A stretch of DNA of 64,000 nucleotides from Schleiferia thermophila (GTDB lineage Bacteria > Bacteroidota > Bacteroidia > Flavobacteriales > Schleiferiaceae), in contig NZ_QPJS01000001.1 in the NCBI RefSeq assembly GCF_003337435.1, positions 512,513 to 576,512 on the forward strand, in the 5' to 3' direction. Shown one piece after another: positions 1-64,000 of this stretch. A program made the position numbers and the translations under genes. A model generated the notes under the pieces. The model was given only the letters and a program-made list of their open reading frames with translations. It searched no databases and was not told the DNA's origin. Numbering within the stretch: position 1 is the stretch's first letter; each line of letters starts with the position of its first letter.

Positions 1-253
1 TGAGGTCATCAACGAAGCGGTATCCAGCACGCTGGGCCGGACCATTAACACATCGTTGACCACTTTATTTGTATTGGTGATCATTTTCATATTTGGAGGG
101 GAGGTGATCCGAGGCTTTATGTTTGCCTTGATGATGGGCATCATCGTAGGAACCTATTCGTCACTTTTCATTGCTACGCCGGTGGTTTATGATACCTTTA
201 GCGAAGAAGACAGGGTAAAGCTTCAGGAAGCCCACAAAGCAGCCAATGTTTAA
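1..253 (+). CDS. secDF: SecDF protein-export subunit, C-terminal end (partial)
   Basis: Only the last 83 codons are present; the reading frame enters at base 2 and the gene starts before the window. The fragment reads [17 protein letters not shown] and then two hydrophobic segments with the [13 protein letters not shown] pattern typical of the last membrane helices of SecF. In Bacteroidota SecD and SecF are usually fused into one inner-membrane protein that uses the proton gradient to help the SecYEG channel pull proteins into the periplasm. A strong hairpin terminator follows 24 bases after the stop, so the gene ends its transcription unit. The fusion cannot be seen here and is inferred from the phylum. 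Confidence 0.9.
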
Positions 254-276
254 TTCCTGATTAAAATACTCAGTTG

Positions 277-300
277 GCCGGGAAGATTCCCGGCTTTTTT
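277..300 (+). terminator. Rho-independent terminator after secDF
   Basis: GCCGGG (277-282) pairs with CCCGGC (289-294) around a 6-base loop and is followed directly by six T residues. This is a classical intrinsic terminator. Confidence 0.9.
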
Positions 301-335
301 CGTTTTAGCATATACTTTTGTTACGCAAAGTGTTG

Positions 336-599
336 ATGATGTTTCTGTTTATAGGTGCCAGTGAGATTTTTTTTATTCTGCTGATTGTCTTGCTTTTTTT
401 CGGAGCGGATTCCATTCCTGAAATTGCAAGAGGGCTGGGAAGAGGTATCTATGAAATCAGGCGTGCCACTCAGGATATCAAAAATGAAATCACCAAATCG
501 GCACAAGAGGTTATTGAAAAAGAGGAAATTGCAGAACAGGCCGAAACCATCCGGAAATTGAAGGATGAAATAGAGGGGACCATCAGCAGGAAAAGGTGA
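336..599 (+). CDS. tatA: TatA/TatB-like twin-arginine translocase subunit
   Basis: The protein has about 87 residues: a short N-terminus, one membrane helix (FFILLIVLLFFG), the FGxxxxPE hinge (FGADSIPEIARGLG), an amphipathic helix and a charged, coiled-coil-prone tail rich in Glu and Lys. This is the architecture of TatA/TatB, which form the pore or receptor for folded twin-arginine substrates. I prefer ATG 336 (or 339) because the extra N-terminal residues from TTG 318 fit the family poorly. The tail is longer than in the second copy at 37395, so this one may be the TatB-like or a specialised subunit. The Na+/Ca2+ exchanger gene starts 4 bases after the stop, so the two are probably cotranscribed. 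Confidence 0.82.
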   Translation: MMFLFIGASEIFFILLIVLLFFGADSIPEIARGLGRGIYEIRRATQDIKNEITKSAQEVIEKEEIAEQAETIRKLKDEIEGTISRKR

Positions 600-603
600 T
601 CAG

Positions 604-1563
604 ATGTGGTTTGTTTTTCTCATCCTTTCAATTTTTTCCATCGCGTACGGATTTTGGAATCTATTCAATTCTTTGAGCGGGTTTTTGTCGCGCTGGCAGA
701 TAAAGCCGGTTATAGCCGGATTCATTGTTTTTTCGGCCATTACTTCCCTTCCAGAAGTATTTGCTGCTGCATATAGCCTCAACCGCCAGTACACCTTGGT
801 GCCTTTGCCCATGGTGATGGGAAGTAATTTGTTTAACTACACAGTTTTGTTGGCTGTAGTGGTTGTGCTGAAAAGAGTTCGGATCAATGCCACGGCCAGG
901 GACGAAGATTTTTGGGCAGAAATACTCATTTCCATCGTTTTGTTTTTCAATTTTCTCGAAACACCGGCCATTCATTCTCTTTCTTTGCTGTCGGTGGTGT
1001 TGCTCTTTATCGTGTATGGGTTTCTGGTGCGTAAAAGCAAGTTGAGAAACAGGGAAAAAATGGCTTTTTCGTCGATGGAATTACCACGGCAGCACCACTG
1101 GTGGTTTCTCTTTGCCAAGGGGTTGGTTTTTACGATAGCGGGAGCCATCTTATTGGTTGAGGGTTCGCTCTCTCTTTCGGCCGTTACAGGGATTACTTCC
1201 ATGGTATGGTCCTATGCAGTAAACGGTGCTATTGTAAGCATTCCCGAAATTTTGTTACTTATTTATCTGATCAATGACAATCAGATTTCTGCATCGCTAT
1301 CCACCATAGCAGGTTCAGGGGTGTTTAATTGGGTCATGGGTTTTGCTGTGCCTCAATATTTTTCTGGTCTGGTACTGGATGAAACCTTACATGTACGGAG
1401 CTTGTTTGGTATCTATTATGCCACAATATTTATTGTATTTCTATGGCTTCGCTATAAAGGCAATAAAGAGCTGAAAAAAACGGAAGCCATTGCTTTGATT
1501 TCGCTGTTTTGTCTTTCGGTTTTGGCGGTTTTTTTAGAAGTTAATTTTTGCCAAAACGGGTAG
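604..1563 (+). CDS. Na+/Ca2+ exchanger family (CaCA) membrane protein
   Basis: This 319-residue protein has about ten hydrophobic segments and the two inverted alpha repeats that define the calcium/cation antiporter family. Repeat 1 is around residues 33-80 (SAITSLPEVFAA, then GSNLFNYTVLL). Repeat 2 is around 200-245 (GAIVSIPEILLL, then GSGVFNWVMG). The acidic residues within the SLPE and SIPE motifs coordinate Ca2+/Na+ in known members. The role is cation exchange across the inner membrane; the actual ion is not provable from sequence. The gene follows the TatA-like gene closely, and its 3' end overlaps the convergent sensor-kinase gene by 30 bases. Confidence 0.88.
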   Translation: MWFVFLILSIFSIAYGFWNLFNSLSGFLSRWQIKPVIAGFIVFSAITSLPEVFAAAYSLNRQYTLVPLPMVMGSNLFNYTVLLAVVVVLKRVRINATARDEDFWAEILISIVLFFNFLETPAIHSLSLLSVVLLFIVYGFLVRKSKLRNREKMAFSSMELPRQHHWWFLFAKGLVFTIAGAILLVEGSLSLSAVTGITSMVWSYAVNGAIVSIPEILLLIYLINDNQISASLSTIAGSGVFNWVMGFAVPQYFSGLVLDETLHVRSLFGIYYATIFIVFLWLRYKGNKELKKTEAIALISLFCLSVLAVFLEVNFCQNG

Positions 1564-4500
1564 ATATACTTTGAATGTAGAGCCTTTGCCGAGTTCGCTT
1601 TCCAGCTCTACAAATCCATTGTTGAGTTCGGTGTAATTTTTTACGATATACAGTCCGATTCCTGTGGAGCTTTCTCCTTTGGTTGGCTTGGCAGAGAGCC
1701 TTTGGAAGAGGCCAAACATTTTTTGCTTGTCATCTTCTGTAAATCCGGGACCCTGATCCGAAATGCTTATGACTGCATACTCCCTTCCTTTTTTTACGGC
1801 CGATGAAATCACGACCTTCACATTTGAATTTTCAGGGCTATATTTAATGGCATTTGACATCAAATTTTGAAAGACTTCACCCATTTTTCTGGCATCGATG
1901 GTAACCAGATATTTTCCGTCGGTATGATAAGTCATCTGAATGTTTTTTTGCCTGGCGTAGTTGTTCATCAGCTGGTAGTGTTCTTCTACCAATCCGGATA
2001 TTTCTACGTCTGAAAACTCCAGTTTTTGCTTATCCGACTCCAGCTTCACGCTGGTAAGTATGTCCTGGATGATGGCCGTGGTCTGATCGGTGGATTTTTT
2101 TATCATCTCCAGGTATTGTATAAACTCTTCTTTGGTCGAGGTATCGATACTCATTTCCTCAATCGTATGACTCATTAGGGCTCTGATGCCGTCGATGGCT
2201 GAGAGCGGATTTTTCAGGTCGTGTGCATACACTCCGAGCAGTTGATTTCTCTGTTCAGAAAGTTGGAAAAGTTCCTCTTTTGAGCGCTCGAGCTCTTGCT
2301 TTTCTTTTAAGAGCTCTTTGGTTCTCATTTCCACGATTTTTTCCAGTTCTCTGTTTTTTTTCTGTAGCAGAGATTCCCGATATTGTAGTACACCATAAGC
2401 TGCCATCATCAGCACAAGGATGTACAAAGCGATCATGTAACTTCTCAGGTAAAAAGGAGGTAAGACTTTGAAGGGTATTTTTAGTACATCACTGGTCATT
2501 TCATAGATATTTGTGGCGTAGATCTGAAGCTCATCATCGCCAATATTTAATTTGGGAATGACTATGGTATTGGAGTTTTCCAGTTTGATCCAATCAGCAC
2601 TTTGATTTTTCAGACGGTAGAAAAATTTGATGAAATTCTGACCTTCATAGTAAGGGGAAGTTATGTATACGACCAATGGTCCTTGGTCATAGTTGATCAC
2701 GATTTTTTTTCTGTTGTTTTCCTCTGTTATCATGCCCGGAGAGCTAAATGTAATATCTCTTATGGAGATCTTCAGAGGCTGGAAGATTTTATGCGATTTG
2801 TTCAGGTCGAGTACGTACATATTTTCAATGAATGAAATCAAGAGCAGGTTGTCTTCCGTTAAATGCCAACCGGCAAATCCCCTTTTTGGTAAATACTTAA
2901 AAATCCGATTAAAAGTGCTGTTTTGATCGATGCTATCGTTTAGCAGAAGGTATTCACTTTCTGTTCCCTTTGTAAACTTGGCAAACAGACCAATAGGTGT
3001 GAGGAGCATATTGTTGACAAAATACGATTTGGCCAATGGACCGAAATCATTGGTTTTTAAGAGCGAATTCCGGTACTTATCGAGTTTGTATACACCTTCC
3101 TGAGTGAGGATGTAAACGCGTCCGTTCAGTACTTTTACCTGGTTGTTGAAATAGGAAGGAAGACCGGATTTTGTGTCATAGAATCGTATGTAATCGTCGT
3201 GCCAAAAACCGACCCCGTTGGCGGTAGTCGAAAACCATAAAATCTGCTCGTTTTCTACTTCGACATTTTTGAGTTCTACATTTTCAAAAATCCGTACTTT
3301 GTGGATTCTGGCTTTATTTCCTTTCAGTGAGAAAATCAGTATCGAATGTGGATTAAAAACTCCGTACAGATGTTGACTTTCGCTGATGGTAAAGACCGAA
3401 ATTCCTTCCTGAAATTCCAGTATTTTTTTTCGGTTTTTTTCGTCTGCGAGATAGAGACCCTTGTTGGTGAGCAGAAGGAAGTTTTGCTCATTGTAATGGA
3501 AGAGGCCTCTGATGGATTCACTTATTTTATCCAATGGGGTAAATGAGAAATTTTCAAACTGATAGATATAAAATTCATCTGCACAGAACACCGTTCCTTT
3601 GAAATTCAAAAAGGAATGAACGACGCCTTTGATTCCGTCTTTGCTGTCGTAGACGCTGAAGGGTGAGCCGTAGTTGATAAAATTTACTACGGTATTTTCG
3701 GCGGACCAAAGGTTCCCGAATCTATCTTCATACACATGATTGACTGAGCTTCTCGTGAGGTTGTTGTCGGAGTTGAAGTGGTACAGGATTTTAAAATCCG
3801 GTTTTGTGATGATGATTCCGTTGTTTCCCAGGGCAAAGACATAGTTGCCATCGTACAATCCGGATATGTTGGATAATCTGCCGCTTTTGATGTACTCGCT
3901 TACCTCGGTGGTGAAATAGGATTGGATAGAGAGTTCATGGTCTTTTAGTGTGCATTGGATGGATATTCCATCGCTGGTAAACATTACAAGACCGTCGGGA
4001 ACCTCTACTATGGATTCGATGATTTTGTTGTTGAGTTGATCGCTGTTTTTTATAAAAATTTTTCTTTTATCATGCAGTGCATACAGTCCGATGCCTTCCT
4101 CCTGAACGATCAGATGGCGGGATGTTTTGAATGCTTTGTGAAATGTGTTGTTTTCTGCCTTGTGGATTTTAAATCGGGTGCCGTCAAACTCGAAAATGTA
4201 TTTGTTGGAAAAAAAGTAAATATTGCCATTGATGATGGTTTGCCAAACTCTGCCTAAGGATGGCTGGCTGGCCGGCAAGAGATTAACCAGGGAGAAATAG
4301 GTGAATTGATTTTTTTCGTCCAGGTCGATGTAGCCTAAATCGTCGAGGCCACCGGTGTATACAAGGCAGTTTTTTTCATCGATGTCCAGGGAGTAGATTT
4401 CGGTGTTGAGATTGTTTTTTACGATTTCCCAGTTGTATCCGTCAAATATTTTTACTCCGGAGGAGGAGGCGATGAAGATGTATCCGTTGACGTTTTGTGC

Positions 4501-4626
4501 GATTTGCCAATTGACTCCACTGCCTTTTGTAACCGTGGGGCCGAAGGTTCTGACTCTTGGTTTTGGATTGGCGGCTGTACAGAAAGCGATTAAAAAAATC
4601 AGGAAAGGGAGAAATTTTTTTCTCAA
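1534..4626 (-). CDS. Propeller-type membrane sensor histidine kinase
   Basis: From TTG 4626 the protein has about 1030 residues. Order of parts: signal peptide (RKKFLPFLIFLIAF); a long periplasmic region resembling the beta-propeller repeats of two-component regulator proteins; a Y_Y_Y-type domain near 655-715; one membrane helix near 730-750; a coiled coil to about 795; the HisKA helix with phospho-acceptor His about 802 (YAHDLKNPLSA); and an ATPase domain with N box (NLMSNAIKYS), DQGPGF and GIGLYIVKN. There is no receiver or AraC-type domain, so it is not the hybrid kind common in this phylum. Upstream TTG starts are in frame, but 4626 gives a clean signal peptide and lies just after a TATTTTTG promoter element. 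No partner regulator is adjacent. Confidence 0.88.
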   Translation of the reverse strand: MRKKFLPFLIFLIAFCTAANPKPRVRTFGPTVTKGSGVNWQIAQNVNGYIFIASSSGVKIFDGYNWEIVKNNLNTEIYSLDIDEKNCLVYTGGLDDLGYIDLDEKNQFTYFSLVNLLPASQPSLGRVWQTIINGNIYFFSNKYIFEFDGTRFKIHKAENNTFHKAFKTSRHLIVQEEGIGLYALHDKRKIFIKNSDQLNNKIIESIVEVPDGLVMFTSDGISIQCTLKDHELSIQSYFTTEVSEYIKSGRLSNISGLYDGNYVFALGNNGIIITKPDFKILYHFNSDNNLTRSSVNHVYEDRFGNLWSAENTVVNFINYGSPFSVYDSKDGIKGVVHSFLNFKGTVFCADEFYIYQFENFSFTPLDKISESIRGLFHYNEQNFLLLTNKGLYLADEKNRKKILEFQEGISVFTISESQHLYGVFNPHSILIFSLKGNKARIHKVRIFENVELKNVEVENEQILWFSTTANGVGFWHDDYIRFYDTKSGLPSYFNNQVKVLNGRVYILTQEGVYKLDKYRNSLLKTNDFGPLAKSYFVNNMLLTPIGLFAKFTKGTESEYLLLNDSIDQNSTFNRIFKYLPKRGFAGWHLTEDNLLLISFIENMYVLDLNKSHKIFQPLKISIRDITFSSPGMITEENNRKKIVINYDQGPLVVYITSPYYEGQNFIKFFYRLKNQSADWIKLENSNTIVIPKLNIGDDELQIYATNIYEMTSDVLKIPFKVLPPFYLRSYMIALYILVLMMAAYGVLQYRESLLQKKNRELEKIVEMRTKELLKEKQELERSKEELFQLSEQRNQLLGVYAHDLKNPLSAIDGIRALMSHTIEEMSIDTSTKEEFIQYLEMIKKSTDQTTAIIQDILTSVKLESDKQKLEFSDVEISGLVEEHYQLMNNYARQKNIQMTYHTDGKYLVTIDARKMGEVFQNLMSNAIKYSPENSNVKVVISSAVKKGREYAVISISDQGPGFTEDDKQKMFGLFQRLSAKPTKGESSTGIGLYIVKNYTELNNGFVELESELGKGSTFKVYLPVLAKINF

Positions 4627-4639
4627 GAATTTTTTCCGG

Positions 4640-4647
4640 CAAAAATA
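4640..4647 (-). promoter_or_regulatory. Candidate -7 promoter element of the sensor-kinase gene
   Basis: The minus strand reads TATTTTTG, matching TAnnTTTG, 13 bases before TTG 4626. No clear -33 TTG is present. The spacing supports the short signal-peptide start over the longer in-frame alternatives. Confidence 0.5.
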
Positions 4648-5312
4648 CACAGCTGTCTGTGGTTTTTTTGTGTAGTGATTGAAGTTTTGCAAGGTCGGAT
4701 TTTTCGGGGGATTGGAAAATTCCTGCAAACGCAAAAATTCCCAGTGTATTTGAAAAAAAGGCTGCCAAAGATCCGATGAATCTCAGGTGATTTATCTCAC
4801 CAGAGACAAAGGCCGGAATCTTCAGCCATGCCTTGGGAAAGACGAGCTTGCAACTTGTGTTTTTAGGGTATTGGTCTGGTGGATTTTCAGGTGATTTTTG
4901 CTTGGATTGGAGCCTGTGTGATGTATTGTAGCCGGAGGGTTTTGGATGTGAAGGAGTGTTGTTTTTGTTTTTTGCTTTTTTGGGTGATTAGTTTTTACTT
5001 GAAGGGTAAAATTTTGAGGGTCGTAGATGGCTGTGATGGCCGGGTGGTTTTGTGTCGTTTTTTTACGTTTTTGTTTGTAACAACAATGGGGTTTTCGTGG
5101 CTATATTTTTTCGATTGTGGTCCTGAAGTCGGTATGTGTGTTGGTAGGATGGGGCTAATCTGTGCTTGATGGATGTGGGATTCTGTTGGAGTGTGGGTTT
5201 GAGCTGTTGGGTAATGGGTGGAATTGGTTGGTTGGGTTGGTTGTTTCTGAATCGGGTTGTGTTGAAATGATGGGTGTAGGTGTGTGTGTATGGTATGCAA
5301 GCGTTTGTTTTT

Positions 5313-5479
5313 GGTCCGGGGGCGTGTTGCCCCCGGGCATTGCGTGAGGGATGCGGAGGGCGCCCGCAGGGCGGTGCGGAGCGCAGCGGAGCACGGGAGC
5401 GAAGCGCACCCCGGAGCAGCCCGACCCCGCGCGGTAAGGCCACTGTATGGTGGCCGGCGCGCGGGGGCACGCCCTGGTA
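5313..5479. repeat. GC-rich palindromic interspersed element
   Basis: A sharply bounded block of about 165 bases, far richer in G+C than its flanks. Its ends carry a 7-base inverted repeat, GGGCGTG (5320-5326) and CACGCCC (5468-5474). Inside are a small hairpin, GGGGGC/GCCCCC (5318-5323 with 5329-5334), and a nested cruciform, CCCCGCGC (5425-5432) with GCGCGGGG (5459-5466) enclosing GGCCAC (5438-5443) with GTGGCC (5450-5455). The middle has repeated GCGGAGC/GGGAGCGAAGCG-like units. From memory, very similar blocks are scattered in many copies in Saprospiria and related genomes, usually between genes; this cannot be confirmed from one copy. It lies just downstream of the TonB receptor gene. 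Confidence 0.7.
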
Positions 5480-5499
5480 AAAATCTGGAATTAAAAGGG

Positions 5500-7827
5500 T
5501 TACTCGAGGGTGACCTGGTACTGAAGGAGTATGCGCATGGGGGGACCGAGGAAGGCTGGGCGGATCATGACTTCGCGGTTGAGGAGGTTGTCGATGATGA
5601 GGTTGGCCATGGCGCCGGAGGGCCATCGGTAGCCGATGCGCAGGTCGATGAGGAGGTCTCCGCGGTTGAGGCGCTGATGGACGGATTGTACGCCGGGGAT
5701 GACCTGGTAGAAGACGCGGTCGAGGTTTCGCATGTAGTCGTTGAAGCGGATGGAGATGCCGGCGCGGTAGCCGAGGCGGGTGTGGGTGTATTGGAGGTCG
5801 GTTTTGAGGAGGTGGCGATAGCGGTATTTTAGGGTGCCGGTGGAGTCGTCGGTGCTGAGGTCGGAGTATTTGAGGGGCTGGCCGGTGATGTCGTTGAGGA
5901 TGAAGGGTTGGTCGGGGAAGCGGACGTGTGGGTCGCTGTAGGCGTATCCGGCGAGGAATTGGATTTGATGGTGGGAGTGGCTGTAGAGGCCGGTGGCGGT
6001 GAGCTCGAAGCCCTGGATGCGGACGGGGCCGATGTTTACGGATTTGAAGCCGAGCTGGCGCTGGATTTGGGCGAAGCCGCCGGTGGTGTCCCAGCGGGAG
6101 AAGGTGAACTCAATCATGTCGTCGAAGTCCATGCGGTAGAGGGCGAATTCGAGTTGCATTTTGAGGTGCTGGCCGGCGGAGAGGAGTTGTTTGAGACCGA
6201 GTTCGTAGGTGTTGCCGTATTCGGGATTGAGGCGGGGGTTGGGGAAGATGTTGACAGTGCCTACGTTGGTACGGGTGAAGGCTTCGGCCATGGAGGGGAA
6301 CCGGAAGCCCTGGCCCCAGGAGGCAAAGAGGTGGGTATAGGGTGCGGCCTGGTAGTTGGCTCCGAAGCGAAATACGGGGCGTGCCTGGGACCGGTTGTCA
6401 AGGAGGAAGTGTTCGTAGCGGGTACCGGCGCTGAGGTTGAATCTGCGGAGGCGGTAGTCGGTCTGGATGTAGGCGGCCAGGTTACGGCTGGTGTGCCGGC
6501 CTACGAAGAGCTCGCTGTTGCTCACTGCCCAGAGGCCAAAGAGTCCTGTGGTGATTTTCCAACCGGAGTGGGAAAGCCACTGTGTCTGGTACTGCAGGAG
6601 ATAGGATTGGCTGGCATTGTCGAATACGGTGCTGTCGTCGCGGGATTGATTGTCGATGGCGAGGAGGCGGGCGTTGATCTCGTGGCGGAGGACGCCGGTG
6701 GAGCGAAATTGATGGAAGGTGAGCCAGGGGTCGATGTGGTAGGTAAAGCCGGCATTGGTAGTGATGCTGCTGTCCAGGGCGATGAGGGCCTGGTCTTCGC
6801 CGTTCCAGATGAGGGGGCTGGCACTACGGCGGTAGGAGATGTTTCCGTTGAGGCCGTAGTGCAGGTGGCGGCTGCGGTTGAAGTGGGTTTTGAAGAAGAG
6901 TCGTCCGCGGTTGTCGGGGGAGCGCCATTGGTAGCCTTCGTCCCACTGGCCGAGCGCTGAGATGAGGTAGCCAAACCAGCGGTTGGGGTTGGTGGAGTCG
7001 TCGATTTTATTTTGGAGGCTCATTTGCAGTCCGCCGAGGGATTGGAGGCCGGTCCACCAGCGCAGCTCCGGGCGCGGGGCGATGGGATGGCCGCCGGCGA
7101 AGAGATTGACCCATGTGCGCTTGTGGTAGTCGCTGCGTGTGCGGACATTGATGACTCCATTAAGGGCGCTGGAGCCGTACAGGGCTGAGGAGGCGCCTTT
7201 GATGATTTCCATCTGGTCGAGCGATTCGAAGGGGACGATGGTCCACTGGACCTGGTTGGCGTCGGGGGAGATGAGGGGGAGGTTGTCCAGCAGCAGGAGT
7301 ACGCGGGTACCGGCTCCGTAACTCCACCCAGAGCCGGAGCGAATGTTGGCCTGGCCGTCGTTGACATTAACGCCGGGCACCTGATTCATGGTTTGCTGTA
7401 TGTCGGTGGGGTTTTTGTTTTCGACCAGGTTGGGGCGTATGACGGTGAGGGAGACGGTGGTCTCTTCGATGCGCTGCTGGGCTTTGGAGGCGGTAATCAC
7501 TACATTGGGCAGGGAGTAGGTTTCTTCTCTGAGGGTGATGTGGTACGTGGTGGTTTGCGGGTTCAGGGTGAGCCATTCGGTGCGATAACCGAGCATGCGG
7601 ATTTCGGCAGATCGGGCTCTGTCGGCGGGGACTTTCAGGGCGATGCGGCCATCGGTATCGGTGATTCCCCCACTGATGGGAGCGGTCTGCTGCTGGTCGA
7701 AAATGCGGACGGTAGCGCCGGCCAAAGGTCCCTGTACGTCCCTGATGTAGAGGGTGTAGGTGATTTGCTGCGCGCGTAGCTGTAGGGTGGTCCACAGGAA
7801 AATGAAGGAAAGTAGTCTTGCCGGCAT
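5500..7827 (-). CDS. TonB-dependent outer-membrane receptor
   Basis: This 775-residue protein starts with a signal peptide ending near LRAQQ. A carboxypeptidase-regulatory-like domain follows (about residues 22-100), then a TonB-box-like stretch (PNVVITASK), a plug domain (about 115-235, with NVNDGQANIRSGSG and IIKGASSALYGSSALNGVI) and a 22-strand-type beta barrel to the end. Such receptors import metal complexes, vitamins or other small ligands using TonB energy. It is divergent from an MbnP-like lipoprotein gene, which suggests a metal, perhaps copper, or a metallophore as ligand; that is inference. The gene is visibly more GC-rich than most of the window and the GC-rich repeat lies just past its 3' end. 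Confidence 0.93.
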   Translation of the reverse strand: MPARLLSFIFLWTTLQLRAQQITYTLYIRDVQGPLAGATVRIFDQQQTAPISGGITDTDGRIALKVPADRARSAEIRMLGYRTEWLTLNPQTTTYHITLREETYSLPNVVITASKAQQRIEETTVSLTVIRPNLVENKNPTDIQQTMNQVPGVNVNDGQANIRSGSGWSYGAGTRVLLLLDNLPLISPDANQVQWTIVPFESLDQMEIIKGASSALYGSSALNGVINVRTRSDYHKRTWVNLFAGGHPIAPRPELRWWTGLQSLGGLQMSLQNKIDDSTNPNRWFGYLISALGQWDEGYQWRSPDNRGRLFFKTHFNRSRHLHYGLNGNISYRRSASPLIWNGEDQALIALDSSITTNAGFTYHIDPWLTFHQFRSTGVLRHEINARLLAIDNQSRDDSTVFDNASQSYLLQYQTQWLSHSGWKITTGLFGLWAVSNSELFVGRHTSRNLAAYIQTDYRLRRFNLSAGTRYEHFLLDNRSQARPVFRFGANYQAAPYTHLFASWGQGFRFPSMAEAFTRTNVGTVNIFPNPRLNPEYGNTYELGLKQLLSAGQHLKMQLEFALYRMDFDDMIEFTFSRWDTTGGFAQIQRQLGFKSVNIGPVRIQGFELTATGLYSHSHHQIQFLAGYAYSDPHVRFPDQPFILNDITGQPLKYSDLSTDDSTGTLKYRYRHLLKTDLQYTHTRLGYRAGISIRFNDYMRNLDRVFYQVIPGVQSVHQRLNRGDLLIDLRIGYRWPSGAMANLIIDNLLNREVMIRPAFLGPPMRILLQYQVTLE

Positions 7828-7900
7828 GTTAGCAAAATTTTAACAACAAAGATGATGAGAATATTGGTAATGAAAAACAGGATGCAAGTGGCGAAATCGG

Positions 7901-7915
7901 GTTACCTTTGGTAAC
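7901..7915. promoter_or_regulatory. Palindromic operator over the MbnP-like gene promoter
   Basis: GTTACC-TTT-GGTAAC is a perfect inverted repeat with 6-base arms. It contains the -7 element TACCTTTG (7903-7910) of the plus-strand promoter, 18 bases before ATG 7929. A dimeric repressor bound here would cover the promoter. The regulator is unknown and not encoded next to it. Confidence 0.55.
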
Positions 7916-7928
7916 GAATGGCTTAAGG

Positions 7929-8681
7929 ATGAAAAAGACGGTTATCTTCCTGGGAACTATGCTGTGGCTATATGGCTGCCGGCCTGAAAAAGCAAAGCCT
8001 GAACCCGAGGGGGAGCGGGTGGAGGTAGTATTGGAATTCAGGCATTATTACGATGGGACACCGATGGAGCCGGAGGCTGTTTACACGGGGTCTGATGGCC
8101 GAATGGTACGTTTCCGGTATATAAGGCATCTGTTGACGAATATCTGCTTGTTGAACGATAGCGGGGATACTGTACGGCTGGAGGTGGACAGGGTGCTGAT
8201 CAGAGAGGACAAGGTGTCGTACCGATTGGGCAGTTTGCAGCCTCGGGAGGGAAGGTGGCAGATGATGTTGCTCTATGGAGTGGATTCGGTGACCAATATT
8301 ACGGTGCAACCTCCGATGGTGATGGATGTGAATGATCCGCTGGCACCTCAGTTTCCGTCGATGTACTGGACCTGGGAGAGTGGTTATCTGTTTAGCAGAA
8401 TAGAAGCTCAAGCGGATACGAGCAGGCTACCATCGGGACAGCTGAACGGGTTTCTGGATTTTCACCTGGGGAAGACCGGGTGGAGCCGGTGGCTGGGTCC
8501 GTTTCCTGTGCGCATGGAGGGGAAGAAATGGCTGCTAACCCTTACCGGAGATTTGTATCCGATGATCACGGAGCTGCAACTACCTGAGGAATTCAGCTGC
8601 CATACGTTTGAAAACACTGCGCTGGCCGCAAGAGTGATGCAAGCCATCACGGCGCACATAATGCCGCTGGAAGAGGGCTGA
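7929..8681 (+). CDS. MbnP-like lipoprotein (putative copper-binding)
   Basis: ATG 7929 gives 250 residues with a lipoprotein signal (MKKTVIFLGTMLWLYGC, lipobox LYGC). The rest fits the MbnP-like family: an N-terminal beta-strand VVLEFRHYYDG, a conserved FRYIRHLLTNI region and the hallmark MYWTWESGYLFSRIEA in the middle. In methanotrophs MbnP binds copper through a modified Trp made by the MbnH cytochrome peroxidase, and the pair sits beside TonB receptors; no mbnH is present in this window. It should be anchored in the periplasm or outer membrane. A promoter with an overlapping palindrome lies upstream, and its 3' end faces nadB 7 bases away. Copper as the ligand is inference. Confidence 0.78.
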   Translation: MKKTVIFLGTMLWLYGCRPEKAKPEPEGERVEVVLEFRHYYDGTPMEPEAVYTGSDGRMVRFRYIRHLLTNICLLNDSGDTVRLEVDRVLIREDKVSYRLGSLQPREGRWQMMLLYGVDSVTNITVQPPMVMDVNDPLAPQFPSMYWTWESGYLFSRIEAQADTSRLPSGQLNGFLDFHLGKTGWSRWLGPFPVRMEGKKWLLTLTGDLYPMITELQLPEEFSCHTFENTALAARVMQAITAHIMPLEEG

Positions 8682-8688
8682 GAAGAAC

Positions 8689-10200
8689 TCAGGACTGCAA
8701 CGGGATACCGGGTATCGGACGGAATTCTTTCTGCATTTGCTGGTATTGCACAGCGTCCTGAAGGATGAGCAGGCCGGTGTGCATGAGGTTAAGTGTTTGG
8801 ATACAGTCCGGGTGCAGGTGTTTGATGGAGAGCAGTTCGCGGTGCAGGGCAGAGCATTTCTGTAATGTGGAGTAATAGTCTCCGGCGATGAAACCTTTGT
8901 AGAGGATGTCGCGGAAGTGTTCTTTGAGTCGAAGTACTTCATCTGAGTAGTCTGGTGACGGGGCAGTGCCAATGGGTTGACCGACGGCAGACATGTAGGT
9001 ACGTGCCGGGGACAGATCAGAGAGTTTCATGGCCAGGTAAGTGCTGAACACCAGTGCTTCGGCCAGTGAATTGGAAGCAAGTCTGTTTCTGCCATGGAGG
9101 CCGTTTTCGGCGCATTCGCCTATGGCAAAAAGACCGGGAATGGAGGTAGCTGCGGACAGGTCGGTGGCAATGCCTCCGCACTGATAATGGGCAGCAGGGC
9201 TTACGGGGATCGGGTCGACTGCCGGATTATATCCTTTGGTCAGCAAGGTCTGGACAATATAAGGAAATTGTTCCCTGAGTAAGGTAACTGGTATAGGACG
9301 CAGGTCGAGATAGACATGGTCAAGACCATAAGTGCTCATTTGGCGGTAAATGGCCGAGGAAACGACGTCTCTGGTTGCCAGCTCTGCGTCTGGATGTTCG
9401 TGCAACATAAATCGTTGGCCGGTATGATTGAGCAGGTGAGCACCTGCTCCCCGCAGGGCTTCTGAAAGGAGAAATCTCATTCCGGAGCCTTTTTCATACA
9501 GTGCGGTGGGGTGGAACTGTACAAAGCGCATGTGCCGGATGTGAGCTCCTGCCTGATGTGCCAAGGCGATGCCATCGCCTGTAGCCTGCGGAGAGTTTGT
9601 GGTTTGGGAGAAGGCCTGTCCGGAGCCTCCGGTAGCCAGCACCACAGCCTGCGCGCGCAGTTCAAAAGTCTGCTGCAGCGGATGATGTAAAGCTTTCACT
9701 CCTGTGCACTGGTGATGTTCCTGTATCAGTTCGGTGACAAGCAGGCCTCGGAGCCATTGAATGTTGGGCATTTGAATGGCTTTGGAACGCAGCACGCGCA
9801 TGATTTCCTTTCCGGTTGGGACTGCAGCATGGACAATCCGGTGTGCCGAATGTCCACCCTCACGACCGAGCACGTAACGATTGCCGTTTTTGAGAAATTG
9901 CGCTCCCCAGGATTCCAGTCTGGCGATTTCCCCGGTAATTCCATGGACAAGAGCTTCAACGGTAGCCGGGTTGTTGAGATATCCACCCGATTGGAGGGTA
10001 TCGGATATGTGCAGATCGAAACTGTCGTTTTCAGGATCCAGTACGGCAGCCACTCCCCCTTGGGCGTAGTATGAATTGGAGTTATCTTCTGAGCCTTTGT
10101 TGAGTATGGCGATGCGTAGGTCGGGCCTGGACTCAGCTGTTTTGATGGCCGTGGCAAGACCTGCGATGCCTGCTCCTACAATGATGATATCGCTATGCAT
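8689..10200 (-). CDS. nadB: L-aspartate oxidase NadB
   Basis: 503 residues, close to the usual NadB length. The N-terminus has the FAD dinucleotide-binding motif (IIVGAGIAGLATAI), then YYAQGGVAAV and the GREGGHSAHRIVHA segment, with VLATGGSGQAF and RLASNSLAEALVFS further on; all are typical of L-aspartate oxidase and its fumarate-reductase-like fold. It oxidises L-aspartate to iminoaspartate, the first step of de novo NAD synthesis. The start overlaps the end of nadA by 8 bases, so translation is probably coupled and iminoaspartate can pass straight to NadA. The tail (SLPARTYMS onward) is a compact helical domain. Confidence 0.96.
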   Translation of the reverse strand: MHSDIIIVGAGIAGLATAIKTAESRPDLRIAILNKGSEDNSNSYYAQGGVAAVLDPENDSFDLHISDTLQSGGYLNNPATVEALVHGITGEIARLESWGAQFLKNGNRYVLGREGGHSAHRIVHAAVPTGKEIMRVLRSKAIQMPNIQWLRGLLVTELIQEHHQCTGVKALHHPLQQTFELRAQAVVLATGGSGQAFSQTTNSPQATGDGIALAHQAGAHIRHMRFVQFHPTALYEKGSGMRFLLSEALRGAGAHLLNHTGQRFMLHEHPDAELATRDVVSSAIYRQMSTYGLDHVYLDLRPIPVTLLREQFPYIVQTLLTKGYNPAVDPIPVSPAAHYQCGGIATDLSAATSIPGLFAIGECAENGLHGRNRLASNSLAEALVFSTYLAMKLSDLSPARTYMSAVGQPIGTAPSPDYSDEVLRLKEHFRDILYKGFIAGDYYSTLQKCSALHRELLSIKHLHPDCIQTLNLMHTGLLILQDAVQYQQMQKEFRPIPGIPLQS

Positions 10201-11137
10201 GTACGGCTGATGAGAGTTCGAGCATTTTTTGGAGGGGTTTTCGGGCTCTGTCCATCAAATCGGAGTCGAGAGTGATTTCAGGTGCTTCATGGAGCAGGCA
10301 GGTATAGAGTTTTTGCAAGGTGTTGAGTTTCATATAGGCACATTCGCTACAGGCACAGGAGTTTTCTTCGGCAGTAGGAATGGGGATGAGGGATTTGCCG
10401 GGTGCCGATTTCTGCATCATGTGCAGAATGCCAGCTTCTGTGCCTACGATAAATTCAAGGTGTGAACTGTTTTTCACATAATCCAACATGGCCTGGGTGG
10501 AGCCAATGAAATCGGCAAGTCTGAGTACTTCTTTGGAAGATTCGGGATGGGCAATGACTTTGGCTTCCGGATGCTCGAGCACAAGTTCGGTGAGTTTTTC
10601 CAGTGAAAAAGCTTCGTGGACGGTGCATACACCGTCCCAAAGAATCATCTGTCGACCGGTTTTTTCCATCAGATAGCGACCCAGATTTTTGTCCGGGGCG
10701 AATATGATGGGTTTGTCGGTTGGAATGGATTGAATGATTTTAAGTGCATTGGATGAAGTGACGATGATGTCGCTCAATGCTTTGACATGTGCACTGCAAT
10801 TGATGTAGCTGACCACATAGTGGTCCGGGTATTGGCTTATAAAGGATTCAAAGTCACCCGGGGGACAACTCTCAGCAAGCGAGCAGGATGCATTTAGGTC
10901 AGGCAGGAGTACTTTTTTTTCCGGATTGAGAATTTTTGCAGTTTCGGCCATAAAGTGGACTCCGGCAAACACGATGATGTCGCAATCGGCCTTTGAAGCT
11001 TGCTGTGCAAGGGCAAGGCTGTCGCCTACGCAATCGGCTATGTCCTGAATTGCAGCTTCCTGGTAGTAGTGAGCCAGCACAATGGCATTTTTGTCTTTTT
11101 TGAGTTGTCGAATCTTTTCTGCGAGATGTCTCTTCAT
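10193..11137 (-). CDS. nadA: Quinolinate synthase NadA
   Basis: 314 residues. NadA condenses iminoaspartate with dihydroxyacetone phosphate to quinolinate using a [4Fe-4S] cluster. Candidate cluster cysteines are visible at about Cys85 (LNASCSLAES), Cys171 (WDGVCTVHE) and the Cys261/263/266 group (NSCACSECAYMKL). Other family motifs are VLAHYYQ, FAGVHFMAETAKIL and VGTEAGILH. It is the first gene of a nadA-nadB operon with an 8-base overlap. The region upstream (11138-11468) must hold its promoter, but I find no exact TAnnTTTG match there on this strand. Confidence 0.96.
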   Translation of the reverse strand: MKRHLAEKIRQLKKDKNAIVLAHYYQEAAIQDIADCVGDSLALAQQASKADCDIIVFAGVHFMAETAKILNPEKKVLLPDLNASCSLAESCPPGDFESFISQYPDHYVVSYINCSAHVKALSDIIVTSSNALKIIQSIPTDKPIIFAPDKNLGRYLMEKTGRQMILWDGVCTVHEAFSLEKLTELVLEHPEAKVIAHPESSKEVLRLADFIGSTQAMLDYVKNSSHLEFIVGTEAGILHMMQKSAPGKSLIPIPTAEENSCACSECAYMKLNTLQKLYTCLLHEAPEITLDSDLMDRARKPLQKMLELSSAVHA

Positions 11138-11468
11138 GAGAATGTATTGATTTTCAAAAAGATGGGTTCAGGATACGTTTTTTATACAGATGCGGCTAAT
11201 TACCGAATTTTTAAGTGCTTAACACATTGATAAAAGTCAAATTTGCGAATTTCCGTATCCAACATTTCAGGGGTACCCATGAAATGGTTTAAATGGATTC
11301 AACCCATAGCAGTGGTTGATTGCGGTGACTTTTTATGAATTTTTACAAAAAATATGTGAATGTGATTGATAAAAAGAGGATTGATTTAAAAGTTATGAAT
11401 ATTTTTAAGGTAGCCGTCGGATGTTAAATTTAAATGGTTACATTTGTTTCGAGTTTAAAGCAATCCAA
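11138..11468. other. Intergenic region between nadA and a small membrane protein
   Basis: AT-rich spacer of about 330 bases between divergent genes. It holds a plus-strand TACATTTG element at 11439 and must contain the nadA promoter. I see no structured RNA or gene in it. Confidence 0.6.
11439..11446 (+). promoter_or_regulatory. Candidate -7 promoter element of the small membrane protein
   Basis: TACATTTG matches TAnnTTTG exactly and is the same octamer seen before rplS, rpmE and tRNA-His. It ends 22 bases before ATG 11469. A -33 TTG at normal spacing is not evident. Confidence 0.5.
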
Positions 11469-11633
11469 ATGAATCCAAAGGATAAAGCCAGGAGAAGTAT
11501 ATACGGTCGATTCAGGCGAAAAAGACCGATCCATCCTGAGGGAGAGTCGAAAGAAAATGAGACTGTTGAGAAAATTTTTGTGATCAGCCTGATCGTGATC
11601 ATACTGGTGATCGCCTATTTTTTGAGCAGATAG
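11469..11633 (+). CDS. Small basic protein with one C-terminal membrane helix
   Basis: 54 residues from ATG 11469. The first half is hydrophilic and basic (DKARRSIYGRFRRKRPIH), and the last 20 residues form one hydrophobic helix ending in FLSR (KIFVISLIVIILVIAYFL). I do not recognise the family. The topology is that of a tail-anchored small membrane protein. A TACATTTG promoter element lies just upstream, which argues that the gene is real. Its last 19 bases overlap the 3' end of the convergent esterase gene. The function is unknown. Confidence 0.55.
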   Translation: MNPKDKARRSIYGRFRRKRPIHPEGESKENETVEKIFVISLIVIILVIAYFLSR

Positions 11634-12448
11634 CTGGTCGTTCTTTTCTTTGCAAATCCCCAGAGGAGGAAGTTTTGAATTCCCAGATTCCAGGTTTGCT
11701 GATTGTGTTCTCCGTTTTCAATTTCGAGGTAGTGAATGTCGTAGTAGGGTTTGTATCCAGTGCAAATAAGCTGGGCGATTAAGTCGAGTTGGTCATCGAT
11801 TACGTCAATGATCCCGTTGTTGTTTCTGTCCTCCAATTCTTCTTTAGTACCGGCCATAAACCAGAAGCGCAAGCCCTTTCTGAAGCCTTTCTTTTTGACC
11901 ATTCGATGGACGATGCGATCGCGTCGTTCATCGAAACTGCGAAAGAACGCTTTTTTTCTCCACCAAAAGGAACCGCTGAAGCAGCCTGCAAGGCCAAAGG
12001 TATCCGGATTTTGGTAAACCAGGTCAAAAGCGGACAGAGCGCCCATGGAAAATCCCATGACTGCCCTTCTGGATTTATCCGAAGTTATTTCAAACTGCTC
12101 ATAGACCCTTGGAAGAAGTTCGCCAATTATAAATTTATGGTACAGAGCTGCACCTTTACCGCGATTGAGGTAGTCAGCACTGTAGAGTGTTCCATATTCA
12201 TGCAGTCTGTCGGCTGCGTGGATGGCCACCGTAAGTGGTGCACATTTGGGATGAAGGTTGTAAAAACGTTCGAGTTCCCGTTTTAGATGCAATTTTTCAG
12301 CATCTTGTCCATCGTTCATGAGAAGCAGTCCCAGAGATTCCCTGGATTCCGGGACGTAAAAATCCAATTGTACATCTCTCTGTAAATGTTTAGAAGTAAC
12401 TTGTATCGAATGAGTGGTATAATAATCTTTGGATTGGATTTTAATCAT
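11615..12448 (-). CDS. Alpha/beta-hydrolase, esterase-D type
   Basis: 277 residues of the putative esterase family that includes enterochelin esterase-like proteins. The nucleophile elbow is GFSMG (in VMGFSMGALSAFDL) and a likely catalytic His lies in NGEHNQQTW near the C-terminus. An aspartate-rich loop (DRNNNGIIDVIDDQ) precedes the last strand. No signal peptide is visible, so it is probably cytoplasmic. Members hydrolyse varied carboxyl or thio-esters; the substrate cannot be assigned. The gene stands alone, divergent from the YbdG-type channel gene and convergent with the small membrane protein. Confidence 0.85.
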   Translation of the reverse strand: MIKIQSKDYYTTHSIQVTSKHLQRDVQLDFYVPESRESLGLLLMNDGQDAEKLHLKRELERFYNLHPKCAPLTVAIHAADRLHEYGTLYSADYLNRGKGAALYHKFIIGELLPRVYEQFEITSDKSRRAVMGFSMGALSAFDLVYQNPDTFGLAGCFSGSFWWRKKAFFRSFDERRDRIVHRMVKKKGFRKGLRFWFMAGTKEELEDRNNNGIIDVIDDQLDLIAQLICTGYKPYYDIHYLEIENGEHNQQTWNLGIQNFLLWGFAKKRTTSYLLKK

Positions 12449-12510
12449 TTTACAGCACTTTTAACGCATAAAGCTACAAATAAAGGGAACTTTGCACCAA
12501 AATTAAATTG

Positions 12511-13797
12511 ATGCAAATAGCTTTCGATGAGTTTTTAAAAGTCGATGATATAGAGTTCTTTACCGATACCATAGCAAGATATCTCAGGCTCTCACCTGCT
12601 ATGGAGGAGCTGCTGATACTGCTTGTGGATTTTCTACTGCTGTTGCTGATTACATCATTGGCCTATGTGGTCAGCAAGCGAGTTTTGCTAAACCTGCTTC
12701 ACAGGGTAGTAAAGAAGACAGATACCCAATTTGACGACCTACTTCTGGAGAAAAAGGTCTTTGATGGATTGGCCAATTTACTTCCGGCAGCAATCGCCTA
12801 CTATTCACTCCCATTGCTGCTGAGAAATTTTCCCTTTTTGACCAGATTAACGGAGATCGCAATACTGGTTTTTGTTACCATTGTGCTGATTGGGGTCATC
12901 AATAAATTTCTGAGAGCCCTTGAGGTCTATTTCAATGGAATTGAAAAGTACAAAGACAAACCAGTAAAAAGTTACCTTCAGGTAGTAAACATTATCAACT
13001 ACATTGGCGGGGGGATATTTCTGATAGCCCTTATTACCGGGTCGGAGCCGGGAAGCATTTTTCTCAAGCTTGGCGCCCTTACGGCTGTTTTGCTTTTGGT
13101 GTTTAAAGACACCATATTGGGACTTGTAGCCTCTATACAGATATCCGCCAATGAGCTGCTGAGAATAGGCGACTGGGTAAGTGTGGATAAATATGGAGCT
13201 GATGGTGAAGTCATCGAAATCAATCTGACGACAGTAAAAATCCGCAACTGGGATAAGACCATTACCACAGTGCCTACTTATGCATTTATTGCCGATAGTT
13301 TCAAAAACTGGCGCGGTATGCAAAGTGCCGGAGTTCGTCGGATCAAGCGTTCGCTCTTCATAAATGTAAATACAGTGAAAATCTGCGATGAAGAGATGCT
13401 GGACCGTTTCAGCCGCTATCAACTGATCGCTCCCTACATCGCTTCAAAAAAAGCGGAAATCCACCAATATAATGAAGAACGCCACATCGATACCTCAGAA
13501 AAAATCAATGGAAGACAATTGACCAATCTGGGAATCTTCAGGCAGTATGCTATGGAATACATACGTAGCAAACCTGATATAGCTGCTGAAGAGCCAATAA
13601 TAGCTCGCCATCTTCAACCCACTGAGCATGGACTTCCATTGGAGATATATTGTTTCAGTCGTCTCACCACTCTGACTGAGTATGAAGGATTGCAGGCGGA
13701 TATATTTGACCATCTGATAGCTGTAGTTAAGTATTTCGATCTCGAGTTGTTTCAAAATCCTTCAGGAGCTGACTTTCGCGCACTGAGAAATTACTGA
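12511..13797 (+). CDS. MscS-family mechanosensitive channel, YbdG-like
   Basis: ATG 12511 gives 428 residues. The N-terminal half has about five membrane segments, followed by the MscS core: the pore-lining helix (LGALTAVLLLVFKDTILGLV), a beta domain (IGDWVSVDKYGADGEVIEIN) and the TVPTYAFIADSFKNWRGM segment. The extended WRGMQSAGVRRIKRSLFI stretch and the C-terminal region match the YbdG/YnaI-like branch rather than the short MscS. It opens on membrane tension to release solutes during hypo-osmotic shock. A near-consensus -7 element (GAACTTTG, 12487-12494) is 16 bases upstream. A second, short MscS is encoded at 57564. Confidence 0.9.
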   Translation: MQIAFDEFLKVDDIEFFTDTIARYLRLSPAMEELLILLVDFLLLLLITSLAYVVSKRVLLNLLHRVVKKTDTQFDDLLLEKKVFDGLANLLPAAIAYYSLPLLLRNFPFLTRLTEIAILVFVTIVLIGVINKFLRALEVYFNGIEKYKDKPVKSYLQVVNIINYIGGGIFLIALITGSEPGSIFLKLGALTAVLLLVFKDTILGLVASIQISANELLRIGDWVSVDKYGADGEVIEINLTTVKIRNWDKTITTVPTYAFIADSFKNWRGMQSAGVRRIKRSLFINVNTVKICDEEMLDRFSRYQLIAPYIASKKAEIHQYNEERHIDTSEKINGRQLTNLGIFRQYAMEYIRSKPDIAAEEPIIARHLQPTEHGLPLEIYCFSRLTTLTEYEGLQADIFDHLIAVVKYFDLELFQNPSGADFRALRNY

Positions 13798-13874
13798 ACG
13801 AAGTCAATTTCTGTCGTATCCATCGAGGCAGAAGAGAAAAAGGAAAGAAACCGATATTGAACCTTCTGATTGGA

Positions 13875-13900
13875 TAGCCCTTATTTAGGCTAAGCTTTTT
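13875..13900 (+). terminator. Weak candidate terminator after the YbdG-like gene
   Basis: TAGCC (13875-13879) pairs with GGCTA (13888-13892) over an 8-base loop and is followed by AGCTTTTT. The stem is only 5 bp, so the call is tentative. Confidence 0.35.
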
Positions 13901-13930
13901 AAATATTTTGGTGTGACAAGTTTAAAAAGC
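13894..13930. repeat. Inverted repeat upstream of the BamA-like gene
   Basis: GCTTTTTAAA (13894-13903) and TTTAAAAAGC (13921-13930) are perfect 10-base complements separated by 17 bases. The repeat ends 30 bases before ATG 13961. It could be an operator or a 5'-leader hairpin. Confidence 0.5.
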
Positions 13931-13960
13931 AGATATATGCTTTTACTTTGTCACATTTGT

Positions 13961-15082
13961 ATGAAGAAAATTTGCCTGGCGACGTTGCTGCTATTGTGGA
14001 TAAGTGCATCCAAAGCCCAACAATGGCTTGAGTGGTTTGGCTTTCGCTCCCTTAACGACACGGTATCTACAGAAAAGACAGGTTTTGCGTTGATTCCTTT
14101 GCTTTATTACACACCCGATACCCGATTTGCCTTTGGTGCTGCGGGAGTCTATTATTTTTCACTGAAGGCAAAACGTCCCGATCAGAGAGATGCAAGGCTT
14201 TCGTACGTTCAATTTCTGGCAGATTATACGCAAAACAATCAACTCGATATTTGGGGCTTGTGGAATATTTTCACGCGAAACGAAGATTATTTGATTAAGG
14301 GAGAGCTTCGATACCGCAACTTTCCGGACAGATTTTACGGCATTGGAAATGCCACAGGAAGAGACCAGGTGGAATATTATTCCTATGATTTAAAGTCATT
14401 TAAGTATTTGATGCTGAAAAGACTGACAAAAGAGATGTTTCTTGGGTTCGACTTTATGATTTCAAATGAATACAATTTCAGAATAAAAGAAGGAGGCATA
14501 CTGGATTTAGGCAACATTACAGGCAACCGCGGTGGGGTGACCAGTGGGATAGGAGGCGTGGTGACATTTGACAGCAGAGACAATATCGTAAACCCTTATT
14601 CAGGGCATTTTTTCGAGATTTCGACGTATTATTTTCACCCTAATATCGGGAGTTCCTTTTACTTTTTCAATTTTAACATCAACTATCAAACATACTGGGA
14701 AACTAAGCCAAAAAATATACTAGCTTTTCAGATAGTAGGCAGATTTAATACAAATGGGGTTCCCATGCTTGATATGGCCACGGCCGGTGGCGATGAAATA
14801 CTTAGAGGATATGCACGAAATCGATTTCGCGATATCAACTTTGCAGGGACTCAATTGGAATATCGCTTTCCGCTCTTCTGGCGGCTTGGATTGGTCGGCT
14901 TTGCTGGAGTAGGCGATGTCTTCAACTCCACCGCAGACCTTTCGATTCAACGTCTTAAATATTCATTCGGCACAGGACTGAGATTTGCCATCAACCCTGC
15001 TGAGAGACTAAACCTCCGTTTTGATGTAGGCATCGGCAGAGAGGGAGCTCAATATTATCTGATGGTTACCGAAGCTTTTTAA
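13961..15082 (+). CDS. BamA/TamA-like outer-membrane barrel without POTRA domains
   Basis: ATG 13961 starts a clear signal peptide (MKKICLATLLLLWISASKAQ); the mature protein has about 353 residues. The whole mature part looks like a surface-antigen (D15) beta barrel, with the family motif GGDEILRGYARNRFRD near residue 280 and a C-terminal strand ending in Phe (MVTEAF), the usual signal for the Bam machinery. No POTRA repeats precede the barrel, so it is not BamA itself. In this phylum such proteins are common and mostly uncharacterised; roles in lipid or protein handling at the outer membrane are possible. The AlkD-like gene follows after 7 bases. Confidence 0.85.
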   Translation: MKKICLATLLLLWISASKAQQWLEWFGFRSLNDTVSTEKTGFALIPLLYYTPDTRFAFGAAGVYYFSLKAKRPDQRDARLSYVQFLADYTQNNQLDIWGLWNIFTRNEDYLIKGELRYRNFPDRFYGIGNATGRDQVEYYSYDLKSFKYLMLKRLTKEMFLGFDFMISNEYNFRIKEGGILDLGNITGNRGGVTSGIGGVVTFDSRDNIVNPYSGHFFEISTYYFHPNIGSSFYFFNFNINYQTYWETKPKNILAFQIVGRFNTNGVPMLDMATAGGDEILRGYARNRFRDINFAGTQLEYRFPLFWRLGLVGFAGVGDVFNSTADLSIQRLKYSFGTGLRFAINPAERLNLRFDVGIGREGAQYYLMVTEAF

Positions 15083-15089
15083 CACTGGG

Positions 15090-15794
15090 ATGAATACACA
15101 ACCACCGATTGATATACTCAATCAGCTACTTAAATCGAAATCTGATCCCGCCACAAAAAGTTGGATGGAGGCATATATGCGCCATCAATTTCCATTTTTT
15201 GGTGTATATGCACCTGAAAGAAAATCCATTTTTATCAGATGGTACAAAGAAGAGGTCGTACAGCTTTCAAATGCTGAAATTGAAGACTTGATCCTTCAGT
15301 TGTATGCAAAAGAGGAGCGGGAGTTTCACTACATTGCAGCAGAGCTATTTTACAAGCAGTTAAAAACAATAGAATGCGATGGAATAGAACATATTTTAAA
15401 CCATCTTATCACCCGGAAATCATGGTGGGATACTGTAGATTTTTTAGCTGTATCAGCAGCCGGAAAATGGCTAAAAAGCGATTCGGAATTGCAATATGAA
15501 ATGGTGAATAAATGGATAGAAAGCAGGAATATTTGGTTGATACGAACAGCGATTATTTTTCAATTGAAATACAAGAAAAATACTGATGTAAAATTGCTTA
15601 AAAATACCATACTGAGTGCAGTGAACTACAAAGATTTTTTTGTGCAAAAAGCCATTGGGTGGGCGCTAAGGGAATATTCGAAAACCGATCCTGTATTTAC
15701 CTGTCATTTTGTTGAAAACTTCGGTAGATTGATGTCTTCTTTAGCTGTGAGAGAGTCCTTAAAATATTTGAAAAAGAAAGGAATTCGGATATGA
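15090..15794 (+). CDS. AlkD-like DNA alkylation repair glycosylase
   Basis: 234 residues, all alpha-helical and composed of HEAT-like repeats, as in AlkD. The characteristic SWWDTVDFLA segment provides the conserved Trp and Asp that contact the lesion strand, and IWLIRTAIIFQL holds the conserved Arg. KAIGWALREYSK is the other signature. AlkD-type enzymes excise N3- and N7-alkylated purines without flipping the base out. The stop overlaps the start of the next gene in ATGA, so expression is linked to the Nudix hydrolase. uvrA lies 2 kb downstream on the same strand, and an alkyltransferase-like protein is encoded at 43.4 kb. Confidence 0.92.
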   Translation: MNTQPPIDILNQLLKSKSDPATKSWMEAYMRHQFPFFGVYAPERKSIFIRWYKEEVVQLSNAEIEDLILQLYAKEEREFHYIAAELFYKQLKTIECDGIEHILNHLITRKSWWDTVDFLAVSAAGKWLKSDSELQYEMVNKWIESRNIWLIRTAIIFQLKYKKNTDVKLLKNTILSAVNYKDFFVQKAIGWALREYSKTDPVFTCHFVENFGRLMSSLAVRESLKYLKKKGIRI

Positions 15795-16324
15795 ATTACT
15801 GTTCGGAGTGTGGGTCTGAAAATCTGAAAATCAAAGTGCCCGATGGTGATCATTTTGAGCGCATCTGCTGTGAAGACTGTGGAAGGATTCATTATCAGAA
15901 TCCCAATATGATAGTAGGTACATTATCGGTTTGGGACGATAAAATCCTCCTGGCAAAAAGAGCCATCGAACCGCGAAAGGATTTGTGGAATTTACCTTGT
16001 GGATTTCTTGAAAACGGAGAGACCGTAGAGGAAGGAGCCATGCGGGAGACTTTTGAAGAAACGGGCGCGAAAGTAAGACTTCTGAGGCTGCACACAGTCT
16101 ATAATCTTCCTCATGCCCGGCAAGTATATCTGATTTTTCTGGCAGAAATGTTGCAGGAATCCGTGCGAATCACTCCTGAGAGCAGCATGGTATCGCTCTT
16201 TGACAAAGAAAAAATTCCATGGGATCAGCTGGCTTTTTCTTCTACGTACTTTGCACTGAAAAAATATTTTGAAAACCCCGACTATCAAGGAGTTCATTTT
16301 GGTGTTTACAGACCAAAAGTCTGA
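15791..16324 (+). CDS. Nudix hydrolase with N-terminal zinc ribbon
   Basis: 177 residues. The first 35 form a zinc ribbon with paired cysteines (YCSECGSEN, then CCEDCGRIHYQNP). The Nudix box follows at about residues 71-93 (GFLENGETVEEG, then AMRETFEETGA), with the G-x5-E-x7-RE-x2-EE-x-G spacing intact. The layout resembles NudC-type and ADP-ribose-type pyrophosphatases that hydrolyse nucleoside diphosphate-linked compounds; the exact substrate is open. ATG 15791 overlaps the stop of the AlkD-like gene by 4 bases, which suggests translational coupling and possibly a shared damage-clean-up role. Confidence 0.9.
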   Translation: MNYCSECGSENLKIKVPDGDHFERICCEDCGRIHYQNPNMIVGTLSVWDDKILLAKRAIEPRKDLWNLPCGFLENGETVEEGAMRETFEETGAKVRLLRLHTVYNLPHARQVYLIFLAEMLQESVRITPESSMVSLFDKEKIPWDQLAFSSTYFALKKYFENPDYQGVHFGVYRPKV

Positions 16325-16369
16325 TATGGCTTAAGGCAACTTTAGGATATAGTTGCGATTCTTTCATCG

Positions 16370-16377
16370 TATTTTTG
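16370..16377 (+). promoter_or_regulatory. Candidate -7 promoter element of rfbC
   Basis: TATTTTTG matches TAnnTTTG and lies 16 bases before ATG 16394. A TTG at 16353-16355 is the nearest upstream element, at a rather short spacing of 14. Confidence 0.5.
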
Positions 16378-16393
16378 CCAGGTTTTTTTTGAC

Positions 16394-16954
16394 ATGAAAA
16401 TTATAGAAACCGGAATTGAAGGCTTGTTTGTCATCGAACCAAAAGTGTTTGCTGATGCCAGAGGTCATTTCTTTGAGTCTTACAATAAGGAAAAATTTTA
16501 TCAAATAGGCATCACCTTCGAATTTGTGCAAGACAATCAAAGTTTGTCAAACGCGGGAGTTGTCAGAGGGCTTCACTTCCAAAGGCCGCCACACGCCCAA
16601 GGCAAGCTGGTACGCGTGGTAAAGGGCGCTGTACTCGATGTAGCTGTGGACATCCGAAAAGGCTCCCCAACCTATGGAAAATTTTTTGCCCACGAGCTCA
16701 CGGAAGAAAATTTTAATATTATGTGGATTCCGCCGGGTTTTGCTCATGGTTTTAAGACTTTGAGAGACCATACCTTGTTTCAATACAAGTGCACAGATAC
16801 CTATCATCCGGAAAGTGAGGGGGCTATCCGGTGGAATGATCCACAAATTGGAATTGACTGGGGGTTAGAAAATCCAATCTTATCTGCCAAGGATCAGATC
16901 GCTCCGCTTTTTAAAGATTTTGAGAGTCCTTTTGTCTATGGCGAAAATTGTTAA
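16394..16954 (+). CDS. rfbC: dTDP-4-dehydrorhamnose 3,5-epimerase
   Basis: 186 residues of the RmlC cupin family. Motifs: VIEPKVFADARGHFFESY, the catalytic-His segment GLHFQRPPHAQGKLVRVV, GAVLDVAVDIRKGSPTYG, and IPPGFAHGFKTL with the YKCTDTYHPESEG region. It epimerises C3 and C5 of dTDP-4-keto-6-deoxyglucose on the way to dTDP-rhamnose, a precursor of surface polysaccharide. The other rhamnose genes (rfbA, B, D) are not in the window, so this copy is isolated. Its last 17 bases overlap the lytic transglycosylase gene. Confidence 0.95.
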   Translation: MKIIETGIEGLFVIEPKVFADARGHFFESYNKEKFYQIGITFEFVQDNQSLSNAGVVRGLHFQRPPHAQGKLVRVVKGAVLDVAVDIRKGSPTYGKFFAHELTEENFNIMWIPPGFAHGFKTLRDHTLFQYKCTDTYHPESEGAIRWNDPQIGIDWGLENPILSAKDQIAPLFKDFESPFVYGENC

Positions 16955-17957
16955 ATTATCCAAATACGTAAAAATTACAGTCGTCACCTTGTTGATTATG
17001 GCTGTGGGAAAGGTGCTGATGTATGCGTATAGCGAATATGAGTCAGACCATGAATTTTTTAAAAAATTCAATGAAAAATACAATGTCTTTGCTCTTCTGA
17101 TGCCGGATGATGTAAAATTTGCCGATGAGGAAGTTCCATTTGATGATCCTGAAATCCTGGAACGCTTCGATAGAGAATTGCTGTCCAACACCTACTTTCA
17201 GTCGCAGAGTCTGCTGTATTTTAAAAGAGCTAACAGGTATTTCCCCAGTATTGAAAGGATACTTGATAAATACAATCTACCGGATGATATAAAGTTTATC
17301 GCATTGATAGAGAGTGGATTGACAAATGCAGTAAGTCCGGCAGGAGCAGCCGGGCCCTGGCAGCTGATGAAAGAGACAGCCATAAAATACGGACTGGAAG
17401 TAAACGATGAAATAGACGAACGATATCACCTGGAAAAATCTACAGAAGCTGCTTGTAAATATCTGTTGGATGCCAAAAAGATGTTTGGCTCCTGGACATT
17501 GGCCGCTGCAGCTTACAATATGGGTCAGGGAGGAATTGCCCGTCAGCTGAGCCGGCAAAAAGTTTCCAATTACTTTGACCTGCAGCTCAATCAGGAGACT
17601 TCCCGATATGTATTTCGCATCCTGGCAGTCAAGGAGATTTACAACAATCCCAGAAAATATGGATTCAACTTCAGAAAAAAAGATTTGTATCAGCCTATCC
17701 CTGTCAATTATGTCACTGTGGATAGCACTGTGAATAGCTGGGTTGATTTTGCTGAGCACTACGGAATTACCTACAAAATTTTGCGCTACCACAACCCCTG
17801 GATAAGGGACCTGAAACTCACCAATCCCAATGGAAAAAAATACAGGATAGCCATTCCAAAAAAGGGATATTACCACATCATGTCCGACATTAAGGGAGTA
17901 GTACCCGATTTCAATGATGAAATGGAAAACTCAACAGAGCATTCCACTGTTGAGTAA
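16938..17957 (+). CDS. Membrane-anchored lytic transglycosylase (SLT domain)
   Basis: ATG 16938 gives about 339 residues with an N-terminal membrane anchor or signal (YVKITVVTLLIMAVGKVL). The SLT domain spans about residues 110-230. The catalytic Glu is in ALIESGLTNAVSPAG, followed by GPWQLMKETA and AAAAYNMGQGGI. A C-terminal region of about 100 residues lacks an obvious LysM signature. The enzyme would cleave the glycan strands of peptidoglycan to give 1,6-anhydro ends. The start overlaps rfbC by 17 bases, and uvrA begins 22 bases after the stop. Confidence 0.9.
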   Translation: MAKIVKLSKYVKITVVTLLIMAVGKVLMYAYSEYESDHEFFKKFNEKYNVFALLMPDDVKFADEEVPFDDPEILERFDRELLSNTYFQSQSLLYFKRANRYFPSIERILDKYNLPDDIKFIALIESGLTNAVSPAGAAGPWQLMKETAIKYGLEVNDEIDERYHLEKSTEAACKYLLDAKKMFGSWTLAAAAYNMGQGGIARQLSRQKVSNYFDLQLNQETSRYVFRILAVKEIYNNPRKYGFNFRKKDLYQPIPVNYVTVDSTVNSWVDFAEHYGITYKILRYHNPWIRDLKLTNPNGKKYRIAIPKKGYYHIMSDIKGVVPDFNDEMENSTEHSTVE

Positions 17958-17979
17958 TTCTTGTATAAAAGGTGATGGC

Positions 17980-20817
17980 ATGTTGGAACAGGAAGTAATC
18001 CAGGTAGAGGGAGCCAGAGTTCACAACCTCAAAAATGTACACCTCTCCATACCCAGAGACGCACTAGTAGTCTTTACGGGTTTGTCGGGCAGTGGGAAAT
18101 CATCACTGGCTTTTGATACGATTTATGCGGAGGGTCAGAGGCGGTTTATCGAGACTTTCAGTGCGTATGCCAGGCAGTTTCTCGGCAATCTGGAGCGACC
18201 CGATGTAGACCACATCAGTGGATTGAGCCCGGTAATAAGTATAGAGCAAAAAACTACAAACAAAAACCCGCGGTCTACCGTGGGTACGGTCACTGAGATA
18301 TACGACTTTTTGAGACTTCTGTATGCCAAGGTATCGGAGGCGTATTCACCGGTTACGGGTGAAAAAATGATTAGCTATACCCCTGATGACATACTTCAGC
18401 AGATCCTGCAACAGTACACTGGCAAGGGTATTTACATCATGGCACCTGTGGTCAGGTCGCGAAAAGGTCACTACCGTGAGCTTTTCGAACAAATAGCGCG
18501 AATGGGATTCGTCAGGGCTAGGGTAGACGGCGAAATTCGGGAGATTACCCGAGGAATGAAGGTGGACCGATACAAAACACACGACATAGAGATCGTGGTA
18601 GACAAACTTCCTGTGTCGGAAAAATCGGCTGCCAGATTGAAAGAGAGCATCGATATCGCTTTGTATCATGGTGATGGAGTACTCATGTTGTCAGAAGTCA
18701 ATGATGAACAAAAAATAAGGTATTTCAGCAGGCACATGATGTGTCCGGTATCCGGGGTATCTCTACCAATACCAGAGCCCAATACATTCTCTTTCAACAG
18801 CCCAAAGGGCAGCTGTCCGGTATGTCATGGACTAGGCAAGTTAAAAGTGGCGAATCTGGAAAAAATAATTCCCAACCCAAAAATTTCTATAAAAAACGGG
18901 GGTATAGAACCCCTTGGTAAGGCCACACAATCCTGGATTTTCGGACAATTGGAAATCATAGCCGATTTATATAATTTTTCACTAAGCGATCCGATAGAAG
19001 AAATCCCAAAAGAGGCTTTAGATACCATATTGTATGGACCCGATGAAGTGCTCGAAGCTCATAACAAAGTAATGGGCATAAGCCGGAGAATTCACAAGAC
19101 CTTTCAGGGAATCATTAATTTTTTGGAAACATCAGCACAGGACGACAAAAGTGCTCAGATCAGACGTTGGGCCGAAGAGTATTTAAAAGAATCAGTTTGC
19201 ACGGAATGTGGTGGGAGCAGACTCAGAAAGGAATCACTTCTCTTTAAAATCAATGAAAAAACTATTGGAGAGGTTGCCAATATGGCACTTGCCGATGCGT
19301 TTGACTGGATACTCCGGGCCGAGGAAAATTTCACTGACAAACAGAAAAAGATTGCAGCTGAAATCATAAAAGAAATAAAAGACAGAATCCACTTTTTGCT
19401 GAATGTAGGCCTGGGATATCTAACTCTCAACAGGCCAACCGCATCCCTGTCCGGGGGAGAATCCCAGCGTATTCGACTGGCTACTCAGATTGGTTCCCAA
19501 TTGGTTGGAGTACTTTACATACTGGATGAACCCTCTATAGGCTTGCACCAGCGGGACAATCGGAAATTGATTGAAAGCATGAAAAACCTGAGAGACCTGG
19601 GCAATACAGTACTGGTGGTAGAGCACGACAGAGAAATGATCGAGTCAGCAGATTACATTGTGGATATAGGCCCTGGAGCCGGAAAGCACGGTGGGAAAAT
19701 CGTATTCGCCGGAACTTATGAACAACTGCTGAAGTCAAATACCAACACAGCACAATATCTGAACAACGAAAAGCTCATCCCCATCCCGGCAATACGGAGA
19801 GCTGGTAACGGAAAATACCTGACTCTTAAAGGAGCAACCGGCAACAACTTAAAAAATGTAACACTTAAAATACCGCTCGGCACTTTCATCAGCGTGACCG
19901 GCGTAAGCGGTTCAGGAAAATCAAGCTTAATTACAGAGACCCTATATCCGATCCTCAGCAGGCATTTTTATCGTTCATATGCCGAACCACTCCCGTACAA
20001 ATCCATTTCGGGCATAGAACATATCGATAAAGTAATCGATGTGGACCAAAGCCCAATTGGCCGTACTCCTCGCTCCAATCCAGCCACTTATACCAATGTT
20101 TGGACCGAAATCAGAGCATTGTTTGCTCAGCTCCCAGAATCTCAGATACGTGGCTATAAGCCCGGAAGATTTTCATTCAATGTAAAAGGCGGGCGCTGTG
20201 AAACGTGCGAAGGAGCAGGCGTCAAAACCATTGAAATGAATTTCCTGCCCGATGTATATGTGTTGTGCGAAACCTGTCAGGGCAAGCGTTTTAATCGTGA
20301 AACACTTGAAGTCCGATACAAAGGAAAGTCCATATCCGATGTGTTGGATATGACCGTAGAACAAGCCTTGCAGTTTTTTGAACACATTCCCCGAATTTAC
20401 TCAAAACTTAAAGCCCTGGCTGATGTTGGGCTGGGCTATTTGAGCCTGGGCCAGCCCTCTACTACGCTTTCCGGGGGTGAAGCTCAGCGGGTAAAGCTTG
20501 CCACGGAACTTTCGCGACGCGACACAGGAAACACTCTCTACATCCTCGATGAACCTACCACCGGTCTGCACTTTGACGATGTAAAAATGCTCATCGACGT
20601 ACTGCAGCGCCTGGTGAACAAAGGCAATACCGTGTTGGTCATCGAGCACAATCTCGATGTGATTAAAGCAGCAGATTACATTGTGGATATAGGCCCCGAA
20701 GGAGGTGATGCCGGAGGGTTTATCGTAGCTGAAGGCACCCCCGAAGAAGTAGCAAAAAGCAAAAAAAGTGTCACCGCTCCCTATATTGCGATGGAATTAA
20801 AACGATTAAAATCATAA
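17980..20817 (+). CDS. uvrA: Excinuclease ABC subunit A
   Basis: 945 residues from ATG 17980 ([19 protein letters not shown]); an upstream in-frame ATG at 17914 would sit inside the previous gene. Two ABC modules are clear: Walker [13 protein letters not shown] and [11 protein letters not shown], with signatures [12 protein letters not shown] and [12 protein letters not shown]. Zinc-binding cysteines occur in [19 protein letters not shown] and the [18 protein letters not shown] pair. UvrA finds bulky and helix-distorting lesions and loads UvrB in nucleotide excision repair. The LOG-family gene follows after 4 bases, so this is part of a plus-strand run. Confidence 0.97.
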
Positions 20818-20821
20818 CGAA

Positions 20822-21529
20822 ATGACTGCTGAAGACGAGAAAATTATCAAAGTTTTTGAACCACGCACATGGAATGAAATCAAAACCAATGACTCATGGG
20901 CGATTTTCAAAATAATGAGCGAATTTGTAAACGGATACGAAACCCTCAGTCGCATAGGCCCGTGCGTAACTATATTCGGCTCAGCACGTACCAAGGAAGA
21001 CCACCCCATGTACAAATACGCTGAAGAAATTGCCTTTCAGCTGACACAAAGAGGTTATGGGATCATTACCGGAGGTGGTCCGGGTATCATGGAAGCCGGC
21101 AACAGAGGTGCCCGAAGAGGTGGTGGTACTTCAGTAGGTCTCAATATTGAATTACCTTTTGAGCAAACTTCTAACCCCTATATTGACCACGACAAAAATC
21201 TTCAGTTTGATTACTTCTTCGTGCGCAAAGTGATGTTTGTAAAATATTCACAAGGATTCATCGTAATGCCCGGAGGTTTTGGCACAATGGACGAACTCTT
21301 CGAAGCGCTGACACTTATTCAAACCAACAAAATCGGGAAATTTCCTATAGTGCTCTTTGGAAAAGACTACTGGGGAGGACTGGTGGAATGGCTCAAAAAA
21401 GTAGTACTTTACGAGAAAAACATCAATCCCGAAGACCTGAATCTCTTTCACCTTGTCGATGAGCCTTCGGAGGCTATCAAAGTCATCGACGAATTCTACG
21501 CCAAATACCTGCTCAGACCAAACTTCTAG
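20822..21529 (+). CDS. LOG-family nucleotide phosphoribohydrolase (TIGR00730 type)
   Basis: 235 residues with a Rossmann fold and the two LOG motifs: GGGPGIMEAGNRGA and PGGFGTMDELFEALT. Proteins of this family, long misnamed lysine decarboxylases, release the base from (cytokinin) nucleoside 5'-monophosphates; some bacterial members act on AMP, as does PpnN. The N-terminal extension (FEPRTWNEIKTNDSWAIFK) is as in the longer bacterial type. It sits 4 bases after uvrA. The next gene, lptB, is in the same frame directly beyond the TAG stop. Confidence 0.9.
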   Translation: MTAEDEKIIKVFEPRTWNEIKTNDSWAIFKIMSEFVNGYETLSRIGPCVTIFGSARTKEDHPMYKYAEEIAFQLTQRGYGIITGGGPGIMEAGNRGARRGGGTSVGLNIELPFEQTSNPYIDHDKNLQFDYFFVRKVMFVKYSQGFIVMPGGFGTMDELFEALTLIQTNKIGKFPIVLFGKDYWGGLVEWLKKVVLYEKNINPEDLNLFHLVDEPSEAIKVIDEFYAKYLLRPNF

Positions 21530-21532
21530 CAT

Positions 21533-22285
21533 TTGAAACTCCAGGCCCGAAATATCACTAAAAGCTACAAAGGCCGACAGGTCGTCAAAGATGTTTCCTT
21601 TGAGTTGGAACGCGGTGAGATCGTCGGTTTGCTGGGGCCAAATGGCGCCGGTAAAACCACTTCATTTTATATGGTCGTAGGTCTTATAAAGCCCAACGAA
21701 GGTAAAATACTGCTCGATGATACCGACATTACTGCCGATCCGATGTACAAACGAGCTCAGCGGGGTATCGGATATCTGGCACAGGAACCGAGTGTGTTCC
21801 GCAAATTAAGTGTAGAAGACAACATCATGGCTGTGCTTGAGCTGCGTAACTTGACTTATCGCCAGCGAAAAAAACGATTGGAAGAACTCCTTGATGAATT
21901 TTCGCTCAATCATGTGCGGAAAAACAGGGGGGATCTGCTCAGCGGTGGCGAGCGCAGACGTACAGAAATAGCCCGTGCGCTGGCGGCTGACCCCAAGTTC
22001 ATCCTATTGGACGAGCCTTTTGCCGGGGTTGACCCAATCGCGGTAGAAGACATTCAACACATTGTGGTTACTCTGCGCCAAAAAAACATTGGTATTTTAA
22101 TTACAGACCACAATGTACAGGAGACATTAGCCATCACACACCGAACTTATCTGATGTTTGAAGGATCTATTCTCAAGTACGGCACGGCAGAGGAATTGTC
22201 TGAAGATCCGGTTGTCAGGAAAGTGTATCTCGGTCAGAATTTTGAGCTCCGGCGACCTAAGGAATTTCTGGAGAAATTAAAATAA
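21533..22285 (+). CDS. lptB: LPS export ABC transporter ATPase LptB
   Basis: 250 residues. Walker A is GPNGAGKTT, the signature is [16 protein letters not shown] and Walker B is [15 protein letters not shown], with the LptB-specific [17 protein letters not shown]-loop region. It powers LptFG extraction of lipopolysaccharide from the inner membrane. The start is TTG 21533: only one codon (CAT) separates it from the in-frame stop of the previous gene, and the N-terminus [17 protein letters not shown] aligns with the normal LptB start, so no ATG is available. The C-terminus is a little longer than in E. coli ([11 protein letters not shown]). A bidirectional terminator follows. Confidence 0.94.
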
Positions 22286-22311
22286 TCCTCTTCAAATCAG
22301 CAAATTTTTTT

Positions 22312-22342
22312 AAAAAAAAGCTGTCTGGAAGACAGCTTTTTT
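22312..22342. terminator. Bidirectional terminator between lptB and the POT gene
   Basis: AGCTGTCT (22319-22326) pairs with AGACAGCT (22330-22337) over a 3-base loop, flanked by a run of A on one side and T on the other. It can stop transcription of lptB and of the convergent peptide-transporter gene. Confidence 0.88.
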
Positions 22343-22358
22343 GCTTTGGAGAAGTATA

Positions 22359-24269
22359 TTACTTAATTCCATGCATCCAACGGCTTACCATCGGACCCAG
22401 CAAGAAGAGCACTACACCACATCCGATAGCAAACAGACCAAGATTGCGAAATACTCCCAGACCAAGATTCAACGAATCGTTGCGAAGAGATGAAATCACC
22501 AGTCCACTGATGCTGCTTTCAAGGAGTTTAGACGCTTCTTCCTGTGGAATTATGCCATAATCTCTGGTATCGCCATTATCGGCGTATATGAGAAAGGTTT
22601 TTTTGCTTTCCTCGAGGGCTCTGGTCCTGAGTAACTCATTGCTCAGTTCATTGGCTCTCTCCACAGCTTCTCTGATTTGTAAGGTAGCCACGGCATATAC
22701 TGGTTTTTCCAATCCCTCGTTTAGGTTTGTCAATGTTTGTTCACTGGTTAGAGCTTTTTCAGTGGACATTTCCTTAAGCTGTGTGATGAAATTTTCACTT
22801 GAAAGAACCTTAAACAATCTTTCATCCGATACGTACTTTTTAAACTCCGGATTGCTGATGATTTTAGCTTCGCTTACAGTAGTAAAGCGAGCGATGTGTT
22901 TGCCAGCCTGGTGTGCTATGGACGAACTTAAAAACCAGATGCCCATCAACATACCAACAATTTTCGCCGGCGATAATTTGGTGACCAGAGATAGCCCAAC
23001 AGGCGAGAGGGTGAGTTCTCCGAGCGTATGGAGTAAGTACAACATAATGAGAAAAAATGCCGGTACTAAACCAGCTTTTGCCGCTGTATTTCCTAAAGTA
23101 AGTACAAGAAATCCCAATCCGAGCAACGATAGCCCAACAGCAAATTTGTAAGGCGCGGCAGGCTCTTTGCCCGATTTGCCTAAGGTGATCCAAAGCCAGG
23201 AAAACACCGGGGCAAACAGCATGATAAACAACGGATTTACACTTTGGAAGAACGTAGTGGTGAAGGTCATCCCCAGAAATGTTTTATTGACGTTACGCTC
23301 CGTAAAGAGATTCATGGCACTGCCCGCCAATTCAAAGAAAGTCCAGAACACTGTGGTAAACAGAAGTAGCAGTACGATTACCCAGATGCGCTGTTTTTGC
23401 ACAGTATCATATTTGGCAGCAAGAAAGAGAAGATATCCCAGGATACCTATTGCCAATACCGCAAGCATCACGTCTACCACATCGTTTTTCAAAATCAGTA
23501 CCCATGCGACAGGGACCAGCAGAATGGTGGTAAGATAGGGGAGAACAGTATTCCCAATGCCCTTTACGATAGGTTTGGCGGGCTCTTCAGGTCTAAGGCC
23601 ATGGTTTTCATACCAACCCTTGCGCTGCGCCCAAAGAAAAATTAAAAATCCAAGCACCATCCCGATGCCTGCTGTAAGAAATCCATACTGCCAGCCTTCT
23701 ATCTCTCCTATGGCGCCACAGGTCAGAGGGGTCAGAAAGGCGCCTATGTTGATCCCCATGTAAAAAATGGTAAAAGCTCCGTCTCTGCGAGGATCACCTT
23801 CAGGATAAAATCGGCCAATCATGCTGGAGATGTTTGGCTTAAAAAATCCATTGCCGATAACAAGCAGTGCCAATCCGATGTAGAAGGTTGCCTGATTGTT
23901 GAGAAATAAGGTAAACTGTCCGGCAGCCATCAGCAAAGCTCCCCAAATAATCGCATTTCGAAAGCCCATGATTTTATCGGCAAAAAATCCACCTAAAATG
24001 GGAGTGAGATACACCAGTGCTCCATAGGCTCCATAGATGCCGTAAGCCTTGGCATCATCAAAGGCAAAACCGCCTTTTGCCAGCTCACTGGTCATGTAGA
24101 GCACCAGAATGGCGCGCATACCATAATAGCTGAATCGCTCCCAAAGCTCCACCATAAAAAGGGCAAAAAGGGCTTTGGGGTGGATTTTTCTGTTTAGAAT
24201 AATGACAAAGGCAACCCAGGCGGCTACTGCGGCCCAGGCAATAAACATTAATTTATACGCTGGATGCAT
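22359..24269 (-). CDS. POT-family proton-coupled peptide transporter
   Basis: 636 residues with about 12-14 membrane helices. The POT/PTR2 signatures are visible: ELWERFSYYGMRAILVLYMT (the ExxER proton site) and GGFFADKIMGFRNAI. It imports di- and tripeptides with protons. A hydrophilic insert of about 110 residues lies between the last helices (about 490-600: SNPEFKKYVSDERLFKVLSS onward), making the protein longer than the usual 450-500 residues; this seems common in Bacteroidota members. The DPP IV gene lies 50 bases upstream on the same strand, so dipeptides released by that enzyme are the likely cargo. Confidence 0.93.
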   Translation of the reverse strand: MHPAYKLMFIAWAAVAAWVAFVIILNRKIHPKALFALFMVELWERFSYYGMRAILVLYMTSELAKGGFAFDDAKAYGIYGAYGALVYLTPILGGFFADKIMGFRNAIIWGALLMAAGQFTLFLNNQATFYIGLALLVIGNGFFKPNISSMIGRFYPEGDPRRDGAFTIFYMGINIGAFLTPLTCGAIGEIEGWQYGFLTAGIGMVLGFLIFLWAQRKGWYENHGLRPEEPAKPIVKGIGNTVLPYLTTILLVPVAWVLILKNDVVDVMLAVLAIGILGYLLFLAAKYDTVQKQRIWVIVLLLLFTTVFWTFFELAGSAMNLFTERNVNKTFLGMTFTTTFFQSVNPLFIMLFAPVFSWLWITLGKSGKEPAAPYKFAVGLSLLGLGFLVLTLGNTAAKAGLVPAFFLIMLYLLHTLGELTLSPVGLSLVTKLSPAKIVGMLMGIWFLSSSIAHQAGKHIARFTTVSEAKIISNPEFKKYVSDERLFKVLSSENFITQLKEMSTEKALTSEQTLTNLNEGLEKPVYAVATLQIREAVERANELSNELLRTRALEESKKTFLIYADNGDTRDYGIIPQEEASKLLESSISGLVISSLRNDSLNLGLGVFRNLGLFAIGCGVVLFLLGPMVSRWMHGIK

Positions 24270-24319
24270 CTTGAGAAGTGGTTTGTAAAAGAGTGAACGG
24301 CGGCAAATCTATAGTGCTT

Positions 24320-26509
24320 TTACAAATTATTAAGGATGAAATCGGTCATTTTCCGATAAAGGTGCAGTCGCGTGTATCCGCCATATATCCCATGATTCTT
24401 ATCGGGATACATCATCATCTCAAAGTCCTTATTGGCCTGTACCAGGCGCTCTGTCATATACATGGCATTCTGATAGTGCACATTGTCGTCAGCAGTTCCG
24501 TGGATGATTAGATATTTTCCCCTCAACTTATTGGCAAACAAAGCAGGTGAATTGTCATCATACCCTGATGGATTTTCCCGAGGGGTGCGCAGGTAGCGCT
24601 CGGTGTAAATTGTATCGTAAAATTTCCAGTGAGTTACCGGTGCTACAGCAATTGCAAGTTTGAAATAGTCAGCACCTTTGGTGATGGCCAGCGATGAGAG
24701 GTAGCCTCCAAAGCTCCATCCCCAAATGCCGATTCTTTCTTTATCTACAAATGGCAACGTGCTTAGGTATTTGGCTGTTTCTATCTGGTCCAAAAGTTCC
24801 AGTTTACCAAGTTGCAGATAGGTAGCTTTTTTAAATTCTGCACCGCGATGACCCGTGCCTCTGTTGTCTACCGAAACTACAATAATTCCTTTTTGTGCCA
24901 GCATCTGATGCCAAAAGTGATTGGCCGGATCGTAACGGTCAATTACGGTCTGGGCACCCGGACCTCCGTACACATACAAGAGTACAGGATATTTTTTATT
25001 CGGGTCAAAGTCAGCAGGTTTGATCATCCAGCCGTGTAATTCCAAATTTTCAGAAGTTTTGAAGCTGAAAAATTCTGTCTGTGACAATTGAAAGGCAGAA
25101 AGTTTCCCGACCAGATGCTCATTGTCTGTCAAAGTTCTGACCAGAGCCCCGGTTTTGTTTCTCATGACGATTACCGGAGGCTGTCCCGCTTTTGAGTACG
25201 TGTGAATAAAATAGTGAAAAGTCTTGCTGAAGGATGCCGTGTTTGTACCATCGTCGGGCGTCAGTCGCTTCAGATTTTTACCGTTTAGTTGAATACTATA
25301 TACTTCGGTGCGCCCGGGGTGATTGACCGATGCCTGGAAATAGAGCGTACCGGACTGAGGCTCATATCCATAAAAGTCTGTCACATCCCAGTTGCCTTTG
25401 GTAATAGGGCTTATTTTTTTACCTCTTTTTTCGACCAGATATAAATGGTTGTAACCATTTCTTTCGCTTGTCCAGATAAATGCATCCTTGCTGATAAATC
25501 TGATGTTGTCATTGACATCTACGTAGGCTTTGTCTGTTTCGGAGAAAATTTTTTCAGCCTTTCCTGTGGTAGCATTTACCAGATATATATCAAGCACATT
25601 CTGATGCCTGTTCATGGCATACACCATTAGAGTGGCATCATCAGGTGTCCACTTAATCCTTGGAATGTATTCGTATTGTCCGGGCAATATTACAGGGATG
25701 GATTGTCTGGTGTTGAGTTGGTATATGTACACCTGAACATCTGAATTTTTCTCGCCTGCTTTTGGATATTTAAATTCTTCTCGGGTAGGGTAGAGGCCGG
25801 TACCAAATACATCCATGCCAAAGACAGGTACCTCAGATTCATCAAAGCGATAATATGCCAGAAAATTTCCCTTTTCTGACCAGTAATGACCCCGATCAAA
25901 GCCAAATTCTTCTTCATATACCCAGTCGGTAGCACCGTTGATAATTTCGTTTTTCTTGCCATCTGCTGTTATTCTGGTCTGCTCTCCGGTAGAAAAATCT
26001 TTGAAATACAAATCGTTATCAAATACAAAAGCTACAAGGTTTTTTACCGGGTTAAAAAATGCCAATCGTTGGTATTCTGTGTCCGAAAGTTTTTGCAAAC
26101 GATTGTTGATGAGGTCATAGATGTAATATATTGCTTTTGACGAGTGTCTGTAGATGGGCACTTCACTGGTGGCGAGCAACACCAAACTTTCATCTGCAGA
26201 AAATTCATAGCTCGAGAATTGCAAAGGTCCTCCATTGAGCTGTGAGAGTTTGGCGGCACTCACCAAAGTGTCTACGGTTTTTCCATCGGAATATCTGTTT
26301 CTTACCAGCGATACCCCCGACGGAGTCATCACCATCAGGCTGTAATGCTGGCCATCGTTGAGGCTTGCTCCCGCCCTGTAGTTGGAGGCCACAAAAGCAC
26401 CTTTAAGCCATATGTCCTCTATCGTGATTTCCTTTTTTTGGCTTACAGCCGGGACGGAGAAGGCAATAACGAGTAACGCAATACTACTTCGTACGGTTGT
26501 AATTTTCAT
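24320..26509 (-). CDS. Dipeptidyl peptidase IV (S9 family)
   Basis: 729 residues with a signal peptide (SSIALLVIAFSVPAVSQ). An eight-bladed propeller domain fills about residues 90-460 and holds a DWVYEEEFGF segment that gives the Glu pair binding the substrate N-terminus in DPP IV. The hydrolase domain follows: Ser599 in GWSFGGY, Asp near 675 in HGTADDNV, His706 in DKNHGIYGG. The enzyme removes Xaa-Pro or Xaa-Ala dipeptides from peptide N-termini in the periplasm. The POT transporter gene comes next in the operon and the YceI gene precedes it by 40 bases, forming a peptide scavenging unit. Confidence 0.95.
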   Translation of the reverse strand: MKITTVRSSIALLVIAFSVPAVSQKKEITIEDIWLKGAFVASNYRAGASLNDGQHYSLMVMTPSGVSLVRNRYSDGKTVDTLVSAAKLSQLNGGPLQFSSYEFSADESLVLLATSEVPIYRHSSKAIYYIYDLINNRLQKLSDTEYQRLAFFNPVKNLVAFVFDNDLYFKDFSTGEQTRITADGKKNEIINGATDWVYEEEFGFDRGHYWSEKGNFLAYYRFDESEVPVFGMDVFGTGLYPTREEFKYPKAGEKNSDVQVYIYQLNTRQSIPVILPGQYEYIPRIKWTPDDATLMVYAMNRHQNVLDIYLVNATTGKAEKIFSETDKAYVDVNDNIRFISKDAFIWTSERNGYNHLYLVEKRGKKISPITKGNWDVTDFYGYEPQSGTLYFQASVNHPGRTEVYSIQLNGKNLKRLTPDDGTNTASFSKTFHYFIHTYSKAGQPPVIVMRNKTGALVRTLTDNEHLVGKLSAFQLSQTEFFSFKTSENLELHGWMIKPADFDPNKKYPVLLYVYGGPGAQTVIDRYDPANHFWHQMLAQKGIIVVSVDNRGTGHRGAEFKKATYLQLGKLELLDQIETAKYLSTLPFVDKERIGIWGWSFGGYLSSLAITKGADYFKLAIAVAPVTHWKFYDTIYTERYLRTPRENPSGYDDNSPALFANKLRGKYLIIHGTADDNVHYQNAMYMTERLVQANKDFEMMMYPDKNHGIYGGYTRLHLYRKMTDFILNNL

Positions 26510-26549
26510 AAAAATCTACTTTTTAGCCGCCTAAGCTACACCAAATTCA

Positions 26550-27041
26550 CTAATCGATTACTGTGACCTTCACTTCATCGCCCATAGTAATGCTCTTTCC
26601 GCCAACGCGGTATTTCCTTCTGTCAATGATGGTTGTAAATTTCTTCCTCCCACATTCGTCGATGTGAAGTGTAAAGGTCTCTTCCCGGCTTATGTCTTTG
26701 ATGGTGAGTAGTCCGATTACCTTGTATTCATCTCGGCCAGCAGTTTGTTCGATTTTGCGTGCTTTGAAGGTGATGGTGGGAAATTTTTTTGCATCGAAGT
26801 AGGATGATGAACGCAGATGACGGTCTCGTAACCCAATACCGGTATTGATACTTTCCACCTGAACTGATCCTGAAATTTTTGAGGTGAGAGGATTGCTTTC
26901 ATTCCACTGGATGTCGAGCGTAAATTCTTCAAAATGACCTTCGACTGTTGAACCCAAATTTTTTATCTCAAATCTTACCTCTTTTTGCAATTGTCCATAC
27001 AATGCAAATGGAATTGAAAGGATGAGTAAAAGAGCCCTCAT
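26550..27041 (-). CDS. YceI-family periplasmic protein
   Basis: 163 residues with a signal peptide (MRALLLILSIPFALYG). The rest is the YceI lipocalin-like barrel: VRFEIKNLGSTVEGHFEEF, SVQVESINTGIGLRDRHLRS, FDAKKFPTITF and GLLTIKDISREET. Members bind polyisoprenoid or similar lipids, or act in stress responses; the ligand here is unknown. It is the first gene of a YceI-DPP IV-POT run on the minus strand; the link to peptide use is only by position. Confidence 0.9.
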   Translation of the reverse strand: MRALLLILSIPFALYGQLQKEVRFEIKNLGSTVEGHFEEFTLDIQWNESNPLTSKISGSVQVESINTGIGLRDRHLRSSSYFDAKKFPTITFKARKIEQTAGRDEYKVIGLLTIKDISREETFTLHIDECGRKKFTTIIDRRKYRVGGKSITMGDEVKVTVID

Positions 27042-27287
27042 AAGAAGAACATTTTAAAAGAAACTGTTGCTGCCAGAAAATGTTTTGTAAGGAGATGTCA
27101 CTATGTCATCAGGTTTGGCAATGATCGAGTGTTAAAATTTATTATGCTTGCATAACGAATTCTTGTTTACTTCAGGCAAAGAATTGATTTTGCGATTTTT
27201 GAATCTGTCAATTTTTTTTATAAAAAGCTGGTTTATCTTAGTGAAAAGAGTCTAACTTCGCCTAACCTAACTTAAATTTCATTCGTT

Positions 27288-27773
27288 ATGTATGCACCTT
27301 TTAACGAAATGAAAGATTCGTCGAGAATCTGGATTTTTCAAAGCGACAAAACTTTAAATGATGCAGATCTCGATAAAATATCAGAAAAACTATACAACTT
27401 CTGTCAGAACTGGACAGCTCACGGCAAGCCTTTGTTGGCCTCTTTTGCCATATTTTTCGACAGATTTATCGTACTGGCGGTAGATGAGAGCTTCAATCAG
27501 TTAAGCGGATGCGCTATAGATGCTTCCGTCAGGGTGCTGAATCAATTGGAGAAGGAGTGCGATATCATCCTCTTTGACCGCTTTCAGGTGGCCTACCGAA
27601 ATGGTAATGCTATCGTAGGGTGCAATCTTCAGACTTTCAAGCGACTGATAAAAGACGGGGAAATTGGTCTGGAAACTCTAGTCTTCAACAACGTGCTCCA
27701 TACTAAAAAGGACCTGGAGTCCAAATGGATTGTGCCGGTAAAAAACAGCTGGCACTTTCAATACATCAAATAA
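27288..27773 (+). CDS. Conserved Bacteroidota protein of unknown function
   Basis: 161 residues, soluble, without signal peptide. The N-terminus YAPFNEMKDSSRIWIFQSDK and the core NFCQNWTAHGKPLLASFAIF and LSGCAIDASVRVL match a family I recall in many Bacteroidota. Some databases label it an ABC transporter ATPase, but no Walker A, signature or other ATPase motif is present, so that label is unsupported. The conserved NWTAHG and SGCxIDAS motifs suggest a catalytic or nucleotide-binding site. It stands alone and is followed by a G/C hairpin. The function is unknown. Confidence 0.8.
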   Translation: MYAPFNEMKDSSRIWIFQSDKTLNDADLDKISEKLYNFCQNWTAHGKPLLASFAIFFDRFIVLAVDESFNQLSGCAIDASVRVLNQLEKECDIILFDRFQVAYRNGNAIVGCNLQTFKRLIKDGEIGLETLVFNNVLHTKKDLESKWIVPVKNSWHFQYIK

Positions 27774-27803
27774 GTTTTCCCTGAATCTCAGTATAACCAA
27801 AAC

Positions 27804-27827
27804 GGGGGATTTCCCCCAGTCTTTTAT
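27804..27827 (+). terminator. Candidate terminator after the 27288 gene
   Basis: GGGGGA (27804-27809) pairs with TCCCCC (27812-27817) over a 2-base loop, followed by the T-rich AGTCTTTTATT. The loop is tight, so in practice the stem is a little shorter. Confidence 0.6.
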
Positions 27828-27894
27828 TCTTGTTGATTAGAGTAAAGATTTATTTAAAAATAAAAATTCAGACAACGAACGTTTTTTAAGACAG

Positions 27895-27924
27895 TTTGGA
27901 TTTAAAAATTTACTATTACATTTG
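27895..27924 (+). promoter_or_regulatory. Bacteroidota-type promoter of rplS
   Basis: TTTG (27895-27898), an 18-base spacer and TACATTTG (27917-27924) match the Bacteroidota primary-sigma consensus. About 100 bases of leader then precede ATG 28027. Confidence 0.8.
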
Positions 27925-28026
27925 CGCGCCCATTGGTAGGAGGATAAACAAAAATTTAATCTGCTGATATACAACCTCTGGCAAAAATTGTGTACGTTGG
28001 TATCAGAAAACTTTAAAACAAAAAAC

Positions 28027-28374
28027 ATGGACTTAATCAAGTACGTACAGGAAAAGTTTGTGACAACAAAAAAATGGCCTGATTTTAAAGCAGGTGACAC
28101 CATTACAGTTACCTACATGATCAAAGAAGGTGATAAAACCCGTCCTCAGTCCTTTAAAGGAGTTGTGATACAGCGCAGAGGGTCAGGTGCTACTGAAACC
28201 TTTACGATCCGCAAAATGAGTGGTGAAATCGGAGTTGAAAGGATATTTCCAATCAACGCTCCTTCTATATCAAGTATAGAAGTAAACAAAAAAGGTAAAG
28301 TACGCAGGGCGCGTATTTTCTACCAAAGAAATCGCACTGGTAAAGCAGCGAGAATTAAAGAAAAAAGAATATAG
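28027..28374 (+). CDS. rplS: 50S ribosomal protein L19
   Basis: 115 residues from ATG 28027. The protein carries the L19 signature: FKAGDTITVTYMIKEGDKTR, QSFKGVVIQRRGSG, TFTIRKMSGEIGVERIFPIN and the basic C-terminus RRARIFYQRNRTGKAARIKE. L19 lies at the interface of the large and small subunits. It is a single-gene unit here, with a strong promoter in front and a hairpin terminator behind; the usual partners trmD and rimM are not adjacent. The leader of about 100 bases could allow autogenous control, but I see no defined structure. Confidence 0.97.
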   Translation: MDLIKYVQEKFVTTKKWPDFKAGDTITVTYMIKEGDKTRPQSFKGVVIQRRGSGATETFTIRKMSGEIGVERIFPINAPSISSIEVNKKGKVRRARIFYQRNRTGKAARIKEKRI

Positions 28375-28396
28375 ACTTTACGAATTTTTAACAAGT

Positions 28397-28423
28397 AATC
28401 CGCTACTTTGTAGCGGATTATTT
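28397..28423 (+). terminator. Terminator after rplS
   Basis: AATCCGCTA (28397-28405) pairs perfectly with TAGCGGATT (28411-28419) over a CTTTG loop, followed by ATTTGTTT. It ends just before the ATG of the next small gene. Confidence 0.8.
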
Positions 28424-28427
28424 GTTT

Positions 28428-28637
28428 ATGAATGCACGTGATGAACTAAATCCTCTAATCAAAGAGTTTAGAAGTTTTTTAAAAAAAGTAACTATTGTTA
28501 AGATAAACGACAGGCTCTTTGTTGTGCATTTGAGCAAGCAATTTTTTGGGATGTCTTATTATTCTCTAAGTAAAGAATTCAGGTCTGAGCAAGAGGCCAT
28601 TCAATTTTTTACACAAATTACTGGGATGCAATCGTAG
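28428..28637 (+). CDS. Small hypothetical protein
   Basis: 69 residues from ATG 28428 (MNARDELNPLIKEFRSFLKK). It is soluble and mixed helix/strand, and I recognise no family. Composition looks coding, with hydrophobic residues in regular spacing (VKINDRLFVVHLSKQFFGM). The start sits only 8 bases beyond the rplS terminator stem, so it may depend on terminator readthrough or on a promoter in the rplS gene. It is convergent with the HDAC-like gene. The function is unknown. Confidence 0.5.
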   Translation: MNARDELNPLIKEFRSFLKKVTIVKINDRLFVVHLSKQFFGMSYYSLSKEFRSEQEAIQFFTQITGMQS

Positions 28638-28650
28638 AATTTTAAAGCTA

Positions 28651-29553
28651 TCAATCAAATATCGAAGCAGCTTCTCTGTATGTAGATACATGTGCGTTGA
28701 CGATATCTGACAGACGTTGTGAGTATCCGCCACCCATGCTCACAGCTACGGGAAGTCGATGAATTTTGCAAAACCTGAACACCAATCTGTCACGCAGGGC
28801 ACATCCGTGAGCGGATATGGCCAGACGACCTAGTTTATCGGTGTGAAGAATGTCCACTCCGCTTTGGTAGAAGACAAAATCCGGTTGAAATCTTTCTGCG
28901 ATTTCGTTTAAATGTCTCTCCAATAGCTTCAGATAAGGTTCATCCGTGATGCCATCAGGCAATGGAACATCCAGATCAGATTGCTCTTTGTGGAGCGGAT
29001 AGTTGTTGGCTCCGTGCATGGAAAAAGTGAAAACCCCTGGTTCATTTTTAAATATAGCTGCAGTACCATTGCCTTGGTGTACATCCAGGTCTACAATTAG
29101 CACTCTCTCTCTCAGTCTATGGCGAAGCAAGTAGCTAGTGGCCACTGCAATGTCGTTAAGAAGACAGAAACCCTCTCCCCGATCACTGTAAGCATGATGT
29201 GTGCCTCCGGCTACATTGATGCTGCATCCATTCTCAATCGCATACAAAGCATTGTAGATGCTGCCATTTACGATGCACTTTTCCCTGAAGACAAGCCGTT
29301 CATCATGCGGAAATCCAATCTTTCGCTCTTCACTTCTGGATAGTGCAAGGGTTTCCAGCTTTGTGAGATATTCTTCGCTGTGTACCGCCGTGATGTCAAT
29401 CCTTTTAGCTGGTTCGGGTTTAAAAATTTGACTTTCGCGAATGATGCTCTCCCGTATGAGCTGCTCAGGAATAAGTTCGTATTTCAGCATCGGAAACCGA
29501 TGCCCATCAGGCAATGGTTGAATATACTCAGACCTCCATGCTACTGTCAACAT
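28651..29553 (-). CDS. Histone-deacetylase-like (AcuC/HDAC superfamily) amidohydrolase
   Basis: 300 residues, the length of the compact bacterial members of this family. Zinc-site motifs are present: GGTHHAYSDRGEGFCLLND (His pair), LIVDLDVHQGNGTAAIF (Asp and His ligands) and FYQSGVDILHTDKLGRL (Asp ligand); SMGGGYS ends the active-site loop set. The bacterial relatives deacetylate acetyl-lysine, acetylpolyamines or acetoin-pathway proteins; the substrate is not evident. The gene is monocistronic, with an AT-rich gap upstream. Confidence 0.9.
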   Translation of the reverse strand: MLTVAWRSEYIQPLPDGHRFPMLKYELIPEQLIRESIIRESQIFKPEPAKRIDITAVHSEEYLTKLETLALSRSEERKIGFPHDERLVFREKCIVNGSIYNALYAIENGCSINVAGGTHHAYSDRGEGFCLLNDIAVATSYLLRHRLRERVLIVDLDVHQGNGTAAIFKNEPGVFTFSMHGANNYPLHKEQSDLDVPLPDGITDEPYLKLLERHLNEIAERFQPDFVFYQSGVDILHTDKLGRLAISAHGCALRDRLVFRFCKIHRLPVAVSMGGGYSQRLSDIVNAHVSTYREAASIFD

Positions 29554-30654
29554 ATTTTATCAGATGTGGTACTTATAAAATCGTTAAATAAAAAGGTAAT
29601 TTCGAAGAATTTGTTGATGTTCAAAAAAACTTTCGACCATAAAATATATGCATTACAATGCTATAAAGTTCATGCGAAATCCATCTTAGAAATTCCTAAA
29701 TAATAAATTTCATGAACATGGTAATGAAATAAGTCTTTTGTCATTTTACTCTTTTTATGTGTCATCGCGTAGCGTAAACAAAGGTGTGATGTACCGTAAA
29801 AAATTGCCTTCAATGGTTAACCAAAGGTAAAGTACTGCAAAAAAACTCTATTCTAGACTTACCGCTGCGTGAATTGCATATTACAGTATATACCGCTTTG
29901 AAAATGCCCAGTCAATACCAGATAGGAAAAGTTTGAACCTAAAATGCAGGACACGAAAAAGCTTACTGGATTGGATGAATTTCCCTTGGTTAAGCTGATA
30001 GTGGATTCAGGTTTGGCTTCTATCGATAGCTGTGAGTATTGTATCATTATTTTGGACAGGCTTTCCTGAAGTAATGGTCATACGGGATTATCTGAACTTG
30101 TGTGGCCAATAAGTACAAATTCTACTTAACAATAATTGGCATAAAAAGGTGTCTGAAGAATACAAAAAAAGTTAGTTAAAATGCATTATGCTGAAGCATC
30201 ATTTCAATACAGCATTTTATCGAGATTCAAGTTCAGATTGTCAAGGTGCTGATAGAGAATTCAGTTCTACTTTCAAGTACGAGTTTTATATCAAATATTA
30301 TGTGAGGTTGACGGTGTTGGATTGTTTACCGATTTTATAACATTGAGACTTGAAGTTTTCCTGATTCCTTTGTAGATGTATATGTAAAAAAACAATCATT
30401 TGTTGTTCCTTATGTTGATAATAATAAAAACTATCTTTGATGAAATCCTTTACTGCCTAAATGTATTTTTTTAATAAACTCCGAAAGAAACTACTTGACT
30501 TTCTTATAGTAACATTAACCAAAAATGCAGGACTTGACCGCTTTAAAGAACATAATTTACTGTTCAAAGCGTTTTGGTTGGAATTTGGTAAATTTTATCC
30601 TTGGTCATCAAAAGATATGAATAGTCGCTTTTATTTTGGCACAAATTTCAAAAA
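29554..30654. other. AT-rich 1.1-kb gap upstream of galE
   Basis: This stretch contains many stops in all frames. I see no tRNA, repeat array or recognisable protein remnant in 29554-30430. Near its right end are a TATCTTTG promoter element (30432-30439) and a 65-codon frame (30461-30658) that overlaps the galE start in ATGA; that frame is listed separately. The first part may be decayed sequence. Confidence 0.5.
30432..30439 (+). promoter_or_regulatory. Candidate -7 promoter element for the small ORF and galE
   Basis: TATCTTTG matches TAnnTTTG exactly, 21 bases before ATG 30461. A -33 TTG at the normal distance is not clear. Confidence 0.45.
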
Positions 30655-30658
30655 ATGA
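30461..30658 (+). CDS. Possible small basic protein coupled to galE
   Basis: 65 residues, rich in Lys, Phe and Leu (NKLRKKLLDFLIVTLTKN at the start, ending FYFGTNFKK). I recognise no family. Support for a real gene: an ATG start, a TAnnTTTG element 21 bases upstream, and a stop that overlaps the galE ATG in ATGA, the usual sign of translational coupling. Against it: AT-rich sequence gives Lys/Phe-rich frames by chance, and the upstream kilobase looks decayed. I consider it uncertain. Confidence 0.35.
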   Translation: MYFFNKLRKKLLDFLIVTLTKNAGLDRFKEHNLLFKAFWLEFGKFYPWSSKDMNSRFYFGTNFKK

Positions 30659-31677
30659 ACAAAAAAATATTGGTTACCGGAGGGCTTGGTTACATAGGGT
30701 CTCATACTGCAGTACAGCTCATAGAATATGGATTTGAGCCCATAATTATAGATAATTTGTCAGAATCGCCCATTGAAGTAAAAGACAAAATTGAGAAAGT
30801 CATTGGGAGGTCGGTAATCTTTGAACGTGTTGAAATGTGTGACAAATCGGAGATGGCACGTCTGTTTGAGAAATATCCTGATATGGTTGGAGCCATTCAT
30901 TTCGCTGCTTATTTGCTTGTGAACGAATCGGTAGAAAAACCATTGAAATACTATTACAACAATCTGGTCAGTACCATTAATCTGCTGGAAGAGATGGGGC
31001 GAAGGGGCATTCGCAATGTGGTCTTTAGTTCATCATGCACGGTATATGGAAATCCGGATAAGCTGCCGGTGAGTGAAGATGCACCCATCAAACCCGCCGA
31101 ATCTCCCTATGGAAATACTAAGAAGATGTCAGAAGAAATACTTCGTGATTTTGCCGCTACAGGTGCTGTTGATGTGATATCTCTGAGGTATTTTAATCCA
31201 ATCGGAGCCCATGACAGTGGAATCATTGGTGAGTTTCAGGACGGGCCTCCGCATCACCTGGTACCCTATATTACGGAAACTGCTATAGGAAAAAGGACTG
31301 AACTGAAGATTTTCGGGGGCGACTATAATACTCCTGATGGCACGTGCATTCGCGATTATATTCATGTGGTAGATATTGCAGATGCCCATATATACGCACT
31401 AAACCGCATGCTAGAAGATAAGATGGAAAAAGCCTTTGAAGTTTATAACCTTGGCACTGGTGAAGGCTATTCTGTCCTTCAGATGGTTAAAGCCTTTGAG
31501 GAAGCTACCGGAATTAAAATACCTTATCGCATTGTAGATCGCAGACCTGGTGATGTCGAAGCTGTATATGCGGATACCAAATTGGCAAATGAAAAACTAG
31601 GCTGGAAAGCAAAATATTCGCTGGTAGATATGCTCCGTTCTGCCTGGAATTTTGAGCAAAAACTCCATTCTAAATAA
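30655..31677 (+). CDS. galE: UDP-glucose 4-epimerase
   Basis: 340 residues of the extended short-chain dehydrogenase family. The NAD-binding motif is TGGLGYIGSHTAVQL; the catalytic Ser/Tyr/Lys are in VFSSSCTVYGNP and SPYGNTKK; RYFNPIGAHDSG and PDGTCIRDYIHVVDIADAH are GalE-specific. It interconverts UDP-glucose and UDP-galactose for galactose use and surface glycans. It is followed by an intrinsic terminator, so galE with the possible small ORF before it forms its own unit. Confidence 0.97.
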   Translation: MNKKILVTGGLGYIGSHTAVQLIEYGFEPIIIDNLSESPIEVKDKIEKVIGRSVIFERVEMCDKSEMARLFEKYPDMVGAIHFAAYLLVNESVEKPLKYYYNNLVSTINLLEEMGRRGIRNVVFSSSCTVYGNPDKLPVSEDAPIKPAESPYGNTKKMSEEILRDFAATGAVDVISLRYFNPIGAHDSGIIGEFQDGPPHHLVPYITETAIGKRTELKIFGGDYNTPDGTCIRDYIHVVDIADAHIYALNRMLEDKMEKAFEVYNLGTGEGYSVLQMVKAFEEATGIKIPYRIVDRRPGDVEAVYADTKLANEKLGWKAKYSLVDMLRSAWNFEQKLHSK

Positions 31678-31717
31678 AAATGCTCCCCCAGTTTGAAAAA
31701 CAAGGGAAGCATTTTTT
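31676..31717 (+). terminator. Terminator after galE
   Basis: AAAAATGCTCCCC and GGGAAGCATTTTTT form a long stem with one imperfect step around a 15-18-base loop, ending in a T run (31711-31716). It overlaps the galE stop region and can also act on the minus-strand gene next to it. Confidence 0.75.
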
Positions 31718-31737
31718 ACACAAATGAAAATCAGGTA

Positions 31738-32145
31738 CTAGTGCACGTGAAACTCGTGCTTTTTTTCAGACTTATTGCCTGCAGCGTCTTCGGCCTCCAC
31801 CTTTAGGATGTAATCATCATGACCGGTAGGAGCTTGTGCTATCCACCACGAATTGATGTTCACTTCCTTGCTATGGCTGTGTCTATGTAGGTGATATACT
31901 TCTTCACCGGATTTTTTGTTATTGATGTGAACATCTACTTCGTGCATTTCAACATTGTCTACCACGGATACCTGAATAAACACGGTATCTCCGACTTCGA
32001 ATTCTACGGCTGTAGGTTGAATGATTGTGATCACTGGGGGCTCTGTATCGTTTTTGTCGTGGTCGTGATCGTCTTTTTTACAACTTGAAACAGAAACTGC
32101 CAAATAGGTGGCTACCATGACCAGGGATAAGAAAGTTCTTTTCAT
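31738..32145 (-). CDS. His-rich lipoprotein, DUF4625-like
   Basis: ATG 32145 gives 135 residues with a lipoprotein signal (LVMVATYLAVSVSSC). The mature part begins with KKDDHDHDK, then an Ig-like domain (PPVITIIQPTAVEFEVGDTV, then VSVVDNVEMHEVDVHINNK) with HLHRHSHS in a loop and a final HEFHVH. It resembles the DUF4625 family. The His and Asp clusters suggest binding of Zn2+ or a similar metal at the cell surface or periplasm. It is divergent from a Fur-family regulator, and its promoter (-33 TTG 32208-32210, -7 TATATTTG 32181-32188) is overlain by two palindromes, so metal-dependent repression is likely. Confidence 0.75.
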   Translation of the reverse strand: MKRTFLSLVMVATYLAVSVSSCKKDDHDHDKNDTEPPVITIIQPTAVEFEVGDTVFIQVSVVDNVEMHEVDVHINNKKSGEEVYHLHRHSHSKEVNINSWWIAQAPTGHDDYILKVEAEDAAGNKSEKKHEFHVH

Positions 32146-32165
32146 ACCTTTGTTTAGTTTTTTAT

Positions 32166-32184
32166 TTTGCAACAACGTTGCAAA
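32166..32184. promoter_or_regulatory. Operator 1: perfect Fur/Zur-type palindrome
   Basis: TTTGCAAC-AAC-GTTGCAAA is a perfect 8-3-8 inverted repeat between the His-rich lipoprotein gene and the Fur-family gene. It overlaps the -7 element of the lipoprotein promoter. It is the likely binding site of the adjacent regulator. Confidence 0.75.
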
Positions 32185-32210
32185 TATACGTTACAATACA
32201 ATAAATGCAA
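32181..32210 (-). promoter_or_regulatory. Promoter of the His-rich lipoprotein gene
   Basis: On the minus strand TTG (32210-32208), 19 bases, then TATATTTG (32188-32181) fit the Bacteroidota consensus. The -33 lies in operator 2 and the -7 overlaps operator 1. Confidence 0.72.
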
Positions 32211-32222
32211 CTACGATGCAAA
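32204..32222. promoter_or_regulatory. Operator 2: imperfect copy over the fur-like start codon
   Basis: AATGCAAC-TAC-GATGCAAA matches 13 of the 16 arm positions of operator 1 with the same 3-base spacer, 38 bases further on. It contains ATG 32216 of the regulator gene and the -33 TTG of the divergent promoter, so the regulator would repress both genes. Confidence 0.65.
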
Positions 32223-32644
32223 AAGAATTTGTTTCGGCAGGTGAAATACTCAAAAACTCGTCCCTCAAAGCTACTCGTTGGAGGTTGGTTTTATTGGGGA
32301 TGATAATGAAGAGTGAGTCCGGAATCTCATATCAGGAGCTTTCAGAATCAAAGGACTTTGAAGGTCATAGGGTGACCCTTTACAGAGCTCTGCGCGATTT
32401 GGAAGAGGCTGGAATCATAGAAAAACTTCGTGATGCCAGTGGTAATGTAAAGTACATGATGAAACCTAAGGAAAGTGGAAGTCATCGGCTGCACCCTCAT
32501 TTCAGTTGTAGGATTTGTAACTCGATGGTTTGTCTTACGGACATAGAGCTTCCGGATATTTCATTGCCTGCTGGCTATACACGTGAGCAAGTAGTGTGTC
32601 TGGTTTATGGACTGTGTAAATCCTGTGCATCGACTACATCCTAG
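32216..32644 (+). CDS. Fur-family metal-dependent repressor (Zur-like)
   Basis: 142 residues from ATG 32216; earlier in-frame starts would run through the divergent promoter. The winged helix holds KATRWRLVLLGMIM and HRVTLYRALRDLEEAGIIE, the recognition-helix segment of Fur proteins. The structural zinc site is intact: CRICNSMVC and LCKSC give two CxxC pairs. HRLHPHFSC supplies regulatory-site histidines. I favour a Zur-like zinc sensor because of the His-rich lipoprotein opposite it, but Fur, PerR or another metal is possible. Two matching palindromes lie upstream, one across its own start codon, indicating autorepression. Its stop shares CTAG with the stop of the convergent YeiH gene. Confidence 0.85.
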   Translation: MQKEFVSAGEILKNSSLKATRWRLVLLGMIMKSESGISYQELSESKDFEGHRVTLYRALRDLEEAGIIEKLRDASGNVKYMMKPKESGSHRLHPHFSCRICNSMVCLTDIELPDISLPAGYTREQVVCLVYGLCKSCASTTS

Positions 32645-33609
32645 GTCAGTATGCCTCCTATTTTGAGGAACGAAAGTATAAGGCCAAGTTGAAAAATCCA
32701 TACAGCAGCTCCTGTAGCCAGTGCTTTAATGCCACTAGTTGTCATCGATTTTCTGGTAAGTTGAAGTCCCACCACTACCATCAACCCTGCAAAAAGCCAG
32801 TTGTTGGCAGACTTAATTATTTCAAGCAGGCTGGTTGGCAGAAGTTGAAGATTGGCCAGGACAACAGCCACGACAAAAAACCATATGTAATTGGGAATGA
32901 CAAATTTACCTTTCTCAGTCCTCTCATTTTTCAGCAGTTGGATTGAGAGAAGAAGGGCAGGGGAAAGTAGTGCAACCCTTGTAAGTTTGGTCAGTGTTGC
33001 CCAAATTTCAGCTTGTTCGCCCAGCAGGGAACCTGACGCGATGGCCAATGCCATGGATTGTACACCTGTACCTGCCAAAAATCCTGCTTGTGCTTCGCTT
33101 AACTTAAAAATATTGACAAGAACTGGTATAACCACCAGAGCTGCAACGCTGAGTAAGTTGATTACCCCTATGGATATGGCTGCTTCATTGACCTTCTTGC
33201 GGCAGAAGGAACCAAGAGCCGCAATGGCAGAATTTCCACATACCGCTGTACCAATACCTGTAAAAGCCCCCAGAGCATTTTTACCAGAAATTAACCATGA
33301 GAACAAAATGGTGAAGGCCATCATCGCAATAATGAAAAACCACATGTAGGCCGGGGCAGAGGTTATTTGAATGAATTTAATTTCAAATCCGATAAGCGTT
33401 ACTACAATGGGGAATAGAAATTTTTCAATTTTTTTCAAAGCTGCGGAATCGGTGAATTTTTGAATTTGATTTTGAAACAACAGGGCAGGAATGAGACCTA
33501 TAAAAAATCCGGTTCCTACAAGGCCGAGCTTTGTGATGTCTTTGCTTACAAATGATAAAATTACCCCAATGACTCCAAAAATCAGGGCGACAATAAATTT
33601 TTTATCCAT
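32641..33609 (-). CDS. YeiH-family putative sulfate exporter
   Basis: 322 residues with about 10-11 membrane helices. The motif AFTGIGTAVCGNSAIAALG and the VQSMALAIASGSLLG segment are typical of the YeiH/UPF0324 (PSE) family, which is annotated as putative sulfate or sulfonate exporters; experimental support for the substrate is thin. It is a single gene between the fur-like regulator (convergent, 4-base overlap) and pyrB (68 bases upstream, same strand). Confidence 0.88.
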   Translation of the reverse strand: MDKKFIVALIFGVIGVILSFVSKDITKLGLVGTGFFIGLIPALLFQNQIQKFTDSAALKKIEKFLFPIVVTLIGFEIKFIQITSAPAYMWFFIIAMMAFTILFSWLISGKNALGAFTGIGTAVCGNSAIAALGSFCRKKVNEAAISIGVINLLSVAALVVIPVLVNIFKLSEAQAGFLAGTGVQSMALAIASGSLLGEQAEIWATLTKLTRVALLSPALLLSIQLLKNERTEKGKFVIPNYIWFFVVAVVLANLQLLPTSLLEIIKSANNWLFAGLMVVVGLQLTRKSMTTSGIKALATGAAVWIFQLGLILSFLKIGGILT

Positions 33610-33677
33610 TTCAGAAATTGTCGTTCAAAAATTTTGGCAAGGATACTTCTATCTGAACCTCTGCTGAGTGATGTAAA

Positions 33678-34607
33678 TTACTCCCGTGTACCGGCCAGCA
33701 GATACAACACTGCCATCCGGATGGCTACTCCGTTTTCAACCTGCTGAAGTATAATAGAGTGCTCGCCATCGGCTACTTGACTGGTGAGCTCTACACCCCT
33801 GTTGATAGGCCCCGGGTGTAGGATGGTGATGGGTTTGTTAAGTTTTTGAAGCAACTGCGAATTAAGTCCATACTGCATGATGTACTCTCGCAATGTGGGA
33901 AAATATTTTACATCCATACGCTCGTGCTGAACCCTTAAGAAATTGGCGACATCACACCATCGCAGGGTTTCCATCAAATCATAGCTTATTTCCACTCCCA
34001 ACTGATCGATGTATCGGGGTATCAACGTAGCGGGACCACAAAGCCTGACTTCTGCACCCAGCATTTTCAGGCAAAAAATATTACTTAAGGCCACGCGTGA
34101 ATGTAGGATATCACCTATTATAGCAATTCGCAGTCCTTTCAAATTGTTTCCAAATTTTTGTCGGATGGAGTAAGCATCCAGGAGAGCTTGTGTTGGGTGT
34201 TCGTGGGCGCCATCACCGGCATTGATTATGGTTGCATTGACCTGAGTGGCAAGAAAGTGAGCAGCTCCGGGGTTAGGATGTCGCATTACTACCATGTCCA
34301 CTTTCATAGCCAGAATGTTGTTGACGGTATCAACCAGTGTTTCTCCTTTACTGACCGAAGACCCGGATGCTGAAAAATTGATTACATCGGCACTTAATCG
34401 CTTTTCAGCCAGTTCGAAAGAGAGTTTTGTCCGCGTGCTGTTTTCAAAGAAAATGTTGGCAATGGTCTTGTCTCTGAGTGAAGGTACTTTTTTGATGGGC
34501 CTTCGGATTACTTCCAGAAATTCATCAGCTGTTGAAAAAATTAGCTCAATATCAGATAGTTGTAAATATTTTATCCCCAATAGGTGCTTTTGACTCAATG
34601 CGCTCAT
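33678..34607 (-). CDS. pyrB: Aspartate carbamoyltransferase catalytic chain
   Basis: 309 residues, the normal catalytic-subunit length. The carbamoyl-phosphate motif NSTRTKLSFELA is at about residue 53; other motifs are MRHPNPGAAHFLA, DGAHEHPTQALLDAY and the C-terminal HPGPINRGVEL. The enzyme forms carbamoyl-aspartate, the committed step of pyrimidine synthesis. No regulatory pyrI is present. Its start overlaps the pyrR stop by 4 bases, so it is translated together with the regulator. Confidence 0.97.
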   Translation of the reverse strand: MSALSQKHLLGIKYLQLSDIELIFSTADEFLEVIRRPIKKVPSLRDKTIANIFFENSTRTKLSFELAEKRLSADVINFSASGSSVSKGETLVDTVNNILAMKVDMVVMRHPNPGAAHFLATQVNATIINAGDGAHEHPTQALLDAYSIRQKFGNNLKGLRIAIIGDILHSRVALSNIFCLKMLGAEVRLCGPATLIPRYIDQLGVEISYDLMETLRWCDVANFLRVQHERMDVKYFPTLREYIMQYGLNSQLLQKLNKPITILHPGPINRGVELTSQVADGEHSIILQQVENGVAIRMAVLYLLAGTRE

Positions 34608-35146
34608 CCTTCGTGTCTAATGATTATAACCTGGTCTTTTTCATTTTCTTCTTTCCATTCTACGATTACTCTTTCAGATGCTATAGCATCTACAGGTCGC
34701 CCTATATAGGTGGCTTGAATGGGCAGTTGCCGGCTGAAACGCCGGTCAATGAGTACCATCAGCTCTATCTGTGATGGACGTCCGAAAGATTGAATGGCAT
34801 CCATGGCTGCCCTCACGCTTCTGCCGGTATAGAGCACATCGTCCACAAAAATTACGCGTTGTTGCTCAACCACGAAATCTATTCTAGTTTCATTGGCTTT
34901 TAAGGGTTTAGCGTGTATTCTGAAGTCATCTCTGAAGAAAGTTATGTCCAGACTGCCGAAACGCAATTTTTTAACTCCTGATTCTTCAAGCAGTTGTTGT
35001 ATTCTTCGGGCCATGGCGATTCCCCGTGGTTGCAGCCCTATAATCACACTTTTGCTGAAATCGTTGTGATTTTCGATCAGCTGCCGGCACAATCGCTGCA
35101 ATGTGATGCTCATCAGCTGCTCATTCATCAAGATTTTTTTATCCAT
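34604..35146 (-). CDS. pyrR: PyrR pyrimidine regulator / uracil phosphoribosyltransferase
   Basis: 180 residues of the type I phosphoribosyltransferase fold. The PRPP loop is VIFVDDVLYTGRSVRAAMDA; IGLQPRGIAMARRI and LMVLIDRRFSRQLPIQ complete the PyrR pattern. In Gram-positives PyrR attenuates the pyr mRNA. Here only 39 bases separate it from the end of dnaX, with no room for a full attenuator leader, so its role may be enzymatic or act elsewhere. pyrB overlaps its stop by 4 bases. Confidence 0.94.
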   Translation of the reverse strand: MDKKILMNEQLMSITLQRLCRQLIENHNDFSKSVIIGLQPRGIAMARRIQQLLEESGVKKLRFGSLDITFFRDDFRIHAKPLKANETRIDFVVEQQRVIFVDDVLYTGRSVRAAMDAIQSFGRPSQIELMVLIDRRFSRQLPIQATYIGRPVDAIASERVIVEWKEENEKDQVIIIRHEG

Positions 35147-35185
35147 ATTTTCCGGGACTAAAGTAGTTGGTGGAGCATTGCAATG

Positions 35186-35767
35186 TTACATCTCGGTCGG
35201 AAAGAGTTCGAGCTCTTTTACAAGTTCTCTGACTTCAGGGTATTTGTCCATGAGAAATTTAAACTTTTTGAAATTTTCAGGTATGGAGCGATCAGCCTCC
35301 TCTTCGGGTTTAGTTTCAACTCGCTCAAAAATAAATTCGATAGCAAAATTGTTGAGTTTTTTCCTGAAGGTGTCTATATAGGTCTCCAGATGGTCTTTTA
35401 TCAGGGATTCAACTGCCAGCGATGGGGTATGCACAGTGATGCGATTGCCGGAGATTTCCACTGGTTTCCATGTTTTCATCTGGTCTGCATGAATGGCATT
35501 TTTGTTTTGACGTACCCATTCAGCACACTCGTCCCAAATTTCCAGTACCTTATCCAATTCAAGAGGGTCCTCGGGTAGGTGGTGGATTTCCATGGTACTG
35601 TTGAGACTTCCGAGCTGCTGATTAATGGAAAATATACTTTTGCGGGCCTCGGCTCCTTCAGAATTTTTTATGGGCTCTGTTTCTTTAATTTCATACTTTT
35701 CAGCTCTAGTGACCTGTTGAATGTCTGGAGGATTTTCTCCCGGGTTTTTCAGAGGCTCCGGAGTCAA
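35186..35767 (-). CDS. dnaX: DnaX tau-specific C-terminal part (-1 frame)
   Basis: This 193-codon frame (TTG 35767, no ATG near its start) holds the tau C-terminal region. It begins with a Pro/Glu-rich linker (TPEPLKNPGENPPDIQQ) and continues into the domain IHHLPEDPLELDKVLEIWDE to the C-terminus YPEVRELVKELELFPTEM, which resembles the end of other Bacteroidota DnaX proteins. It lies in the -1 frame relative to the gamma ORF. After slippage at 35818-35824 the frame reads VERSEGLTESGPSDQKK and runs into it without a stop, giving a tau of about 566 residues. It is most likely not a separate gene. In other bacteria tau binds the polymerase and DnaB helicase. pyrR follows 39 bases later. Confidence 0.88.
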   Translation of the reverse strand: MTPEPLKNPGENPPDIQQVTRAEKYEIKETEPIKNSEGAEARKSIFSINQQLGSLNSTMEIHHLPEDPLELDKVLEIWDECAEWVRQNKNAIHADQMKTWKPVEISGNRITVHTPSLAVESLIKDHLETYIDTFRKKLNNFAIEFIFERVETKPEEEADRSIPENFKKFKFLMDKYPEVRELVKELELFPTEM

Positions 35768-35775
35768 TTTTTTTT

Positions 35776-35824
35776 GGTCTGAAGGCCCTGACTCCGTAAG
35801 GCCTTCAGACCTTTCTACTTTTTT
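35776..35824 (-). promoter_or_regulatory. Programmed -1 ribosomal frameshift signal in dnaX
   Basis: On the minus strand the zero-frame codons CCA AAA AAG TAG contain the slippery heptamer A AAA AAG (35824-35818). The gamma stop TAG follows directly, then a 6-base spacer counted from the heptamer (TAGAAA, 35817-35812) and a perfect 12-bp stem, GGTCTGAAGGCC (35811-35800) with GGCCTTCAGACC (35787-35776), enclosing a 12-base loop. Heptamer, frame and stem distance are those of the known E. coli dnaX signal. No Shine-Dalgarno-like stimulator is seen upstream. Confidence 0.92.
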
Positions 35825-36885
35825 GGTTCTTTGGATTTAAATATCGAGCTGAGCTGTATCAATGTCAACTCTACCAAAAGTCTGGGATTATTGGAAGTCT
35901 TGTATTTAACATCTGTTTCGTTGAGTGTTTTTAACGCCTTGAAAATATCGTTAGGCGACAATTTACTGGCCTGTTCTTCGTATTTGTTTTTAATTTGATG
36001 TGGTACTTCAAGCAGTGATTTTGTCCGATTGTTACCGGCTACCAACAGATCTCTGAAATGGGAAGCCAATCCATTGATAAAAATCTGTGCATCGTGTCCA
36101 TGGTCTAAAATTTCCTTAAATATCAAAAGCAATTGCCATGGGTCGTTGACCAGCAAGGAATCAACGACTTTAAAATAGTATTCATAGTCGAGTACGTTGA
36201 GATTTTTGATGGTCTCATCGAAAGTGAGATTTTTACCAGAAAACGATACCATTTTGTCAAAAATGGAGAGTGCATCCCGCAGGGCACCATCTGATTTTTG
36301 GGCTATGATATGCAAGGCCATAGGCTCGGCTTGTATACCTTCTTTTTCACAAATCTTTTGCAGATGTGCTACTATCTCATCTACGCTAATTCGCCGGAAA
36401 TCATACACCTGACAACGAGAGAGAATGGTAGGCAGGATTTTGTGCTTTTCAGTTGTGGCCAGGATAAATTTAACATGGATGGGGGGCTCTTCCAGAGTTT
36501 TCAGAAAGGCGTTGAAGGCGGCAGTCGTCAGCATATGCACCTCGTCGATGATGTAAACTTTGTATCTGCCCAGCTGTGGTGCTACTCTGACTTGCTCGTT
36601 CAGGTGCCTGATGTCATCTACGCTGTTGTTTGAGGCGGCATCCAGCTCAAAAATATTGAGGCTGTAGTCGGTAAGATCGTCTTTTGATGTCTGATTGATC
36701 CTTCTGGCGACGATTCTGGCACAAGTGGTTTTACCTACACCCCGGGGACCTGTAAACAGTAGTGCATGTGCTAATTGGTTGTTTTGGATGGCTCGTTCCA
36801 AAGTTTTGGTTATGTGCTCCTGCCCTACCACTGAGCTGAAGTCTGTGGGTCTGTATTTTCTTGCTGAAACAATAAATTCTTCCAT
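35815..36885 (-). CDS. dnaX: DNA polymerase III gamma/tau subunit (gamma product)
   Basis: 356 residues end at TAG right after the slippery site, corresponding to a gamma product. AAA+ motifs: Walker A GPRGVGKTTCARI, Walker B YIIDEVHMLT, sensor 1 FILATTEKHKI, arginine-finger SRC (ILSRCQVYDFRR), and the SDGALRDALSIFDK lid segment. It then covers the collar domain. As part of the clamp loader it places the sliding clamp on DNA. The four-cysteine zinc module normally found between Walker A and ELDAASNNSV is missing: only INQTSKDDLTDYSLNIF is there. The promoter element TACTTTTG ends 5 bases before ATG 36885, suggesting a leaderless mRNA. Continuation in the -1 frame gives tau. Confidence 0.95.
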   Translation of the reverse strand: MEEFIVSARKYRPTDFSSVVGQEHITKTLERAIQNNQLAHALLFTGPRGVGKTTCARIVARRINQTSKDDLTDYSLNIFELDAASNNSVDDIRHLNEQVRVAPQLGRYKVYIIDEVHMLTTAAFNAFLKTLEEPPIHVKFILATTEKHKILPTILSRCQVYDFRRISVDEIVAHLQKICEKEGIQAEPMALHIIAQKSDGALRDALSIFDKMVSFSGKNLTFDETIKNLNVLDYEYYFKVVDSLLVNDPWQLLLIFKEILDHGHDAQIFINGLASHFRDLLVAGNNRTKSLLEVPHQIKNKYEEQASKLSPNDIFKALKTLNETDVKYKTSNNPRLLVELTLIQLSSIFKSKEPKK

Positions 36886-36890
36886 ACGAG

Positions 36891-36898
36891 CAAAAGTA
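36891..36898 (-). promoter_or_regulatory. Candidate -7 promoter element of dnaX
   Basis: The minus strand reads TACTTTTG, an exact TAnnTTTG match, only 5 bases before ATG 36885. With a start about 5-7 bases downstream of the element the transcript would have almost no leader. No good -33 is seen. Confidence 0.5.
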
Positions 36899-37361
36899 CA
36901 GAGGACTCAAACAACGGTCGGAGACTTCACAACAATTTTTGTACGGGTACAAATCAGGCAAGTCGACAAGCTTTGGTTTCATTTTTAAATTGTCTTAGAG
37001 CAGAGTTCTCCACTGTGAAATTGGATTTTGATTTTATTTGATCGGAATAGCGTTGCTGTACGTATGTACTGTTTGTTCTACTTCATTTTCATTGTGAACA
37101 GTTGATTTACCGGGCACCTCGATGAATGATGTCAGTGGCCATAGGGTTGCACTAGGCTAATATGTTTGAAATTTTAAGTAAAAAATCTATTCTGGCACAA
37201 GCGTTTAGCTGTATAAAGCGATGTTTTGGTCCATTTGGAAAGCTGTTTATGGTCATGTATTGGTAATAGTGACCATCAATCAATCCATGGACTTCAAACG
37301 ACCTCTTAAATCTGACTCATCCAGACGGCGAAAGTGTGATTTCCCCCTGCAAATTAAGTTG

Positions 37362-37369
37362 TAGTTTTG
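37362..37369 (+). promoter_or_regulatory. Candidate -7 promoter element of tatA
   Basis: TAGTTTTG fits TAnnTTTG and lies 25 bases before ATG 37395. The same octamer precedes sucA. Confidence 0.55.
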
Positions 37370-37394
37370 CACGAAAAATTTTATTCAGGTACAG

Positions 37395-37586
37395 ATGAAT
37401 TTCTTGTGGATAATCCTTGGCATGATAGGTCCCTGGCAGATTGTGCTCATTGTTGTCATTGTTTTGCTTTTGTTTGGTGGAAAAAAAATTCCTGAACTCA
37501 TGCGAGGCCTCGGCTCCGGAGTCAGAGAGTTTAAAGACGCAATGAAAGAGCCCGAAAAAAAAGACGATAATAAAGCCAATCAGTAG
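37395..37586 (+). CDS. tatA: Twin-arginine translocase subunit TatA
   Basis: 63 residues, the classical TatA form: a short periplasmic start, the helix GPWQIVLIVVIVLLLFGG, the hinge FGGKKIPELMRGLGSG, an amphipathic helix REFKDAMKEPE and a short charged tail. It should oligomerise to form the Tat pore for folded proteins. The FGGKKIPEL pattern is the canonical one, unlike the FGADSIPEI of the homolog at 336. gatA begins 25 bases later, so the two are probably cotranscribed. Confidence 0.95.
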   Translation: MNFLWIILGMIGPWQIVLIVVIVLLLFGGKKIPELMRGLGSGVREFKDAMKEPEKKDDNKANQ

Positions 37587-37611
37587 TCATACCAACTATT
37601 ACATTTTGAAT

Positions 37612-39060
37612 ATGATGCACTACACCGGACTCAGGAGGTGGCAGGAATCTCTCAATAATGGGGAATTCAGTTGTCTCGATGCCGTAAATCACTACATTGA
37701 AAAAATTGAAAAAGATACGCATAATGCCTTTGTTGAGATTTTCTACGGCGAAGCCCGTGAACGTGCTACCGTAGTTGATCAGAAAATCAGATTTGGCACG
37801 GCTGGTCGGCTTGCCGGTATGATCATCGGAATCAAAGACAATATTTGTCTTAAGGGTCACCGTGTTTCGGCAGCCTCTAAAATTCTGGATGGATTTGAAA
37901 GTTTGTTTACAGCTACCGTAGTCGAACGATTGATAAAAGAGGATGCCATTATCATAGGCCGGCTTAATATGGATGAGTTTGCCATGGGCTCCACAAACAA
38001 AACTTCTGTGTATGGCCCTGCGCTGAATCCTCACAATAAGGCCATGGTACCCGGAGGTTCATCGGGAGGTTCTGCAGCTGCTGTAGCAGCCGGACTTTGT
38101 CATGCTGCACTGGGAAGTGACACGGGTGGAAGTGTACGTCAGCCAGCTGCATTTTGCGGTATTTATGGCATGAAGCCCAGCTATGGGCGACTCTCGAGGT
38201 ATGGTCTCATCGCCTTTGCCAGTTCACTCGACCAAATCGGCCCTCTGACCACCAATCTTGAAGACATGGCCCTTCTGTTGGAAGTGATGGCTGGCAAAGA
38301 CCCTATGGACTCAACCTCCTCGTCGCATGCGGTGGAGCCCTTCTCTGAAGCACTTGGTTCCGAGCGAAAATATACCATCGGATATCTCACGGAAACGCTC
38401 GAACATCCGGCACTTGACCCCGAAATTAAACAACTGACACTAGACACTTTGGACCATCTTCGTCAGGCGGGTCACACTGTGGTAGAAGCCCATCTACCTC
38501 ACCTGGACTATCTAACTCCTGTCTATTATATAATAGCTACTGCTGAAGCTTCAAGCAATCTGGCGCGCTACGATGGCGTACACTTCGGATACAGAAGCCC
38601 CAATGCCACCAATATGGATGAAGTGTATACTCTGTCGCGCACAGAAGGCTTTGGTCCAGAAGTCAAGCGCAGAATTACACTCGGTACCTTTGTACTGTCT
38701 TCGGGTTTCTATGATGCGTATTATGGTAAGGCACAAAAGGCAAGAAGGCTGATAGTACAGACTACCAATAATATTTTTGAAAAATGTGACTTTTTGCTAA
38801 CTCCGACGACCCCGGGTACGGCTTTTCCATTATCCAAGGTCTTTGATGATCCGACCAAATTGTATCTGGAGGATATTTTTACTGTGATGGCTAACATCAC
38901 CGGTATACCAGCGATCAGCATTCCTATGGGCCAACATAGCAACGGATTGCCAATAGGCTTACAACTTATGGCACCGGTCTTTAAAGATTTTCAAATCATA
39001 GAAATGGCCGATCAGGTATCAAAATTGAGCACCTACAATCCGGATTTGGTCAACAAATAA
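37612..39060 (+). CDS. gatA: Glutamyl-tRNA(Gln) amidotransferase subunit A
   Basis: 482 residues from ATG 37612. The amidase-signature triad is visible: Lys in GMIIGIKDNICLKG, and the cis-Ser and nucleophile Ser in VPGGSSGGSAAAVAAG and SDTGGSVRQPAAFCGIYG. GatA-specific features include YGRLSRYGLIAFASSLDQIG and RRITLGTFVLSSGFYDAYY. It supplies ammonia from glutamine to transamidate Glu-tRNA(Gln); subunits B and C must be encoded elsewhere. It follows tatA and precedes the DUF2452 gene. Confidence 0.95.
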   Translation: MMHYTGLRRWQESLNNGEFSCLDAVNHYIEKIEKDTHNAFVEIFYGEARERATVVDQKIRFGTAGRLAGMIIGIKDNICLKGHRVSAASKILDGFESLFTATVVERLIKEDAIIIGRLNMDEFAMGSTNKTSVYGPALNPHNKAMVPGGSSGGSAAAVAAGLCHAALGSDTGGSVRQPAAFCGIYGMKPSYGRLSRYGLIAFASSLDQIGPLTTNLEDMALLLEVMAGKDPMDSTSSSHAVEPFSEALGSERKYTIGYLTETLEHPALDPEIKQLTLDTLDHLRQAGHTVVEAHLPHLDYLTPVYYIIATAEASSNLARYDGVHFGYRSPNATNMDEVYTLSRTEGFGPEVKRRITLGTFVLSSGFYDAYYGKAQKARRLIVQTTNNIFEKCDFLLTPTTPGTAFPLSKVFDDPTKLYLEDIFTVMANITGIPAISIPMGQHSNGLPIGLQLMAPVFKDFQIIEMADQVSKLSTYNPDLVNK

Positions 39061-39084
39061 TGCTGCAACCGGTTTGAAATAAAC

Positions 39085-39519
39085 ATGAATGAAGATTTCG
39101 CAAACCCGATTGACAAGGATAAGACAACCGATAAACCGTCTGCTTTGCCCTATGCTCATCATGTAGGCAGTGCAGTAGTAAAACCCCTGGATATGGGTAA
39201 AACCATCGGAAGAGCAATCGCTGCCATGGAACATCAGACAGACCTTCAGCTGTCGCAGATCAGAGAACAGGTAGAATTGCTGATGAAACAGGCCGATGGG
39301 ATCCAGCGTCGAAAAGAGTTGGCACGCATCATTTACGGATGTGAAATCCGTTTCAAACCAGAAATAAATCACGTATATCACCTCTATCGCAAAGGCGACG
39401 GTTCTCATGTGCTCAGTATGGTAGGACCTGAAGAGTGGGGCAGGTCCAGAAGACCAGGCGAATACCTTTACAGCGTGAAACTACTGGCCGACCATACCTG
39501 GGAAATCGTAAACAAATGA
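39085..39519 (+). CDS. DUF2452 domain protein
   Basis: 144 residues, soluble. The family pattern is clear: NPIDKDKTTDKPSALPYAHH, VGSAVVKPLDMGKTIGRA, a central helix QLSQIREQVELLMKQADG, then HLYRKGDGSHVLSMVGPEEW and the C-terminal KLLADHTWEIV. DUF2452 proteins are found mainly in Bacteroidota and some proteobacteria; their function is not known. The central coiled-coil helix and the PEEWG stretch are the best conserved parts as I recall. It follows gatA after 24 bases. Confidence 0.9.
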   Translation: MNEDFANPIDKDKTTDKPSALPYAHHVGSAVVKPLDMGKTIGRAIAAMEHQTDLQLSQIREQVELLMKQADGIQRRKELARIIYGCEIRFKPEINHVYHLYRKGDGSHVLSMVGPEEWGRSRRPGEYLYSVKLLADHTWEIVNK

Positions 39520-39717
39520 AGGTGAATAGTGTTTCAATAGCTTCGCTCTTATCCACCTTCAACCACCAACAAATTGAAATCCAAGCAAGCAGGAGATTTA
39601 ATCATCTACTAACAAATTGCTATGGTCTGTAAGGCTGTTCTTTAAAATTTTATAAGCAGTTTTGCTATATTTTGCCAGAGGATTCTTTAAAGACCATTTA
39701 CAGATAAAAACCGATGT

Positions 39718-41748
39718 ATGCACATTGACATTTTTGGTGAATTTGTACTCATTCTTGGTGTTTCAGCTTTGATGATTATGATTTTTCAGCGTATCCGATT
39801 GCCTTCAGTCATCGGATTCTTAGCCGCTGGAATGCTTATCGGACCATTTGGGCTTAGCCTGATCACGGGGACCGAACAAATTGAAATCCTCTCTGAAATT
39901 GGCCTGGTATTGTTACTTTTTCTCATCGGTATTGAATTTAATCTCAAAACACTGTCAGCTATTCGCACCACCGTTTTCATTGGCGGGGGTTTGCAGGTGA
40001 TTTTCTCCATTCTGCTGACAGGATTGATATCCTATCTCTATGGGTTTAATCCAAATGTATCGCTGCTCATAGGTTTTATGGTTTCGCTAAGCAGTACTGC
40101 AGTGGTAATCAAATTATTGCAGGCTGCTGGCCGGATTAACAATCAGGAAGGAAAAAGTTCAATGGCCATTCTCATCTTTCAGGATTTAATAGCTGTGCCT
40201 ATGATGCTGCTTATACCAATCATGGCCGGCAAGGGTAGCGGTAACACATGGTACCTACTCTTCTTATTGGTTTTAAAAACTCTTGCTGTATTACTTTTTG
40301 TACTTCTCGCTGCCCGGTATTTATTCCCGGCATTGATGTATCAGGTAGCATCGACCAAGAGTCAGGAGCTTTTTATTCTCACTATTTTACTGACTTGCTT
40401 TGCTATTGCCTGGCTTACCAATGAAGCTGGTCTTTCACTGGCACTCGGAGCATTCCTTGCCGGTCTGGTCATATCAGAGAGCGAGTACAGCCACCAGGCA
40501 GTTGCCAATGTGCTGCCTTTTAGAGAAGTATTTATGAGTTTTTTTTTCATTTCCATAGGCTTAATGGTTGATTTGGGATTTTTCCTTCAGAATTTTTACT
40601 GGATAATTTTATTGACCTTAGCGGTAGTTTTTCTGAAATTCATTGCCGGTTCTTCTGCGCTGATTATGCTGGGCAAATCAACGCGTGTTTCCCTTATGAC
40701 CGGCCTCGCTTTAGCGCAGATTGGGGAGTTTTCTTTTGTGCTGCTCAAAACTGCCAAAGATTACTCTTTGATATCAGGCACTGTAAATCAGTATTTTCTG
40801 TCCATATCCATTTTTTCTATTTTAGTGACACCTTTGATAATCAATCAAATGGATAGAATTTGTGACTTGTTGGGGCAGACTAATGTGCCGGTAATACTCA
40901 GTAAGTTTAACAATATGATACGACCAGGCGATCGCGTGGAACTCGCTGAAATACCGAAAGAAACCTTGAGCGATCACCTGTTGATCATCGGCTATGGAAT
41001 CAATGGCAAAAATGTAAGCAGAGCCGCCAGATTTTCGGGAATACCGCACGTAGTAATTGAAATTGACGGGCGCCTTGTCAAAGAAGCGAAGGAACAGGGA
41101 GTGCAGGTCATTTTCGGAGATGCGATACACACAGAAGTACTCAATAGTGCTCATGTAGAAAAAGCAAGGGTTGCAGTGATCGCAATTTCCGATTTGAATG
41201 CAACCAAGCGAATTATTTCGGCCATTCGTGTGCTAAGTCAAAACGTGTATTTAATCGTTCGAACCCGCTATGTGCGCGAAATCGAAGAGTTGGTAGCTCT
41301 CGGTGCCGATGAGGTCATACCCGAAGAGTTTGAAACCTCCATTGAAATTTTCAGTCGGGTATTGCACAAATACCTGGTGCCCATGCATGAAATATCTGAG
41401 GTGATTTCTACCATCAGAAGTGCACATTACGAGCTTTTTCGACCCGTGGAAGCTCGAAGCTCCAGCTCCGTAGACCTGAACATACCTGATTTGTCTGTTG
41501 CAGCCATCAAGGTAAGCAAGCTGGCTTCAGGATTAGCTGGCCGAAAGATTTCTGAAAGTGGCTTGCGACAAAAGTATAACCTCAATCTTATTGCCATTCG
41601 GCGGGGTAAAGACTACATACAGGATATCAGACCTGATGAAGAAATCAAGCAGGACGACGTCCTCTATGTAGTGGGTACATTTGACAATATATCCGCTCTC
41701 TATCGTCGGGTAAGTGATACCGGCCACTGGGGTACTACCGATGAATAA
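39718..41748 (+). CDS. CPA2-family cation:proton antiporter with RCK domain (Kef-like)
   Basis: 676 residues. About 12 membrane helices form the exchanger core (residues 1-390; LAAGMLIGPFGLSLI, LLFLIGIEFNLKTL, FQDLIAVPMML). A TrkA-N Rossmann domain follows (LLIIGYGINGKNVSRAARF, then FGDAIHTEVLNSAHVEKAR), and a TrkA-C domain is at the end. The layout is that of the KefB/KefC and YbaL type, which export K+ for H+ under ligand control; a glutathione site cannot be assigned. The conserved-unknown gene at 41794 and the thioesterase gene follow on the same strand. Confidence 0.93.
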   Translation: MHIDIFGEFVLILGVSALMIMIFQRIRLPSVIGFLAAGMLIGPFGLSLITGTEQIEILSEIGLVLLLFLIGIEFNLKTLSAIRTTVFIGGGLQVIFSILLTGLISYLYGFNPNVSLLIGFMVSLSSTAVVIKLLQAAGRINNQEGKSSMAILIFQDLIAVPMMLLIPIMAGKGSGNTWYLLFLLVLKTLAVLLFVLLAARYLFPALMYQVASTKSQELFILTILLTCFAIAWLTNEAGLSLALGAFLAGLVISESEYSHQAVANVLPFREVFMSFFFISIGLMVDLGFFLQNFYWIILLTLAVVFLKFIAGSSALIMLGKSTRVSLMTGLALAQIGEFSFVLLKTAKDYSLISGTVNQYFLSISIFSILVTPLIINQMDRICDLLGQTNVPVILSKFNNMIRPGDRVELAEIPKETLSDHLLIIGYGINGKNVSRAARFSGIPHVVIEIDGRLVKEAKEQGVQVIFGDAIHTEVLNSAHVEKARVAVIAISDLNATKRIISAIRVLSQNVYLIVRTRYVREIEELVALGADEVIPEEFETSIEIFSRVLHKYLVPMHEISEVISTIRSAHYELFRPVEARSSSSVDLNIPDLSVAAIKVSKLASGLAGRKISESGLRQKYNLNLIAIRRGKDYIQDIRPDEEIKQDDVLYVVGTFDNISALYRRVSDTGHWGTTDE

Positions 41749-41793
41749 ACAACTCAACATAAATAATTTTTTCTTATTCTCAACAACTTAAAT

Positions 41794-42294
41794 ATGTCAC
41801 ACTACACACCTGATTTTTACAAAATCGTCAAAGAAAAATCGCTGGCACTTACCGATGCCCAATACCTGGATACCATCAATTATCTGGTCGATGAGCAGCC
41901 CATTCTCGCTTCCTTACTCTTCGATTTGGACGAAGAAATTCCTGAAGAAATGCAGGAATATCTGTATCAAGCTGTATTGATGCTGGTAAGCGGATTTAAG
42001 GAAGTCGGACTACATGTAAACATGGTAGGCGAAGATGGTATAAAAAAAATCATCAACGAAAAAAATGAACTGTATAAATCCATCATCAACGATGAGAACC
42101 CCCAGTTTGACAAGGAAAAATTGCTCTCCTTGAGCGATAATCCTTCAGTTCTACGGTTGCTTTTTGACAATTTTTTTGATCGTATATCTCAGCATCAAAA
42201 GTACAATGTGTATGACCATCTCAACCTGATGTTTATGCTTGATGTGCTGATATCAGTGATCGAAGAACATACAGATCTACACAGAGAGATATGA
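41794..42294 (+). CDS. Conserved hypothetical protein
   Basis: 166 residues, acidic and almost wholly alpha-helical, without signal or membrane segment (HYTPDFYKIVKEKSLALTDA; DEEIPEEMQEYLYQAVLMLV; LFDNFFDRISQHQKYNVYDH). I recall similar proteins only in Bacteroidota and know no function. It starts 45 bases after the CPA2 antiporter and ends 3 bases before the PaaI-type thioesterase, so all three are probably in one transcript. Confidence 0.72.
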   Translation: MSHYTPDFYKIVKEKSLALTDAQYLDTINYLVDEQPILASLLFDLDEEIPEEMQEYLYQAVLMLVSGFKEVGLHVNMVGEDGIKKIINEKNELYKSIINDENPQFDKEKLLSLSDNPSVLRLLFDNFFDRISQHQKYNVYDHLNLMFMLDVLISVIEEHTDLHREI

Positions 42295-42297
42295 CCC

Positions 42298-42729
42298 ATG
42301 TATACAGCCGAAGAGATTGTAAATTACATGATGGCCAACGATGCATTTAGCCGTTGGCTGGGTATCGAGGTCGATAAGATCAGCCCAGGTCATTCCAGGC
42401 TAATCATGACCATCAGAGAAGAAATGACCAATGGCTTTCACATTGCTCATGGAGGCATTGTGTATTCTCTTGCAGATAGTGCCCTGGCCTTTGCAGCAAA
42501 TGCTCACGGCAAAATTGCCAAAACCATTCAGCTTACATGCCAGTATGTCCAGTCTCTGTTCTTAGGGCAGCAACTTTTTGCGGAGGCTATCGAAACTACG
42601 CGCACCCGTAAATTCGCCTATTATACCATTCATATTTACACGGATAACCAAGTTGTTGCAACCCTTCAGGGCATGGCCTACATCAGTGAGAAGGATTGGA
42701 TTATCAAATCAACTTCTTCAGGTATGTGA
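42298..42729 (+). CDS. PaaI-type hotdog-fold thioesterase
   Basis: 143 residues of the hotdog fold. The PaaI/4HBT core is MTNGFHIAHGGIVYSLADSA, with the conserved HGG and the acidic residue on the central helix, then FAANAHGKIAKT and a ring-opening region CQYVQSLFLGQQLFAEA. It hydrolyses acyl-CoA thioesters; PaaI acts in phenylacetate degradation, but no other paa genes are in the window, so a general housekeeping thioesterase is as likely. Its last 26 bases overlap the 3' end of aat on the other strand. Confidence 0.88.
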   Translation: MYTAEEIVNYMMANDAFSRWLGIEVDKISPGHSRLIMTIREEMTNGFHIAHGGIVYSLADSALAFAANAHGKIAKTIQLTCQYVQSLFLGQQLFAEAIETTRTRKFAYYTIHIYTDNQVVATLQGMAYISEKDWIIKSTSSGM

Positions 42730-43354
42730 GGAAGCCTCCCCTACTTACAACCTCTGCTCCTAGAGATAGCAGATGGTTTGTTACTTGCTGACAATCGATA
42801 AGTTGTATTTCTCCTGTTTGAGTCCAATGCCTGCATATACTCAATAGGGCAAACTTGGATGCATTGCTTTCCTGGCTAAACATGGATTCTCCAAAAAATA
42901 CCTTGCCAATCCTTACACCATAAAGTCCCCCCACCAGGCGATCCCCATTCCAGGTTTCTACCGAGAGGGCGTATCCCTTTTTATGCAGTTGAGAATATGC
43001 CCAACGAATTTCACTGGTAATCCATGTACCCGATTGGCCGGCCCTGCGCACATTTGCACACCGGTCAATCACTATTTCAAAGCATTGATTTATAGTATAC
43101 CGAAATATATTTCTGCTAAAAACATTTCGCATGCTGTGGCTTACATGTGCCTTGTGTGGAAAGAGTATAAGCCTGGGATCAGGTGACCACCATTGAATTA
43201 CTTCCCCCTCATTGTACCAAGGGAAAAAGCCATGACGGTAAGCATCCAGGAGGACATCTACCGTGAGGTTGCCACCAATGTAGATGGGGAAATCTCCCGG
43301 ATCATTTGCTCCAGGATATTCAAAAAGCGAATCCACATCTTTAATTTGGCTCAA
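42704..43354 (-). CDS. aat: Leucyl/phenylalanyl-tRNA-protein transferase
   Basis: About 216 residues from TTG 43354; the frame is open to 43444 but has no ATG, so the start is uncertain. Family motifs: IYIGGNLTVDVLLDAYRHG, FFPWYNEGEVIQWWSPDPR, GTWITSEIRWAYSQLH and FFGESMFSQESNASKFAL. The enzyme adds Leu or Phe to N-terminal Arg or Lys of proteins, marking them for ClpAP/ClpS. The protein stops a little earlier than E. coli Aat (ends FLTYLKKLI). The gene is divergent from the alkyltransferase-like gene, with start codons only about 14 bases apart, and convergent with the thioesterase. Confidence 0.9.
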   Translation of the reverse strand: MSQIKDVDSLFEYPGANDPGDFPIYIGGNLTVDVLLDAYRHGFFPWYNEGEVIQWWSPDPRLILFPHKAHVSHSMRNVFSRNIFRYTINQCFEIVIDRCANVRRAGQSGTWITSEIRWAYSQLHKKGYALSVETWNGDRLVGGLYGVRIGKVFFGESMFSQESNASKFALLSICRHWTQTGEIQLIDCQQVTNHLLSLGAEVVSRGGFLTYLKKLI

Positions 43355-43368
43355 AATTTCATTTTTGT

Positions 43369-43719
43369 TTGAAAAGCTACAAAATAAACATACGACGACA
43401 GGATTTCTACGAAATGGTCTGGGATGTCGTGCGTATGATTCCAAGCGGCAGAGTGACTACATATGGTCATATTGCCGAATATCTGGGCACCAAAAGGGCT
43501 GCTCGGATGGTCGGCTACGCTATGAATGCTTCTCACTCTCAACCTACAATACCAGCTCACAGGGTAGTAAACCGAAAAGGCATGCTTACCGGGAAACATC
43601 ATTTTGGCTCACCTGATCAAATGAAAAAACTACTCGAAGCTGAAGGTGTACAGGTACTCAATGACCAGGTTGTTGGGTTTGATAAATTGCTATGGATACC
43701 TTCCAAAGAACTGCTGTAA
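43369..43719 (+). CDS. Alkyltransferase-like protein (MGMT family, catalytic Cys replaced)
   Basis: 116 residues, the DNA-binding domain of the O6-methylguanine methyltransferase family. The helix-turn-helix with GRVTTYGHIAEYLGTKRAAR and the PAHRVVNRKGMLTGK active-site segment are clear. The methyl-accepting motif PCHR reads PAHR, so the protein cannot accept an alkyl group. Such alkyltransferase-like proteins bind O6-alkylguanine and flag it for nucleotide excision repair in studied cases; uvrA is in this window at 18 kb. The start is TTG 43369, since no ATG is in frame upstream. Confidence 0.9.
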   Translation: MKSYKINIRRQDFYEMVWDVVRMIPSGRVTTYGHIAEYLGTKRAARMVGYAMNASHSQPTIPAHRVVNRKGMLTGKHHFGSPDQMKKLLEAEGVQVLNDQVVGFDKLLWIPSKELL

Positions 43720-43721
43720 AG

Positions 43722-43745
43722 TAAAAATCCGGCCCATTGGCCGGA
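43722..43745 (-). terminator. Terminator of the metallopeptidase gene
   Basis: TCCGGCC (43728-43734) pairs with GGCCGGA (43739-43745) over a 4-base loop. Read on the minus strand the stem is followed by five T residues, so it terminates the gene ending at 43776. Confidence 0.8.
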
Positions 43746-43775
43746 AACAAAGTACATTAATAAAAATTTATAGTT

Positions 43776-44462
43776 TTAGTCCCTGTTGTTGAGAAAGAGC
43801 AAAATATAATACAACAGTTGAGCCAGGGACGCCAAAGCAGCTACAAGATACGTATTGGCAGCCCATTTCAGGGCATCTTTGGCCATATGATGCTCTCTTA
43901 CAGATGTAATGCCAGCATTTTCTAGCCAAACAAGAGCCCTGTTGCTGGCATCGTATTCAACCGGTAATGTAATGAGAGTAAAGAGAGTAATGGCTGCCTG
44001 GAGAATGATGATAGTCAGCAAGACCATGTTTATGGAAAACACATTGACGATAAAAGTTCCGAACAGCATAAAGAGAAATATAAAAGAGAGCATTTTGCTG
44101 CTGAAGCTCACCACCGGCACCAATGCTGACCTCATTTGTAACCATGCATAGGCTGTGGCATGCTGTACGGCGTGCCCTACTTCATGCGCAGCTACAGCTG
44201 CTGCTGCGACAGATCTTCCGTTGTACACTTCGGGGGAGAGATTGACAGTTTTCTCCAAGGGATTGTAGTGATCGGTAAGTTTAACGGGTACAGAAACAAT
44301 CCTCACATCATAAATTCCATGGTCGCGTAGCATTTTTTCAGCTACTTCTGCACCGGTAAGACCAGCCGCTACAGGTACACGGCTATATTTTTCAAATCTC
44401 GATTTGAGCTTTAATTGAACAATGTAGCCAACTACTGCAAAAACAATTAGAATTACAATCAT
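43776..44462 (-). CDS. Membrane zinc metallopeptidase (YugP-like)
   Basis: 228 residues. An N-terminal membrane anchor (MIVILIVFAVVGYIVQL) is followed by a YugP/PF04298 domain: GLTGAEVAEKMLRDHGI, DHYNPLEKTVNLSPEVYNG and the zinc site VAAHEVGHAVQH (HEXXH). Two or three further helices follow, and LPVEYDASNRAL carries the conserved acidic residue that probably completes the zinc site. The physiological substrate is unknown. The gene is monocistronic with its own terminator. Confidence 0.9.
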   Translation of the reverse strand: MIVILIVFAVVGYIVQLKLKSRFEKYSRVPVAAGLTGAEVAEKMLRDHGIYDVRIVSVPVKLTDHYNPLEKTVNLSPEVYNGRSVAAAAVAAHEVGHAVQHATAYAWLQMRSALVPVVSFSSKMLSFIFLFMLFGTFIVNVFSINMVLLTIIILQAAITLFTLITLPVEYDASNRALVWLENAGITSVREHHMAKDALKWAANTYLVAALASLAQLLYYILLFLNNRD

Positions 44463-44560
44463 ATTTCTTTAAAATTTACAACAAAAATAACAAAGCAAAT
44501 GCCGATAAAAAGGGCTGTCAGTCTTCAGAAGGCTATTTTTGCAAGCTATTAAGTTATGGA

Positions 44561-45376
44561 ATGAAAAGAGCGTTGATTTTGGTATGTAATGACGATGGCA
44601 TCACGGCTCCCGGTATCAGAAATCTTATAAAAGCCGTTCAGAATATTGGCGATGTGGTAGTAGTGGCACCAGACAAGCCTCAATCTGGTATGGGACACGC
44701 CATTACCATCAATTCCTCACTTCGATGTGATCCGATCAAAATTGACGATGGATCACAAAAAGAATATGCATGTTCAGGCACTCCTGTAGATTGTGTTAAA
44801 TTGGCTGTATCGTATCTGCTGCCCCGAAAGCCGGATTTGATCGTCTCCGGCATCAATCACGGTTCCAACTCTTCCATCAATGTCATTTACAGTGGCACCA
44901 TGTCAGCTGCAGTGGAAGGTGCTTTGGAAAATATTCCTTCCATTGGATTTTCATTGCTGGATTATGCGTGGGAGGCCGACTTTTCTAAAGCACTCCGCTG
45001 GGTTAGGGTCATCTCAAAATTGGTTTTAAAGCATGGTCTTCCAAAAGGTATTTGTCTGAATGTGAACATTCCAAAAGTAATAAATAACCAGGACTACAAG
45101 GGAGTAAAAATTTGCCGTCAGGCAGAAGCTATGTGGGAAGAAGAAATAGATGTACGAAAAGACCCCAGAGGCAGAAATTATTTCTGGCTGTCTGGGTCCT
45201 TTGTAAATCACGATAAAGGTAAAGATACTGATGAATATGCCCTTGAAAATTACTTCATTTCGGTAGTGCCTATTAAGGTCGATTTTACAGCCTATGACCA
45301 ACTCAAAGCGATGTCTAAATGGAATTTCGAAATTTCCCGTCACACCACAAAGGAAGCCTTGCCAAAGGACTTTTAG
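44561..45376 (+). CDS. surE: 5'/3'-nucleotidase SurE
   Basis: 271 residues. The metal site CNDDGITAPGI is at the N-terminus, followed by VVVVAPDKPQSGMGHAIT, GTPVDCVKLAVSYLLP and DLIVSGINHGSNSSINVIYS, all characteristic of SurE. It dephosphorylates nucleoside monophosphates and acts in stationary-phase survival in E. coli. The 3' end overlaps the next small membrane protein gene by 58 bases in another frame, and lpxB lies just beyond, suggesting one operon. Confidence 0.95.
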   Translation: MKRALILVCNDDGITAPGIRNLIKAVQNIGDVVVVAPDKPQSGMGHAITINSSLRCDPIKIDDGSQKEYACSGTPVDCVKLAVSYLLPRKPDLIVSGINHGSNSSINVIYSGTMSAAVEGALENIPSIGFSLLDYAWEADFSKALRWVRVISKLVLKHGLPKGICLNVNIPKVINNQDYKGVKICRQAEAMWEEEIDVRKDPRGRNYFWLSGSFVNHDKGKDTDEYALENYFISVVPIKVDFTAYDQLKAMSKWNFEISRHTTKEALPKDF

Positions 45377-45630
45377 TTGCTCTGATACCGCCATTGTTGG
45401 CAATTATTGGAGTACTAATCAAATATCCCGTTTTGATCTCTGGTCAGTCAAGTCTTACTATCTCTGAAATCAAATCCCTTTTCTTTCAGGTGATCAGTCT
45501 AGGATTGATTATCAATGTGATACTCTTTTTTTTCTTCATCAATCGAGACCAAGAACAAACCGCTAAAGGCATCCTGGTGTCTTCACTTGTAATTCTCATC
45601 ATTGGAGTTATTAACAAATTTTTGTTGTAA
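45319..45630 (+). CDS. Small membrane protein, three predicted helices
   Basis: 103 residues from ATG 45319, which lies inside surE. It has three hydrophobic segments (GLLVALIPPLLAIIGVLI; SLFFQVISLGLIINVILFFF; GILVSSLVILIIGVINKF) and a charged loop NRDQEQTAKG between the second and third. I do not recognise the family by name, although small proteins of this shape occur next to surE/lpxB in Bacteroidota. The overlap with surE and the 65-base gap to lpxB suggest coupled expression with envelope genes. A downstream start such as TTG 45358 is possible. Confidence 0.65.
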   Translation: MEFRNFPSHHKGSLAKGLLVALIPPLLAIIGVLIKYPVLISGQSSLTISEIKSLFFQVISLGLIINVILFFFFINRDQEQTAKGILVSSLVILIIGVINKFLL

Positions 45631-45695
45631 ATTTCCGTATCCTCTGAATTTCAATGCGATAAGATACACTCTTATTTTGTACTATCTCCAAAACT

Positions 45696-46814
45696 ATGAA
45701 ATTTTTACTTTTAGCTGGTGAACCATCGGGCGATCTGCATGGAGCCAATTTGCTCAGACATCTCAAAAAATTCTTCCCTGATGGAGCATTTTACTGTTTT
45801 GGAGGTGACAAAATGGCAGCAAATGGAGCTCATCTATTGTTGCATTACAGGGAAATGGCGTTTATGGGGTTTTGGGAAGTCATCAGCAACCTGCCCAAAA
45901 TCCTGAAGAATCTCCGCTTTTGCAAAAATTGGATTTCGAAAAACAGACCCGATGTTGTCATCTTCATTGATTTTCCCGGATTTAACCTAAGGGTAGCTGA
46001 ATTTTCAAAAAAACAAGGATGTAGAAACATTTATTACATAAGTCCTCAAATCTGGGCATGGAAGGAGAGCAGAGTTTATCAAATCATTAGAAACATCGAC
46101 TTAATGATCACGATTTTGCCTTTTGAGCGAGATTTTTACAGGAAATACAATTATGAGGTAAAATTCGCCGGACATCCCTTGCTCGATGCCCTATATCTGG
46201 ACAAGCAATCAGTGGAAAAGTCAGATGCTGATAAGGATATTGACGTAGTACTACTACCAGGTAGCCGGCTCCAGGAAGTCCGTCACATACTTCCTGTGAT
46301 GACTGAGGTGGCAGTACATTTCCCGGACAGAAAATTTGTAGTGGCTGCTGCCCCTAACCTTCCCGATGAAATTTTTCAGCTCTGCATAAAAGGCAAGTCA
46401 AACGTCGAGATTATCAAAGAAAAAACCTATGAACTCATCAGACGGTCAAAAGCTGCTATAGTGACTTCGGGCACTGCAACTCTTGAAACAGCTTTGCTTG
46501 GCACACCCTTGATTGTCGTGTACAAAGGCAACTCTATTAGTTATTGGATCGCCAGACAACTGGTCAAGGTTAAATACATATCACTTATTAACCTGATATT
46601 AGACCATCCCGCAGTACCTGAGTTGATTCAATATCAAGTGACGCCTTCCAAAATAAAAGAACACCTAAGCATGCTGCTTACAGACCCAAAAGTGGTCGAG
46701 GAGCAACATCAGAACTTCAGCAGGCTTCATAAGCTACTTGGCGGAAGTGGCGCTTCGCAACGAGCGGCAATATTTATCAAAGAATATATCACAGAGCATG
46801 GTAAGCAAGTTTAA
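45696..46814 (+). CDS. lpxB: Lipid-A-disaccharide synthase
   Basis: 372 residues. The start MKFLLLAGEPSGDLHGANLL is diagnostic, followed by YCFGGDKMAANGAHLLLHYR, MAFMGFWEVI, YYISPQIWAWKESRV and the C-terminal TSGTATLETALLGTPLIVVYK. It joins UDP-diacylglucosamine and lipid X to make lipid A disaccharide at the inner membrane. Its stop overlaps the SpoIID-like gene by 17 bases. With lptB at 21.5 kb it confirms an LPS-bearing outer membrane. Confidence 0.96.
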   Translation: MKFLLLAGEPSGDLHGANLLRHLKKFFPDGAFYCFGGDKMAANGAHLLLHYREMAFMGFWEVISNLPKILKNLRFCKNWISKNRPDVVIFIDFPGFNLRVAEFSKKQGCRNIYYISPQIWAWKESRVYQIIRNIDLMITILPFERDFYRKYNYEVKFAGHPLLDALYLDKQSVEKSDADKDIDVVLLPGSRLQEVRHILPVMTEVAVHFPDRKFVVAAAPNLPDEIFQLCIKGKSNVEIIKEKTYELIRRSKAAIVTSGTATLETALLGTPLIVVYKGNSISYWIARQLVKVKYISLINLILDHPAVPELIQYQVTPSKIKEHLSMLLTDPKVVEEQHQNFSRLHKLLGGSGASQRAAIFIKEYITEHGKQV

Positions 46815-48015
46815 ATTGCTTTTTCTCATTACTTGTTGTATTGGCACCGTGATGCTCTCTGCCCAGGAGTCTGATATCAAGGTACGGATATTTAGTAACG
46901 AAATTTTTCATGAGGCTCTTTTCCGGCCAAAAAACGGAACTTATTTCATCACAGCCATCGATTCTCAGCGAATGTTGGTCGATACAATCATAGAAGTTTC
47001 ATCCGCAGGTATGGACAATTTGCTTACCATTACAAAACAGGGCACACATCTTTTGTTGTTCAAAGGTCGCCGAGCGTTAGGCCGATACCATGGATTGTAC
47101 TTCATTGCCGGCGATACTTCCTGCAGCTTCCTGTTTCACCTCAATAAAAAAGAAAGATGGTACGATGGAAGTCTTTACATCTGGTCTACCTCCCAGTCGA
47201 TGGTAGCGGTCAATCATGTGGACCTTGAGCAATATGTGGCTGGAGTCGTGGAATCGGAAGGGGGTAATTTCCCAGAACTGGAATACTTTAAAGCACAGGC
47301 TGTATTGGCGAGAACATTTGCCATCCGCAACATTACCAAACACCTAAAGGAGGGCTATAATTTAAAGGATGATATCACTTCGCAGGTTTATCATAGCCGG
47401 GCTTATTACAGATATTCCGACCTTATCCGAAAGGCAGTATCCGAAACTCGGGATACGATAGTCGTTGATTCGGCCAGCCGGCAGCCCATATTTGCTGCAT
47501 TCCATGCAAACAGTGGAGGTCATACGGTGTGTGCCGAAGATGCCTGGCATCGAAAACTACCCAATCTAGTGGCTAAGGAAGATCCCTATTCCGTAGGAAT
47601 GAACTCATATCAGTGGACCAAAAGACTTCCAAAAAAAGACGTGCAGGAATACATAGCCAGAAAGCTCGGTTTAAAAGTAACTTCGGAACTTATAGCTGCC
47701 ATCGACAGCTTTCATCAGCCCGTAAGGTTAAACCATTTCCGATACCAAAATAAGTCCTTTCCGTTACGGGATTTCAGGTTTCACTTCCAACTTAAATCTA
47801 CTTTTTTTGACATCCAACCCGATGGAAATCAGTACATCCTTAGTGGCAAAGGCAATGGTCATGGAGTAGGACTTTCACAAGAAGGAGCTATCAACATGGC
47901 TTCTCAAGGATTTTCGTACAAAGAAATTATTTATTTTTACTACCAGAATGTAAGCTTTGAGAGCCTTAGCCAATACAAGCAGATACTGGCAGAAGCCACA
48001 CAACTGGCTTTTTAA
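46798..48015 (+). CDS. SpoIID/LytB-domain protein (peptidoglycan-related)
   Basis: 405 residues from ATG 46798 with a signal peptide (MVSKFKLLFLITCCIGTVMLSAQ). The SpoIID domain covers about residues 120-390: NHVDLEQYVAGVVESEGG, QAVLARTFAIRNI, AAFHANSGGHTVCAEDAW and GKGNGHGVGLSQEGAINMAS. SpoIID of sporulating bacteria is a lytic transglycosylase on denuded glycan; this family is widespread in non-sporulating Bacteroidota, where its role is unclear. The start overlaps lpxB by 17 bases and the end overlaps the comEC frame by about 59 bases. Confidence 0.88.
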   Translation: MVSKFKLLFLITCCIGTVMLSAQESDIKVRIFSNEIFHEALFRPKNGTYFITAIDSQRMLVDTIIEVSSAGMDNLLTITKQGTHLLLFKGRRALGRYHGLYFIAGDTSCSFLFHLNKKERWYDGSLYIWSTSQSMVAVNHVDLEQYVAGVVESEGGNFPELEYFKAQAVLARTFAIRNITKHLKEGYNLKDDITSQVYHSRAYYRYSDLIRKAVSETRDTIVVDSASRQPIFAAFHANSGGHTVCAEDAWHRKLPNLVAKEDPYSVGMNSYQWTKRLPKKDVQEYIARKLGLKVTSELIAAIDSFHQPVRLNHFRYQNKSFPLRDFRFHFQLKSTFFDIQPDGNQYILSGKGNGHGVGLSQEGAINMASQGFSYKEIIYFYYQNVSFESLSQYKQILAEATQLAF

Positions 48016-49915
48016 GGTCTCTTTATGTTTCATCTCAGGAATTATAACGGCTCGGTTTTGCTTATTCACAATGCCAACTGTGGTGCTGTTGGCAGTGTTC
48101 CTATTTTTGATATCAGGATTTTTGGCATTCCAAAACTATAGGGGGTTTTTTGCTCATGTGAGCTTTTATTTTCTAGGTTATTTTCTCTTTGATACAGAGA
48201 ATAAATATTTCTTACGAAATCAAACTAATTATTCGGATGTATCCGTTGCAAGAGTAAAACGAATTTTGAAAGATTCTGACACCTATGTACAACTCAAAGT
48301 ATCGGTTTTTGACCTGGCTTCTACCCATCTTTTTGAAGCGATTTTATTTGTAAACAAATCTAAGGACAGTATAATTTTATGGCCAGGCGATGTTCTTTTG
48401 AGCCAGACGAGGTTTCAGCCAATAGAAGATGTTACAATACCCTATGCTTTTTCACCCTCTCAATACTATAAAAGCAAAGGCATTTCCCACACGGGTTTTT
48501 TAAATGAGGCCAAGGTACTGTATATCGAAAAAAATGGATTTTTATCTCCTTACAGGCCTGCATGGTTTCTAAACAGAAGATTAGTTGAGTCTATTTTACA
48601 ATGGCCTGGTGATTCAAAGGCAAAAGAAATACTGATTGCACTGATTAGTGGAACCAAGGATTTTCTTTCTGAAGATGTTCGGACTACTTATTCAGACACT
48701 GGTATTATTCACGTCCTTGCTGTTTCAGGTTTGCATACAGGGTTGATATATGTACTGATGAGTTGGATTCTAAACTTTGTAATGGGTCATCGTATGCCAT
48801 TTTTAAAGTCGGGGATTATCATATTATCTCTTTGGTTTTATGCATTATTGACTGGTTTTTCGCCTTCTGTTATCAGGGCGGCTACTATGTTTTCATTTAT
48901 TCAGATTGGACAATCTTTGAAGCGAAAAACAGGTATATACCACTCCTTAGCTATTTCGGCAGTTACGATATTAACCTTTCATCCATTCCTTCTGTTTGAA
49001 ATTGGGTTCCAGCTTAGCTATTCTGCTGTTTTGGGAATTGTGATGCTTTCAGATAAATTGTACAATATGCTGTCATTTTCTAATCAATTTGTACTGGATA
49101 AAATCACTAGGTTGCTCTCTGTTTCCATAGCTGCTCAGCTATTTACAGTCCCATTTTCTATGTACTATTTTTCACAATTTCCTACCTACTTTTTTATTGC
49201 TAATATATTTGCTATTCCCATAGTTACATTGGTGATATATGTTGGATTTCCACTGGCCTTGTTCTGTTCTGTTTTACCTCAATTATCTCCTTTGGGCATC
49301 ATCCCTGTTTGGCTTATTCAAGTCAATACCTACCTGGCCGAATGCATCCAGTTATTACCACTTTCAGTTGTCAAAGGTATTTTTATTTCCCCCTTTCAGT
49401 TTTTTTTATTGATAATTCTTGTTTTTATGCTTTCATTATCTCTTATATACCGAAAGAAGAATTACCTCTTTACCGGATTACTTCTGATATTATTTCTACA
49501 GATTACGCAGATATTTCATCACTTAGTACGAGATAAATATATTTTGAAAATTGGATTGTTTTCTTATAAAGAGGAACCTCTGCTAATTCTGAAATCTGGC
49601 AGCAAAATGTCGATTTTTTCTAAGTATTATCAGCAGTTAAAAAAAGGGGAAAAACTCTACTTATCCAAATTCAAAATCATGGAAAAAATTGATCCGAATC
49701 TAGTCGATTTTCAGTCCATGTCTGATTTAATTCAACTACAACTTTCTGGAGAAAGACAGATTAATCTGTTAACAAAAGACAAGACTAGTTTTATAACAGA
49801 TAATTCGATTGTGATTAACTTAAAAAATCCAGAGCAATCGTACGCATTTGGGACTGACGTGCATCTTGAGATCCGGAAATCAAATCGTAACAGTTATTGG
49901 ATTCTTGTATTTTGA
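47957..49915 (+). CDS. comEC: ComEC/Rec2-family DNA uptake channel protein
   Basis: Up to 652 residues from TTG 47957, inside the previous gene; no closer ATG gives a complete N-terminus. The N-terminal helices and a DUF4131-like domain are followed by the Competence domain with TGIIHVLAVSGLHTGLIYVL and GFSPSVIRAATMFSFI. The usual C-terminal metallo-beta-lactamase domain is absent; instead there is a tail of about 120 residues (GLFSYKEEPLLILKSGSKMS onward), a layout I recall from other Bacteroidota. It would carry single-stranded DNA across the inner membrane. The 3' end overlaps the receiver-domain gene by 36 bases. Confidence 0.88.
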   Translation: MRALANTSRYWQKPHNWLFKVSLCFISGIITARFCLFTMPTVVLLAVFLFLISGFLAFQNYRGFFAHVSFYFLGYFLFDTENKYFLRNQTNYSDVSVARVKRILKDSDTYVQLKVSVFDLASTHLFEAILFVNKSKDSIILWPGDVLLSQTRFQPIEDVTIPYAFSPSQYYKSKGISHTGFLNEAKVLYIEKNGFLSPYRPAWFLNRRLVESILQWPGDSKAKEILIALISGTKDFLSEDVRTTYSDTGIIHVLAVSGLHTGLIYVLMSWILNFVMGHRMPFLKSGIIILSLWFYALLTGFSPSVIRAATMFSFIQIGQSLKRKTGIYHSLAISAVTILTFHPFLLFEIGFQLSYSAVLGIVMLSDKLYNMLSFSNQFVLDKITRLLSVSIAAQLFTVPFSMYYFSQFPTYFFIANIFAIPIVTLVIYVGFPLALFCSVLPQLSPLGIIPVWLIQVNTYLAECIQLLPLSVVKGIFISPFQFFLLIILVFMLSLSLIYRKKNYLFTGLLLILFLQITQIFHHLVRDKYILKIGLFSYKEEPLLILKSGSKMSIFSKYYQQLKKGEKLYLSKFKIMEKIDPNLVDFQSMSDLIQLQLSGERQINLLTKDKTSFITDNSIVINLKNPEQSYAFGTDVHLEIRKSNRNSYWILVF

Positions 49916-50308
49916 ATTGCCGTAAATCACTCGCATAATGTGGTACATCAATGCCCTGTTTTCAATAGGCCGTTGAAGCAGCACATTAATCCCGTGATAA
50001 ATAGCCCTGCCTCGATAATCTTTTGTAGAAAGACCTATGACGGGGATATCCGACTTAATCTCTTTCCGGATTTGATCGATGATCTCAAAGGAAGAGGGGT
50101 TTTTATTTTCCATGTCGAGTAGCAGAAGTTCATATGTATGACTTTGAACCTTTTTGTACAACTCTTCTACATTTGGTACTATCTCAGGATTTAGCTCATT
50201 TTTTTCCAGCATGATTTTTAGCAAGAGCTGATTCACTTCATCATTTTCAAAAATTAAAACCCTGGAACCAGATATGGTATTCGGATCATTTACATCGTAA
50301 TCAACCAT
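49880..50308 (-). CDS. Stand-alone receiver-domain protein with altered active site
   Basis: 142 residues from ATG 50308. The fold is a response-regulator receiver (SRVLIFENDEVNQLLLKIML; YELLLLDMENKNPSSFEII; DIPVIGLSTKDYRG). The phospho-acceptor Asp (LLLLDME) and the Thr/Ser are kept, but the acidic pair DD reads EN and the conserved Lys of KP reads QRP, so phosphorylation chemistry may be weak or lost. There is no output domain. It may act by protein contacts. It is convergent with comEC with a 36-base overlap and divergent from nhaC. Confidence 0.78.
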   Translation of the reverse strand: MVDYDVNDPNTISGSRVLIFENDEVNQLLLKIMLEKNELNPEIVPNVEELYKKVQSHTYELLLLDMENKNPSSFEIIDQIRKEIKSDIPVIGLSTKDYRGRAIYHGINVLLQRPIENRALMYHIMRVIYGNSKYKNPITVTI

Positions 50309-50406
50309 AATAAGTGTATTTTTTACACGAAGCAAAGATATCAATTTACATAGATACCACCTATCTAACAAAAAAAATTACACATTGATTTAGCCGCATA
50401 TGTATT

Positions 50407-51840
50407 TTGGCGAAAAAATTCTTGAAAGGTAGAAAAATCCCGCTTTTCGTTGCTCTACTTCCAGTAGCTATTCTCATTATATTATTGGCATTCAATGTAT
50501 TATATATATCGGGAAGCGATGCTCTTAGCGGTAGCAACCAACTAATTCTTATCTTTTGTGCTTTTCTCACCTTCGCCTTATCTTACCGATATGGTACTAC
50601 ATGGCGAATGATACAGGACAGTATAGCGGACAACATCAAGCAGAGCAGTCCTGCAATTCTCATACTACTTCTAATAGGTTCCCTGGCTGCAGTTTGGACG
50701 TTTAGCGGTATCGTGCCTACCATGATTTACTATGGACTTAAAATTTTAAACCCTTTGTTTTTTCTTCCTCTCACGGTATTGGTATCTTCTATCGTTTCCC
50801 TGGCCACAGGCAGCTCATGGAGTACCTCAGCTACTGTGGGCATAGCGATGATGGGCATTGGCAATTCTTTAGGTATTAGTCCGGCCATCTCTGCAGGAGC
50901 CATACTCACCGGAGCTTATTTTGGTGATAAATTAAGCCCTCTCTCAGATACGACCAATCTTGCTGCAGCCGTAGCTGGTACTGATTTGGCCCGCCATATT
51001 CGCTACATGAGCATTACCACGATACCGACCTATACAATTTCTCTGCTTATTTTCACTGGTATATCACTGACAAAGAGTACGTTTTCTGTAGAAAGTGCTG
51101 CTACCGGGCAACTCGTCGAAGTACTTCAGCAAAACTTTTACATTACCCCTTATTCTCTTCTGGTACCAGCACTGGTCATATTCTTGATAGCTTTTCGCTT
51201 TCCCAGCATTCCGGCCATATTTGTAGGTCTTCTTGGAGGAATTATTTCGGCCCTGCTTTTCCAGACGGATTTTGCGTTAAGCGGACTTGATTATCGCCAG
51301 AAAATTAGCCTTCTGATGCAGGTTATCACCACCAGCCATGAGACCCATACAGGCCTTGATGCCCTGGATGAGCTACTTTCAACAGGGGGTATGGCCGGTA
51401 TGCTCAATACTGTCTGGCTCATCATTTCGGCCATGTGCTTCGGAGGAGCCATGGAAGCTTCCGGATTTCTTCGCCGAATAACAGATGCCATCATGTCACT
51501 TGCTAAGAGTGAATTTTCTCTTTTTGCCGCCACAACGGGTACAACCCTCTTTGTAAATATCACCGCAAGTGACCAATATCTTTCTCTCGTCATACCCGGA
51601 AAGATGTATGCTCCTTCTTATACACAAAAAGGATTAGCACCTGAAAATCTCAGCCGAACCCTCGAAGACAGCGGCACGGTAACCTCCGTCCTCATACCCT
51701 GGAATACCTGTGGGGCCTATCATTCCGGTATCCTCGGCGTTGCCACATTTAGCTATTTGCCTTTTGTTTTTTTCAGCCTGCTGAGTCCGTTTACCACTCT
51801 ATTGGTAGCTGCACTTCAAATCAAAATTAAAAGACTCTGA
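50407..51840 (+). CDS. nhaC: Na+/H+ antiporter NhaC family
   Basis: 477 residues from TTG 50407; no in-frame ATG gives a full N-terminus. About 11-12 membrane helices. NhaC motifs include TGSSWSTSATVGIAMMGIGN, GAILTGAYFGDKLSPLSDTT and NTCGAYHSGILGVATFSYLP. It exports Na+ for H+; the paired Na+/Ca2+ exchanger at 604 and the CPA2 antiporter at 39.7 kb are separate units. The gene is monocistronic and divergent from the receiver-domain gene. Confidence 0.93.
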   Translation: MAKKFLKGRKIPLFVALLPVAILIILLAFNVLYISGSDALSGSNQLILIFCAFLTFALSYRYGTTWRMIQDSIADNIKQSSPAILILLLIGSLAAVWTFSGIVPTMIYYGLKILNPLFFLPLTVLVSSIVSLATGSSWSTSATVGIAMMGIGNSLGISPAISAGAILTGAYFGDKLSPLSDTTNLAAAVAGTDLARHIRYMSITTIPTYTISLLIFTGISLTKSTFSVESAATGQLVEVLQQNFYITPYSLLVPALVIFLIAFRFPSIPAIFVGLLGGIISALLFQTDFALSGLDYRQKISLLMQVITTSHETHTGLDALDELLSTGGMAGMLNTVWLIISAMCFGGAMEASGFLRRITDAIMSLAKSEFSLFAATTGTTLFVNITASDQYLSLVIPGKMYAPSYTQKGLAPENLSRTLEDSGTVTSVLIPWNTCGAYHSGILGVATFSYLPFVFFSLLSPFTTLLVAALQIKIKRL

Positions 51841-51915
51841 CCGTATTCTGTAAACATTCAGAATAAAATGAAAATTCTTTCTGGCTTCCTATGAGAATGT
51901 TATGACTGAAAAAAA

Positions 51916-52323
51916 TCAAGCTTGAGGCCGAGTAGGAGGGGTGCGCTGACTGAGGTTTTGCGCGATAGCGTGGAGTATACCAGATATTACAGACACCAGG
52001 AAACTGTAGAAAAGTGCACTCCAAAAGCCACTAACGTCAAAACCGTTGACAAGGTCGGCCGCAATCAGGATCACGAGTGCATTGATGACAAATAAAAATA
52101 TGCCAAACGTAAAAAGGGTAACCGGGAGAGTGAGTAGGATCAGCATAGGCTTAATGGTAATGTTAAATACCGCAAGTACAAGAGCTACGATAAAAGCAGC
52201 TAAAATATCTCGTAAATGTACGCCGGGCGCTATATAAGAGGCCATGAAGATGCTTAAGGTACTGACTGCCAAACGAATGTGAAATGGTGGGTCTTGAAGT
52301 GAAAAGCGAAAATGAAATTTCAT
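51916..52323 (-). CDS. YvlD/phage-holin-4 family small membrane protein
   Basis: 135 residues with four hydrophobic segments (HIRLAVSTLSIFMASYIAPG; LAAFIVALVLAVFNITIKPM; LLTLPVTLFTFGIFLFVINA; FWSALFYSFLVSVISGILHA). The VFNITIKPMLILLTLPVTLF stretch is the hallmark of the YvlD/PF04020 family. Despite the phage-holin name, such proteins are mostly chromosomal and of unknown role. It is the last gene of the sucA-sucB-ccmB-yvlD run, 9 bases after ccmB. Confidence 0.85.
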   Translation of the reverse strand: MKFHFRFSLQDPPFHIRLAVSTLSIFMASYIAPGVHLRDILAAFIVALVLAVFNITIKPMLILLTLPVTLFTFGIFLFVINALVILIAADLVNGFDVSGFWSALFYSFLVSVISGILHAIAQNLSQRTPPTRPQA

Positions 52324-52332
52324 GATGCTAAG

Positions 52333-52983
52333 TTATTCTTTCCAGAGAAAATGAAACAGGATAAGACTAAGAGCTACGGTGACAACATCAAGCAGGAGTG
52401 TGGAGATAATGTAGCGACTAGGGCTGAGGGAGAGCGCCAGGGCCTCGCTAATGCGGATAAGGACTAATAACTGAGGTAAGAGCAAAGGGAAGGACAGTAT
52501 GGCCATAATGGCGGTGTTGCCTTGTACCGTAGCAGATATGCCAGCGATAAGGGTCAGAGTAGAGGCAAATGCCATAGAACCCAGAAGTGATGTGCTGATC
52601 AGGTAGCCAATTGGATAATCAATAGGAAACAGGAGACTGAACAAAGCAGCGGTAAATATTGATATAATGCTTAGCATCAAAGTATTGACCACTATCTTGG
52701 AAATAATCAGGGTGCGGCTGTCCAGGGTCTGATAGTAGAAAATAAAACGTTGGGAGGCTTCGCGTATGAGACTGCGCGAAGTGGTGGTGATGGCTCCAAA
52801 GCAGAGAATGATCCAGAATACAGAGATGATGACGCGGGGTGATTGACTGTTGCGTAGCAGCATGTAGGCGACAAAAACGGAAGAGGTGATATAGAGTATA
52901 AGCGAGAAAAGCTGGTGCTTTTCCCGCCATTCGATTCTCAGGTCAACGGCAATAAGTCGGATGATTTGCCGAAGTGTGTGCAT
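52333..52983 (-). CDS. ccmB: Heme exporter protein CcmB
   Basis: 216 residues with six membrane helices. The N-terminus RLIAVDLRIEWREKHQLFSL and the FWIILCFGAITTTSRSLIRE segment fit CcmB, the membrane subunit of the ABC complex used in cytochrome c maturation. CcmA and CcmC are not in the window. The gene starts 9 bases after the stop of sucB and probably shares its mRNA, so cytochrome maturation is linked here to TCA-cycle expression. Confidence 0.9.
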   Translation of the reverse strand: MHTLRQIIRLIAVDLRIEWREKHQLFSLILYITSSVFVAYMLLRNSQSPRVIISVFWIILCFGAITTTSRSLIREASQRFIFYYQTLDSRTLIISKIVVNTLMLSIISIFTAALFSLLFPIDYPIGYLISTSLLGSMAFASTLTLIAGISATVQGNTAIMAILSFPLLLPQLLVLIRISEALALSLSPSRYIISTLLLDVVTVALSLILFHFLWKE

Positions 52984-52992
52984 GGATTGGGC

Positions 52993-54246
52993 TCAGAGTT
53001 CAAGTGCTTTGGTGGGGTTGCCGTCCATGAGTTTTTCGATAGGATTTTCCAGGCATTCCTTTACATGGACAAGAAAGCCTACTGACTCTCGACCATCGAT
53101 AATTCGATGGTCGTAGCTAAGGGCTACAAACATGATGGGGCGTATCACAATTTGTCCGTCTCTGACTACAGGGCGCTCTACTACATTGTGCATGCCGAGT
53201 ATAGCAGACTGTGGAGGGTTGATGATGGGAGTGGAGAGCATAGAACCAAATACACCACCATTGGTGATGGTGAAGGTGCCTCCGGTCATTTCATCGACGG
53301 TGATCAATCCGTCGCGTACGCGAGTGGCCAGGCGTTTGATTTCCTTTTCGACGCCTGCGAACGTCATATTTTCCACATTTCGTAGTACTGGGACCATCAA
53401 GCCTTTTGGCCCACTTACGGCTATGGAAATGTCGCAAAAGTCGTATGTGACCATATCTTCACCGTCGATCATGGAGTTAACTTGTGGAAATGCTTTGAGA
53501 GCACTGACGCATGCCAGTGTGAAGAAGGACATAAAACCCAGGTTTACGCCATGACGAGCAGAAAAAGTTTCTTTGTATTGCGAACGAAGGTCGTATATAG
53601 CTTTCATGTCCACCTCATTGAAGGTGGTGAGCATAGCTGTTTCATTTTTTACGGAAACCAGACGCTCGGAAAGTCTTCTGCGTAGAGCTGTCATCCGCTT
53701 GCGTGAAGAGCTGCGACTTCCGGTGCCGGGTGATCCCATAGAGGCACGGCCTTTAGTTTCTTCGACGGCTCTCAGTACATCTGCTTTGGTGATACGGCCA
53801 TCGCGTCCGGTACCTGAGGATGGCGATACACCTGTTTCTTCGATGAGTTTTCGGGCTGCTGGCGATGGGGTACCAGTGGCATATGTGGCTGTAGGTGCTT
53901 TTGGTGGCTCTGAGGAGGAGGAAGAGGGTTGCTTTGTCTCAGTTTTGGGGAGATCTTGCTTTGTTTCTGAGGTAGCTTTGTCTGAAGTTTTTGAGGTAGA
54001 GGGACCGGATGCCGAAGTATCAATGGTACACACTACCTGTCCCACCGCCACGGTGTTACCTGCAGGAACGAGAATTTTAATTATACCGGATGCTTCAGCC
54101 GGAAGGGCAAGGGTAGCTTTGTCACTGTCTATTTCGGCGATGTCCTGGTCTTTTTCGACATAATCACCGTCATTCACGAGCCAGTTTGCGATTTCTACCT
54201 CTGAGATGGATTCCCCTGGAGAGGGCACTTTCATTTCTAAAATCAT
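52993..54246 (-). CDS. sucB: Dihydrolipoyllysine succinyltransferase (E2 of 2-oxoglutarate dehydrogenase)
   Basis: 417 residues. Lipoyl domain (residues 1-75) with the lipoyl Lys in EIDSDKATLALPAEA, a Ser/Thr/Lys/Pro-rich linker (about 80-125), an E3-binding domain (SPAARKLIEETGVSPSSGTG) and the catalytic domain with LSYDHRIIDGRESVGFLVHV (HxxxDG) near residue 385. It transfers succinyl groups to CoA in the 2-oxoglutarate dehydrogenase complex. sucA lies 28 bases upstream on the same strand. The E3 component is not in the window. Confidence 0.96.
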   Translation of the reverse strand: MILEMKVPSPGESISEVEIANWLVNDGDYVEKDQDIAEIDSDKATLALPAEASGIIKILVPAGNTVAVGQVVCTIDTSASGPSTSKTSDKATSETKQDLPKTETKQPSSSSSEPPKAPTATYATGTPSPAARKLIEETGVSPSSGTGRDGRITKADVLRAVEETKGRASMGSPGTGSRSSSRKRMTALRRRLSERLVSVKNETAMLTTFNEVDMKAIYDLRSQYKETFSARHGVNLGFMSFFTLACVSALKAFPQVNSMIDGEDMVTYDFCDISIAVSGPKGLMVPVLRNVENMTFAGVEKEIKRLATRVRDGLITVDEMTGGTFTITNGGVFGSMLSTPIINPPQSAILGMHNVVERPVVRDGQIVIRPIMFVALSYDHRIIDGRESVGFLVHVKECLENPIEKLMDGNPTKALEL

Positions 54247-54274
54247 AGGGAAGCGTTTTTAGGATTGGGTTTTG

Positions 54275-57043
54275 TCAGATGCTAAAGACTTTTTTAATGA
54301 TTCTTCTCTGCAAAGCAACAGCTGCCTGGTGTGAGCCGCTGGCCGGACTTGCACTGGCTGAGGGGCACACGACCTGGAGATTCGGGATGTCAAGGTGCAT
54401 ACGAATAAACCAATGGGCGCCCATGTTGGCAGGCTCTTCTTGAGCCCACACGATTTTTTCGGCATTTGAATAGCTCTGCAATATGGAATAAATAGTGTCC
54501 ACATCCAATGGGTAAAGCTGCTCGATACGTACAAGAGCAGTTTCGAAGTGGTTTTCTCTTTCGCGTTCTTCCAGTAGTTCATAGTACAGTTTACCTGACA
54601 CAAAGACGACTTTTTTGATCTGCTCTTTGTTTTTAGAGGCTATTGGATCGTCAATTACCTCCATAAAAGTACCCTGTTCGAGATCTTCGAGGGTACTGAT
54701 GACCCTGGGATGGCGCAATAAGGATTTTGGTGACATGAGTACCACTGGTTTGCGGAAGGGCCAGGCAAGTTGCCGTCGAAGCATGTGAAAGAGCTGTGCC
54801 GGGGTGGTGAGGTTGCAGACAATCATGTTAAACTGTGCACAGAGCTGTAGAAAACGCTCAAGACGCGCACTGGAATGCTCAGCGCCCTGACCTTCGTAGC
54901 CATGGGGCAAATACATGACCAAGCCATTTTGTACAGCCCACTTGTCTTCGGCTGCACTGATGAACTGGTCGATGATGATTTGAGCACCGTTGGCGAAATC
55001 TCCAAACTGTGCCTCCCAGATTACGAGGTGATGAGGCCTTGCAAGAGCATATCCATAATCAAAGCCGAGAACACCGTATTCGCTCAGCGGTGAATTGTAT
55101 ATTTCAAATCGCGCTTGCCCGGGTTGGATATGATTGAGCTGAATGATTTCCTCTTCGGAGTCTTCCACCAGAATAACTGCATGTCGATGGGAAAAAGTGC
55201 CTCGTTCTACATCTTCTCCGGAAATACGAACGGGTATACCGTCTAGCAGGAGTGTGCCATAGGCCATTAGTTCTGCCATTCCCCAGTCGAGGGCGTTTCG
55301 CTCTTCAACCATTTTTCGTCGGTCCTCTACAAGACGAACAAGTTTGTTGAAAAATTTTTTATCGGGTGGTAATGTGGTAAGTGCTTTGGCTACTTTGAGT
55401 AGATTTTCACGAGAAACACCTGTTTTGGGAGAGGGAAAGAAGTCTTTTAAGACGGCTTTTTTAAAGTCTTTCCAATCGTCCTGTAAAAATGGTGTAATTT
55501 TATTCTTTTCAATTTTCTTGGATTCGTCGTATTTCATTTCAAGGATGGCCTTGAAGTTAGCATCGATTTGTTTGAGAAATTCTTCATCCACAAGGTCTTC
55601 TTCCTTGAGTTTCTTCATGTAAATATCCCGTGGGTTGGGATGTTTGGCGATGATTTTATACAGAAGAGGCTGGGTAAACCTGGGTTCATCTCCTTCATTG
55701 TGTCCGTATTTTCGGTAACAGAGCAGGTCGATGAAGATGTCTCTGAGAAATCTCTGCCGGTATTCGGTGGCAAATTTGGCCACATGGACCACAGCTTCGG
55801 TATCATCGCCATTGACGTGAAATACAGGTGCCAGAATAACTTTGGCCACATCGGTACAGTAGGTGCTGGATCGAGCATCGAGGTAGTTGGTTGTGAAGCC
55901 TACCTGGTTATTGATGACAAAATGAATGGTGCCTCCGGTGCGATATCCTTCAAGCGTTTCCATTTGAATAACCTCGTAAACAATTCCTTGAGCTGCTATG
56001 GCAGCGTCCCCGTGAATGAGAATTGGTAGCACTTTGGAGGCATTTCCTTCGTGGCCGTAGTCAATTCTTGCCCGTGCAATGCCTTCTACTACGGCATTCA
56101 CTGCCTCAAGATGTGAGGGATTTGGCGAGAGGGTCATTTTTATTTGAGTACCGCTGTCAAGTACGCGCGTGGTACTATACCCGAGGTGATATTTTACGTC
56201 TCCGTCAAAGTCCTCATCTTCATATTCTTTGCCTGCAAATTCTGAAAAAATATCGCGCTGTGTCTTTCCGAAAATGTTTGACAGCACATTCAGCCGACCT
56301 CTGTGTGCCATGCCCATTACCACTTCTCGAACGCCAAGGTCAGCTGCGTGGGTGATTGCCATATCAAGTGCAGGTATCAAGGATTCGGCTCCCTCGATGG
56401 AAAATCGCTTTTGCCCGACAAATTTGGTGTTTAAAAATGCTTCAAAAGCGACAGCTTCAGTAAGTTTGGTAAGGATATATTTTTTCTCATCGGCTGTAAA
56501 ATTCGGCAAATTCTCGTTTATATTAAGCCGATCGATGATCCACTTCCTTCGTTCAACATCGCGTATGTACATGAATTCGACACCTATAGAACGGCAATAT
56601 ACATTTCTCAGGTGCCGAATGATGTCGCTTAGGCTCCTGGCGCTGGAATAACCTAACTCCCGGGCAGCTTCAAAATGCTTCGATAGGTCTTCCTGCCCAA
56701 GACCATAGTTTTCGATATCCAGTGTAGGACTGTATTTACGGCGAGCTCTTACAGGATTGGTCTCGGTAAAGAGGTGTCCGCGTTGTCGATAGTCGTGGAT
56801 GAGCTGGATGACTTTAAATTCCTTTTTTATGTGAATAAGGTCTGCACTATCATTTATGGCTTTTTCTATTACCGCGATTTTTTCTTCTCCACCTGAAGCC
56901 CCAATGAATTCATTGGCAAAATCAAATCCTTGAAAAAAAGCCCTCCAGGATGGCTCTATGACATCGGGATTTTCGAGATATTGCTGATAGAGGTCGTCAA
57001 AAAACTGTAAATGAGCAGCGTTCAGAAACGAAAATCTGTCCAT
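54275..57043 (-). CDS. sucA: 2-oxoglutarate dehydrogenase E1 component
   Basis: 922 residues from ATG 57043 (MDRFSFLNAAHLQFFDDLYQ); the upstream open frame has no family match, and a TAGTTTTG promoter element lies between. The E1 motifs are present: SWRAFFQGFDFA, GMAHRGRLNVLSNIFGK, HGDAAIAAQGIVYEVIQME, HVNGDDTEAVVHV, YRKYGHNEGDEPRFTQP (thiamine site region) and ISGEDVERGTFSHRHAVI. It decarboxylates 2-oxoglutarate with thiamine diphosphate. First gene of the sucA-sucB-ccmB-yvlD unit. Confidence 0.96.
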   Translation of the reverse strand: MDRFSFLNAAHLQFFDDLYQQYLENPDVIEPSWRAFFQGFDFANEFIGASGGEEKIAVIEKAINDSADLIHIKKEFKVIQLIHDYRQRGHLFTETNPVRARRKYSPTLDIENYGLGQEDLSKHFEAARELGYSSARSLSDIIRHLRNVYCRSIGVEFMYIRDVERRKWIIDRLNINENLPNFTADEKKYILTKLTEAVAFEAFLNTKFVGQKRFSIEGAESLIPALDMAITHAADLGVREVVMGMAHRGRLNVLSNIFGKTQRDIFSEFAGKEYEDEDFDGDVKYHLGYSTTRVLDSGTQIKMTLSPNPSHLEAVNAVVEGIARARIDYGHEGNASKVLPILIHGDAAIAAQGIVYEVIQMETLEGYRTGGTIHFVINNQVGFTTNYLDARSSTYCTDVAKVILAPVFHVNGDDTEAVVHVAKFATEYRQRFLRDIFIDLLCYRKYGHNEGDEPRFTQPLLYKIIAKHPNPRDIYMKKLKEEDLVDEEFLKQIDANFKAILEMKYDESKKIEKNKITPFLQDDWKDFKKAVLKDFFPSPKTGVSRENLLKVAKALTTLPPDKKFFNKLVRLVEDRRKMVEERNALDWGMAELMAYGTLLLDGIPVRISGEDVERGTFSHRHAVILVEDSEEEIIQLNHIQPGQARFEIYNSPLSEYGVLGFDYGYALARPHHLVIWEAQFGDFANGAQIIIDQFISAAEDKWAVQNGLVMYLPHGYEGQGAEHSSARLERFLQLCAQFNMIVCNLTTPAQLFHMLRRQLAWPFRKPVVLMSPKSLLRHPRVISTLEDLEQGTFMEVIDDPIASKNKEQIKKVVFVSGKLYYELLEERERENHFETALVRIEQLYPLDVDTIYSILQSYSNAEKIVWAQEEPANMGAHWFIRMHLDIPNLQVVCPSASASPASGSHQAAVALQRRIIKKVFSI

Positions 57044-57090
57044 GCGAGGATAAATTGGGAGGTTTGTTTGAAAAACTTTTATTTCAGGGT

Positions 57091-57098
57091 CAAAACTA
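57091..57098 (-). promoter_or_regulatory. Candidate -7 promoter element of sucA
   Basis: The minus strand reads TAGTTTTG, fitting TAnnTTTG, 47 bases before ATG 57043. No good -33 TTG is found. Its position favours ATG 57043 over the upstream in-frame start at 57154. Confidence 0.5.
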
Positions 57099-57300
57099 CA
57101 ATACAAAAAGCTTAACGTTTTAATAATCGGCCAATGAGACTTATTATTCATCAAAGTACATGGTATTGATGTGCAAAATCAGGAGTCAGATAAGATATAA
57201 TCTATTAAAAATTAGGATTATGATTCATTGTAAAAATTGATGAATTCTTAATTTCGGAAAATTTAAGAAAATTTCAGTTTCTTGTTATGCACTTCAAACA

Positions 57301-57328
57301 AAATAAAAAAGCCGGCTGATTAGCCGAC
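57301..57328 (-). terminator. Terminator after tRNA-His
   Basis: On the minus strand GTCGGCT pairs with AGCCGGC (one G-T step) over a 4-base loop and is followed by TTTTTTATTT. It lies 7 bases past the tRNA 3' end. Confidence 0.85.
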
Positions 57329-57334
57329 TTCAAC

Positions 57335-57412
57335 TGGGGTGGCAGATGGGTCTCGAACCCACGACCTTCGGAACCACAATCCGACGCTCTGACCAACTGA
57401 GCTACAGCCACC
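57335..57412 (-). tRNA. tRNA-His (GTG anticodon)
   Basis: The minus strand folds as a tRNA: acceptor GTGGCTG with CTGCCAC (one T-T mismatch), D arm AGCTCAGTTGGTCAGAGC, anticodon stem CGGAT-TGTGGTT-with GTG anticodon, and T arm GTGGG-TTCGAGA-CCCAT. The extra 5' G at 57412 faces C73, the identity feature of tRNA-His. CCA is encoded (57337-57335). A promoter lies just upstream and a terminator just downstream, so it is a one-gene unit. Confidence 0.96.
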
Positions 57413-57426
57413 ATTTTTTCGGGCTG

Positions 57427-57460
57427 CAAATGTAATATTTAGAAATGTAAAATCTCCAAA
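57427..57460 (-). promoter_or_regulatory. Promoter of tRNA-His
   Basis: On the minus strand TTTG (57460-57457), a 22-base spacer and TACATTTG (57434-57427) precede the tRNA by 14 bases, matching the Bacteroidota consensus. Confidence 0.72.
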
Positions 57461-57563
57461 TTTATTTCGTGAATCTGGTGAAATGTTTCATGTGATTGTA
57501 CAGAAATATTCAGTCTGCTTTGCTTTTATTTGCGCCTGATTGTTCAAATAAAATAGGTTAGAT

Positions 57564-58400
57564 ATGAAAAACAACGAATTCGAAATCCTCGAGTCAAATT
57601 TTAATGTTGACAAATATGTGGACCTGGCCATTCAGTATGGTCTGATGCTTATCAAGGCAGCACTCATACTGATCATTGGGTTGTGGCTGATTAAAAGGAT
57701 GGTTAGGGCAATAGAAAAGGTTTTCACCAAAGCGGATGTAGATGAAACTCTTAGACCATTTCTGCTGACCATCATCGATGTATTGCTAAAAGTTGTATTG
57801 ATTATTGCAGTTGTTGGATTTCTAGGTGTTCAGACAAGTTCGTTTGTGGCTGTACTTGGTGCGGCTGGTCTGGCAGTAGGTCTTGCACTTCAAGGTAGCC
57901 TTTCAAATCTTGCCGGGGGTGTCATCATCCTATTACTAAAGCCATTTAAAGTAGGTGAAGCCATTGACTTCAATGGAATGGCAGGCACGGTAAAAGAGAT
58001 TCAAATATTTCACACCATAATCTTTACTTTCGACAATAAAAGGATTATCGTTCCCAACGCCCAATTGGCCAATTCCACTATCACCAATATTACGCGTAAT
58101 GAAATAAGAAGGCTGGATATGGAATTTTCAGTTGCTTACGGTTCAGACATTGACCAGGTGAAAGCTGTCATAACAGAACTGATTTCAAACGATGAGCGAT
58201 TTCACAAGGATCCGGTTCCTTTTATCCGGCTTATTAAAATGGCGGACAGCTCTCTGAATTTTGTGGTACGAGTATGGGTTAATACTTCTGATTATTGGCC
58301 TTGTTATTTCGACCTTAATGAAAATACTTACAAAGCCTTTAATCAAAAGGGTATTTCCATACCATTCCCTCAGCTCGATGTTCACTTAAAGCAGGCATAA
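57564..58400 (+). CDS. MscS small-conductance mechanosensitive channel
   Basis: 278 residues, the size of E. coli MscS. Three membrane helices end with the pore helix AGLAVGLALQGSLSNLAGG. The beta domain follows: LLLKPFKVGEAIDFNGMAG and DNKRIIVPNAQLANSTITNI. A C-terminal alpha/beta domain ends at FPQLDVHLKQA. It opens under membrane tension to release osmolytes. It is monocistronic with a bidirectional terminator. It is the second mechanosensitive channel of the window, next to the YbdG-like one at 12511. Confidence 0.94.
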   Translation: MKNNEFEILESNFNVDKYVDLAIQYGLMLIKAALILIIGLWLIKRMVRAIEKVFTKADVDETLRPFLLTIIDVLLKVVLIIAVVGFLGVQTSSFVAVLGAAGLAVGLALQGSLSNLAGGVIILLLKPFKVGEAIDFNGMAGTVKEIQIFHTIIFTFDNKRIIVPNAQLANSTITNITRNEIRRLDMEFSVAYGSDIDQVKAVITELISNDERFHKDPVPFIRLIKMADSSLNFVVRVWVNTSDYWPCYFDLNENTYKAFNQKGISIPFPQLDVHLKQA

Positions 58401-58401
58401 A

Positions 58402-58431
58402 AAAAAGGGGGCCTTAGGCCCCTTTTTTTTT
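58402..58431. terminator. Bidirectional terminator between mscS and rpmE
   Basis: GGGGCC (58408-58413) pairs with GGCCCC (58417-58422) over TTA, flanked by a run of A on the left and a run of T on the right. It serves both convergent genes. Confidence 0.9.
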
Positions 58432-58443
58432 ATTACAAGAACT

Positions 58444-58695
58444 TTATTTTTTGAATTTGGCGTATTTGTTTCTGAATTTATCGACCCTTCCGGTAGTATC
58501 TACGATTTTCATTTTTCCGGTAAAATAGGGATGCGAGAAGGATGAGATTTCCATTTTTACCAAAGGATATTCGATGCCATCCACTACAATTGTATCTTTA
58601 GTTTCGGCGCAGCTTTTGGTGATGATATAGTCTCCGGTACCCATATCTTTCATTACAACTGGCCTGTAATTCTTAGGGTGAATGTTTTCTTTCAT
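58444..58695 (-). CDS. rpmE2: 50S ribosomal protein L31 type B
   Basis: 83 residues from ATG 58695 (MKENIHPKNYRPVVMKDMGT). The middle ISSFSHPYFTGKMKIVDTTG and RVDKFRNKYAK are L31 features. The zinc-binding CxxC pair of type A L31 is absent, so this is the zinc-free B form. In many bacteria the B form replaces the zinc form under zinc limitation; here it may be the only copy. A consensus promoter (58732-58763) precedes it. Confidence 0.95.
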   Translation of the reverse strand: MKENIHPKNYRPVVMKDMGTGDYIITKSCAETKDTIVVDGIEYPLVKMEISSFSHPYFTGKMKIVDTTGRVDKFRNKYAKFKK

Positions 58696-58731
58696 GTTAC
58701 AAAATTTCTTTACAGCACTTAAAACAGGGTG

Positions 58732-58763
58732 CAAATGTAGTGAGATAAGCTGTTAATTTGCAA
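58732..58763 (-). promoter_or_regulatory. Promoter of the L31 gene
   Basis: On the minus strand TTG (58763-58761), a 21-base spacer and TACATTTG (58739-58732) fit the Bacteroidota consensus, 36 bases before ATG 58695. Confidence 0.72.
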
Positions 58764-58780
58764 CTACTTTTAGCTTGTGA

Positions 58781-60271
58781 ATGAAAAGACGACAACCTTT
58801 AACAGTTTATATAATCATTGCAGTATTGCTTGGAGGTATTTCCTGTCGTAAAGAGTTCATTTTTAATAATTTAAATTTAGATATTAGATTTTCAGCAGAT
58901 ACATTGTATTTGGATACAATTTTTAACGGGTTAAATTCTTCAACGCGAGTATTAAAAGTATTCAACAATGCCAACGAAGGAATTTTAATAGAGAAGGTAG
59001 CCCTTGCGCGGGGTGAGGAGTCATGGTATCGCTTGAATGTAAATGGAATTTCAGGAAAAGCGGTAGAAAGGGTGGAGATTGGTCCCCGTGATAGCATGTA
59101 CATTTTTGTTGAAATTACCCCTTTGTCCAATGCCCTTGAGCTGTTGTACGTCGATTCAATTCTTTTCAGCTCAGGAGGTTCTACCCGATATGTGCATCTG
59201 GTAAGTCTTGTAAGCGATGCATACTTTCATTTTCCGGACAGATACATACCTCAATTTGGTTTGCCTTACAGCCTTGCTCCTTGCAATACAACCTTGCCCA
59301 ACGATAAACCACATGTAATCTATGGTTATTGGGTCATCGACAGCTTGTGTACCTTAACCATACTGCCTGGCACCCGACTTCATTTCCACTCCGGCAGTGG
59401 TATTTGGGTATATAATGGAGGAAGTCTGAAGGTGGACCCTGACAATCTTGGATCTTATGACAATCCTGTAATTTTCGAGGGAGACCGGCTGGAACCTTTT
59501 TACAAAGAAATTCCGGGCCAATGGGGCGGAGCTTTAGGAGGTATTTTTCTTATGGGCGGAAGCATTGACAATGTGATTAATAATGCATTTATAAAAAATG
59601 GAACCATAGGAATAGTCCTCGACAGTTTGGATAGTCCGGACCCAAATACAAAAATTACCAACACGCGACTGTACAATTTTTCCAGGGTAGGATTGCTTGG
59701 CGGATTTGGTAGTGCAGAAGTGGTGAGTACAGTGGTAGCCAATTGCGGTTTGTATTGTTTTTATGCTCTTGGGGGTCGCTATTCCTTCACGTTTACCACT
59801 TTTGCCAATTATTGGAATCAAAATGCCAGAAGTACGCCGGCGGTAGCTATTACCAATTTTTTTGAGGACATCAACAGAAACATTCAGGTAAGGGATATAC
59901 ACAAGGCCGACTTTTCCAGTTGCATCATATATGGCTCCAACAATCAGGAGCTGGGCATACTCAGGGCACCGTCTGCCAATGGAGGTGTTTTGGAGTATTT
60001 TTTCAGAAACAGTCTTCTCAGGGTTGATCCCGATACTTCGAAAAGGGGGTTTAATGTGTCCAATCCGCTTGTATTCCAAGATTGCAAGATCAATCTGAAT
60101 CCGCGCTTCAGAGATGTTTCGCAAAACAATTACTTGCCCGATTCTCTCAGTCCGGTAATTGACCAGGCTTTTTTTGACGATGCAGTCCGCTATCCACTGG
60201 ATATACGAAGGAAATTTAGGTCAAATGGCGGACTGCCAGACATGGGAGCTTATGAATATTATGAAAATTAA
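58781..60271 (+). CDS. Lipoprotein with parallel beta-helix region, function unknown
   Basis: 496 residues with a lipoprotein signal (YIIIAVLLGGISC, lipobox GISC). The N-terminal 130 residues look like an Ig-like beta domain (STRVLKVFNNANEGILIEKV). The rest has beta-helix repeats of polysaccharide-active or adhesive proteins (GSIDNVINNAFIKNGTIGIV; AVANCGLYC-like turns; DFSSCIIYGSNNQELGILRA). The C-terminus SNGGLPDMGAYEY is a common ending in right-handed beta-helix proteins of this phylum. I recall such proteins as conserved and uncharacterised. An NfeD gene starts 6 bases later. Confidence 0.75.
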   Translation: MKRRQPLTVYIIIAVLLGGISCRKEFIFNNLNLDIRFSADTLYLDTIFNGLNSSTRVLKVFNNANEGILIEKVALARGEESWYRLNVNGISGKAVERVEIGPRDSMYIFVEITPLSNALELLYVDSILFSSGGSTRYVHLVSLVSDAYFHFPDRYIPQFGLPYSLAPCNTTLPNDKPHVIYGYWVIDSLCTLTILPGTRLHFHSGSGIWVYNGGSLKVDPDNLGSYDNPVIFEGDRLEPFYKEIPGQWGGALGGIFLMGGSIDNVINNAFIKNGTIGIVLDSLDSPDPNTKITNTRLYNFSRVGLLGGFGSAEVVSTVVANCGLYCFYALGGRYSFTFTTFANYWNQNARSTPAVAITNFFEDINRNIQVRDIHKADFSSCIIYGSNNQELGILRAPSANGGVLEYFFRNSLLRVDPDTSKRGFNVSNPLVFQDCKINLNPRFRDVSQNNYLPDSLSPVIDQAFFDDAVRYPLDIRRKFRSNGGLPDMGAYEYYEN

Positions 60272-60277
60272 CAGTAT

Positions 60278-60718
60278 ATGGAAGCAATTTCTCCAACCCA
60301 ATGGTGGCTAATCGCCGGCATTGCCTTGCTAATTCTGGAAATTTTTACACCAGCATTTTTTGCTGCAGCACTTTCACTAGGTTGTTTTATTACGGCATTG
60401 TTTACTTTTTTTGGAGTTTCTTTTGAGGTAAGCTGGCTGATATTTTCGGCTTGTTCCATACTTGGTATAGTATACATCAGACCACTAGCCAAAAAGCTTT
60501 ACAAAGGCAAGGCCATAAAGACAAACGCCGATGCCATGATCGGCAGACTGGCCATAGCAGAGACCGATCTAACTAATTCGAGATCAGATGGATATGTGAA
60601 ACTCGATGGGGTAAGCTGGAAAGCCATACTTGCCGAAAATTCTGATCCGGTCTTCAAGGGCGATCAAGTGAAAGTCGTTTCATACGAGAGCATAGTGTTG
60701 AAAGTGAAAAAAGTATAA
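60278..60718 (+). CDS. NfeD-family membrane protein
   Basis: 146 residues. Two or three N-terminal helices (WWLIAGIALLILEIFTPAFF; LGCFITALFTFFGVSF) are followed by a soluble OB-fold domain (IGRLAIAETDLTNSRSDGYV; VSWKAILAENSDPVFKGDQV; VKVVSYESIVLKVK). NfeD proteins pair with stomatin-like partners in membrane protein quality control; none is in the window. It follows the beta-helix lipoprotein gene after 6 bases, so the two are probably cotranscribed. Confidence 0.9.
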   Translation: MEAISPTQWWLIAGIALLILEIFTPAFFAAALSLGCFITALFTFFGVSFEVSWLIFSACSILGIVYIRPLAKKLYKGKAIKTNADAMIGRLAIAETDLTNSRSDGYVKLDGVSWKAILAENSDPVFKGDQVKVVSYESIVLKVKKV

Positions 60719-60793
60719 TTTTTATGACTTCTGAATAAAACCCTTTTTAAAGACCGTGTGTAATAAAGTTAATTTGCAAAAAATAGTGCTCTG

Positions 60794-63088
60794 ATGGCAA
60801 AAAATTTACTCATTGTAGAATCACCGGCTAAAGCTAAAACAATAGAAAAATTTTTAGGGAAAGATTTTAAAGTTGAGAGTTCATATGGACATATCAGGGA
60901 TTTGGACACCAAAGGATTAAGTGTAGATGTAAGGAACAATTTCAAACCGAAATACGTCATTTCCCCCGACAAAAAAGATGTGGTCAAAAAGTTAAAAAAA
61001 CTATCCGATGAAGCTGAAAAAGTATGGCTAGCCAGCGATGAAGATCGGGAAGGAGAAGCCATTTCTTGGCACCTTGCCGAAACGCTTAAGCTTGCTCCGG
61101 AGAAAATAAACCGTATTGTTTTTCACGAAATTACCAAATCTGCCATACAGCATTCCATCCAGCATCCCAGGAAGATCGATCTCAACCTGGTCAATGCTCA
61201 GCAAGCCCGTAGGATTCTGGATCGATTGGTAGGATTTGAAATGTCTCCTGTATTGTGGAAAAAAATCAAAGGGGGACTAAGTGCTGGAAGAGTGCAATCG
61301 GTAGCAGTACGATTGATAGTAGAGCGGGAGAGAGAAATTCTGCATTTTACGTCAACACCGTATTTCAGGGTTGTTGGTATCTTTTTGAGCAAAGACGGTA
61401 AAACATTTAAAGCAGAACTGAGCGACCGACTATCTACTGAGGAAGAGGCTTTTGAATTTTTAGAAAAAATCACCGGCTTTGACTTCAAAGTACTCAGTGT
61501 GGAGAAGAAATCTGCTTCCAGGTCACCGGCTCCACCGTTTACCACGTCCACTCTGCAACAAGAAGCATCGCGAAAACTTGGATTTTCGGTAGCACAAACG
61601 ATGACCCTTGCTCAAAAGCTTTATGAGGATGGGTACATTACCTATATGAGAACCGACAGTGTCAACCTGAGTGAAGAAGCTATTCATGCCATAGCTAAGC
61701 AAATTGCCGTTGAATTCGGCAAGGAATATTCCACACCCAGACGATACACCACCAAAGCCAAAGGTGCTCAGGAAGCTCATGAAGCTATCCGACCCACCTA
61801 CTTTGATAAGAAATCAGCCGGCAGCGATGCCCAACAAAAAAAACTTTATGAATTGATATGGAAGCGAGCCGTTGCCTCACAGATGACCGATGCCCAGCTG
61901 GACCGGACAATAGTAACCATCAACTCCCCAGACCACAAACTGAACTTCCAGGCAAAAGGCGAGGTCATAAAATTTGATGGCTTTCTAAAACTATATATTG
62001 AAAGTACCGACGACGAAGAAGCTGATGAAGATGCTGCCTTGCTCCCCAATCTGGCCAAAGGTGATACCTTACAGGCAGTTAAAATTGAGGCCATTCAAAG
62101 GTTTACCAAGCATCCACCCAGATACACAGAGGCCTCATTGGTGAAAAAGCTCGAAGAACTCGGTATCGGACGACCCTCTACTTATGCGCCTACCATTGCA
62201 ACCATCATTAAAAGAGGGTATGTGCACAAACCGATACTAGAGGGCAAGATCAGGGAGTATTCCATATTGACCTGGAATGACAATCAAATAGATAAAAAGA
62301 CAGAAAAAGAGACCACAGGAGCAGAGAAAAACAAATTATTCCCCACGGATATCGGAATCCTGGTAACGGACTTTTTAGTAGAAAATTTCCAAAATATTTT
62401 AGACTATCAGTTTACGGCTAATGTGGAAGAACAGTTTGATGAAATCGCTACCGGAAATCTCGACTGGGTACAAATGATCAGGCAGTTTTACAATCAATTT
62501 CATCCGACCGTCGAGCAGGTGACTGAGAAATCCGAAAAAGTAACCGGTGAGCGACTGTTAGGTCAGGACCCGAAAACAGGTAAAAATGTATATGCCAAAA
62601 TAGGGCGTTACGGGCCCATGGTTCAAATGGGTGAAAGTACTGACAAAGAGAAACCCCAATTTGCCAGTTTGCTGAAAAATCAATCCATTGAAACCATTAC
62701 GCTCAAAGAAGCATTAAAACTCTTTGAATTACCTAGAAAAGTTGGTGAATATCAGGGAAAAGAAATCATAGCCTCAGTCGGTAAGTATGGACCGTATTTA
62801 AAGTACGATTCGATGTTTATTTCTCTGAATACGGGAAAAGGTGACGATCCCATTTCAATCTCCATAGAAAGGGCCATTGAACTGATAGAAGAGAAAAAAA
62901 CGTCAGCAAATTCTAACATCATCAAAGTATTGAAAAATGATGGTTCTGAAATCCAAATCCTCAAAGGCCGATATGGACCCTACATCAAAAAAGACAAAAA
63001 CAACTATAAAATTCCAAAAGGAACTGCACCTGAAGAACTGACATTGGAAAAAGTGCTTGAAATCATTAACTCGCAAAACCAAAAGTAA
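60794..63088 (+). CDS. topA: DNA topoisomerase I
   Basis: 764 residues. The Toprim domain starts with LLIVESPAKAKTIEKFLG and holds ASDEDREGEAISWHLAET (metal-binding acidic residues). The active-site Tyr is in DGYITYMRTDSVNLS. GRPSTYAPTIATIIKRGYV is in the gate domain. The C-terminus lacks Cys4 zinc fingers and instead has three related repeats (GRYGPMVQMGE, GKYGPYLKYD, GRYGPYIKKD), as is usual in this phylum. It relaxes negative supercoils by passing strands through single-strand breaks. Confidence 0.97.
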   Translation: MAKNLLIVESPAKAKTIEKFLGKDFKVESSYGHIRDLDTKGLSVDVRNNFKPKYVISPDKKDVVKKLKKLSDEAEKVWLASDEDREGEAISWHLAETLKLAPEKINRIVFHEITKSAIQHSIQHPRKIDLNLVNAQQARRILDRLVGFEMSPVLWKKIKGGLSAGRVQSVAVRLIVEREREILHFTSTPYFRVVGIFLSKDGKTFKAELSDRLSTEEEAFEFLEKITGFDFKVLSVEKKSASRSPAPPFTTSTLQQEASRKLGFSVAQTMTLAQKLYEDGYITYMRTDSVNLSEEAIHAIAKQIAVEFGKEYSTPRRYTTKAKGAQEAHEAIRPTYFDKKSAGSDAQQKKLYELIWKRAVASQMTDAQLDRTIVTINSPDHKLNFQAKGEVIKFDGFLKLYIESTDDEEADEDAALLPNLAKGDTLQAVKIEAIQRFTKHPPRYTEASLVKKLEELGIGRPSTYAPTIATIIKRGYVHKPILEGKIREYSILTWNDNQIDKKTEKETTGAEKNKLFPTDIGILVTDFLVENFQNILDYQFTANVEEQFDEIATGNLDWVQMIRQFYNQFHPTVEQVTEKSEKVTGERLLGQDPKTGKNVYAKIGRYGPMVQMGESTDKEKPQFASLLKNQSIETITLKEALKLFELPRKVGEYQGKEIIASVGKYGPYLKYDSMFISLNTGKGDDPISISIERAIELIEEKKTSANSNIIKVLKNDGSEIQILKGRYGPYIKKDKNNYKIPKGTAPEELTLEKVLEIINSQNQK

Positions 63089-63101
63089 CTGACCTTCATA
63101 T

Positions 63102-64000
63102 ATGGAACTTTCAGAACTTTTGTATCCGGTTTCAGAACACTTGCTCGACGACCTTAAAGATATATTGCCGCATAAATTGGGCAAATTAATAAGGTATCAC
63201 AGCGAATTCGAAGGATTGCCAAACCTGGAATCCTCAAAATTAGCTTTAATTGGAGTGGCGGAGGACCGTGGATCTATCGAAAACAAAGGTTCGGCTGCTG
63301 GAGTGGATAAGATTAGATCCAGATTTTACCGGCTCTATCCAGGCAACTGGCAGGCATCATGTATAGCAGATTTAGGCAATCTCAGGAAAGGTAACTCCTT
63401 GAAAGATACATATGCTGCCCTACAGATGGTATGTGAGTATCTTTTTAAAAATCAGATCATTCCCATCGTAATTGGCGGATCAAATGACCTTCTGTATCCG
63501 ATGTACCTGGGCTTTTCGAAATTGGAACAATACGTAGACATTACGTCGGCGGATGCTATGCTTGATATAGGAACTATTGAGGAGGCGGTCAATGATACCA
63601 ACTATCTGAGCCATCTGGTACTACAAAAACCCTACATCCTGAACAACTTCACCAATATTGGCTATCAGACCTACTTGGTAAGTCCGGAAGAGCTTCAATT
63701 GATGGATAAAATGTTTTTTGACCACTACAGACTAGGTGATTTAAAACCCATAAAAAAAGTAGAGCCATTGGTCAGAAGTGCAGACATACTTTCTTTTGAT
63801 ATGATCAGTATCAAGGCATCTGACAATCCAGGTCATTCTCGATCACAACCTAATGGTTTTACAGGAGAAGAAGCATGCGCCATAATGCGCTATGCCGGAT
63901 TAAGTGACAAATTAATGGCAGTTGGACTCTTTGGATACAACCCGGCTTTTGATCACCATTTGATTTCTGCTTCCCTGGCAGCAGAGATGATCTGGTATTT
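63102..64000 (+). CDS. Arginase-family (ureohydrolase fold) protein, partial, degenerate metal site
   Basis: The gene starts at ATG 63102 and runs off the window after about 299 codons. It has the arginase/formimidoylglutamase fold: VIGGSNDLLYPMYLGF, DITSADAMLDIG, LNNFTNIGYQTYLV and the Asp-containing ILSFDMISIKASDNPGHS. Compared with active arginases, the metal-binding His of GGDH is Asn (GGSND), DAHxD reads DAMLD and the second Asp of SxDxD is Ile. I recall similar degenerate proteins in many Bacteroidota. It may be catalytically altered or act on another substrate. It follows topA after 13 bases. Confidence 0.78.
   Translation, partial: MELSELLYPVSEHLLDDLKDILPHKLGKLIRYHSEFEGLPNLESSKLALIGVAEDRGSIENKGSAAGVDKIRSRFYRLYPGNWQASCIADLGNLRKGNSLKDTYAALQMVCEYLFKNQIIPIVIGGSNDLLYPMYLGFSKLEQYVDITSADAMLDIGTIEEAVNDTNYLSHLVLQKPYILNNFTNIGYQTYLVSPEELQLMDKMFFDHYRLGDLKPIKKVEPLVRSADILSFDMISIKASDNPGHSRSQPNGFTGEEACAIMRYAGLSDKLMAVGLFGYNPAFDHHLISASLAAEMIWY

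Follow-up and report, generated by a model that had tools for sequence, protein, structure and literature searches.

The dnaX locus and its predicted recoding site

The window, by which we mean the whole stretch of 64,000 nucleotides of Schleiferia thermophila DNA analysed here, carries on its minus strand a dnaX gene divided between two reading frames (Table 1). The product of the zero frame matches the TIGR02397 model (dnaX_nterm) at 394 bits, against a cut-off of 250, and this frame terminates CCA AAA AAG TAG. After a slip of one base backwards the ribosome would read VERSEGLTESGPSDQKK..., and the -1 frame is then open for 210 codons, up to a stop at 35186. The first start codon in the tail frame is a TTG at 35767, which overlaps the pseudoknot described below; the 193-aa ORF of the tail aligns with positions 464-611, in the C-terminal part, of the DnaX model PRK14971 (E 9e-6). 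The site has the form of a -1 frameshift signal, with a heptamer of the X_XXY_YYZ type in register and a long -1 frame after it. A first-pass annotation of this DNA had proposed a programmed -1 site here, with gamma as the unshifted and tau as the shifted product, and the sequence, the register and the conservation support that proposal. The end of the zero frame and the register of the heptamer were read correctly, and the products of 356 and 566 residues agree with the ORF lengths of the predicted proteins. The tail is open, as claimed; its length of 193 codons is the distance from the first TTG, the full figure being 210.

Stem 1 is formed by GGTCTGAAGGCC and GGCCTTCAGACC, which pair over 12 bp with no mismatch around a 12-base loop (35811..35776). 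The perfect stem six bases past the heptamer had been described before and is borne out, but the extent then given to the element was too short, as pairing continues to 35759. Folded as a hairpin, the region reaches -26.5 kcal/mol (z -6.57), which none of 200 shuffled sequences equalled. Among the 48 AAAAAAG sites on the two strands of the window, only the one in dnaX is followed 3-9 nt downstream by a perfect stem of at least 7 bp. The stem half has no exact match in the 2.6-Mb genome besides its own two arms, and a repeat element was rejected as a reading on this ground; with at most one mismatch, 13 further scattered sites were found, about as many as for a control pattern. No Rfam family scored above its cut-off at the frameshift site. 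The mycoplasma frameshift element RF01842 gave a sub-threshold match at 35836..35761 (29.9 bits, cut-off 88, E 0.12), with no match at the site in either of the related loci L002 and L003; the two elements share A6G and are alike in spacer and stem length, a weak likeness.

Table 1. Features of the predicted dnaX recoding site in the window
Feature	Positions	Strand	Basis or remark
dnaX zero frame	35815..36885	minus	356-aa gamma-like product, AAA+ domain to domain III; TAG stop at 35817..35815
-1 frame, tau-specific tail	35186..35818	minus	210 codons and stop; predicted tau of 566 aa
Slippery heptamer A_AAA_AAG	35818..35824	minus	sequence and register; identical in both sister-genus genomes
Spacer UAGAAA, 6 nt	35812..35817	minus	opens with the zero-frame stop; in each of the three species a stop follows the heptamer directly
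Pseudoknot stem 1, 5' arm GGUCUGAAGGCC	35800..35811	minus	folding and alignment
Loop 1, UUA	35797..35799	minus	longer in both relatives
Pseudoknot stem 2, 5' arm CGGAGUCA	35789..35796	minus	inside the hairpin loop
Pseudoknot stem 1, 3' arm GGCCUUCAGACC	35776..35787	minus	folding and alignment
Loop 3, A8U, 9 nt	35767..35775	minus	A8 not conserved in relatives
Pseudoknot stem 2, 3' arm UGACUCCG	35759..35766	minus	8, 7 and 6 bp in the three species, covarying; predicted

Conservation in a sister genus and a predicted pseudoknot

A dnaX match was found in 83 of the 88 genomes of the family Schleiferiaceae. Two of them, G001 and G019, both from one sister genus, encode DnaX proteins with 79% and 78% amino acid identity to that of the window and have the same layout: CCA AAA AAG is followed at once by a stop codon (TAG, TAA), GGTCTG lies six bases past the heptamer, and the stem is closed by CTTCAGACC. 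Among the three species the synonymous sites of the gamma part are saturated (pS 0.80-0.84), only 66 of 272 codons with an invariant amino acid are themselves invariant, and the amino acid identity of the tail is 29-46%. Since the heptamer and the stem arms are kept despite saturated synonymous sites and a diverged linker, their conservation points to selection at the level of the RNA.

The hairpin loop of the window, CGGAGUCA, is complementary to UGACUCCG, which begins nine bases (A8U) past the stem. In L002 the loop sequence GGCUCCU pairs with AGGAGCC, in L003 ACUCCC pairs with GGGAGU, and in a MAFFT alignment this second stem occupies identical columns in all three species. It was spotted by eye in the window before testing, and its covariation is counted on no more than three sequences, of which one comes from an assembly that is 70% complete: 87.5% of the cells are paired, five of the eight pairs are changed on both sides (reached by 4 of 500 shuffles), and the covariation score was reached by 1 of 500. 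Sliding the stem by 1-3 columns left 17-50% of the cells paired. Taken jointly, stems 1 and 2 have 90% of their cells paired, with a covariation score that none of 500 shuffles reached; stem 1 alone, tested against shuffled partners, showed no significant covariation (146/500). The suggestion that heptamer and stem would co-occur and covary in relatives was thus borne out for co-occurrence, in three species; the covariation of stem 1 alone was not significant, and it is stem 2 that covaries. When the sequence behind the site was scanned for H-type pseudoknots, the window, L002 and L003 scored 20.5, 17.5 and 16.5, respectively, scores reached by none of 900 shuffled sequences (300 per species); the same scan over 246 relatives gave any hit in four, the best at 13.0. 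A structure at a spacing within the 5-8 nt usual for such signals is therefore present in the three species, with loop bases that pair 3' of the stem and covary, on three sequences only. We conclude that a predicted H-type pseudoknot, going beyond the simple stem noted earlier, is common to all three.

Plain hairpin folding tells the three species apart from their relatives far less well. Rows for both hairpin and pseudoknot were available for 249 of the 266 dnaX loci described below (14 of the 17 missing ones lack A8 or a longer run and, by arithmetic, the other three are short or masked behind it). Over 50 nt, L002 and L003 had z values of -1.9 and -2.4, and the window alone stands out (z -6.6); several relatives have lower values than L002 and L003 (L139 and L218, both -3.3), and the hairpin of L113, at -21.4 kcal/mol, is more stable than either. 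Hairpins are not general in the A10 relatives: the mean z over 246 of them is -0.25, folding energies of -15 kcal/mol or lower occur in 15, and z is below -2 in 7%. The -1 shift might be driven by the simple hairpin alone, the loop complementarity being due to chance. The hairpin of the window is very stable by itself, the E. coli dnaX element is described as a stem-loop in the part of PMC5009743 that deals with it, and the length of stem 2, taken singly, has p values of 0.0006 for the window and only about 0.05 for L002 and L003 (0.049 and 0.044). However, a chance pairing would hardly recur in the same columns of three species with five double-changed pairs, nor give combined scores beyond every relative and every shuffle, and we consider this explanation unlikely.

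The A run of Bacteroidota dnaX and its probable loss in one clade

We compared 266 dnaX loci, 80 of them from named contigs, 79 from the family of the window, 58 from its order, 12 from its class and 37 from its phylum. The sample is non-random: most loci were chosen for nearness to the window, 10 regions in one batch of 20 were chosen for a short first frame (two ORFs), and the loci were drawn from only part of the genomes with a match (sets of 347 and 385). Just after domain III, in the linker, 248 of the 266 carry a run of A9-A13, which is exactly A10 in 202; one locus has A8, and 17 lack a run of at least eight. The latter are the three of the window's clade, nine single-frame genes with a stop, and L089, L098, L136, L203 and L224, of which L203 is N-masked at the site and L136 and L089 run into a contig end. 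In the window's own family, A10-A13 is found in 75 of 79 loci, the other four being the clade's three and the masked L203.

Several of these loci call for comment. The edge of the L136 contig (JADILW010000088.1) resembles what we take to be a sequencing-library transposase adapter, and its 441-aa frame is for this reason an artefact. L098, from an uncultured Bacteroidales (CAMVOL010000002.1), has a two-ORF dnaX with the tail in +1 and no run of A8 or longer; no frameshift signal could be made out when it was read for one, and it may reflect an error of sequencing, a decaying gene or another shift site. L224, from a 300-kb genome (G039), encodes a DnaX of 345 aa; neither -1 nor +1 holds a long tail frame, and a gamma-like form alone seems to be left. 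G077, a genome of the family, gave two distinct full dnaX matches, L205 (A13, contig C10) and L206 (A11, contig C4), which fall apart in the tree, perhaps through contamination, which is listed at 3%.

With the same sampling, 106 of the 266 loci have two ORFs, 157 have a single ORF and three are truncated. The first-pass annotation had taken Bacteroidota dnaX to be usually one frame; as a contrast to the gene of the window this finds no support, and the A9-A13 run occurs in loci of both kinds, with A10 the commonest in each. Among the 99 two-ORF genes with A9 or more, 90 have the tail in the -1 frame and six have it in +1; for three its frame is unclear. Reading in -1 meets a stop within two codons in 105 of the 146 single-ORF genes with such a run, and reading in +1 does so in 18. 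Judged from these frames, the dominant direction in the relatives is that of the window (-1). What sets the clade apart, as far as sequences can tell, is not the presence of two frames; it is that the clade no longer has the A run and has acquired the heptamer and the structure. An A10 run in phase 1 followed by G is found in 64 of the 146 single-ORF genes and in 46 of the 90 two-ORF -1 genes with A9 or more. This context, NAA AAA AAA AAG, already contains an in-frame A_AAA_AAG, and many A10 relatives read GAA AAA AAA AAG; such sites are a possible bridge between the two mechanisms.

For a tree, eight of the 266 loci were excluded (short, truncated, masked or with a late start), and thinning of the remaining 258 at 80% identity left 113 and dropped L002. 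This quick tree groups L001 with L003 (SH-aLRT 99) and places three genes of genus g3 next to the pair, with an SH-aLRT of 94 on the connecting branch. The g3 genes are single-ORF with A10 and read GAA GAA AAA AAA AAT GAC, a run followed by T and so outside the bridge context. All other representatives of the family and order in the tree have A9 or more, except L224. The fewest changes on the 113 tips are 28 for one versus two ORFs and nine for presence versus absence of the A run. Because the g3 sisters and nearly all family and order representatives carry A9 or more, A10 is most likely ancestral here and A6G with the pseudoknot derived. The earlier idea that the ribosomal signal is an independent gain finds support in this topology.

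Transcriptional slippage might nonetheless persist in the clade, with the polymerase adding an A in the A6 run or slipping at the A8 behind the stem. An A added within A6 would give the same protein as a -1 ribosomal shift, and the A run at 248 of 266 loci makes slippage the likely ancestral mode. Moreover, a stem directly before an A run, as at the A8, resembles published cases of stem-loop-aided slippage. In E. coli, reporter cassettes of another gene family shifted frame at 10, 40 and 63% with runs of 7, 9 and 11 A's, respectively, values that do not separate the two mechanisms (Antonov et al., 2013; PMC3711429). However, the run is A6 followed by G in all three species, short of the eight to nine or more A's of the poly-A type, and the same portion of that paper gives slippage motifs as runs of more than 7 A's. 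While the polymerase passes the A6, the structure, being 3' of the heptamer, is still untranscribed, and the A8 is absent from both relatives, though they keep heptamer, stem and pseudoknot. Persisting slippage thus seems to us quite unlikely. As an observation on the window alone, the A8 (35768-35775, in loop 3) lies directly behind the stem, and losing one A would bring an immediate TGA into the tau frame.

It is very improbable that the arrangement stems from a sequencing error within the A's or from a dnaX in decay that is losing its tail: A runs are prone to indel errors, and L224 illustrates that a long tail can be lost, but two sister-genus genomes share the heptamer, the stop and the stem distance with the window despite saturation, so that the arrangement stands in three genomes of two genera, and the tail still aligns across genera (34% identity, E 4e-34 to L002) with pN at 0.46-0.49 and pS at 0.73-0.81 between the window and the sister-genus relatives. 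A random indel or gene decay had been judged unlikely from the window alone, and the two relatives also speak against a site produced by an error in the A run.

Proposed mechanism, known systems and meaning

We put at roughly 0.8 the probability that the dnaX gene of the window contains a functional, pseudoknot-stimulated -1 programmed ribosomal frameshift element that replaced an ancestral slippage on A10; we infer from the sequences the shifting and its efficiency, both proteins, the A10 slippage of the relatives and the direction of the switch. Unshifted ribosomes would decode A_AAA_AAG and halt at the UAG, giving gamma (356 aa). The H-type pseudoknot six bases downstream would hold ribosomes at the heptamer, where, by analogy with E. 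coli, some could slip one base back, with lysyl-tRNA re-pairing on AAA AAA. The shifted ribosomes would read 210 further codons and give tau (566 aa). The element would have arisen in the common ancestor of two Schleiferiaceae genera with loss of the A10 run, a transcription-level mechanism giving way to a translation-level one with place and frame direction unchanged.

The tRNA complement bears on this proposal. All 36 tRNA genes found in the genome with the Rfam model were read, and there is a single tRNA-Lys, with anticodon UUU. A search of the family genomes that allowed one mismatch gave a tRNA-Lys match in 68 of 88, with UUU in every match listed, A10 genomes included; divergent genes and 20 genomes, G019 among them, were missed. 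Thermus has two lysine tRNAs and may for that reason use polymerase slippage (Atkins et al., 2016; PMC5009743). As A10 relatives with a match also show only UUU, this idea fails to explain the switch in the window's clade, and the loss of a second tRNA-Lys was set aside, unsupported, as its trigger. By eye, no Shine-Dalgarno-like sequence was seen in the roughly 40 nt upstream of the heptamer in the three species. Bacteroidia ribosomes are reported, in the sections of PMC8710568 on this subject, to have an occluded anti-Shine-Dalgarno, which fits a stimulator of structure alone. The same sections give a Shine-Dalgarno-dependent prfB shift in 523 of 726 Bacteroidia genomes, so Shine-Dalgarno pairing is still possible in this class. 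That a Schleiferiaceae lineage swapped polymerase slippage for -1 shifting, with a virus-like pseudoknot in place of a Shine-Dalgarno stimulator that could hardly be used, is in our view reasonably probable.

The closest known system is the E. coli dnaX element (RF00382), which acts in the same gene, at the same gene stage, with the same heptamer, a downstream structure and a single tRNA-Lys(UUU). In E. coli, however, the shift yields gamma and tau is unshifted, whereas in the window the zero frame runs directly into a stop, the tail lies in the -1 frame and the shift would yield tau; and the E. coli stimulators are a Shine-Dalgarno sequence and a stem-loop, not a pseudoknot (both points as set out in the dnaX passages of PMC5009743). 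Searched up to E 10, RF00382 did not match at the site, and its best score in the genome, elsewhere, was 17.3 bits against a cut-off of 35; in controls the model exceeded its cut-off in one of 14 genomes. Of the earlier statement that the site fits the E. coli dnaX signal, heptamer, register and spacing stand; the pseudoknot, the apparent lack of a Shine-Dalgarno sequence, the reversed products and the missing RF00382 match speak against it.

Reversed organisations are already on record. Two-ORF dnaX genes with poly-A, in which tau needs recoding, were read as cases of transcriptional slippage in the relevant portion of Antonov et al. (2013; PMC3711429); they share with the window a zero-frame gamma ORF, a tau tail in -1 and a nearby stop, but carry A7-A10 runs, whereas the window's clade has A6G and a pseudoknot. 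Chlorobium phaeobacteroides is an unpublished candidate for a reversed dnaX with frameshift-derived tau and E. coli-like signals (Atkins et al., 2016; PMC5009743), like the window in its shift-derived tau, a gamma stop directly after the site and potential stimulators. In a family that we take to be Chlorobiaceae (f32), all 30 loci have a run of A8 or more; C. phaeobacteroides was not identified among the loci compared. In Thermus thermophilus a single-ORF dnaX slips transcriptionally on A9, according to the text available of PMC1088944. It too obtains two products from a single gene, at this same place, but at the RNA polymerase, and this type needs a long A run, which the window's clade lacks; the single-ORF Bacteroidota relatives with A9-A13 look like it. 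The pseudoknot stimulator of IS3 elements has been published (PMC4066793, in part). IS3-type and viral H-type pseudoknots are like the window in heptamer, spacer of 5-8 nt, pseudoknot and longer shifted protein, but belong to genes of mobile elements or viruses, whereas the window's is in a chromosomal replication gene (from excerpts of PMC4066793 and PMC5009743).

Frameshifting in dnaX and its reversed product organisation are thus known. In the open-access literature, which leaves most subscription papers outside and is weak evidence of absence, we found no paper on a pseudoknot in Bacteroidota dnaX or on a phylum-wide A10 run. If the proposed reading is true, the same two-product output would have passed from slippage of RNA polymerase to slippage of the ribosome within one phylum, with a polarity based on a tree; such a passage has so far rested on the distant comparison of E. 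coli with Thermus. A bacterial chromosomal gene would also have a -1 shift driven by a pseudoknot, apparently with no Shine-Dalgarno sequence, in a phylum that hides its anti-Shine-Dalgarno. The A10 relatives that read GAA AAA AAA AAG may offer a testable bridge to shifting on A_AAA_AAG, and, with A9-A13 nearly constant across the dnaX loci examined, a general need of Bacteroidota for two forms of DnaX becomes directly testable.
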